A DNA stretch of 41,203 nucleotides, taken from Multifurca ochricompacta. Taxonomy: Eukaryota > Basidiomycota > Agaricomycetes > Russulales > Russulaceae. The notes beneath the pieces are model-generated. The model had not been told where the DNA came from and did no database searches. It was given only the letters and a program-made list of their open reading frames with translations. Positions 1 through 41,203 of the stretch are shown piece by piece. The position numbers and the translations under genes were made by a program. Position 1 is the stretch's first letter. The number at the start of each line of letters is the position of its first letter. Location: the NCBI GenBank assembly GCA_022496185.1, contig WTXG01000301.1, positions 1 to 41,203 of the forward strand, written 5' to 3'.

Positions 1-245
1 GTATCTACAAGCTGCATGAGGCAGCAACTACATTGCATCACATGGTTGTCTGATCTCCTTCCTATTAAGGAAGGTTGACTTAAATGCACAGAAATGTGCA
101 TCCAGGGACTAGGACAGCCATGCTTGTATGAAATGAAACCAGAATAATAAAATAATAATGTAAATAAAGAATCAATTTAATCTCCTGAATGTAAAACAAC
201 AATTTTTAAGGGATCTTGAGTAGCCATAAATGAATGTGTTGTGTC
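1..245 (+). mobile_element. hAT-like element hAT0, internal piece left of a LINE insertion
   Basis: This is the inner part of the same repeat that is complete at 936-2386; compare the stretch from about 1391 to 1635. Its left terminus lies outside the window. CpG sites present in the younger copy read TpG or CpA here, for example GAATGTGTTGTG in place of GAACGCGTTGTG. The piece stops at a LINE poly-T run and the element resumes at 4066. No transposase is seen. Confidence 0.85.
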
Positions 246-500
246 TTTTTTTTTTTTTTTTTGAATCAATTCTATTACACACTTGCGGGACAGTGCCCAA
301 TCACATGGCCACATCAGGGTACAATGTAGCTACTAATTACTACAAACAATGAAGGAGTCAACACAAAGTCATGGTGGAAAACCCATAAGGAAAAACCAAA
401 GTAGTGTTCTAAAGTGGAGAGGCCATAGAGAAGAAAGCAGAGGCTGTTCAGCAAAGCCAGAGAGAAAAAGGAACTTACTGGTCACCAAATTCACCCTAAA

Positions 501-831
501 TCAGGCTGGCTCAAGAGGGCAAAGGGAGGTTATAGGCTTGGAGAAGGCCCACATGTCCTGGAGGAACTCCAGTAGGTTGCCAATGTGACCACAATGGTTG
601 AAGACTTGAGGCCATGTAAGGTCACCCAGGTCCTGAAAGGTAAGCATCCAAGTCACCTGAGCTTGAGTGTACAGGGGGCATTCAAGGAGGACATGTACAA
701 ATGTCACCAAGGAAGTGTCATTGCAGGGGCAGGTGTGAGAGGAGACTGGGAGGGAGGGGTGAAAGTGCTCCTGGTATTCAGCAAGAAAGGCATGGCCTGT
801 GGTGAGGCGCATGGCAGTGGAGCAGGTGTGA
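501..831 (-). pseudogene. LINE ORF2, C-terminal end
   Basis: The minus-strand frame 812-501 reads RLTTGHAFLAEY, then a Cys/His cluster (CPCN, VLLECPLYTQ), and ends LLEFLQDMWAFSKP before a stop. LINE ORF2 proteins commonly end in such a region after the RNase H domain, with a GH-x4-EY motif and a zinc-finger-like C-x-C...H...C pattern. The upstream part of the ORF continues beyond the solo LTR at 2873-4065. This piece is open to its stop, but the whole ORF is split and truncated. A related end is seen at 26542-26808 (minus) and a plus-strand version at about 9860-10200. Confidence 0.75.
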
Positions 832-2867
832 TGTTATGACCCTTGCCAAGCAACCCTCTTTTCTTCACTCTCCCCAATGCTGATCCCACTCTTCCACCTA
901 TGCTACACTTTCTGATTACATCTCCTTCCTGGGATTAGTGATTGTCAAGGGGTTTCGTACCCGCGCGGGTAAGCGCCACGGGTTTTGCCGGGTACGGGTA
1001 CAGGTATACGGCTCCCAACCTGTGGAAACCCGTACCCACGCAGCGGGTTTGGTGGGTATAGGCGCCGATTATGCATTGACAAGATCAGTAGAATTTCCAA
1101 GATAAAACACATCTGCAGCCACAAAAATACAAGATTTCATCTGATGTATGCTATAGGGTGGCGTTAAATATGTTCTAGTATTATCCTACAAAATATCAAA
1201 GCAGATTAACAGTGCAATGTAAAATAAAATCCTTATCAGTGATCCACTTTCTTGAAAACCATGATACATCTGTTTTATTAATGCGCGACCAATTCTGCCG
1301 GTCTGGCACTATCTAAAATACACTCTAGACTAATATAGACTATTCTATATTCTAATTATTAAATTACTTTATTGAAACAAGGCCCGTGTGTGTCTACAAG
1401 CTGCATGGGGCAGCGACTACATTGCATCGCATGGTGGTCTGACCTCCTTCCTATTAAGGAAGGTTGACTTAAACGCGCAGAATCGTGCATCCAGGGACTA
1501 GGACAGTCGCGCTTGTATGAAATGAAACCAGAATAATAAAATAATAATGTAAATAAAGGATCCATTTAATCTTCTGAACATAAACCAACAATTTTTGAGG
1601 AATCTTGAGTAGCCATAAATGAACGCGTTGTGTCCAAGTGCTTATCTCCTTGACCGGGATGGCCCGGGCCATTTACCCGAAATGCGCAGAAATGCAAAGA
1701 ACAGTCGCACTTGTATAAAATTGAAACCAGAATAATAAAATAAAAATGGAATAATAAATTATCTTAATCTTATGAACATAAAATAGGAATCTTTGAGGGA
1801 TCTTGAGTAGCCATAAATGAACGCGTTGTGCCAAGTGCATATCTCCTTGACCGGGATGTCCTGGGCCGGATGTCCGAAATGCGCGATGCAAGTAAAGAAC
1901 TTGCACGCGTTTCATTTTATGGGTAACCCAGGTATCAAAACAATTACCCAGGGGTTACCCCTGCAAATTGCTATGTGTTCATCAAATTATTTTGCATTCT
2001 GTGTGGTTATCTGACAGGCTTTTCATCAATGTTCTATAACATCCTATCTAATCATCTCTTTATACTGTATTTTAGTTGTGCTTGTATAAAATTGAAAACA
2101 GAATAATAAAATAAAAATGGAATAATGAATTATCTTAATCTTCTGAACATAAAATAAGAGTCATTGAGGGATCTTAAGCAGCCACAAATGAACGCGTTGT
2201 GTATCGTCTTGGTCCGGGAAGGCCCGGGCCGGTCATCCAAAATGCGCGATGCAAGTACAAAACTTGCACGCATTTTCACGGGTGACCCATGGGTAACCCG
2301 CGGGTTACCTGTACCCATAGTGACGGGTATGGGTACGGGTACGGGTACCAACAAGGATACCCCAGGGTTACCCCTGCCAATCACTACCTGGGATCCATCA
2401 TGTGCCTTACTCCCCTCCCTGTGATCACCTTTGTACTTGTTGACTTCACTTTACTTATGATTGCCTTCTTATCTCTTATCTTTATGACCAGACACTTACT
2501 TAATTCCCTATCAGAAGCCAGGCTTTACACCCTCCACTTTCGTATATTCGGGCCCACCTGACTCCATGGCTCTTATCTCATAGACACCCATCCAATTATG
2601 TATATAAGCCCGCTGTATCTACACTGTAGACTTCAGACTTGACTTATTGAATACATTGGTGCTAGTCTTCTGGACAGTCCCCTTTGAATCTTGACTTGGT
2701 TGTCTCAGTGCTTTTGGCACTCTCCACTTAACATCATCTTAGGGAACAGCCCCTTTGACTTTGACTTCTCACTTTGAACTCCAAGAGGTCCCATTGACTT
2801 CTTATCTGAAACCTTTGAACCAAGCTGAAGCACACATTGTGCAGAACATCCCACACCGGACATAACA
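832..2867 (+). mobile_element. Solo LTR of the family-1 chromovirus, split by hAT1
   Basis: The LTR starts TGTTATGACC and ends GGACATAACA, and it matches the LTRs of gypsy B in plus orientation. The 5-bp duplication TGTGA lies at 827-831 and 2868-2872. Without hAT1 (936-2386) and its 8-bp duplication the LTR is about 577 bp. A TATATAAG box and a CAGACTTGACTT stretch follow in the usual places; the latter is the CpG-decayed form of the self-primer motif found in the other LTRs. No internal region remains, so this is the product of LTR-LTR recombination. Confidence 0.92.
936..2386 (+). mobile_element. Complete non-autonomous hAT-like element hAT1 (family hAT-A), 1451 bp
   Basis: Both ends are TAGTGATTGKCARGGG-type terminal inverted repeats: TAGTGATTGTCAAGG on the left and CCTGCCAATCACTA on the right. 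The 8-bp duplication CCTGGGAT at 928-935 and 2387-2394 is exact, and 8 bp is the hAT size. Subterminal zones are full of GGGTAC/GTACCC repeats. Three diverged internal units share GAACGCGTTGTG, a CCCGGGCC palindrome and, in two of them, a hairpin of the form GCAAGT-AAAGA-ACTTGC (near 1620, 1818, 2190). No transposase frame exists, so the element must depend on an autonomous relative. CpG sites are largely intact, unlike in the layers around it. Confidence 0.9.
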
Positions 2868-4065
2868 TGTGATGTGTGAAGGGGACCTCACACTTCTTAG
2901 TAGCTGCCATCCAGAGGGGGTGATTAGACCCATCTGGAGGTCAGGAGATGGACAAGGAGTAGGTGCAGTAGTCATGGCTGTTGGTGTCACCCTCAGAGGG
3001 GGTGGCAAGGGTGCAGTCACACAGCCATTCCTCCCACCAATTGTTGTAGGCATGAAGTCATGAAAGGGATTGCCACTGTAGGGGGAGGGTTTCTCCTCCA
3101 TGTTGCGGAGTGGGGTGGACATGTGGGCATGGTCAGCCACCTTGGCTGAGACCACTGAGGCTCAGTAGGTGGGGGTCACTGGGACCCACAAGAAGGTGAG
3201 CATCGTGTCAGGGAAGGAGGAAAGAAAGTCAGTGAGGGAACATTGGAAAAGAACGAAATCACCAGTGAAGTGTTGTGCTTTGCAGGAGCAAAGATGAATG
3301 AGGGAGGAGGAGGTGGAGGTGGTCAGGTAAACATGGGAGGGGACAGAGGACCTATGGTAGAACTTGCAGAGCCAGCACATGGTGTGTGCAAGCCTGAACA
3401 ACTCCACATCAGCTCAAACCACCCCTGTGCCCTGGCACCACTCCATCATCCACTCACTGCAGGAGTCCATGATGGTCGCAGTGGCTGTGCCCACAAGTTT
3501 ATTGTCACCCTGGCCTCAACAGGAGAGGGCCAAGGAGACATGAAGGAGGAGGACAGAAGAATGCAGCTCATGTATGAGAGCTGTGAGTTCATCTTTGCGG
3601 GTTTGGGGGTGCACTACACCATTGTAGGAGATGTGGGTACCCCAGTCTGGGAGCTCCCAGGGGGCAAAGGCAAGGACATCCACTGGGCATGCAAGTGGTG
3701 GCGTGCAAGCTGCTAAGAGGTGCAGGGGCATGGGGAGAGTGGCAGGGAGGCAGCACTGACAAGAGCAGAGGGGCCAGAGGGAGGCATCAGCATCACCAAG
3801 GAGGCAGATGGATGGCTGTGATGTAAGAGGGAGGGGCATAACGTAGGGAGGTTGTGTCTGCGAGTTTGTGGACATAGTGGTGCATTGGCAGGAGATGAAC
3901 AAGTTCATGTAAGGGTTTGTGGGGGGCTGTGTGGAAGGACCCAGAGATCATCTTGACCATAGTGTTTGCCATGCCTTGCAGAAGCTTGATGAGGCTGGGG
4001 GCTTGCTTAGAGTGGACCCAAAGCTGGGAACCATAGGTTAGTACAGGAAGGCAGATGGCATTCAG
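2868..4065 (-). pseudogene. LINE ORF2, region downstream of the reverse transcriptase core
   Basis: In minus orientation 4065-3793 reads LNAICLPVLTYGSQLW, then IKLLQGMANTMVKMISGSFHTAP, which matches the conserved post-RT block of LINE ORF2 (LPVLTYG.QLW followed by K.LQ..N...K.I.GSF.T.P). Further downstream, to 2873, the frame is broken; the C-terminus follows on the other side of the solo LTR at 831-501. The RT catalytic core itself is missing because the insertion is 5'-truncated at 4065. Plus-strand open frames here are shadows of this degenerate coding sequence. Confidence 0.75.
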
Positions 4066-4625
4066 GAATGTGTTGTGTCCAAGTGTGTATCTCCTTGACC
4101 AGGATGGCCTGGGCCGATTGTCTGAAATGTGCAATGCAAGTAAAGAACTTGCATGCATTTCATTTTATGGGTAACCTGGGTATCAAAACAAATATACAGG
4201 GGTTACCCCTGCCAATAACTATGCATTCATTAATTATTTTTGCATTCTGTGTGGTTATCTGACAGGCTTTTCATCAATGTTCTATAACATCCTATCTAAT
4301 CTCTGTATACTGGGGTAGATTTTAGTTGCACTTGTATAAAATTGAAAGCAGAATAATAAAATAACAATGGAATAACAAATTATCTTAATCTTCTGAACAT
4401 AAAATAAGAGTCATTGAGGGATCTTAAGCAGCCATAAATGAATGCATTGTGTATTGTCTTGGTCTGGGATGACCTGGGCTGGTCATCCAAAATGCGTGAT
4501 GCAAGTAAAGAACTTGCACATGTTTTCACAGGTGACCCGCGGGTTACCCATACCTGTCACTATGGGTATGGGTATGGGTACAGGTACCAATGAGGATACC
4601 CCAGGGTTACCCCTGCCAATCACTA
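4066..4625 (+). mobile_element. hAT-like element hAT0, right part with terminus
   Basis: hAT0 resumes here after the LINE. It carries the last two internal units and ends in the right terminal repeat CCAATCACTA at 4625. Compared with 1817-2386 of hAT1, the differences concentrate at CpG positions (GCGCGATGCAAG in hAT1 against GTGCAATGCAAG here). The left terminus is outside the window, so the 8-bp duplication (ATAGTAGT on the right) cannot be tested. Confidence 0.85.
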
Positions 4626-4929
4626 ATAGTAGTTAGGACTGGGCAGCTGGGCTCCTTGGTGGACTCAATCTAATGATCATGATAAGATAACCCAAAGTGC
4701 ATTCCTTAACTGATTTAGATACAAATCCACATTGTATGTGTAACACATTCCTTCACACATCTTGTCACAAGTAAATAGGACTATTTACTGCAATGATTGT
4801 CACACTTTTGTGTAGTATAAAAGGTTGTTACTTTGTATGCATTCACTTCAGTTTTGAGCACAAGAACTGGAGTGAGTATTACTATATCTTATCTTTACTA
4901 TAGTAGGGGGTTTTACACCTTGACTTGAT
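4626..4929. other. Unassigned stretch with a TATA-like box
   Basis: No open frame or repeat end is recognised. TATAAAAG lies at 4816-4823 and is followed by CACAAGAACTGG near 4860, a phrase that recurs slightly altered near 5107. This could be host promoter sequence or the edge of a decayed element. Confidence 0.3.
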
Positions 4930-5039
4930 GTCACTTCCAACTTTTGTCCCCTACAGTGGTTACATTGTCCTTAGATGTAGCCACACAATTTGGGTGCCAC
5001 CCTGGAAGTGTGTAATAAAATTGATTCCAAAAAAAAAAA
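4930..5039 (+). mobile_element. LINE 3' tail only (L6)
   Basis: The segment ends TGTGTAATAAAATTGATTCC followed by eleven A (5029-5039). The upstream words match the 3' UTR of the other LINEs in the window: a pair of TAG(C)TAC-like motifs, GCCACACAATTTG, then AATAAA-TTGATT and poly(A). It is about 110 bp long with an uncertain 5' edge. A severely 5'-truncated insertion is the simplest reading. Confidence 0.65.
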
Positions 5040-5598
5040 GCTAACACTTAGTAATAGCATCTGCTATTTAAATAGGTAAAGATATAATTAATATATTAGT
5101 TTTGACCACAAGAACTGAACCAATCTGCTATCTAATAGATAGCTAAACCCTTTTTACAGCTGCATCTGACAAGACCAGTGAAGGTATGAATATTATTGTG
5201 TGAATGAGGGCAGGATTTCGGATTAAAGAGGACAGAACTAAGCGAGACAGGACGTACAGAAAGAACATGTAAATGGCCTGAATAATGAAGTAAATGCTAA
5301 GCAAATGCTCGCATCATGCGTTTTGTTACTTGAAGATTGCATTCCGTACCTGTAACAGAGTCTGTCTGAAAGTGTCAAATATTTTTATTAAACAAAACTG
5401 GGGAAAAAAGAGCATATGAATTGGTCTGGAGGATTCACGGCTAGCGCCAAGCTATCCTTACAACAACCAAGCTTAACACTGTCCTGCATGCACACATGCA
5501 AAGTAGTCCCTTATATTTTAGAATACCCATGAAAAGATGTCATTCCAAAAGCAGTTTCATACTTGTAGCTCTACGCATTGATCCTCGCACCAACTCAA
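5040..5598. other. AT-rich spacer downstream of the NLR pseudogene
   Basis: I see no gene or recognisable repeat. It holds the 3' flank of the minus-strand NLR gene that ends at 5599. A short phrase, TTTTGACCACAAGAACTG, near 5100 resembles one near 4852. Confidence 0.4.
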
Positions 5599-8500
5599 TC
5601 AGCCATTTCTGGTCTCCAAATGCCCATTGCGTACCGCTGCCTGCAGAGCATATTCATAAGGACCCCCTTCGCATTGACATCAGCGCCATGGTCTAGCAGC
5701 GATTTCATGATCTCCAAATGTCCTTTGGATGCCGCTGCCTGCAGAGCATATCCATAAGGCCGCCCTTCGCATTGACATCAGCGCCATGGTCTAGCAGCGA
5801 TTTCACATCTCCAAATGTCCATTGGATGCCGCTGCCTGCAGAGCATATCCATAACGGCCGCCCTTGCATTGACATCAGCGCCATGGTCTAGCAGCATTTC
5901 ACGATCTCCAAATTCCATTGAATGCCGCTGCCTGCAAGCATATCCATAAGGCTGCCCCGCATTGACATCAGGCCATGGTCTAGCAGCGATTTCACGATCT
6001 CCAAATGTCCATTGATGCCGCTGCCTGCAGAGCATATCCATAAGGCCGCCCTTCGCATTGACATCAGCGCCATGGTCTAGCAGCGATTTCACGATCTCCA
6101 AATGTCCTTGAATGCTGCTGCCTCAGAGCATATCCATAAAGGCTGCTCTCGCATTGACATCAGCGCCATGGTCTAGCAGCATTTCACGATCTCCAAATCT
6201 CCATTGGATACCGCTGCCGGCAGAGCATATCCAACGGCCGCCCTTGCATTGACATCAGCGCCATGGTCTAGCAGCCATTTCACCATCTCCAATTGTTATT
6301 AAATACCGCTGCTGCAGAGCACATCCATAAAGCGCCCACCGCATTGACATAAGCGCCATAGTCTAGCAGCCATTTCACGATCTCCAAATGTCCATTGGAT
6401 GCCGCTGCCTGCAGAGCATATCCATAAGGCCGCCCTTCGCATTGACATCAGCGCCATGGTCTAGCAGCCATTTCACAATCTCCATTCGGCCTATCGCGCA
6501 TGCCGCTTGTAACGGTGTATAAATTGCCACCTCGAGAATTCACACTCCCAGGTTGCTTAATCTCCAGATATTCCACCAGCTGCGGGAAGCCCAGAGGGCC
6601 GCGTAGTATATTGGTGTACTGAAGTGTCTTTTTTCCCCCTCCGGGCATTTCCGGTCATGTATTCCAATCCAAACTAGAAATGGGTCTTGTCTGGGTCAAA
6701 TAAGGTTTCCATTCCTTCTCGTATATCCAGGGAGACATCTTCGAGTCCTGCGTGATGACCCAGTGTTCTGCCGCGTATTGAGACAACGGGAAGTTCTCGA
6801 TAGTATTAGTGTCGTGGTCTTGTCGAATCGAGCAGCGTGCTCAGGCATGTCTGTGCAAGCACTCTATGCGATTCTTTGGGGAGAACGTGGTAGCGCCTTT
6901 CCGTCGATCCGCTAGCCGGTCTGAGGTCAGGAATTCCCGCACAGAGAAGTGCGCAAACTGTACAACACGACTCTCTTCTCCTTTGTCATCAACGTGATTG
7001 ACAATGACAACCAAGCTGGAGCATGTGGACAGTACAGCTCCGTCAGAGTCCGTGTTTCGCCAAGTTACGTCATGCTTTGGAATATTGCCAGCGTCGAAAT
7101 CGAATTCAAGCATCGTCGCAACCTCCGCGAGTCGGAGTGGACGAACAGCGAATGCAAGGCATTGGAAAAGACAATGAGCAACTTTCCAGTCACTATCATC
7201 GATCCTTCGTAGCGTGGCCTCATATGTTTCATCCAGTGTTTTTGGGAGTGATTCGAGCATCAAAGAGAAGTTCCTTGGTTGACAACGACGCAGTGTCTCT
7301 AGTTGGCAGAAAACCCATCTAAACCTACACCACGACATGAATAATAATCGCGAAATAAATATTCGTTTTAGTTTGAAGCTTACATTCCGTTTGCCTTTTC
7401 CGAGAGCGTTTTGATCACAAGTTCCTTTCTCTCCGCCTTCCACGCCCTCATTTTGGGGTCCATGTTGACAGTCGAGTGGATATATTCGAAGATGTCCCGC
7501 GTTTGCCCACCTTCCGCATGAAGGAATACAGCACAATGGACCAGCTCTGTAAAAGCTGACTGAATGTCTGGTTCGGGGCGGCTAGTGACGCAGATCCTTA
7601 AATCTGAGAGGCGGAGGTCAACAAGTTCTTTTATAAGGTCCAATACTTCTTCGCGTTTAGACGGCATTCCAGTGAGGGGACACTCGTCTAGGGCATCAAT
7701 GATAATGTACATCGCGTCCTGAACGGGTGTTACGAGCATGGCCTTTAAAGTTTCTGCAAGAACCTTCTCGTCGGGCTGCTTCCGGCCATTATCATGTTTC
7801 GAGTACAATTCAGAGACGATGGCACGGTAGGCATCTGACTGGGGATAGAACTGTATCAAGAGAGAGGACAGTAGACCACGGATATTTTGTTTTTCCTTGT
7901 CTCGAAAATCGCAATAAAAGTACGCCAAGTAGGCAGATCCAGCAGAACGCAGACGCTGGACATCCTCAACGATGGTGGAACTGACCACTCAGATGAGCGC
8001 TGGCGATACCCTATAATGCTAGGCAAACATACCAAAGGATGCTCTTGCCAGATCCCGCTTTCAAGAAACGATCGTCAGCAACAAGAAGCACCCAATAACG
8101 CAGTCAACCTACCATTCCCATTTAACCACAGAAGCGAACCCTCCGATTTCCATTCCTTGAATCTTTCGCCTTCAACGAACCACTTGGCGTTCCCTCATGG
8201 TAAAGTTTGCGCGCAATGTTGTGATTTGTGGATGGGTCAGGAGGTGACAGCCATGTCTGAATATTCTTGTCCATCTGGTCATCTGCAAAGAATGTCTCAG
8301 CTGCCTTGTCTATAATATTACTACGAAAGGGATGACGAACAGATTATCTTGTTCACATTACTAAATGTGTGCGCCGCCACGACGAGAAACTCTTCCTGGG
8401 TCAATTTGTCCAACCTCTGAAGGGCGTCCTGGACCTCATTATCCCCCATCATCATTCGTCCGTAAGCCACTGCCAAATGTTTAATCATCGTTGCAGCATT

Positions 8501-9196
8501 GAAACGGTAGTTCACTCACTGAGTCGTCCTTGTTGAATCTGTTTCGTCGCCAAAGCGAGGATCGTGAGCAGTTCCGCCATCATGTTGACGAGTATCTCAA
8601 CCATGGACTCGGTAACGAGGGTCTCACGGGAAGTGTAAATCTTGAGACGGATGAGAAATCGTTGCATGGATTCAAAGAGGTTGAGTAGAGAATCGTAATT
8701 ATCACTGATCTTCTTTGATGCCTTGGAATGAAGGTGAGATAACCGGTTGGAGGAAAGGGAGGGAGATACGGACAGAGAGAAGGACATCAATAGCAGAAAA
8801 TATGGCCTGTGCGGGTGGAAACACCTGAAAAAGAACATGTTGTAAGCCGGTCATAGCGAATGGGCCACACCAATTAGGACTCACCGAACCAATTCCATTT
8901 ACGAGTGGTGCGCAGTTCGTGAGGGCGAGGAGTATATTCACGGTTGGTTTAAGCTTCCTTAGAAGCCGCGTCTTGCTTTTTCCGTTCCGGAACACGTTAA
9001 ACAGAGACGTTCCTCCTTGAAGTACGTCGATCACGGCGTCCGCAGTGTCACATCCTTTCAGCTTATTGAGAAGCTGGTGTTCCGACAGATTTATGCCTGT
9101 GTTTGTAAGATACTCCTCCAGAGCATCATCTAGGATGCGCTTGAAATGAGAAGAGGAGGCAATTGTGCGACTGTGTGTATGAGGAGCTGAAGACAT
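5599..9196 (-). pseudogene. Goodbye-NACHT-ankyrin NLR (STAND) gene, frame broken
   Basis: This encodes a fungal NLR, a class involved in self/non-self recognition and programmed cell death. Inferred exons: 9196-8885, 8824-8774, 8721-8520, 8469-8362, 8309-8113, 8057-8033, 7980-7384 and 7324 onward, with GT..AG introns of 50-60 nt. Exons 1-5 match the N-terminal Goodbye-type domain (CDTADAVIDVLQ, LTILALATKQIQQGR). The Walker A motif GNAGSGKS is assembled across two introns near 8113-8033. Walker B is YIIIDALDE (about 7705) and LRICVTSRPE follows. A helical STAND region spans 7324-6520, then nine ankyrin repeats end at TGA 5599-5601. Frame breaks: one base missing near 8190, shifts near 6880 and 6810, and many in the repeats. 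It is either a pseudogene or a gene damaged by assembly errors; the intact motifs and splice sites make a recent functional ancestor likely. Confidence 0.85.
5600..6480 (-). repeat. Tandem ankyrin-coding repeats, about 99 bp each
   Basis: The word CCATGGTCTAGCAGC (reverse strand of LLDHGAD) or a one-base variant starts at 5686, 5784, 5881, 5973, 6070, 6166, 6261, 6356 and 6454. Spacings are 98, 97, 92, 97, 96, 95, 95 and 98, all below the 99 bp of a 33-residue ankyrin unit. The units are nearly identical in DNA, as in the high-identity repeat arrays of fungal NLRs that evolve by concerted exchange. The lost bases differ between units, so the frame shifts repeatedly. Confidence 0.9.
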
Positions 9197-9526
9197 GAAG
9201 CTAGACTGGGTTATGGGGAAGAGTAAGAGGATCGCTGGGAAAGGCGGCGGATGGTTATCGATGGTTTATGTATGGATAGCCGCCTAAAATGATGATAGAC
9301 GCTGGGAGGTAGAGGTGACAAGAGACAACATAGATATTGTATCCTGGAGGACGAGTGAACTGAATGTTGGAGATGCGGCACCAGAATGGGCCATGACTGA
9401 CCATCTGGCCATTTTTTATTTTTTATTTTTTATGAGTGAGAGAAATATAACTACTCAATTGTCGAAGGAACGTGTTGTGTGTGCAATGTGGAATTGTCTA
9501 TGACTGACGCACTTTAGATTATCTTA
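9197..9526. other. Upstream region of the NLR gene
   Basis: No convincing ORF or repeat end is seen. The NLR promoter should lie here on the minus strand; I see no clear TATA box. AT-rich runs occur near 9415-9435. Confidence 0.4.
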
Positions 9527-10427
9527 TCACAATCAATAGATCAAGTCCACCGGCTGTCCGGTCCTCAACTATCCGGTCGCTACTTGCCTGTCTCAGCAGA
9601 AACAACACTGCGCTTGACAAGCGACCTTCCCCAGTCAAGTGGAAGTCCCTCTCCCGCCTTCGCACCTTCAGTAATTGATTGGCAAGAAGAATGGCTTCGA
9701 TCCCGGGCGGCTGCCACCCTGACTGCCGGGACAATTAAGCTTACTCCCTCTTCATCCACCCCACTTTTGACGCCCCCTCAGGGCACAACCACCCCCTCTG
9801 GTCCGCCGCAACTAAACCCCACCTGGTTCCCTTCAGGCAGCTCACCACATCCACTGCCATGCGCCTAGCCATGGGCCATGCCTTCATCGCCGAATACACT
9901 GGGCGATTCCACCCTACCAAACCCCTCCTCACTTGTCTCTACCTGTGACGACACCACCCCTGCCACTTTCCCCCGCATTCTTCTCCACTGCCCCCTTTAC
10001 TCCGCCAGGTGACACTCATTGCAGTTTCTCCCTGACTGGGCCCTGGAACAAGACCCTGTGCCTTGGCAGCTCCTTTTCATCCGCATGCCCTTCATTGAGG
10101 ACTTGCTCATTTTCATTCAGGACACGCGGGCCTTCACAAGGCCGTTTTCGTCGGAGCGACCTCGCGAGCCGGATTAAGTCTGAGTCGGTGAAGTTGGGTA
10201 GTATGGGTAAGTTCACCTTTACACTTTGACCCCGCCTCTCTCTCCACTTTACATTCTTTCCTCTTCACTTTCCTGCTTTATGCACACACTTTTCCAACAC
10301 CTTTCCCTCTACCAAGGGGTTTCACTCTACTTCCACAACTCGTTCGAACAGTAGCTATTATTTGCCTGTAGTAGCTGCGCGATTTGGGCATGGCCTTGAA
10401 GCGCGAATAAATCAATTAAAAAAAAAG
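9527..10427 (+). mobile_element. LINE 3' end (L2), decayed ORF2 C-terminus plus tail
   Basis: The plus strand near 9860 reads RLAMGHAFIAEYTGRFHP, the same C-terminal ORF2 motif as RLTTGHAFLAEY at 812. Near 10080 the phrase IEDLLIFIQDTRAFTRP matches LLEFLQDMWAFSKP. Frames are broken in between. The 3' UTR has CAGTAGCTATTA, CTGTAGTAGC and GAATAAATCAATT, followed by A9 ending at 10427, matching the other LINE tails. The left edge is uncertain. The copy keeps many CpG sites, unlike L1. Confidence 0.75.
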
Positions 10428-10796
10428 ACCCAAGGGACATGCTCAAGCACACGAACCTCGGCTCTAACGGCCCAGGATGGGCCATAGGGAGTGGTGGACT
10501 GCACTGAGTTGACACTCACATACTCGCACACACACCCAAAAGCTATTTCAACCTCACTCCCATCCCTTCTACACCCTTCACTTCAAAATATGGCCTCTGC
10601 GCGGCCGTTATGTGGCGTCCTTGTTAACCAGGAGGTCTGTCTATTACCACCGCGAGGATGGGCCACATGCTACTCTCTGTTCCCGATCGTGCCTCCACCA
10701 CAACCGCTGATTTTTGGGCTCAGCCAAGGTAGATTCATTTACCCTTATCGCCAAGGTTCTTATACCCACGAAACTCAATCCTCACACACTCTTTAA

Positions 10797-10805
10797 TATA
10801 TAAAG
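10797..10805 (+). promoter_or_regulatory. TATA box of a small ORF
   Basis: TATATAAAG lies about 37 nt upstream of an ATG at 10842 in a good context (CAACATGG). The preceding 360 bp (10428-10796) show no coding signal and may be the promoter. Confidence 0.5.
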
Positions 10806-10841
10806 CTCAGCACTCAAGTAAGACCACCCGTTTCTATCAAC

Positions 10842-11033
10842 ATGGCCTCTTCCCAAATGCATGAGAACACCAGAAATCACTCTGAGAACTTTCAACTCAG
10901 CCACTTTGCCATTGGCGAGTATTGCCCTATCAAAGTTGTATGCATCGGTGCCCAAATTTGTGGCATCCTCACAGCCATTGTGTGGAGCCTATCTGCAGTG
11001 AGTGTGAAGCAAAGCCTGTTCCCTGAGGAGTAA
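10842..11033 (+). CDS. Unrecognised small ORF or first exon, 63 aa
   Basis: The frame starts MASSQMHENTRNHSENFQ and contains one hydrophobic stretch (VVCIGAQICGILTAIVW, about residues 32-48) that could be a membrane segment. A GTGAGTGTG donor-like site follows SLSA (about 10999), so the last residues to the stop may be intronic and this may be only exon 1. I do not recognise the family. A TATA box 37 nt upstream and a good start context support a real gene start; no homologous copy occurs in the window. Repeats begin about 150 bp after the stop, so a downstream part may have been lost. Confidence 0.35.
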   Translation: MASSQMHENTRNHSENFQLSHFAIGEYCPIKVVCIGAQICGILTAIVWSLSAVSVKQSLFPEE

Positions 11034-11182
11034 GATGAGCAGTAAGCTGTGAAGAGGAGAGAGAAGAGCCTGCATGATGCAAATGAAGTCAATGAGCATT
11101 GGATCATGCTGAATGTTACTGATGATGGTGCCAATGGTTCCAATTGACCGTGCACCTTGTTCAATAACTGTTCTTTTGCACA

Positions 11183-11220
<38 letters not shown>

Positions 11221-11261
11221 CTAGATTGCTGGTTGCTGGGCCTACTACAAGCAGTATAGAT
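11034..11261. repeat. Spacer with an (AG)n microsatellite at 11186-11218
   Basis: About 33 bp of pure AG dinucleotide repeat sit between the small ORF and the hAT-B element. The rest of the stretch shows nothing I can name. Confidence 0.85.
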
Positions 11262-11269
11262 ACCTTTAT

Positions 11270-12820
11270 TAGTGTTGTGACGGCCCCGGCTCGGCCTGAA
11301 GCCGCAGCTTAGGCCCGGCTTTTGGCGGCTTAGGCTTTTCAAAACTCAAGCCTGGGCCGTAGCGATGGCTTCTGGCTGGCTTAGGCCCGGCTCAGGCCCA
11401 AGCCGCAGCTTTACAGCGTCAAATCAAGTTTTAAGCTGCATTTTTTGAAGGACTTGTAGTTTACATTATATCAACCCCTAGCCACTGCTTTGGCCTTCTG
11501 CCATATTATGTCTCCCATTTAATTCCTGTAACATAAGTTGTCTTATTTTAGCTTGTATCAATAACAGCGTTTGTAACAGGTGTTTCTATCCCGCGCTTGC
11601 TATGTAGATAAGATAAGATGTTGAGATCGTGGTGAAACTAAGAGTGAAAATCCAGCAAGAATATACCTATACTGAACAATTGCTAAGAGCCTACACCCCC
11701 AAGAAGACGAGATGGGATCTGCAGCGTGCTACAGGGCATCTTTAAATAGGTTCTAGTACTATTCTACAAAATACCAAAGCTGATCGAGCGTGCGATGTAA
11801 ATCTAATTATTTATCAGTGGCTTTATATACAATTTAGATGTACTATATCAGCTACCAAATTAAAGTAAACGAACGTGCGCGTTATCTTGCTTGTTAATGA
11901 AAGTGATTTCATCACATGATCGATCTGAGATGTATATACTCAGTATCTTAATTAATGTGAGACATGTTTTTATCTCATCAATTGTTTTATCTAAACGCGA
12001 TCACAATTATGTCAGACTACTTCTGTACCAGTATTCTGGTTTGTTACGTCCGGTGCGGGACGTTCCACACAACTTGTGTGACAGCGTTCGTTCGTGATCA
12101 GGTAAGAGACCAATAGGGCCCCTTTGAGTGGTGTATGAGAGGTCAAAGTCGAAGAGGCTGTACTCTAAGACGATGTTAAGCGGAAAGTACCGGAAGTACT
12201 GAGAGGGTCGAGTCAAAGCGTCCAAGGGAGAGTCCAGAAGACAAGCACCGATGTATTCAATAAGTCGAGTCTGAAGTCTACAGTGTAGTTACAGCGGACT
12301 TATATACGTAATCGAATGAGCGTCTAATGATAAGATATCGGAGTCATGTGGGCCCAAATATACGAAAGCGAAGGGCGTAAAGCCGAGCTTCTGATAGGGA
12401 ATTAAGTAAGTGTCCGGTCTTAGAGATAAGGAGATAAGAGATAAAGGAAAGCATAAGCAAGCATAAACAGCACGTAAATATGTACAAATGACGGTCACGG
12501 GGAAGGAAGTAGCGCACGTGAGGGGTCCCAGGATGGGGACGTGATCAGGAAGTGAAGGGTGGGCGGAAGGGAAGGGTCCGTGTTGGGGAGGGTAAAGAAA
12601 AGTGGAGGACTAGGTCCTGGTCGTAACATGGTTCAACAGTTCACAAAAATCCAGATAGAAAGCGTGACTCAGCCACCAAAAGCCGCGGCTTCAGGCTTTC
12701 CAAACCTGAAGCCTGAGCCGTGGGCTGCTGGAAGCCGTTTTCACGGCCTATGTCGGCCCGGCTTTTTCCGGCTCAGAAACGGCCAGCTTACGGCTTCGAG
12801 CCGAGCCGTGCACAACACTA
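11270..12820. mobile_element. Non-autonomous hAT-like element, family hAT-B
   Basis: Terminal repeats are TAGTGTTGTGACGG on the left and CCGTGCACAACACTA on the right. An exact 8-bp duplication ACCTTTAT flanks the element at 11262-11269 and 12821-12828. Both subterminal zones are packed with GGC/GCC words such as GGCTTAGGCCCGGC and AAGCCGCGGCTT. Without the nested solo LTR (12042-12628) it is about 960 bp and has no transposase. The interior near 11750-11990 resembles internal parts of hAT-A (1170-1250) and the stretch 28157-28360, so the families are related. Confidence 0.9.
12042..12628 (-). mobile_element. Solo family-1 chromovirus LTR
   Basis: Ends are TGTTACGTCC and GGTCGTAACA on the plus strand, 587 bp, flanked by the 5-bp duplication TGGTT (12037-12041 and 12629-12633). 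It matches the LTRs of gypsy A (585 bp) in the same, minus, orientation. AATAAGTCGAGTCTG near 12260 is the reverse strand of the self-primer motif, with the TATA box farther right. It inserted into hAT-B and lost its internal region. Confidence 0.93.
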
Positions 12821-12828
12821 ACCTTTAT

Positions 12829-13021
12829 ATACTTCTTGAGAGTCCAGATTTGAAAAGAGCAGTATAGTAAGTAAAAGCCAAAGATGGCCATTTTGGTAAG
12901 AAGGAAAGAGACAAGCAAGGAAAAGACCAGGTCCTGAAGATGGTGAAGTGACAGTGAAGTGACAGTGAAGTTCAGGCAACAATTAACATATGAAACATAT
13001 AGTAAGAAGTGGACAGAGAGG
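12829..13021. other. Spacer
   Basis: About 190 bp between hAT-B and a LINE tail. I see no gene; a GACAGTGAAGT word is repeated near 12950-12970. Confidence 0.4.
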
Positions 13022-13211
13022 TTTTTTTTTTTTTTTTGAACTTGACTTTATTGATGTGCTTGCGGGACTCAGCCCAATCACACAGCTACATCAGGGTACA
13101 ATGTAACTACTGTGGGGGGTACAGGGAGATGCCATGTCTATGAGGACATGCTAGGTGGAAAACTCATAGAGAAAACCCAAAATAATAATGTACATGGAGT
13201 GGCCATCTAGT
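13022..13211 (-). mobile_element. Short LINE 3' end (L7)
   Basis: A T-run at 13022-13037 is followed by the LINE 3' UTR seen at 263-410 (TTGCGGGACTCAGCCCAATCA, then CATCAGGGTACAATGTA). Only about 190 bp remain before hAT2 begins at 13220. No coding part is left. Confidence 0.8.
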
Positions 13212-14063
13212 GATGTTCTTAGTGATTGGCAGGGGTAACCCTGGGGTATCCTCATTGGTACCCGTACCTGTACCTGTACCCGTCACTACAGGTACGGGTA
13301 ACCCGCGGGTTACCCGCGGGTCACCCGTGAAAACACGTGCAAGTTCTTTACTTGCATCGCGCATTTCAGATACCTGGCCCGGGCCTTCCCGGACCAAGAA
13401 GATACACAACGCGTTCATTTGTGGCTGCTTAAGATCCCTCAATGACTCTTATTTTATGTTCAGAAGATTAAGATAATTCATTATTCCATTTTTTTATTAT
13501 TATTCTGCTTTCAATTTTATACAAGCACAACTAAAATACAGCATACAGAGATGATTAGATAGGATGTTATAGAACATTGGTGAAAAGCCTGTCAGATAAC
13601 CACACAGAATGCAAAATAATTTAATGAACACATAGCAATTTGCAGGGGTAACCCCTGGATATTTGTTTTGATACCTGGGTTACCCATAAAATGAAATGCA
13701 TGCAAGTTCTTTACTTGCATCGTGCATTTCGGACATCCGGCCCGGGACATCCCGGTCAAGGAGATACGCACTTGGACACAACGCGTTCATTTATGGCTAC
13801 TCAAGATCCCTCAAAAATTCCTGTTTTATGTTCATAAGATTAAGATAATTTATTATTCCATTTTTATTTTATTATTCTGGTTTCAATTTTATATGAGCGT
13901 GACTGTTCTTTGCGTTTCTGCGCATTTCGGATAAATGGCCCGGGCCATCCTGGTCGAGGAGATAAGCACTTGGACACAACGCGTTCATTTCATTCCTTCT
14001 TGACCACATACCACCACCATCACCTTTAGGTTTTTGTGTTGTTTGCTGCTTAAGTTGCCTCCA

Positions 14064-15338
14064 ATGTCTAATCGCTTTGCTGCTCTTTTGGAGCCCCCTC
14101 CCCCACCCCCCTTCTCCTGCCCAGGTTCTCACCTCGGCCATCACCCAGCTTTATGATGGGATGGTCGAGGCTGAGGCTTCCTTCCCTGGGGACGATGATG
14201 CTTATGTTGCCGCCCTCCATGGCCACCTCCATGACTTCCTTGACTTTGCCCCTGTTCATGGGGCCCCCTCCCTCATCCTCTCCTACGCGCAGCACTCCCG
14301 GGCCTTTGTGGATGCCATACATGCTGCCTTCCCTACTCCCCTCTCCTCTTTCACCAGGATCTTCCATGAGGACCTGCTCCTGATCAATCAGGATTTGCAG
14401 CTCTTCAAGAGGTCACTGGATGCACTCTCTGCTGGTGGCACACCAGCGCCCCCCCTCCTACTGCTCCCCCTCCTGCTTCTGCTCCAGGCCCCTCCAAAAA
14501 AGGTAAGGCCCCAGCCCAGGCTCCTCCAGCTCCACCTGCCCAGGCCCCAGCCCAGGCTGCCCCAGCCAAGGCCCCCAAGGCCAAGGCCAAGCCCTCTGCC
14601 CCGGCCCCCTCCCCTGCGCCCCCTCCTGCCCCCACTGCTCCTGCTGCCCCTGCCCCCTCCCCCCCCTCATCCTACGCTGCTGCTGCCAAGAGGCGTGCGA
14701 GACCCTCTCTGGTGGTATTTCCTGGTTCTGTGCAGGACCCTTCTGACCCACCATTTGTGTGCAAGCCCCCTGGGGCTATTGTCTCATTTCTGAACTCCGA
14801 GCTGTCTGGTTCTGGGACCCAGGTCTCCCTGTCTGCCACGCGGTGGACACCAAAGAAGAACCTGGTTCTTACGGCCGGCCCTGATGTCTCCGAGGCCAAC
14901 CTCCTTTCTGCCCAGCCCCTCCTAACTTCCTTGCTAGGTCCCTTCTTGTCAGTGATGGGCCAGCCGCTTTCCCCCTCCTCCTGCCTGAACGTTTGGTGGT
15001 CCCGGGTGACCATCAACAGCCTTGCTACTGGCGTGACCCCACACACTGGGGCACATTCTCCCCAGGCCTGCCATGAGGCCCTGGGTCATGAGAATCCAGT
15101 GTACAGGGCGCTCAAAGTGACAGCCCTTCCCTCCTGGGTCCGCGCCCCCTCCACCCTCCTCCCTGGCTCCACTTCCTCTGTGGTGGTGGCCTTTGAGGAC
15201 CTGGACAGTGCGGCACTGGCGGGCCTCTTGGCCCAGTGCACCCTCTATGCCTTTGGGCATGCTGGTGCAGTCCGTCATTGGAAGAAGCCGCCCTGCGTCA
15301 AGAAGCCGGCTGTCCTGGCCCCCACACCCGCTGCCTAG
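14064..15338 (+). pseudogene. LINE ORF1 (nucleic-acid-binding, Gag-like), two frameshifts
   Basis: The start MSNRFAALLEPPPP (ATG 14064) is in the same frame as the C-terminal two thirds. The middle (ITQLYDGMVEAEASF to LFKRSLDALSAGG, about 14120-14440) is one frame off. Both switches fall in C-rich tracts (about 14090-14110 and 14447-14460) and compensate each other. After an Ala/Pro/Lys-rich linker and SYAAAAKRRARPS comes the conserved ORF1 block: VSLSATRWTPKKNLVLTAGP, WWSRVTINSLATGV, LPSWVRAPSTL and VVVAFEDLDSAAL. The stop TAG is at 15336-15338. Such ORF1 proteins are thought to bind LINE RNA. No CCHC knuckle follows and ORF2 is missing. The frameshifts may be real or homopolymer sequencing errors. 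Confidence 0.75.
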
Positions 15339-15506
15339 CAGCTTTTTCTATTTTACCTGTCACTTTTGTGTTTTGGTTTTTATTTTCCGACTGGTTGGGA
15401 TCTTGACTGTGTCATCACCAAGGGGTCTGGATCTGGCACGTGCGCCTAGCCGTCCCTGCTTTAATTTACTTCATCCTTTTTTTCCCCACCCTTTGGGGTG
15501 GGGGGT

Positions 15507-16091
15507 TGTTACGTCCGGTGTGAGATGTTCTGCACGACGTGTGCGACAGCTTTGTACGTGTATCAGATAAGAAGTCAATAGGACCTCTTGGAGTTCGAGT
15601 GGATGAGTCAAAGTCAACAGGGCTATTCCCGAGTGACAATGTCGAGCGGAAAGTGCCAGAAGCACTGAGATGATCAAGTTAAAGGGTCCTAGGGGAAGTC
15701 CAGAAGACAAACACCGATGGATTCAATAAGTCGAGTCTGAAGTCTACAATGTAGTTACAGCGGACTTATATATGTAATCGAATGGGCGTCTACAGATAAG
15801 ATAACGGAGTCAAGTGGGTCCAAATATACGGAAGCGGACGGCGTAGAGTCGAGCTTCTGATAGGGAATTAAGTAAGTGTCCGGTCGTAAAGATAAGGGAT
15901 AAAAGATAAGAGATAAGAGCCCAAACACGAGTACAGCAACATAAGCATAGACAAAGGCAGTCACGGGGAAGGGAGTAGGGCACGTGAAGGATCCCATGAT
16001 GGAGACGTGATCTGGTAATGTAAAGTAGGCGGCAAGGAGGGATCATCGTTAGGTAGGAAGAAGAAAGTCGGAAGAGACGGGGTTCGTAACA
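15507..16091 (-). repeat. 3' LTR of gypsy A
   Basis: 585 bp, from TGTTACGTCC to GGTTCGTAACA on the plus strand. The polypurine tract AGAAGAGGGGGTGA (minus strand) adjoins it at 16092-16105. Confidence 0.95.
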
Positions 16092-16105
16092 TCACCCCCT
16101 CTTCT
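16092..16105 (-). promoter_or_regulatory. Polypurine tract of gypsy A
   Basis: On the minus strand AGAAGAGGGGGTGA directly precedes the 3' LTR, the expected place for the plus-strand primer. Gypsy B has AGAAGGGGGGTGA at the same place. Confidence 0.75.
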
Positions 16106-16122
16106 GGTTCTAGCAGACCCGG

Positions 16123-17352
16123 CTAGAAACGACTCGTACCGTCATCGTCCTGTACCAGTTCCAAGTAATCATCGGCTACATTACGATCATCCACCGTATA
16201 GTTCTCCTTGTCTGAGTCCTGCGGACATTGGTGGGTATGAAGGAACCCATATGGGCCGCGCTGACCACATAAGCGGCACACGTCATGGATCGGGCAATCC
16301 AACTCGCGGTGTCCCGAATTATGGCGGAGGCACTTGCCACACCACCCCGACGGATTGACAATCGCTGGGGCAACCCCTATACGGCGGAAGATGCAGAACC
16401 GACTCCAGTGGAGGTTGCTGCAACAGTGCCGACACCACTTGCGGTTCAGGGGGCAGTTCCAGCTGATATGATACTTGCTATCACACCGCCAGCATGTCTC
16501 TCCACGAGGGTTCTCGTTCATACGTGGCATTTCGAATCGGTTCGGTATCAGCCTCGGGGCGGCCCCTAAGATCGTGGGGGGAGGGGTCGTGCATATGTGT
16601 CAGCATACCGTTCGGCGATTGTCTGATAGGCATCCCCTATCTCCAGCCTCTTCCTAATCTCCACCAGCTCCTGCTCAACTTGGAACATCCCATTCGTCAG
16701 CCTTGCCATCATCTTTGCATGTTCTTTATACTGCTTATTGAGTGTGGTGCGCAGTGTCAGATTCTTCCGCAGTCTCATTACCTCAGCTTTGAGACGCGGG
16801 AGGCGCATGTCGTTCAACACCTCATCGATTGCAAAGGCACGAGAGTCCTCAGCAGCCAGGTGTCCCAGCTGTTCGTCGTCATCGTGTGGTGCAGCGTCCT
16901 GTATACCTTTCTCTAAATAGACTGGGGCCCCATAGACAGGGCCGTCTTTCTTCATGCATCTGGCGACATCCATTCCCCCATTCGTATAGAAGATGTATTT
17001 GGCGATGGCGACCGTCCCGTCAGCCATGGTGATCTCGAGGGGGAAATAGGTCGAGGAGTTGGGGTTGTTAGTAAAGAACGGGAACTCTGGCACCTCGTCG
17101 TCTAACTCCATGCCGAGCAGTCATTTGGATGCGGCTCTTCGCTATGTTCGAAATCGTGATTGGGTTGGGGGATGGTTTTTGACCCGGGCCTCGGCAGCTT
17201 CGTAATCAATCGGGGAGGAGGGACGTGTGGAGGGATGAGCGGAAGGGAAGTTCTCACCACTACGGTGGTGGCGGTGAAGGCATCGATGGCGCGTTGGCAG
17301 CGACAAAAGACATGATGGATTGGATAGTGTTAGAACATTGCTGGGAGAGCAT
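16123..17352 (-). pseudogene. Third ORF of gypsy A, zinc-knuckle protein
   Basis: This is the counterpart of 34463-35713 in gypsy B, with the start ATG at 17352 (MLSQQ) or at a second in-frame ATG (MSFVAANA). It keeps the block ITMADGTVAIAKYIFYTNGG, a charged helical region (LKAEVMRLRKNLTL, EQELVEIRKRLE) and four knuckle-like motifs: CWRCDSKYHISWNC, CRHCCSNLHWSRFC, CGKCLRHNSGHRELDC and CRLCGQ...HQC. It ends in an acidic tail, LELVQDDDGTSRF. The frame is broken near 17300 (1-nt loss) and again near 16567, where a TAG and a 1-nt shift precede the knuckles. Confidence 0.85.
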
Positions 17353-17389
17353 GTACTGAGGAAATGGACGGGGCTTGGGGCGTTTCTTT

Positions 17390-20300
17390 TAAGCATTCTA
17401 GGCGCTTCTGGATGCCAATGTGGAACTCCGAGATAAGGGTCGGAGCAGAGATATCCCCGGCGGGTTCCCATGAATTGTCAGAGTCTGGGAATCCCTTCCA
17501 CTTGATCAGGTAATGCAGTTTACGCCCTCGGCCTTGTCGCTTGGAGTCTAGAACGCGCTCCACTTCCCATTCTTCTTCGCCATCGATAAGGTCAGGTGGG
17601 GGTCTCGGGAAGTTCTCTCCATGAATGGAGGTTTCCTTGTAAGGGGTCAGAAGCTTGGCATGGAAGACTGGATGGATCTTCCATTTCGGCGGCAGCTGCA
17701 ATTCGTAAGAGACATCTGACAGCTTCCTTGTGATCTGGAAGGGTCCGTGACGTCGGGGCGCTAGTTTGGCTGGGGGTGTGACGTGTGAATGTTCCTGCCC
17801 TCGAGCCATACCCAGTCATTGGTCTGATAAGGTGTGAATGTGCTTGGCTGTGCTGCCAGAAGCTGTTGCGCCTTTACCAGGTTTTCATTGGCTGATTGAC
17901 GCAGCTCTTCCCATTGGCCTACTCGTTCGGTTACAGACGGGACTTGATGGGCTTATCTGTCCATGTGGTGCGTGGGGTCCAGCCCATGATAAGGGAGAAA
18001 GGGGTGGACTTTGTCGTTCCATTGGGCCATGAATTATGAGCGAATTCTGCCGTGAGAGCCATTCGCCCAGTCGTCCTGTCTGCCATTACACCAAAACCGG
18101 AGATACTGCTCCAGCCATTGGTTCGTCCGCTCGGACTGTCCGTCTGTCTGTGGATGGTATGCAGTGAGATGTTCTGTGATATCTAGTGTCTTGCATAAGG
18201 CTCTCGCAAACGCCGACGTAAAACGGGTGTCTCGGTCAGAGATAATCTTTTGGGAGTCCGTATGCCGGTACACATGATTCAGGTACAGTTTCGCCACTCC
18301 TTCGGCCATGATAGTTTCGTTACAGGGAATGAAGAGGGCCGCTTTGGAGCAATCATGGTCGGTGACCGTAAGGATAGTGTCAAAGCCTTGTGATTTGGGC
18401 AGCTTGACGATAAGTCCATGGCAATGGTCTGGAAAGGAGTCGATGTAGTGGGAGTAATGGGGAGCATTGGCAGGACTTTCGGGTGTGTGTTTACTTGTTT
18501 GCTTGACAGATGCGCATCCTTGTACGTAGCTCTCGATGTCCTTTTTCATATTGGGCCACCAATAGTCTCTCTTGGCCAGGCGTAGGTGTTGGCGATGCCG
18601 GATGGCCAGCGAGGGAAGGTCGTGATGAAAATGGATCACCCCCCTCTTAATGTTGTCACCACTGGTGACAACGAGTCGATCCCCGTCTTTCCACCAAAGA
18701 CCACTGACTTGCTTCAAATTGTGTGCATCGGCCCATGAAAGGCACAGGTCTTGGTTCATATTCTGGGAAACTTGTGCCCAAAGGTCCATGTCATGGAGAC
18801 TGACGACGGCCGTCTTGGCAAATACTTCCTCTGGGAGGACAGTATGTGTTATTGTTGTCCTCCCCTGTATGCATGTCTGGTCTGCGCGATAATGCATCTG
18901 CTCTAGCGTTCTGACTCCCAGCAATGTGTCTCAGTGTGAAATTATATTCTTCCAGTTCCAAGACCTCTCGTGCCACACGTCGACTGATTTTATGGGGTTC
19001 CTTCCAGTACAACAGGTTGGAATGATCGGTATGGATAATGGTCTTGTGGGGGGTTCCTGCCAAGTAGGGTCGCCAATGTCGTAGCGCCTTGACGATGGCT
19101 AAGAGCTCTCTGTCCCAGATGTCGTAATTTCTTTCGGCTGGGGAGAATGTTTCGGAGTAGTATGCCACTGGGTGAAGTACTTGTGCGGCATCTCTCTGGT
19201 ATAATACTGCCCCATTCGCAAAGTGCAGGCGTCCACTTCTACTTCAAAGGGGCGACTTAGATCGGTTGGATGAGCACTGGTTCTGAGCCGACGAGGTCCC
19301 TAATCTGTTCGAACGCCTGTTGTTGAGCAGCATCCCAATGCCATGGTACGTCCTTTTTCAGTAGGTCATTCAGTGGTCCGCTATGCCGGAAAATCCCTTG
19401 ACGAATTGTCGGTAAAAGTTACAGAATCCGATGAATGATCGGACATCCTTGACGCAGGTCGGCACGGGCCACTCCCGGATTCCCTGTACTTTAACGGGAT
19501 CCATGCGCACTTGTCCTCCTTCCAAGATGACCCCTAGGTACTCAACGCTCCGTTGTTCGAAGGAGCATTTGGCAGGTTTGAGGTAGAGATCATGTTCGTG
19601 CAGTATATCCAATACCTGATGTACGCGCGTCGGTGGTGGTCCAAATTGTCTGAGGTGGCTACTAGGATGTCGTCCATGTAGACCACTACTTCTCCCGTGA
19701 GAATGAGATCGCGGAAGATGTGGTTCATCATAGACTGGAACGTTGCCGGCGAGTTCGTGAGACCAAAAACATAACATTGGGTTTGAACAACCCCTGATTT
19801 GTTTTGAACGCTGCCTTGCACTGGTCACCTTCCTTGATCCTAACGTTGTTGTATCCCCATCGCACGTCCATCTTCGAGAAGAGGGATTTATCCCTCATAG
19901 TGTCAATGAGCTCGGAGATGAGCGGCAGGGGGTAGGCATTCTTCACGGTATATGTGTTGATTCGCTGGTAATCCTGAACCGGTCGCAGCTTGCCATCCTT
20001 CTTTTTGATGAAGAAGAAGGGTGAGGCATACTGCGACTTGGACGGGCGAATATATCCTTTTGCCAAATGTTCTTCAAGGAACTCTGTCAGTGCCACCTGC
20101 TCGGACTGGGACAGCAGATAGATTTTGCAATCTATTGCTGTTGGCGTATCAGGGAGTAGGTCTATAGCGTGGTCCCATGGTCTGGAGGTGGAAAACGCTG
20201 GGATTCTTCTTCAGAGAACACCTTCCAATGCCGATGGTAGACACTTGGCACTACGTCGCTGTATGTCTTTTCTGTCTGCCCTTGTACTGCTTGTTGGGCT

Positions 20301-20850
20301 AACTCTGATGCTTTGGTGGCATAACAGCGACCTAGGTCTTCCTCCTCTATCCTCGTGGCTTTCACTGTCGGATGTCTGACTGTGTAGTCATAGCCTATGG
20401 ATGTAATGATAGTGGGATAGGATTCTTTGTCCATTGTCGCATCCGCCCAGTTGATCTTAGGTTCGAATGCAGCGAGCCATGGATATCCTAGGATAAGGTC
20501 TTCATCTCCTAGATCCGTGATCAGGAAACGAATGTTCTTCGTAGCCTCTCCAACCTGGACCTTCAAGTCCGTGTAGTGAGTGATTTTCCGGCGTGGTTGG
20601 CCGTTCCATCAATATTCCAGATGTTTTTTCTTGGGGAAGTGCCAGCCGTCCCAGACCCATCGTTTTAACCAATCGTGGGTGAATAAAATTGTCCGTGGCT
20701 CCAGAATCCACTAAAATGTCTCGATCGGCCGTCCTCTGTGTAGTTTCAAATGGACTGGTATTTTCAATGACTTGAATCGACTAGCATACACAGAGGTAAC
20801 ATGGAGTGCTCGTGCCCAGGCCGATGGGTTTGAGCCTAACAAAAATCCTT
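17390..20850 (-). pseudogene. pol of gypsy A: PR-RT-RNase H-IN-chromodomain
   Basis: Domains in order along the minus strand: aspartic protease (LVDSGATDNF, about 20720), reverse transcriptase with YMDD at 19680-19669, RNase H (THHH-like AYYSETFSPAERNYD and HTDHSNLLYW, about 19150-19010), integrase (HFHHDLP...; IISDRDTRF near 18240; DGQSERTNQ near 18130), GPF module ([16 protein letters not shown]) and chromodomain ([17 protein letters not shown], about 17500). The catalytic Asp of the integrase IISDRD motif is retained, unlike in gypsy B. Many single-base losses change the frame; some come in compensating pairs, for example in the integrase zinc region near 18600. The start lies upstream in the gag overlap (-1 frame). 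The 3' end is approximate because a 1-nt loss removes the stop used in gypsy B. Confidence 0.9.
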
Positions 20851-22339
20851 CTTTGCAAATGCCTTTTCTACTAGTATGGCGCGTACTTCCTCACTCTCCT
20901 TCATCATATTGGCCCATATGTCCTGAGCTTCTCTTCTTTTGACCGCTTATCCACAACGGGGGGGTTATTCTGAATGGGATGTTCTGGTGCCACCGTGGCG
21001 ATGGCGATGCATACTCCCTTCTTGGGACAGTCCCGGGACATATGTCCCAGTGCTCTACACCGGAAGCAGCGTCCCTCCTTCATTAGCGTCTGCCGCTCGT
21101 CGTCCGTAAGTCCGCCCGAGCTCGGGCCCGATCAGCGGAGGTATCCATAGCGTTTGGATCCCTCTGGCCATGCGGCGCAGGTTTACTCCGAACACTGCCT
21201 TCCACTGGTCCGGGTTTTTCCTTTTTGGTGTCAACTCCAAACCTTGTCTGGAAGTCAAGGTAATCCTGTTGCTGCCTCCGAGCAGCGTCAACCCAAGTAT
21301 CCCAGTCGTGAGGATGATGAAATTGAATGATATTTTTGACCAGGGGGTTGGGCAAACCTTGTGAGAAGAGGTCTAATGTGCCTCTTCGTCAGTGTCGTAG
21401 CCGGCCCTGTTGGCTAGACTTCTGAACTTGGCAACATATGCGTCAAGTTCTCCCTTCTCCATTCTGAGGACTTCAGCTCTCGGGCTGCCTTCTGCTTGGC
21501 CTGCCCATCCGTGAAGGCATCCTTAAACCGCTCAGCGATGGTCTCCCAAAGACCTTCGCTAGTGGTTCGACGCCCACTTTCGACTTGTTCATTCAGCCAT
21601 TCCAGCTGTTCCATGGTCCAGTTGTCAACCACATCCCCCCGAATCAAGGAAAGGAACAAATTGGCTCGTTGGAATGGATTGACAATCTGTGGGACATCAT
21701 GGTTGAAGTTTTTAAAGGTCGTGAACTCCAACATGAATTTTTTGCTCTGTGAGCGGTCCCCAGTGAACGTTTGGGGGAGCACTCCTGATAGTCGTCCAGA
21801 CGGGGGGGGAATGTTTGGTGGTGCTGCCACTGGGGCTGGTGGAGCGGGGTCTGGAGCTGGGCGGCAATGGTAGACATGTTCTGGTGGAGCGGGGTGACGG
21901 TGTTGGTGGATTGTATAGAGATCTGGGGAGTTGTCAAAGCAGGGGCTCTGAACGTGACAACTTCGGGTGCAACTGGGGCTGTAGACGACGCTAATACCAG
22001 TGCTTCTTCGCTATGTTCTTCTATGTACTCCTCTGGTTCGGAGTCCGTGACAATGGCCGGAGGGTTTTCTCTCCACGGGCCTAGTCCAAATTCAGGTGGG
22101 GCAGGTCTGGTTGTAACCCAAGAGTTTCGACTGTCCGAGTATCGGATACAATACCAAACTCTTTTCTCCTCGTTGTATTCTACCGGTTGGTATCTTCCGT
22201 CGTGATAGACGTAGTATCCAAACTCGGATTCAAAGTCTTTCCAGGCTGCAGAGCCAAGTACTTGCTGTGAAAGATTATTCTCGTCTCTGCGTTCGATGAG
22301 TTCTTCCTGGAAGAGGGTCTGACTGCGGCTGGAAGCCAC
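20836..22339 (-). pseudogene. gag of gypsy A
   Basis: The reading begins ASSRSQTLFQEELIERRD right after the leader. The first codon in line with gypsy B is GTG, and no in-frame ATG precedes the MSTIAAQL position about 150 codons in. The conserved core follows (GVLPQTFTGDRSQSKKFM, WTMEQLEWLN, FKDAFTDGQAKQKAARELK). A zinc-knuckle region lies near 21060-21000. The frame ends at TAG 20836-20838. Several 1-nt losses (for example near 21800, 21440 and 21370) break it. The protein would form the particle core. Confidence 0.85.
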
Positions 22340-22345
22340 TGTGAG

Positions 22346-22356
22346 AGGCTCGACTT
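22346..22356 (-). promoter_or_regulatory. Primer-binding site of gypsy A (self-primer type)
   Basis: AAGTCGAGCCT starts two nucleotides after the 5' LTR. It is complementary, with one mismatch, to AGACTCGACTT at 22590-22580 in the R region, which lies 34 nt after the TATATAAG box (22624-22617). It does not begin with the TGG typical of tRNA-primed elements. Confidence 0.65.
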
Positions 22357-22358
22357 GA

Positions 22359-22943
22359 TGTTACGTCCGGTGTGAGACGTTCTGCACGACGTGTGCGACA
22401 GCTTTGTACGTGTATCAGATAAGAAGTCAATAGGACCTCTTGGAGTTCGAGTGGATGAGTCAAAGTCAACGGGGCTGTTCCCAAGTGACAATGTCGAGCG
22501 GAAAGTGCCAGAAGCACTGAGATGATCAAGTTAAAGGGTCCTAGGGGAAGTCCAGAAGACAAACACCGATGGATTCAATAAGTCGAGTCTGAAGTCTACA
22601 ATGTAGTTACAGCGGACTTATATACGTAATCGAATGGGCGTCTACAGATAAGATAACGGAGTCAAGTGGGTCCAAATATACGGAAGCGGACGGCGTAGAG
22701 TCGAGCTTCTGATAGGGAATTAAGTAAGTGTCCGGTCGTAAAGATAAGGGATAAAAGATAAGAGATAAGAGCCCAAACACGAGTACAGCAACATAAGCAT
22801 AGACAAAGGCAGTCACGGGGAAGGGAGTAGGGCATGTGAAGGATCCCACGATGGAGACGTGATCTGGTAATGTAAAGTAGGCGGCAAGGAGGGATCATCG
22901 TTAGGTAGGAAGAAGAAAGTCGGAAGAGACGGGGTTCGTAACA
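22359..22943 (-). repeat. 5' LTR of gypsy A
   Basis: 585 bp, ends TGTTACGTCC and GGTTCGTAACA on the plus strand. It contains the TATATAAG box at 22624-22617 (minus) and the self-primer motif at 22590-22580. Confidence 0.95.
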
Positions 22944-22948
22944 GGGGT

Positions 22949-23130
22949 CCTGGTATTAGCTCTGGGTCTTCCAACGTACATTCTCCCCGGGTTTTCCCTT
23001 AGGGTTTCCCACCCACTACCTCCGGACCTTTGTCCCTTCATACAGTAGCTACTATGTCCCTGTAGTAGCCGTGCAATTTGTCTGTTTGGCTGAAGCATGT
23101 AATAAACTTGATTTCAAAAAAAAAAAAAAA
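22949..23130 (+). mobile_element. 3' UTR and poly(A) tail of LINE L5
   Basis: This is the continuation of L5 after gypsy A. CAGTAGCTACTATG, CTGTAGTAGCC and AATAAACTTGATTTC precede an A-run at 23116-23131. The same words end the other LINE remnants. Confidence 0.85.
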
Positions 23131-24396
23131 ACAACACGTTCATTTATGGCTACTCAAGATCCCTCAAATATTGTTGGTTTATGTTCAGAAGATTGAAATG
23201 ATCCTTTATTTACATTATTATTTTATTATTCTGGTTTCATTTCATACAAGCGCGACTGTCCTAGTCCCTGGATGCACATTTCTGCACGTTTAAGTCAACC
23301 TTCCTTAATAGGAAGGAGGTCAGACCACCATGCAATGCAATGTAGTTGCTGCCCCATGCAGCTTGTAGACACATGCGGGCCTTGTTTCAATAAAGTAATT
23401 TGATAATTAAATTATAGAATAGTCTATATTAGTCTAGAGTGTATTTTAGATAGTGCCAGACCGGCAGAATTGGTCGCGCGTTAATAAAACAGATGTATCA
23501 TGGTTTTCAAGAAAGTGGATCACTGATAAGGATTTTATTTTACATCGCACCGTTGATCTGCTTTGATATTTTGTAGGATAATACTAGAACATATTTAACG
23601 CTACCCTGTAGCATACATCAGATGAGATCTTGTATTTTGTGACTGCAGATGTGTTTTATCTCGGAAATTCTACTGATCTTATCAATGCATAATCGGCGCC
23701 TATATGTTACAAACCCCACCGCGTCGTCTTGTTTTCTTTTCCCTATCATGTGACTCGCTGTTGGGACGTGTTGATCCCCATTGTTGACTGTGTTGTGACT
23801 GGCTTTGTCCTTGTTTGTCCCTTATCTCTGACTCATGCTGTGCTTATCTATGACTCATACCTTACATCAGAACACTTATGTATTTTCCCACCAGAATTGC
23901 GACTATACCAGATTCGTCTACGTATATTCTCACCGGGCCCACCTGACTCCATTCCCCCTTTGGATATATTGCGACTTCGTTGATATGCCGAGTACAATAC
24001 TCTGATTCAGACTCCGATTTCTATTACGTATATACAGTGCCTCACAAAACTGAGTCAATGTTTTGCACCTTTGCACTGTTTGTTGAATATTGCATCAGCC
24101 AAAACAAATATAAACAAGGTCTTGGTGTACCATAAAAGGTACACGATAAGGGTTATGTAATGCAACAATGATTATGTAATTCTGATCAAAACCTGTGGAG
24201 CTATGCCCATTTCAAATTGGGGACTCATTGACTCAGTTTTGTGAGGGGGTATCAGAAATATCAGAATCTGATGCTCCACCAAATGTACAGCAACCAATCC
24301 TTAATATATGGTTACCATAGTTATCTTGATATTGATGGGACCTGGAATAGAGCTATTTAACCATGGTTTACATTCCCAGGATAATATAATTTCCCA

Positions 24397-24840
24397 ATGC
24401 ACCCCACCTCCTCTGCTCAGAAAGAAAACATGCTCTCTCTGGCCTCTGAAGGTCATTCCACTGACACTATTGCCTCCAGACTCAGCCTCAGCCAGTCCAC
24501 AGTCTCTAGGACACTCAGAACCCTCCTTCCCAACCATCAGTCACCTCATTTTGGTCATCTTTCCAAGCTCTCTGCTACCTCTGAACATGCTATCATCATA
24601 CAAATCACCACAGGAAAGATTGCCAATGCTGTCCAGGCCACAAAGCACATCAATTCCATCATCCCCAGCCATGTCTCTTCACAAACTGTGCACTGGGTTC
24701 TTAAACAACATTCATTCAAGGCTGTAACAAAGAAGAAAAGGCCACTACTCTCTGCAGTACATTGCAAGAAGCACTTAGCCTTTGCTTTGAAGTACAGAGA
24801 GTGGACTGTGGAGGACTGGCATCTGACCCAAACCTGTTGA
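24397..24840 (+). pseudogene. Tc1-type transposase, N-terminal fragment, left arm
   Basis: The frame reads MHPTSSAQKENMLSLASEG, then a helix-turn-helix of the Tc3/Tc1 type (HSTDTIASRLSLSQSTVSRT) and a second DNA-binding part (SSQTVHWVLKQHSFKA). Homology to the right arm ends after EDW (24819), before the first catalytic Asp; the last residues come from the loop. The product could at most bind DNA. Its start is shared with the right-arm copy at 25294. Confidence 0.85.
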
Positions 24841-25294
24841 TTTTGGTCTCATCTGACCAAATCACCCTCTCCCAGTCCTCCATAGTCCATTTTTGGTACT
24901 TCAAAGCAAAGGCTAAGTGCTTCTTGCAATGTACTGCAGAGAGTAGTGGCCTTTTCTTCTTTGTTACAGCCTTGAATGAATGTTGTTTAAGAACCCAGTG
25001 CACAGTTTGTGAAGAGACATGGCTGGGGATGATGGAATTGATGTGCTTTGTGGCCTGGACAGCATTGGCAATCTTTCCTGTGGTGATTTGTATGATGATA
25101 GCATGTTCAGAGGTAGCAGAGAGCTTGGAAAGATGACCAAAATGAGGTGACTGATGGTTGGGAAGGAGGGTTCTGAGTGTCCTAGAGACTGTGGACTGGC
25201 TGAGGCTGAGTCTGGAGGCAATAGTGTCAGTGGAATGACCTTCAGAGGCCAGAGAGAGCATGTTTTCTTTCTGAGCAGAGGAGGTGGGGTGCAT
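24716..25294 (-). pseudogene. Tc1-type transposase, N-terminal fragment, right arm
   Basis: This copy matches the left arm and continues through the loop as WERVIWSDETKINRFGSD. The block includes the first catalytic Asp of the DDE/D motif (SDET). It then runs into the antisense of the left arm and becomes meaningless. The two later catalytic residues are absent. The loop thus holds the only unpaired transposase sequence. Confidence 0.85.
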
Positions 25295-26048
25295 TGGGAA
25301 ATTATATTATCCTGGGAATGTAAACCATGGTTAAATAGCTCTATTCCAGGTCCCATCAATATCAAGATAACTATGGTAACCATATATTAAGGATTGGTTG
25401 CTGTACATTTGGTGGAGCATCAGATTCTGATATTTCTGATACCCCCTCACAAAACTGAGTCAATGAGTCCCCAATTTGAAATGGGCATAGCTCCACAGGT
25501 TTTGATCAGAATTACATAATCATTGTTGCATTACATAACCCTTATCGTGTACCTTTTATGGTACACCAAGACCTTGTTTATATTTGTTTGGCTGATGCAA
25601 TATTCAACAAACAGTGCAAAAGTGCAAAACATTGACTCAGTTTTGTGAGGCACTGTAAGGCCTGCCTAGATAGCCTGTATGCCTTAGACTCGACTTCTTA
25701 ATCGACTTGGTGCATTACCTTCTGGGTGGTTCCTAAGACCCGACTCTTGAATCGTCTCAGTGCTTCTGGCACTTGTCCACTCACCGACACCAAGGGATTA
25801 GCTCCTTTGTGTTGACTTCTCACTCGAACTCCGTGTACTTGAAAGACAGTGCATACCTGACTCCGTAGTTCCGCTACACGACTTATCACATGTCGTGACG
25901 AATGCCCGCACCAGGCGTTACACTATACCTGCCAAACCCGCCGCATGGGTACAGGTTTCCACGGGTTGGGAGCCATATACCCATACCCGTACCTGGCAAA
26001 ACCTGTGGCGCTTACCTGTGCAGGTATGAAACCCCTTGACAATCACTA

Positions 26049-26523
26049 GCTTCAGGCATCTAAGGTTCACTTCAGCTGTAGACTAGATTAGATTAGATTC
26101 CGGAGTATTGGACTTTTTATGTTATCTTTATTACATTTCTTTCTCACCTTACTCAGCTGATTAGTGATGGACTTAGTAATGCGCAGTATAGCATGTGATT
26201 CTCCTTTAGCCAATGGCCTTTGTCCCTCATGTTTATTGTCCAGCACTTGTGGACTTATTCCCAGTGCACACAGACCATCCCTTGGAGTATATAAGGGTGT
26301 CTGTTTCATCTCTTACACTTCAGAGTTCCTTCTATCTCTGAAGTGTAAGTCCCATCTATTTTACTCTCTACTTCCTTTAGACTAACATGCTATGTAGTAC
26401 TTGTCTTTTCTAGGTCAGTAGTGTAGTAATATAGAGTTCCTTCTATCTCTGAAGTTACTTGTCTTTTCTAGCCTCACCGCTACTAACCACAGTCAGTATA
26501 ACCAGCAGCATGATTGCTCAACA
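26049..26523 (+). mobile_element. LTR of family 3, 5'-clipped
   Basis: It matches the complete LTR at 27144-27651 (reverse) but lacks about the first 26 nt, and it abuts the hAT2 terminus. It ends GATTGCTCAACA. A TATATAAG box near 26289 is followed by the hairpin TTACACTTCAGAG (26313-26325) / CTCTGAAGTGTAA (26336-26348). A LINE piece lies on the right. Confidence 0.85.
26313..26348 (+). promoter_or_regulatory. Hairpin at the predicted 5' end of the family-3 LTR transcript
   Basis: A 13-bp perfect stem with a 10-nt pyrimidine-rich loop lies about 25 nt after the TATA box. The same stem with a different 10-nt loop occurs at 37040-37073 and, reversed, at 27319-27348. Confidence 0.6.
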
Positions 26524-26868
26524 AGAACAACTTACAAAGTCCTAAACCAATGTGAACCCCCTTGAAGGGGGTTCACAGGGCCATTGGGCAGTAATGGGCT
26601 TGAAGAAAGCCCTTGACCCTTGGATAAACTCCAAGAGCTGTGTGACTCTGGCGTGATTGTTGAAGATCTGCAGCCAGGTGAGCTCATCAAAGAGCAAGCC
26701 TGGGTCCATCCCACAAGTCACCTGTGTTTGGGTGTACAGGGGGCAGTCAAGAGTGATGTGATTGAAGGTCACAGGGCTAATGTTGTTGCAGTGGCAAAGA
26801 CAATCCAACTCAGGGCAGGAAGAGAGAAACTGTTCATGGTACTCAGCAGTGAAGGCATGGCCAGTGGC
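26524..26868 (-). pseudogene. LINE ORF2 C-terminal fragment (L3)
   Basis: Minus strand: CLCHCNNISPVTFNHITLDCPLYTQTQVTC and later LLEFIQGSRAFFKPI, a close relative of 812-501 (CPCNDTSLVTF..., LLEFLQDMWAFSKP). The 3' side was cut by the family-3 LTR and the 5' side by hAT3 at 26869. Only the zinc-finger-like C-terminus of ORF2 remains. Confidence 0.75.
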
Positions 26869-27143
26869 TAGGGATCAGCAAGGGTTTTCATACCCACACA
26901 GGTAAGCACCATGGGTTTTGACAGGTACAGGTACAGGTATACAACTCCCAACCTGCCAGAAACCCATACCCACACAGCAGGTTTGGCAGGTATAAGTGGT
27001 CATTGGTCATTGACAAGATCAGCAGAAATGTAATGATAAAATACATCTGTAGCAAACAAATGACAAGATTTAATTTGATGTATGCTACAGGGTTTCTGTA
27101 AATATATTCTAGTGTTATCCTATGAAATATCAAAGCAGATCAA

Positions 27144-27651
27144 TGTCAAACAATCATGCTGCTGGTTATACTGACTGTGGTTAGTAGCGGTGAGGCTAGA
27201 AAGACAAGTATACTTCAGAGGTTGAAGAAACTCTATATTAGCTATACTACTGACCTAGAAAGACAAGTATCTACAGGAGACGTTAGTCAAAGGAAAGTAA
27301 AAAGTATAGTAGGACTTACACTTCAGAGGTTGAAGAAACTCTGAAGTGAAGGACACGAAACAGACACCCTTATATACCCATGGGGGCCAGGGGAAATGGT
27401 CTGTGCGCACTGGGAATAAGTCCACAAGTGCCGGACAATAAACAGAGAGGGAATAAGGCCATTGGCTGTGGAGATATCACATGCTTACTGCGCATTACTA
27501 AGTCCATCACTAATCAGCTGAGTAAGGTGAGAAAGAAATGTAATAAAGATAACATAAAAAGTCCGATACTCCGGAATCTAATCTAATCTAATCTACAGCT
27601 GAAGCGAACCTTAGATGCCTGAAGCATCTCCAGACACGTCCTGTGTCAACA
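27144..27651 (-). mobile_element. Solo LTR of family 3, 508 bp
   Basis: Flanked by the 5-bp duplication ATCAA (27139-27143, 27652-27656) inside hAT3. On the minus strand it starts TGTTGACACAGGACG and ends GATTGTTTGACA. A TATATAAGG box is seen near 27370 (minus), followed by the conserved hairpin (27319-27348). Family assignment (copia or gypsy) is not possible without an internal region. Confidence 0.9.
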
Positions 27652-27838
27652 ATCAACAGTGTGATGTAAAATAAAAGTGTTATCAGTGATCCATTCTCTT
27701 GAAAATCATGAAGCAACTGTTTTATTAATGTGTGATCAATTCTGCCAGTCTGGTACTATCTAAAATACACTCTAGACTACTTTAGACTATTCTATAATCT
27801 AATTATCAAATTATTTTACTGAAACAAGGCCTGCATGT

Positions 27839-28060
27839 TGTTGACACAGTCAGGTGTCGCACGATGCAACTCTGCATGACCTCATATAGGAGGTTGTGTA
27901 CCACTATGAACCTGAGGCCATGTAGCTCAGTGGTTTAGAGCACTGGACCTGGCTTGTCCAGAGGTCTTGGGTTCAATCCCCAACATGGCCATTTCTTTTC
28001 TAGTGTGTGAGCCAGGGTCCTGTTTAAGGTCCCTTGATTGGGGTGTGTGTTTAGCCAACA
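27839..28060 (+). mobile_element. 222-bp LTR-like (TRIM-like) element carrying a tRNA-like gene
   Basis: The ends are TGTTGACACAGTC and TTTAGCCAACA, flanked by an exact 5-bp duplication CATGT (27834-27838, 28061-28065). hAT1 lacks the block at the matching place (about 1389), which confirms an insertion. The first 11 nt equal the start of the family-3 LTR, so the same integrase may serve both. There is no poly(A) tail and no long SINE-type duplication. Inside lies a near-complete tRNA cloverleaf. Confidence 0.8.
27916..27991 (+). tRNA. tRNA-like gene with an unusual anticodon arm
   Basis: Acceptor GGCCATG pairs perfectly with CATGGCC. The D arm is GCTC-AGTGGTTTA-GAGC, the T arm TTGGG-TTCAATC-CCCAA, and the discriminator is A. 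An A box (TAGCTCAGTGG) and a B box (GGGTTCAATCC) are present, and TTTT at 27996-27999 could terminate RNA polymerase III. The anticodon stem CTGGA/TCCAG leaves a 9-nt loop. If a sixth C-G pair is allowed, the 7-nt loop CTGGCTT would give anticodon GGC (Ala). The non-standard loop suggests a tRNA-like or pseudo-tRNA rather than a working decoder. It sits wholly inside the 222-bp mobile element. Confidence 0.6.
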
Positions 28061-28156
28061 CATGTATCTACAGGCTGCATAGAGCAGCAACTACATTGCA
28101 TCACATGGACCAGCATATTGGTCTGATCTCCTTCCTATTAAGGAAGGTTGACTTAA

Positions 28157-28360
28157 CAATCACAGCTTTGATTTTCCATTGGTCTGACAAGATTGTGATC
28201 ATGCATAGATAACACAACAGAAATGTGGTCACAAATTAATTAGACACATAGAATATACATCTAAGATCTGACATATGATCAAATTACATCATTAAACAAG
28301 ATAATGAGATAACATGTTCATTTAATCTAGTAGCTGATATAGTACATCTAAAGTACAAGC
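28157..28360 (-). repeat. Module shared with the hAT-B interior
   Basis: On the minus strand TAGATGTACTATATCAGCTAC and the following about 180 nt resemble 11836-12020 of hAT-B. hAT1 lacks this stretch. It may be an insertion or an ancestral internal part that hAT1 lost. Confidence 0.55.
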
Positions 28361-28822
28361 CTGTGCCATGCCTGTTCCACAAAATGAAATAAAATAATAA
28401 AAATAAACTTAATCTTCTGAACATAAATCAGCAATTATTGAGGGATCCTGAGTAGCCACAAATGAACACATTGTATCCAAGTGCGTATCTCCTTGACCGG
28501 GATGGACTGGGCTGAGTGTCTGAAATGCATGATGCAAGTAAAGAACTTGCACATGTTTCATTTTATGGGTAACCTGGGTATCAAAACAAATATCCAGGGG
28601 TTACCCCTGCCAATCACTATGCATTTGTCAATTATTTTTGCATTCTATGCGGTTATCTGACAGGCTTTTCATCAATGTTCTATAACATCTATCTAATCAT
28701 CTTTGTATATTGGGGTGGATTTTAGTTGTGCTTGTATAAAATTGAAACCAGAATAATAAAACAACAATAGAATAATGAATTATCTTAATCCTATGAATAT
28801 AAAACAGGAATCTTTGAAGGAT

Positions 28823-29415
28823 TGTTACAATCCCTGCCGAGCAACCCCATTTTCTTCACCCTTCCCAACGACAACCCCTCCTTACCACCTACCCTACACT
28901 TCATGATTACGTCCCCATCCTGGGATCCATCACGTGCTCTCCTCCCGTCCCCGTGACCTCCGTTGCACTTGTTGACTCATTGTTTACCTATGCTTGACCC
29001 TTATCTTGTTATCTCTTATCCCTTTATCTTTACGACCGGACACTTACTTAATACCCTATCAGAAGCCAGGCTTTACGCCCTCTGCTTTCGTATATTTGGG
29101 CCCACCTGACCCCGTTGTCCTTATCTCATTGGCGCCCGTTTACTTACGTATATAAGTCCACTGTAGCTACCTTGTAGACCTCAGACTCGACTTATTGAAT
29201 ACATCGGTGCCTGTCTTCCGGACATCCCCTTTGAACCCTTGACTCATTCGTCTCAGTGCTTCTGGCACTTCCTGCTCAACATTGTCTCAAGGCGCAGCCC
29301 TTCTGACTTTGACTCATCCCACCTGAACTCCAAGGAGCCTTATTGGTTCCTTACCTGAACTCGCAGACTGAGCTGTCACACAAGTCGTGTGGAACGTCCC
29401 GCATTGGACATAACA
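28823..29415 (+). repeat. 5' LTR of gypsy B
   Basis: 593 bp, TGTTACAATCCC to TTGGACATAACA. The TATATAAG box at 29149-29156 is followed 34 nt later by AGACTCGACTT (29183-29193), the putative self-primer. Confidence 0.95.
29149..29193 (+). promoter_or_regulatory. Core promoter and self-primer of gypsy B
   Basis: TATATAAG at 29149 and AGACTCGACTT at 29183 place the primer motif where the transcript should begin. The same 34-nt spacing is found in gypsy A (22624 to 22590) and in the family-2 LTR at 36609 to 36575. Confidence 0.7.
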
Positions 29416-29417
29416 TC

Positions 29418-29428
29418 AAGTTGAGTCT
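29418..29428 (+). promoter_or_regulatory. Primer-binding site of gypsy B
   Basis: AAGTTGAGTCT lies two nucleotides after the LTR. It pairs with AGACTCGACTT of the R region over 11 nt, with one G-U pair. Confidence 0.65.
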
Positions 29429-29434
29429 CTCAAC

Positions 29435-30946
29435 GTGGCTTCCAGCCGCAGTCAGACCCTCTTCCGCGAAGAACTCATCGAACGCAGAGACAAGCATAAT
29501 CTTTCACAACAAGTACTTGGCTCTGCCACCTGGAAAGACTTTGAATCCGAGTTTGGATATTACGTCTATCACGACGGAAGATACCAACCGGTAGAATATG
29601 ATGACGAAAAGAGAGTTTGGTACTGTATCCGATACTCGGACAGCCGACACTCTTGGGTCACTACAGGACCCACCCCACCTGAATTCGGATTAGGACCATG
29701 GAGAGAGAATCCCCCGGCCATTGTCACGGACTCTGAACCAGAAGAGTACGTAGAAGAATCTAGTGAAGAAGCACTGGTATTAGCGTCGACTATTGCCCCA
29801 GTTGCACCCAGAGTTGCCACGTCCGGAGCCCCCACTTTGACAACTCCCCAGATTTCCATACAGTCTACCGACACCATCACCCCATTCTATCAAGGAATGT
29901 CTACTATCGCTGCCCAACTCCCAGACCCAGCTCCCCCTCCTCCACCACCAGCTATGCTGCCACCAAATATTCCCCCACCATCGGGACGCCTGTCGGGTGT
30001 ATTGCCACAGACATTCACAGGAGACCGATCACAGAGCAAGAAGTTTATGTTGGAGTTTATGGCTTTCAAAAACTTCAACCACGATGTCCCCCAGATCATC
30101 AACCCTTTCCAACGAGCCAACCTCTTCTTATCATTAATTCGAGGGGAGGCCGTAGATGACTGGACTATGGAACAGCTGGAATGGCTGAACAAACAGATTG
30201 AAAGTGGACGCCGTACCACTAGCGAGGGCCTTTGGGAAACCATTGCCCAAAGATTTAAAGATGCATTCACTGATGGGCAGGCCAAGCAGAAGGCTGCTCG
30301 AGAGCTAAAAGCCCTGAGAATGGAGAAGGGAGAACTGGACGCCTATGTAGCAAAGTTCAGAAGCCTGGCCAACAGAGCCAGTTACGACACAGATGAAGAA
30401 GCGACATTGGATCTCTTCTCCCAAGGGTTGCCCAATCCACTGGTAAAGAACATCATCCAGTTCCACCACCCCAATGATTGGGACACTTGGGTCGACGCTG
30501 CACGACGACAGCAGCAGGATTACCTCGACTTCCAGACACACTTTGGAATCGACATGAAGAAGGGAAAGACCCGCGACCAATGGAAGGCCGCCTTCAGGGT
30601 CAAGCCTGTGCACTCCAGTCAGAGGGACCCGAATACCATGGATACCTCAGCCAACAGAACTAGAGCACGAGTTGCACTCACCGAAGATGAGAGGCAGACG
30701 TTGATGAAGGAAGGAAGGTGCTTTCGATGTAAAGCACAAGGGCATATGTCAAGGGAGTGCCCGAAGAAGGGGGTGCAAGCGGCCGAGGCAACAACTGCGC
30801 CCATACGCAATAACCCACCGACTGTCGAAAAGAAAACGCCGACAAAAGAAGAAAAGGCGCAAGAGATATGGGCAAACATGATGAAAGAAAGTGAGGAAGT
30901 GCGGGCCATTTTGGTCGAAAAGGCATTCGCAAAAAAGGATTTTTGA
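29435..30946 (+). CDS. gag of gypsy B, 503 codons, non-ATG start
   Basis: The frame opens after a TAA in the last LTR bases and has no ATG for about 150 codons. The first codon aligned with gypsy A is GTG (29435), and the upstream residues are conserved between copies (FGYYVYHDGRYQPVEY, GLGPWRENPPAIVTDSEPEE). A proline-rich linker follows (about residues 160-185), then the Gag core (GVLPQTFTGDRSQSKKFM, AKQKAARELKALR, SQGLPNPLVKNII). One CCHC knuckle lies at about residues 429-442 (CFRCKAQGHMSREC). The Lys/Glu-rich end (TPTKEEKAQEIWANMM) reaches TGA at 30944-30946. It would form the particle and bind genomic RNA. pol follows in the -1 frame. Confidence 0.88.
   Translation: MASSRSQTLFREELIERRDKHNLSQQVLGSATWKDFESEFGYYVYHDGRYQPVEYDDEKRVWYCIRYSDSRHSWVTTGPTPPEFGLGPWRENPPAIVTDSEPEEYVEESSEEALVLASTIAPVAPRVATSGAPTLTTPQISIQSTDTITPFYQGMSTIAAQLPDPAPPPPPPAMLPPNIPPPSGRLSGVLPQTFTGDRSQSKKFMLEFMAFKNFNHDVPQIINPFQRANLFLSLIRGEAVDDWTMEQLEWLNKQIESGRRTTSEGLWETIAQRFKDAFTDGQAKQKAARELKALRMEKGELDAYVAKFRSLANRASYDTDEEATLDLFSQGLPNPLVKNIIQFHHPNDWDTWVDAARRQQQDYLDFQTHFGIDMKKGKTRDQWKAAFRVKPVHSSQRDPNTMDTSANRTRARVALTEDERQTLMKEGRCFRCKAQGHMSRECPKKGVQAAEATTAPIRNNPPTVEKKTPTKEEKAQEIWANMMKESEEVRAILVEKAFAKKDF
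30926..30946 (+). other. gag-pol junction, candidate -1 frameshift zone
   Basis: Codons GCA AAA AAG GAT TTT TGA end gag; A AAA AAG is a possible slippery heptamer. pol lies in the -1 frame. In gypsy A the corresponding bases are A AAG AAG, but GGATTTTTG is shared. Confidence 0.4.
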
Positions 30947-33900
30947 TTGGCTCAAACCCATCGGCCTGGGCATGAGCATTACATGTAACCTCTGTGTACA
31001 CTAGTCGCTTCAAATCGTTGAAAATACCAGTACATTTCGAAACTACACAGAGGACGGCTGACCGTGACATCCTGATTGACTCAGGTGCCACCGATAACTT
31101 TATCAGTCCACAAATGGCGCGGACCATGGGACTGGGAATGCTGGCACTTCCCCAAGAGAAGAACATTTGGAATATTGATGGGACCGCCAATCGAGCGGGC
31201 AGGATTACACATTATACTGATCTCAACGTTCAAGTGGGAGAAGTAACAAAAGTTATTCGTTTCCTAGTCACCAACCTAGGCAACGAAGATGTTGTTCTGG
31301 GATACCCCTGGCTTGCGGCATTTGAACCAAAAATCAACTGGAGGGATGCGACCATGGACAAAGAGTTCTACCCCGTCCTCATCACGTCAATAGGGTACGA
31401 CTATGCCGTTCGACATTCAGTAGCACGCAGAGTGGAAAAGGAGAGTGAAGACCCTGGTTACTGTTTCACTACCAAAGCATCGGAGCTTGCGCAGAAGGCG
31501 GTGGAAGGACAGGCTGAAAAGACCTTTGAAGAAGTGGTGCCCGAAGAATATCGCCGACATTGGAAGGTATTCTCAGAGGAAGAATCCCAACGCTTCCCAC
31601 CTGTGCGACCATGGGACCACGCTATCGACTTTGCACCCGATACCCCGTCGGCAATTGACTGCAAAATTTACCCATTGTCACAGGTGGAACAAACAGCACT
31701 TACAGCATTTCTCGAGGAACATCTTGCAAAAGGGTACATCCGTCCATCAAAGTCACCATACGCTTCACCATTCTTCTTTATCAAGAAGAAAGATGGAAAA
31801 CTTCAGCCTGTCCAGGATTATTGACGAATCAACACCTACACCGTAAAGAACGCCTACCCGCTGCCACTTATATCAGAACTCATTGATACCATGCGAGACA
31901 AATCCCTATTTTCTAAGATGGATGTCCGCTGGGGATACAACAACATCCAAATCAAGGAAGGAGACCAGTGTAAAGCAGCATTCAAAACCAACCAAGGGCT
32001 CTTTGAACCAAATGTCATGTTCTTCGGTCTCACCAATTCACCCACCACGTTCCAGTCCATGATGAATCATATCTTCCATGACCTCATTCTTACTGGCGAG
32101 GTTGTAGTGTATATGGACGATATCCTGGTAGCCACTGCAAACGATCTTGCCCACCATCGCGAATGGGTACACCAAGTGTTGGACATCCTGCATGAGCATG
32201 ACCTATACCTTAAACCAGCTAAATGTTCATTCGAACAACCAAGTGTGGAATACTTGGGAGTTATCCTGGAAGGAGGGCATGTGCGAATGGACCCGGTAAA
32301 GATCCAAGGGGTCCGGGAGTGGCCCATACCCATGTGTGTCAAAGACGTGCGGTCCTTCGTTGGGTTTTGCAACTTCTACCGATGCTTTGTTCAAGGATTC
32401 TCAGGGATCACCCAACCACTAAACGGACTACTGAAGAAAGACGTCCCATGGCACTGGGCGGAGGAACAACAGCGCGCTTTTGAACAAATCCGCAATATCA
32501 TCAGCTCAGAACCAGTTCTACTACAGCCAGATCTAGAAAAGCCTTTTGAACTGGAAGTTGACGCGTCTCGTTTTGCCAATGGAGCGGTACTGAATCAACG
32601 AGACGTGGCTGGGATGCTTCACCCGGTGGCCTTCTACTCAGAGACGTTCTCATTGGCAGAGCGAAATTACGACATTTGGGACAGAGAGTTACTGGCCATT
32701 GTGAAGGCCCTATGACATTGGCGACCATACCTAGCGGGAACCCCTCATAAGACTATTATTCATACTGACCACTCCAACCTGCTCTATTGGAAGGAGCCCC
32801 ACAAGATCAGTCAACGGGTCGCTCACGAAGTCCTGGAGCTGGAAGAGTACAATTTCGTACTGAAACATATCATGGGAAGTCGCAATGCACATGCCGATGC
32901 TCTATCACGACGATCAGATTTAGACAATGGTGGGGAGGACAACAATGATATCACAGTACTCCCTGAAGAGGTCTTCGCGAAAGCGGCCGTCATCAGTCTT
33001 CACGATATGGACTTGTGGGCTCAAGTGTCGCAGAACATGAACCCGCAATTATGTGAATCATGGGCAGATGCACATAATCTGAAGAAAATTGATGGCCTCT
33101 GGTGGAAGGACAGGGATCGTCTCGTTGTCACCAGTGGCGACAACATTAAGAGTGGGGTGATCCATTTTCACCATGACCTCCCCTCAGCAGGACACCCAGG
33201 AATTGCGAACACATATGCCTTGGCCAAGAGAGATTACTGGTGGCCAAGCATGAAGAAGGATGTGGAGAGCTACGTGAAAGGATGTGCGGAATGCCAAGCC
33301 AATAAAGTCAACACACACCCGCATCCACCAGCTCTATTCCCAATCACGCCCATGAACTCGATGCCGTTTCAGACTGTCGCGATGGACTTCATCGTGAAAC
33401 TGCCCACATCAAGGGGCTTCGACTCAATCCTGACTGTTACGGACCACAACTGCTCCAAAGCAGCACTGTTCATACCCTGTAATGAGTCCATCACAGCGGA
33501 AGGAGTAGCCAGACTTTACCTGGACCACGTCTACAGACATTACAGCCTCCCCCAGAAGATCATCTCCAACCATGATCCACACTTCACTTCCGCCTTCGCT
33601 AAGGCGCTCTGTAAAATACTGGACGTAACCCAAAACATCTCAACAGCCTACCACCCACAGACCGATGGGCAATCAGAAAGGACAAACCAGTGGTTGGAAC
33701 AATACCTTCAGTTCTGGTGTAACGGGCGACAAGATGATTGGGCTGACTGGCTAGCAACAGCGGAATTCATGCACAATTTGTGGCCCAATGGCACCACTAA
33801 AGCCTCTCCATTTTCCCTTATCATGGGATGGACGCCGCGAACCACCTGGACCAACAAACCCACAAACGTCCCATCAGCTGCGCAGCGTATCAGCCAATGG

Positions 33901-34425
33901 GAAGAGATCAGGCAATCGGCCAATGAGAACTTGCTGAAGGCGCAAAAGACCCTGTCGGAGAAACCCTCAAAGTTCACGCCTTATCAGACCAATGACTTGG
34001 TATGGCTTGAAGGGAAGAACATCCGTATGTCACATCCAACGGCCAAGTTAGCACCCCGATGACATGGACCCTTCAAAATAACACGGAAGCTGTCAGATGT
34101 GTCATACGAGCTTGAACTTCCACCCACGTGGAGGATCCACCCAGTCTTCCACGCCAGACTCCTGACACCATATAAGGAAACACCCCTGCACGGGGAAAAC
34201 TTCCCAAGGCCCCTCCCAGAACTGATTGATGGAGAAGCGGAATGGGAAGTGGATCAGATTCTAGACTCCATACATAAAGGCCGAGGGCGCAAACTGCATT
34301 ACCTTGTCAAGTGGAAGGGATTCCCAGACTCTGACAACTCGTGGGAGCCAGCCGGGAATATCTTTGCCCCAGTCCTTATCTCGGAGTTCCATGCCCGACA
34401 CCCAGAAGCGCCCAAGGACACTTAA
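30947..34425 (+). pseudogene. pol of gypsy B: PR-RT-RNase H-IN-chromodomain, four stops
   Basis: Order: protease (LIDSGATDNF, 31072), RT (KDGKLQPVQDY; YMDD 32110-32121), RNase H (VDASRFANGAV, about 32560; HTDHSNLLYW, about 32765), integrase zinc region (HFHHDLPSAGHPG; CAEC), integrase core (MDFIVKLP; DGQSERTNQ), GPF module (34069) and chromodomain ([17 protein letters not shown], about 34300) with its aromatic residues. The ORF ends TAA at 34423-34425. In-frame TGA stops lie at 30973, 31822, 32713 and 34060; the first, third and fourth replace Arg codons of gypsy A. The IISDRD motif reads IISNHD (Asn at 33568-33570), so the second catalytic Asp of the integrase is lost. The frame is otherwise free of indels. 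The chromodomain would direct integration to methylated-H3 chromatin. Confidence 0.92.
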
Positions 34426-34462
34426 AAGAGCAGCCCTAGACCCCAACTAAATTCCCCAGTAC

Positions 34463-35713
34463 ATGCTCCCTCAGCAACGTCCTACCTCCAAACAATCCAT
34501 TATGTCTTTCATCGCTGCCAACGCCGCTGTCGACACCTTCACCGCCACCACAGTGGTCGTCAAGAACTTTCCCTCCGCTCATCCCTCCACACGTCCCTCC
34601 TCACCCATCGACTATGAGGCCGCAGAAGCCCGAGTCAAAAGACAATCCCCGAATCCCAATGATGACTTTGACCACAGCGAAGAGCCGCACCCAAACGACC
34701 TCTTGGGTATGGAATTAGATGACAAGGTCCCAGAGTTCCCATTTATTGCTAACAACCCCAACTCCTCCATGTATTTCCCCCTGGAGATTACAATGGCCGA
34801 TGGGACAACTGCCATCGCCAAGTATATCTTTTACACGAATGGGGGAATGGATGTGGCTGGGTGCATGAAGAAGGATGGCCCCGTTTATGGGGCTCCTGTT
34901 TATCTGGAGGAAAGGTATACTGGATGCCTCCATCACACGATGACCGACAAGCAACTAGGGCACTTGGCTGCAGAAGACACACGAGCCTTTGCCATTGACG
35001 AAGTACTCAATGACATGCGGCTTCCACACCTCAAGGCTGAGGTCATGAGGCTGCTGAAGAACCTGACGCTCCGTTCCACGCTCAACAAACAGTATAAGGA
35101 GCACGCGAAGATGATGGCGAGGCTGACAAATGGAATGTTCCAGATAGAGCAGGAGTTGGTGGAGATTCGAAAGAGATTGGAGATAGGGGACGCGTATCAA
35201 ACCATCGCTGAAAGGTACGCCGACACTTATGCACGGCCTCTCCCCCCACGATCCTTGGGTGCGGCCCCTGTGCTGCTGCCCAACCGATTCGAGATGCCGT
35301 GCATGCATGAGAATCCCCACAGTGAAACATGCTGGCACTGTGATAGCAAGTACCACATCAGCTGGAACTGCCCACTCAACCACAAGTGGTGCCATCACTG
35401 TCGCAGCAACCTGCATTGGAGCCGATTCTGCATCTTTCACCGGGTAGGAGTCACTCCGATGATCAGCAACCCGTCAGCATGGTGTGGCAAGTGCCTCTGA
35501 CATAACGCGGGACACCGCGAATTGGATTGTCCAGTCCATGACCTCTGCTGCTCCTGTGGGCAACGCGGCCCTTATGGGTTCCTCCGTACCCACCAATGTC
35601 CACAAGATTCAGACAAAGAGAACTACACACTGGATGATCGTAATGTAGCGGATGACTATCTGGATTGGTACAGGATGATGACAGTACGAGTCGTTTCTAG
35701 CTGGGTCTGCTAG
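34463..35713 (+). pseudogene. Third ORF of gypsy B, zinc-knuckle protein
   Basis: It starts 37 nt after the pol stop, with ATG at 34463 or the in-frame ATG 34502 (MSFIAAN), and is conserved in gypsy A and C. Features: an N-terminal low-complexity part (HPSTRPSSPIDYEA), a conserved block (ITMADGTTAIAKYIFYTNGG; MKKDGPVYGAPVYLEE), a charged helical region about residues 175-250 (LKAEVMRLLKNLTL, EQELVEIRKRLE), then four knuckle-like motifs (CWHCDSKYHISWNC, CHHCRSNLHWSRFC, CGKCL-HNAGHRELDC, CCSCGQ...THQC). A TGA at 35498-35500 splits the third motif. A 1-nt loss near 35662 changes the acidic C-terminus. No signal peptide or membrane segment is seen, so it is not an envelope protein. The function is unknown; RNA or DNA binding is likely. 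Confidence 0.85.
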
Positions 35714-35718
35714 AACCA

Positions 35719-35730
35719 GAAGGGGGGTGA
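35719..35730 (+). promoter_or_regulatory. Polypurine tract of gypsy B
   Basis: AGAAGGGGGGTGA ends directly at the 3' LTR. Confidence 0.75.
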
Positions 35731-36322
35731 TGTTACAATCCCTGCCGAGCAACCCTGTTTTCTTCACCCTTCCCAACAACAACCCCTCCTTACCACCTAC
35801 CCTACACTTCATGATTACGTCCCCATCCTGGGATCCATCACGTGCTCTCCTCCCGTCCCTGTGACCTCTGTTGCACTTGTTGACTCATTGTTTACCTATG
35901 CTTGACCCTTATCTTGTTATCTCTTATCCCTTTATCTTTACGACCGGACACTTACTTAATACCCTATCAGAAGCCAGGCTTTACACCCTCCGCTTTCGTA
36001 TATTTGGGCCCACCTGACCCCGTTGTCCTTATCTCATTGGCACCCGTTTACTTACGTATATAAGTCCACTGTAGCTACCTTGTAGACCTCAGACTCGACT
36101 TATTGAATACATCGGTGCCTGTCTTCCAGACATCCCCTTTGAACCCTTGACTCGTTTGTCTCAGTGCTTCTGGCACTTCCTGCTCAACATTGTCTCAAGG
36201 CGCAGCCCTTCTGACTTTGACTCATCCCACCCAAACTCCAAGGAGCCTTATTGGTTCCTTACCTGAACTTGCAGACTGAGCTGTCACACAAGTCGTGTGG
36301 AACGTCCGCATTGGACATAACA
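35731..36322 (+). repeat. 3' LTR of gypsy B
   Basis: 592 bp, one base shorter than the 5' LTR (GTCCGC against GTCCCGC near the end). Most other differences are C/T or G/A at CpG sites. Confidence 0.95.
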
Positions 36323-36932
36323 GAGAGACTCGACTTAATGTAACGCCTGGTGCGGGCGTTCGTCACGACGTGTGATAAGTCGCATAGCGAAACTACGAAG
36401 TCAGATGTGCACTGTCTTTCAAGTACACAGAGATTGGGTGAGGAGTCAACACAAAGGAGCTAATCCCTTAGTGTCAGTGAGCGGAAGAGTGCCAGAAGCA
36501 CTGAGACAGTTCAAGAATCGGGTCTGAGGAATCACCCTGAAGGTAATGCACCAAGTCAATTAAGAAGTTGAGTCTAAGGTATACAGGCTATCTAGGCAGG
36601 CCTTATATACGTAATAGAAGTCGGAGTCTGAATCGGAGTACCGTACTTGATGTATCAATGAAGTTGTAATGTATCCAAAGAGGGAACAGGGTCAGGTGGG
36701 CCAGATGAGAATATACATAGACAGATCCAGTATAGTTGCGATTCTGGTGGGAAAATACGTAAGAGTTCTGAGGTAAAGTATGAGTCATAGATAAGCAAGA
36801 AGTCGAGTCATAGATAAGGAACAAACAGGCGCAATATCAGTCATAACATGGTCAACAAGGAAGCAAACAAAGCCAAGCAACATGTCACATGATGGAAAAA
36901 GGAAACAAGACAATGCAACGGGGTTCATAACA
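36323..36932 (-). mobile_element. 5' LTR plus 16-nt leader of a family-2 element, body lost
   Basis: The LTR spans 36339-36932 (594 bp, TGTAACGCC to GGTTCATAACA on the plus strand). Left of it, 36323-36338 is the leader with primer site AAGTCGAGTCT (36336-36326), two nucleotides from the LTR. Its reverse R region has AAGTTGAGTCT at 36565-36575, 34 nt from the TATA start at 36609. The element body has been replaced by gypsy B. The right side cuts into a family-3 LTR. Confidence 0.88.
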
Positions 36933-37252
36933 CTTTATCCCTCTTGTTTATTGTTTGGACGTTGTCCGGCACTTGTGGACTTATTCCCAGTGTGCACAGA
37001 CGATTCCTTAAAGTATATAAGGGTGTCTGTTTCATCCTCTACACTTCAGAGTTTTCTTCACCTCTGAAGTGTAAGTCCTTTCTACATTACTTCCTACTTA
37101 TACCTTTGACTAACCGCTCTCTGTAGCTAACTGTCCTTTAAGAGTCAGTTAGAATAGTAATAGAGTTTTCTTCACCTCTGAAGTCTAACTTGTCCTTTAG
37201 CTTAACCCGCTAACCTTACAGTCAGTATGCTGCGCCTCATGCCTGTTCAACA
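36933..37252 (+). mobile_element. 3' part of a family-3 LTR
   Basis: It matches 26200-26523: a TATATAAG box near 37013, the hairpin at 37040-37073 and the end CTGTTCAACA at 37252. The left part was removed by the family-2 insertion. Confidence 0.85.
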
Positions 37253-37497
37253 TCTTTGAGGCTGACCAGACCTTCACCACCATTTGTCAAATGGTGCCCT
37301 TGAATGACTTAGATGATCCTGGAGCTTGGGCTGAGGTGTCTCACTACTGCTATGGATGCTTGCCGTGCTGGGATGAAGCCCACAGGCAACCTTGCACCAC
37401 TGGAGGTGGATGGCTGAGAGAGCCAATCAAGATATCTGTTTGGCTGTCCATGCTATGTCTCATGGTGATGTTTACTATTGACTTTACCCCTATTTAA
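37253..37497 (+). CDS. Unrecognised ORF fragment right of a family-3 LTR
   Basis: The frame is open from the LTR end to a TAA at 37495-37497 and reads FEADQTFTTICQMVPLNDL, then a Cys-containing part (HYCYGCLPCWDEAH) and a hydrophobic end (SVWLSMLCLMVMFTIDF). The only ATG is at 37291, so this is probably the 3' end of a longer gene or of the family-3 element. I do not recognise it. CpG is nearly absent, as in neighbouring repeats. Confidence 0.3.
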
Positions 37498-37516
37498 CTT
37501 ATGCATATTCCAATAA

Positions 37517-38761
37517 TGTTACGACCCTACTCTTTCCCTAACCCTGTACACCATGCCTGATTCCTTGCACTATCCTTGATCTCCTCCTTCTCTGGACCAC
37601 TCTTTGATGCCCTTGGCCTGTTGCCTTGGGACCTTCCTTGATGCCTGTGGCCTGTGTGCCCAGGACCTTACCCTGATGCCTATGACCTGTTGCTCATAGG
37701 ACCTACCTCCCTTGCCACCATTTACACCTAACCTGCCAGTAGTTCTGCTACTTCACTGTTGGATGTACACCACCCCTCCTTGCTGCTTTGGCCTATGCCT
37801 TGGCCAATGCCTCTGACCCTGTCCCTGTGCTTGACATCCATAGGAACCCCTGATATTGTCCCTGCCAATCTGACCAGACAACTTTGGCTTGTACTTGACC
37901 CTCTGCCAGTCATGTGACTCCTGGCCATGTGACCCTTGGCCATGTGATCCCTGACCATGTGACTTTGGACCATGTGATCCTGACCCTGATCACAGCATCT
38001 TCATCTGATCATTTACCCCTTTCTGATCACATGGCCCATCTGGCTTATCATTTGCTTCTCTGATTCCTGTGGGAGTATTCCCACATCCACCCTGACTCCT
38101 GTGGGACCTGTTATCTCCCCATTACCCCTGACCCTGGTGGGAATCCTCCCACACTGATATGACTCCTGTGGGGCTGTCCCACATGATATGCTTCTGATAA
38201 GGCTTATCCTTATCATGGACTATATTTGACATCTTATCTGCTATTGGATGATAAGGACTCTGACCCTGTTCCTGATTAGCTACAACCAGATCCCCATACA
38301 GTATATAAGACCCTGTAGACAGTTTGTACAACCCTAGATTTGACCTCTTGGGCCTTCAGCCTAGAGACCTTAGACCCCAGAATCTATTACAGCCTTTTCC
38401 CCTTCTTTTGCACCTTTGAGATCCTTACAGGGACCCCCATTGCCTCTGGCAATGGGTGTGTACCCTTCCTTTTGAACCTTCTTGCCGCTCTATAGGGTTT
38501 CAGCACACTCAGCTTGCCCTGTTCCCACTCAACAGCCTTAGGGATTAGCTCCCTTTGGCTGACTCTTCCGTCTTCCTCTGTGCTTGGTTATGGCACATTT
38601 TCCTATCCATCCTGGAGCTAAGAGGCTAGCCCTGTTGTGCTAGGCCTGTTGTAGATCCCGGACCCACAGTGTCGGGTGCCGCGGATGTGGCTGACTAGTG
38701 CGGACTGGTGGACTCAAGCCGATCAGTGCATGTCGCACAGAACGCCCTGCTGAGCGTTACA
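37517..38761 (+). mobile_element. Solo LTR of family 4, 1245 bp
   Basis: Ends are TGTTACGACCC and GAGCGTTACA, with the 5-bp duplication AATAA at 37512-37516 and 38762-38766. TATATAAG lies near 38302. The U3 part is made of degenerate short repeats (see 37911-37985) and words such as CTCCTGTGGGA with CCCAC partners. The 5' two thirds are CpG-poor, while the last 130 bp (after 38640) keep CpG. It is about twice as long as the other LTRs in the window. Confidence 0.85.
37911..37985 (+). repeat. Short tandem repeats of CCATGTGAYCCYTGG type
   Basis: Five to six units of about 16-18 bp centred on CATGTGA lie in the U3 of the family-4 LTR. A second degenerate array (TGATGCC...GGCCTGT...GGACCT, about 35 bp) lies at 37595-37705. 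Confidence 0.7.
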
Positions 38762-38766
38762 AATAA

Positions 38767-38923
38767 CCCCCGCATGACACCAGCAGCTGCCTCTCATTTT
38801 GCACCCCACCTAGAACTGTGTGCCGTCCTACAGGCTGGGGGCATAGGTAGTTCCCATCTGCCTTGCCATCATCATCTTTGCATTGCTCCACCTCGCATCA
38901 TTGATCTCACTGGAGAAGACTAA
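38767..38923 (+). CDS. Unrecognised ORF end between LTRs
   Basis: Open across the family-4 insertion site: SNNPRMTPAAASHFAPHLEL and then an end in CIAPPRIIDLTGED before TAA at 38921-38923. Before the LTR inserted, the frame would have started soon after a TGA near 37485. It could be a last exon. I do not recognise the product. Confidence 0.25.
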
Positions 38924-38933
38924 GGGTGCTTGA

Positions 38934-39512
38934 TGTTACATCCAGTGTGGGACGTTCCACACAACTTGTGTGACAGCGCGATATGCGGGTTCAGATAAGA
39001 GACCAATAAGATCTCTTGGAGTTCAGAGGTGATGAGTCAAAGTCAAAGAGGCTGTACTTCTAAGACGATGTTAAGTGGGGAGGTGCCAAAAGCACTGAGA
39101 CAACTGAGTTCAAAGACCAAAGGGAAGTCCAGAAGACAAACACTGATGTATTCAATAAGTCGAGTCTGAGCTCTACAGTGTAACTATAGCCGACTTATAT
39201 ACATAAGGAGGTGAGCGTCTATCGATAAGAATCACGGAGTCAAGTGGGCCCAAATATCCGGAAGCGGAGGGCGTAAAGCCTGGCTTCTACTGATAGGGGA
39301 TTAAGTAAATGTCCGGTCATACGATAAGGAGATAAGAGATAAGCAGAGGAAGCAATAGGTAAACATAAGCAAACAGGCGAGTCATGGGGATGGACGGAGA
39401 GCATGTGACAGATCCCACGATGGGGACGTGATCTGGTAGTGAAGCATGGGTGGTAGGAAAGGGTCATCGTTGGGTAGGAAAAAGAACACAGGGAGAGACG
39501 GGGTTCGTAACA
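38934..39512 (-). repeat. 3' LTR of gypsy C
   Basis: 579 bp, TGTTACATCC to GGTTCGTAACA on the plus strand. It contains AATAAGTCGAGTCTG near 39153, the reverse of the self-primer motif. Confidence 0.93.
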
Positions 39513-39543
39513 TCACCCCCTCTTCTGGTCCTAGCAGTCCCGG

Positions 39544-40735
39544 CTAGAAACAACTTGTACCATCATCATCTTGTACTAGCTCCAGGTAGTCGTCAGCTAC
39601 ATTACGGTCATCCATGCTGTACGACTCCAACTCCTGCGGGCATGCGTGGGTACAAAGAAACCCATACGGGCCGCGCTGACCACATGCATGGCACAAGTCG
39701 TAGACGGGGCAATCGATCTCTCGATGCCCAGCGTTGTGACGAAGACACTTGCCACACCATCCCGATGGGTTGTTGATCGTCGGAGCCACCCCTACGTGTT
39801 GGAAGATACAGTGTCGGCTCCAGTGAAGATTACTGCAGCAGTGTCAGCACCATTTGCAGTTAAGCAGGCAATTCCAGCTGATGTGATACTTGCTATCACA
39901 ATGCCAGCAAGTTTCCCCACGTGGATTCTTGTGCAAGCGTGGCATTTCGAGATGGCTCGGCAGCAGTGTCAGGGCGGCACCCAGTGTTCGAGGAGGGAGA
40001 GGTCGTGCATAGGTGTCAGCGTACCTTTCAGCGATCGTCTGATATGCATCTCCTGCCTCCAATCTCTTCCTGATATCAACAATCTCCTGCTCCAATTGGA
40101 ACATCCCATTCGTCAACCTTGCCATTATTTTTGCATGCTCCTTGTATTGCTGGTTCAGTGTTCTCCGCAAGGTGATGTTCTTCCGCAGCCTCATGACTTC
40201 CGCCTTGAGGCGCAGAAGCCTCATATCATTCATCACCTCGTTGATCGCGAAGGCGCGACAGTCCTCTGCGGTGAGATGACCCAGCTGTTCATCAGTCAGC
40301 GTGTGGTGAAGTCGGCCCGTGTACCTTTCTTCCAAATATACGGGAGCCCCGTAAACCGGCCTGTCTTTCTTCATGCACCCTGCCACGTCCATACCTCCGT
40401 TAGTGTATAGATGTACCTCGCAATAGCCGTTGAGCTGTCTGCCATCATGATCTCTAAGGGGAAATACATGGACGAGTTGGGGTTGTTAGGGATGAAAGGG
40501 AACTCCGGGGCTCATCATCGATCTCCCCATTGAGCAAGTTGTTGGGGTGGGGCTCTTCACAGTGAGTGAAATCGTCGTTCGGGTTTGGGGATTGATTTTT
40601 GACACAGGTTTCTGTGGCTTCGTAATTGATAGGGGAGGAGGGACAGGTAGACGGATGAGCCGAGGGGAAGTTTTCGACAACAGTCATTGGGGGGGCGAAG
40701 GCATCGATGGTGGCAGAGGCAGCGATGAAGGACAT
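39544..40735 (-). pseudogene. Third ORF of gypsy C
   Basis: Third copy of the zinc-knuckle ORF: start MSFIAASATID at 40735, the helical region (LKAEVMRLRKNITL, EQEIVDIRKRLE), the knuckles (CWHCDSKYHISWNC, CGKCLRHNAGHREIDC, CHACGQ...THAC) and the acidic tail LELVQDDDGTSCF ending at 39544. A 1-nt loss near 40410 shifts the frame. A TGA near 39840 stands where gypsy A has the Arg codon CGG in the second knuckle. Conservation of the start, helices, knuckles and tail across three copies shows that this ORF was under selection in active elements. Confidence 0.85.
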
Positions 40736-40789
40736 GATAGATTGTTTGGTGGTAGTAATTCGCTGGGTGGCATATACTGGGGGATCCGA

Positions 40790-41203
40790 TGAGGTCTGGG
40801 ATGGTTTCTTTTAACTGTTCTTGGGCGCTTCTGGTGTCGGGTATGGAATTCCGCGATAAGGACTGGGCAGAGATATCTCCAGCTGGTTCCATGAGTTGTC
40901 AGAGCTGGGAATCCTTCCACTTAATTAGGTAGTACAGCTTGCGCCCTCAGCCTTGTCGCTTCGAATCTAGAATGTGTTTCTACTTCCCACTCCTCTTCTC
41001 CGGTTGATAAGGTCAGGTGGAGGTCATGGGAAGTTCTCTCCATGCAGAGGCGTCTCCTTGTAGGGTGTCAGCAGTCTAGCATGGAAGACCGGGTGATGCG
41101 CCATGCAGGGGGAAGTTCCGAGTTCATATGACACGTCTGACAGCTTCCTTGTTATCTTTGAAGGGTCCGTGACATCAGGGCGCTAACTTGGCTGTTGGAT
41201 GTG
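40790..41203 (-). pseudogene. 3' end of pol of gypsy C (GPY/F and chromodomain)
   Basis: The minus strand carries the decayed GPF module (about 41170-41090), LYYLIKW and the SWEPAG-type chromodomain end near 40880 (NSWNQLEISL in a shifted frame). Several 1-nt changes break the frame. The rest of pol and gag lie outside the window. Confidence 0.75.

What the first reader, a model, noticed from the sequence alone, without database searches (positions are those of the whole stretch)
29149..29428. Self-priming (Tf1-like) geometry in these chromoviruses
The primer site two nucleotides after the LTR (AAGTYGAGYCT) is complementary over 11 nt to AGACTCGACTT, which lies exactly 34 nt after the start of TATATAAG, where transcription should begin. 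I find this in gypsy B (29183-29193 with 29418-29428), gypsy A (22590-22580 with 22356-22346, one mismatch) and the family-2 element (36575-36565 with 36336-36326, one G-U pair). Family-1 and family-2 LTRs are otherwise very different, so the motif pair looks selected. Tf1 of fission yeast is known to prime reverse transcription with the first 11 nt of its own mRNA; the 2-nt gap fits integrase end-processing.
Basis: partly seen in the sequence, partly recalled or inferred. Interest (0 to 1): 0.87.

Follow-up and report, generated by a model that had tools for sequence, protein, structure and literature searches.

The report
Fungal retrotransposons that prime themselves
Several families of jumping genes in this genome, probably that of a mushroom-type fungus, carry just after their first terminal repeat a short stretch complementary to the predicted first 10-11 letters of their own RNA, so they likely copy themselves into DNA using a piece of their own message as primer, a trick known from the Tf1 element of fission yeast.

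Summary
Gypsy B pairs with ten Watson-Crick pairs and one G-U; gypsy A and family 2 each have one A-C mismatch. The 11-mer with its partner at the right spacing occurs at 1042 places in the host genome, against 0 for the reversed pattern, and follows TATATAAG by 33-35 nt in the 100 LTRs listed.

Other families gave the decisive evidence. Families b/c and a carry different 10-mer pairs (ATCTTGTCCT/AGGACAAGAT; AGACTGTCCA/TGGACAGTCT) in the same geometry: 34-35 nt after the TATA-like box, 2 nt after the LTR end. Family-1 11-mers vary almost only at their CpG and show no clear compensation, but the leader fold does: 17 of 49 predicted pairs have compensated changes, including a helix beside the primer helix, as in Tf1's 'pretzel'. 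tRNA matches were no better than shuffled (partial tRNA set).

Gypsy B encodes a chromodomain and an SH3_Tf2-1 domain. This is Tf1/sushi-type self-priming, new members of a known kind. Unexpectedly, families b/c carry the primer block twice, around an intron-like segment. RNA start and primer cleavage are inferred; no RNA data exist here.

The parts
28823..29415 (+). gypsy B 5' LTR
   Evidence: 97.5% identical to 35731-36322; begins TGTTACA, ends ATAACA
29149..29156 (+). TATA-like box TATATAAG of gypsy B
   Evidence: sequence; 34 nt before the primer 11-mer
29183..29193 (+). self-primer 11-mer AGACTCGACTT, predicted first 11 nt of the RNA
   Evidence: same place in the LTRs listed
29204..29210 (+). 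5' arm of the second leader helix (TCGGTGC)
   Evidence: columns 22-28 of alignment A2; covariation with columns 235-241
29255..29269 (+). leader hairpin AGTGCTTCTGGCACT with compensated changes
   Evidence: columns 78-93 of A2; G-C to A-U in 6 of 31
29332..29352 (+). leader hairpin with the most compensated cells
   Evidence: columns 165-185 of A2; 4 of 8 pairs with two-sided changes
29401..29407 (+). 3' arm of the second leader helix, just upstream of the primer site
   Evidence: columns 235-241 of A2
29416..29417 (+). 2-nt gap (TC) between LTR end and primer site
   Evidence: LTR end set by 5'/3' LTR comparison
29418..29428 (+). primer-binding site AAGTTGAGTCT of gypsy B
   Evidence: 10 Watson-Crick + 1 G-U with 29183-29193
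35731..36322 (+). gypsy B 3' LTR, with primer 11-mer copy at 36091-36101
29435..30946 (+). gag ORF (Retrotrans_gag, CCHC knuckle)
   Evidence: Pfam
31891..32715 (+). reverse transcriptase / RNase H
   Evidence: Pfam
32872..34062 (+). integrase (H2C2 zinc finger; core only weakly matched)
   Evidence: Pfam; rve E 0.0012, below its cut-off, in 32716-34059
34063..34422 (+). integrase C-terminus: SH3_Tf2-1 domain and chromodomain
   Evidence: Chromo E 5.6e-15, SH3_Tf2-1 E 4e-11
22359..22943 (-). gypsy A 5' LTR
   Evidence: 98.8% identical to 15507-16091
22580..22590 (-). gypsy A primer 11-mer AGACTCGACTT
22346..22356 (-). gypsy A primer-binding site AAGTCGAGCCT (one A-C mismatch)
15507..16091 (-). 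gypsy A 3' LTR, primer 11-mer copy at 15728-15738
36565..36575 (-). family-2 primer 11-mer AGACTCAACTT
36326..36336 (-). family-2 primer-binding site AAGTCGAGTCT (one A-C mismatch), 2 nt (TT) after ...GTTACA
   Evidence: LTR end by comparison with the solo copy ending ...GTTACA near 25922

Best explanation
These chromodomain-bearing Ty3/gypsy elements most likely start reverse transcription by self-priming: the predicted first 10-11 nt of their own RNA would fold back onto the complementary site 2 nt after the 5' LTR and be cut free as the primer. Steps shown by sequence: the complementary pair, its fixed place 33-35 nt after a TATA-like box and 2 nt after the LTR end, replacement of both arms together in other families, and covarying helices in the leader. 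Steps inferred from Tf1: transcription starts at the first base of the primer, the element's RNase H cuts after base 11 (or 10), reverse transcriptase copies the 2-nt gap and then U5 and R, and integrase later trims the 2 extra nt. A further inference from retroviral primer-site inheritance (recalled): because plus-strand synthesis copies the attached primer, the site can be rewritten from the primer in each cycle. Copying, and not only selection, may therefore keep the two arms matched.
For: Pair and geometry verified in all three window elements. Genome-wide hits at the right spacing: 1042 family-1/2, 58 b/c (two of them overlapping at one place on C367) and 103 class-a, 0 in each reversed control. 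Whole-arm replacement at the same geometry: class b/c ATCTTGTCCT / AGGACAAGAT, 34 nt after TATATAAG (class b) or after ATTTAAAG (class c), with ...GTTACA|TT|site; class a AGACTGTCCA / TGGACAGTCT, 35 nt after TATATAAA, with ...GTAACA|TT|site; LTR ends set by 5'/3' LTR comparison in one copy of each class. Chance of a 10-mer complement within 4 positions of the expected place is about 4/4^10, 4e-6 per family (arithmetic). Predicted mean pairing probability of the primer/site helix is 0.61-0.96 in 31 of 31 family-1/2 leaders, 0.96-0.97 in 5 of 5 class-a leaders folded and 0.91-0.96 in 10 of 10 b/c leaders folded. RNAalifold on the 31 leaders: 97.2% of cells paired, 17 pairs and 87 cells with two-sided changes, covariation score 0.215; 0 of 500 shuffles reach any of these four. 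The helix next to the primer helix (LTR just downstream of primer x leader just upstream of site) has C-G in 15 and U-A in 13 leaders at one pair, 3 unpaired. Chromodomain and SH3_Tf2-1 domain. Among the 120 relatives listed, one is named 'retrotransposable element tf2 155 kda protein type 1-like' (Lyophyllum shimeji). tRNA match no better than shuffled (partial set).
Against: No RNA or cDNA data: neither the start site nor primer cleavage is tested. Within family 1 the 11-mers vary almost only by CpG decay, and compensation of type is not significant (14 both-decayed leaders, Fisher p 0.40; in the 28 motif-unselected leaders 14 identical against 12.9 expected, p 0.39). In the 78 leaders tabulated (one, on C9, counted in both samples) 11 carry a mismatch at that CpG. 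One measure, 'further standard pair types', did not exceed shuffles (37 against 37.5, 367 of 500). The gypsy A leader uses only 7 of 11 primer pairs in its MFE, and single-leader folding energies are not exceptional (z -1.70 and -0.88). The third Tf1-type duplex shows no covariation and an energy test of flanking duplexes was negative. Of RT-anchored loci, 3 of 14 (b/c) and 4 of 10 (a) lacked one or both arms in the stretch fetched; for two of these (C40, C28) one search lists a pair elsewhere on the contig, the other five are unexplained.
Confidence: 0.88

Rival explanations
1. A host tRNA (3' end or an internal half-tRNA piece) primes these elements and the match to the LTR is secondary.
For: Class a's site begins TGG, as tRNA-primed sites do. 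The tRNA set searched was incomplete.
Against: Family-1/2 and b/c sites lack TGG. Best tRNA complementarity is no better than for shuffled sites (fractions 0.12, 0.91 and 0.18 of 300 shuffles reach the observed run for family 1, b/c and a). Class a's TGG is fully matched by its own LTR 10-mer. Both arms change together between families.
Confidence: 0.04
2. The paired 11-mers serve RNA folding, dimerisation or packaging, or translation control, and not priming.
For: The whole leader is a covarying fold, so long-range pairing could have other uses.
Against: The site sits 2 nt after the LTR end in the families examined, where the primer site of an LTR element must be, and no tRNA-type site was found there for family 1/2 and b/c. 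The partner sits at the predicted RNA 5' end.
Confidence: 0.07
3. The pair is shared ancestry or a repeat-driven coincidence without function.
For: Families 1 and 2 are still alignable in R-U5, and within family 1 the arms show no clear compensation.
Against: Families a and b/c have different 10-mers yet keep complementarity and geometry.
Confidence: 0.01

Closest known systems
Tf1 and Tf2 of Schizosaccharomyces pombe (Tf1/sushi chromoviruses)
   Same: Complement between the RNA 5' end and the primer site, 11 nt in Tf1; RNA fold required; chromodomain (passages in PMC7175516 and PMC10085805); SH3_Tf2-1 type integrase C-terminus here.
   Different: Here only sequence evidence; different 11-mers; 2-nt gap between LTR and site found here (Tf1's own spacing was not checked); third duplex of the Tf1 'pretzel' not supported by covariation.
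Tj1, Tosmo1-3, Tcry1 of other fission yeasts
   Same: Self-primers and, for all of them, potential pretzel folds proposed from sequence (passages).
   Different: Ascomycete yeasts; here about 1200 primer/site hits in one genome, which allows covariation tests.
Tcn1 of Cryptococcus and Tcn1-like chromoviruses
   Same: Basidiomycete chromovirus proposed to self-prime (passage in PMC7175516).
   Different: The same passage says Tcn2-5 may use novel priming; whether the present families belong to either branch was not tested. The spikemoss element SM-Tcn1 showed no primer site (passage in PMC2864245), and Dictyostelium Skipper chromoviruses no LTR complement (passage in PMC5006619).
TAR-lineage (Houba, Osr-1) Ty1/copia elements of plants
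   Same: Predicted self-priming (passage in PMC6317226).
   Different: Different superfamily (copia).

Membership tests
Tf1/sushi self-priming chromoviruses | Chromodomain at the integrase C-terminus | tested here: met
   Chromo E 5.6e-15 at window 34063-34422; tested for gypsy B only, not for families 2, a, b, c
Tf1/sushi self-priming chromoviruses | Site next to the 5' LTR complementary to the LTR segment at the predicted RNA 5' end | tested here: met
   Three window elements and families a, b, c
Tf1/sushi self-priming chromoviruses | RNA actually starts at the first base of the primer | not testable with these tools
   Only the 33-35 nt distance from a TATA-like box
Tf1/sushi self-priming chromoviruses | RNase H cleavage after base 11 producing the primer | not testable with these tools
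   Inferred from Tf1 (passage)
Tf1/sushi self-priming chromoviruses | Three-duplex 'pretzel' fold of the leader | tested here: inconclusive
   Primer/site helix and one flanking helix supported; third duplex only an invariant candidate; energy test of flanking duplexes negative
Tf1/sushi self-priming chromoviruses | Reverse transcriptase falls in the Tf1/sushi clade | not tested
   No tree was built
tRNA-primed LTR elements | Site complementary to a host tRNA (TGG start for 3'-end priming) | tested here: not met
   No TGG in family 1/2 and b/c; class a has TGG but no better tRNA match than shuffled; 46 tRNA-like sequences of about ten isotypes tested, so internal-tRNA priming is not excluded
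Spliceosomal intron (segment between the two primer blocks of families b/c) | Splice-site-like ends, branch-like motif, and copies lacking exactly the segment | tested here: inconclusive
   GTGAGT, GTGCGC or GTGCGG ... CTAAT/CTGAT ... CTGYAG; 265 of 315 block-pattern hits carry the GTGMGY start; copies without the segment exist, but deletion between the 23-nt repeats would give the same product

The most novel reading that the evidence does not exclude
Families b and c carry a leader intron in R whose last 23 nt duplicate the self-primer exon. When spliced RNA is reverse transcribed, its strong-stop cDNA can land on the second copy of the block in the unspliced 3' LTR, so the intron is restored with every cycle and the two blocks are kept identical: a self-primed retrotransposon with a splicing-proof leader intron.
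Probability: 0.13. Interest if true: 0.8.

Novelty: new member of a known kind. Interest (0 to 1): 0.5.

Why it matters
Self-priming is known experimentally from Tf1 and is proposed from sequence in relatives. Here one genome holds about 1200 primer/site hits in three sequence versions, plus a leader whose helices covary. That makes the structure of a self-priming leader readable from natural variation, and shows that both arms can be replaced together while the geometry stays fixed. The doubled primer block with an intron-like spacer raises a concrete, testable question about how an intron in R could survive reverse transcription.

Tried and rejected
Compensatory changes inside the family-1 11-mers: rejected as unsupported. 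Nearly all variation seen is CG to TG or CA (one A-C at another position, gypsy A). In 50 pairs that I tabulated by hand from the rows printed, 40 have identical states against 29.0 expected by permutation (none of 20000 permutations as high), but older copies decay in both arms, so this is confounded by age. In the 28 motif-unselected leaders it is 14 against 12.9, and among 14 both-decayed leaders the type does not match significantly. One leader, on C9, is in both samples.

tRNA priming: ARAGORN gave 47 distinct outputs from the held sequences; one of 249 letters was dropped and 46 were tested. Nineteen are Ser calls, many of them one tRNA-derived repeat. The set holds about ten isotypes; initiator Met, Asp, Glu, Gln, Asn, Phe, Tyr, Trp, Pro and His were not in it, so the test is partial. 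The parsed text carries a few extra trailing letters and, in some, the intron.

Relatives in other genomes: two scans of viral contigs gave no confirmed relative (4 and 62 stretches matched a peptide pattern), so all DNA comparisons come from one genome. Flanking duplexes by duplexfold energy: negative; covariation later supported one of them. Whether LTRs lacking the b/c spacer arise by splicing or by deletion between repeats could not be separated. Rfam on the window: only the tRNA at 27916-27991. Literature, open PMC library only: self-priming with chromovirus, basidiomycete, primer site or pretzel; intron with LTR, R region or self-priming (searches listed nothing; one search listed four papers, seen only as a listing). 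A Laccaria TE paper (PMC3411680) has no occurrence of priming, PBS or tRNA. Absence there is not absence from print.

Full report
WHAT IS THERE. The window lies in a 53.8-Mb eukaryotic genome (605 contigs). Of the 120 relatives of its pol protein listed, four carry an organism's name: Lyophyllum shimeji (two), Dentipellis fragilis, and a more distant Vitis vinifera record (40% identity over 67%). The host is therefore probably an agaricomycete; it was not identified further. Gypsy B (LTRs 28823-29415 and 35731-36322, 97.5% identical) and gypsy A on the other strand (LTRs 22943-22359 and 16091-15507, 98.8%) have both LTRs; the family-2 element is an LTR plus primer site cut off by the gypsy B 3' LTR. 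Gypsy B encodes gag, protease, RT/RNase H and integrase, with an SH3_Tf2-1 domain and a chromodomain, in several frames.

CHECK OF THE OBSERVATION. All coordinates hold. Genome-wide, the pair at its spacing marks 1042 places with 0 in the reversed control. TATATAAG followed by the 11-mer has 2749 hits with 0 in the control, and although offsets of 22-52 nt were allowed, the 100 listed lie at 33-35 nt (88 at 34).

SAMPLING WITHOUT THE MOTIF. To avoid circularity I took leaders by similarity of the gag start (20 of the 39 non-window places) and of RT (9 of the 141 places, chosen mostly among low scorers). Both arms are present within one substitution each in 28 of 29. A test for matched states is negative where sampling was unbiased (14 of 28 identical, 12.9 expected, p 0.39) and positive but confounded by age in the 50 pairs printed (40 against 29.0); type matching among 14 both-decayed leaders is not significant.

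OTHER FAMILIES. A search with Pfam RVT_1 (150 of 1904 candidates scored) gave other gypsy RT classes. Reading upstream of their RT showed other pairs in the same geometry. Class b (C379) and class c (C315): LTR end ...CCCGTTACA, then TT, then AGGACAAGAT; in the LTR, ATCTTGTCCT begins 34 nt after TATATAAG (class b) or ATTTAAAG (class c). Class a (C12)...GTTGTAACA, TT, TGGACAGTCT; AGACTGTCCA begins 35 nt after TATATAAA, and the LTR end is confirmed by a 27-nt match to the 3' LTR. Of RT-anchored loci examined, both arms were seen in 11 of 14 for b/c and 6 of 10 for a; one class-a locus (L134) had the primer only, and the other six showed neither arm in the stretch fetched (for C40 and C28, one search lists a pair elsewhere on the contig). 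Genome-wide hits are 58 and 103, controls 0. Class a shares AGACT with family 1 and differs at most other positions in both arms; b/c is unrelated. This joint replacement at fixed geometry is the main evidence for function.

THE LEADER FOLD. With the RNA taken from the first base of the primer to the end of the site, the primer/site helix is predicted in each leader folded: mean pair probability 0.61-0.96 in 31 family-1/2 leaders (three from the window), 0.96-0.97 in 5 class-a and 0.91-0.96 in 10 b/c leaders. RNAalifold on the 31 leaders (A2) gives 49 pairs, 17 with compensated changes; 97.2% of cells are paired, against 93.1% in shuffles, and 87 cells changed on both sides, against 29.1. None of 500 shuffles reaches the observed percentage, compensated pairs, compensated cells or covariation score, while the count of further pair types does not exceed shuffles. 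Related sequences can exceed such shuffles without structure; slid structures, which keep relatedness, fall to 29-43% paired and 2-12 compensated cells. The helix next to the primer helix joins the LTR just after the primer (29204-29210) to the leader just before the site (29401-29407), with C-G in 15 and U-A in 13 leaders at one pair. That corresponds to one of the two flanking duplexes described for Tf1's 'pretzel' (passage in PMC10085805). Two hairpins (29255-29269, 29332-29352) covary. The other flanking duplex, using sequence after the site, has only an invariant 7-bp candidate, so it is unproven.

RIVALS. tRNA priming is unlikely: sites of family 1/2 and b/c lack TGG, and matches to the tRNA-like genes held are no better than for shuffled sites, though that set is incomplete. 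Another use of the pairing cannot be excluded without RNA data, but the position directly after the LTR end is where an LTR element must start its cDNA.

THE DOUBLED PRIMER. In families b and c the block ATCTTGTCCTCTTGGGGCTGYAG occurs twice in the LTRs examined. The first copy is at the predicted RNA start. The second is 59-67 nt (c) or 96-98 nt (b) further on. After the first copy comes GTGAGT, GTGCGC or GTGCGG, and a CTAAT or CTGAT motif lies before the end of the second, so the stretch looks like a small intron ending with the second block. Of 315 hits of the first block with its upstream CCCC, 265 carry this start. In the 100 listed, 17 run straight on into the sequence that otherwise follows the second block. 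Four of these that I fetched are 82-98% identical to b or c LTRs in their aligned parts. Three of the four show no primer site after the LTR (solo or 3' LTRs); L154 has one. Splicing followed by reverse transcription and deletion between the 23-nt repeats would leave the same product. Folding predicts that the first copy pairs with the site (0.91-0.96) and the second hardly at all (at most 0.01). Without the segment, primer-to-site lengths are 206-209 nt (b) and 234-237 nt (c), against 210-250 nt in the other families. The most novel reading, that the second block lets spliced strong-stop cDNA recover the intron from the 3' LTR, is inference.

COMPARISON AND VERDICT. Self-priming was shown for Tf1 and is proposed for other Tf1/sushi chromoviruses, including Tcn1 of Cryptococcus (passages seen in PMC7175516, PMC4600332, PMC10085805 and PMC6317226; of the primary papers one, Lin and Levin 1997, was looked up and is not held, and the others are cited through these passages). 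The present families are new members of that kind. Transcription start, cleavage and integrase trimming are not shown here.

Noticed in passing
L093, L098, L101, L103-L107, L109, L111, L112 (e.g. L106:325-445), families b/c: Self-primer block of 23 nt present twice in the LTR around an intron-like segment (GTGAGT/GTGCGC/GTGCGG ... CTAAT ... CTGYAG); some LTRs lack exactly this segment.
   Followed up: partly
window 34451-35500 (+): Extra ORF between the chromodomain and the 3' LTR of gypsy B, no Pfam family at E below 0.001. Third codon positions change 3.3-4.3 times as often as first positions in four comparisons with other copies in the window, so it looks protein-coding under constraint. 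Its C-terminus holds two CX2CX4HX4C motifs like zinc knuckles (motif recalled, read by eye).
   Followed up: partly
window 27916-27991 and many genome places: tRNA-like sequences GGCC(A/G)TGTAGCTCAGTGGTTAGAGC... called Ser or Ala by ARAGORN recur at many places; likely a tRNA-derived repeat (SINE-like).
   Followed up: no
window 24102-25589: Inverted repeat, 718-nt arms 99% complementary with a 52-nt spacer, lying between two pieces similar to the family-2 LTR (23705-24034 and 25656-25925).
   Followed up: no
window 28818-28822 and 36323-36327: Sequences flanking gypsy B (AGGAT and GAGAG) do not match, so no target-site duplication is visible; the element or its flanks may be rearranged. The 3' LTR ends 3 nt from the family-2 primer site.
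   Followed up: no
family-1 leaders: Variation inside the 11-mers is CG to TG/CA in the leaders tabulated, as decay of methylated CpG in the host would give (inference).
   Followed up: partly
L097, L133, L135, L137, L138, L141, class a, just before the primer site: A long hairpin (TACAAC..ACTGTC..GACAGTGAGTTGTA) ends 5 nt before the primer site in class a leaders.
   Followed up: no
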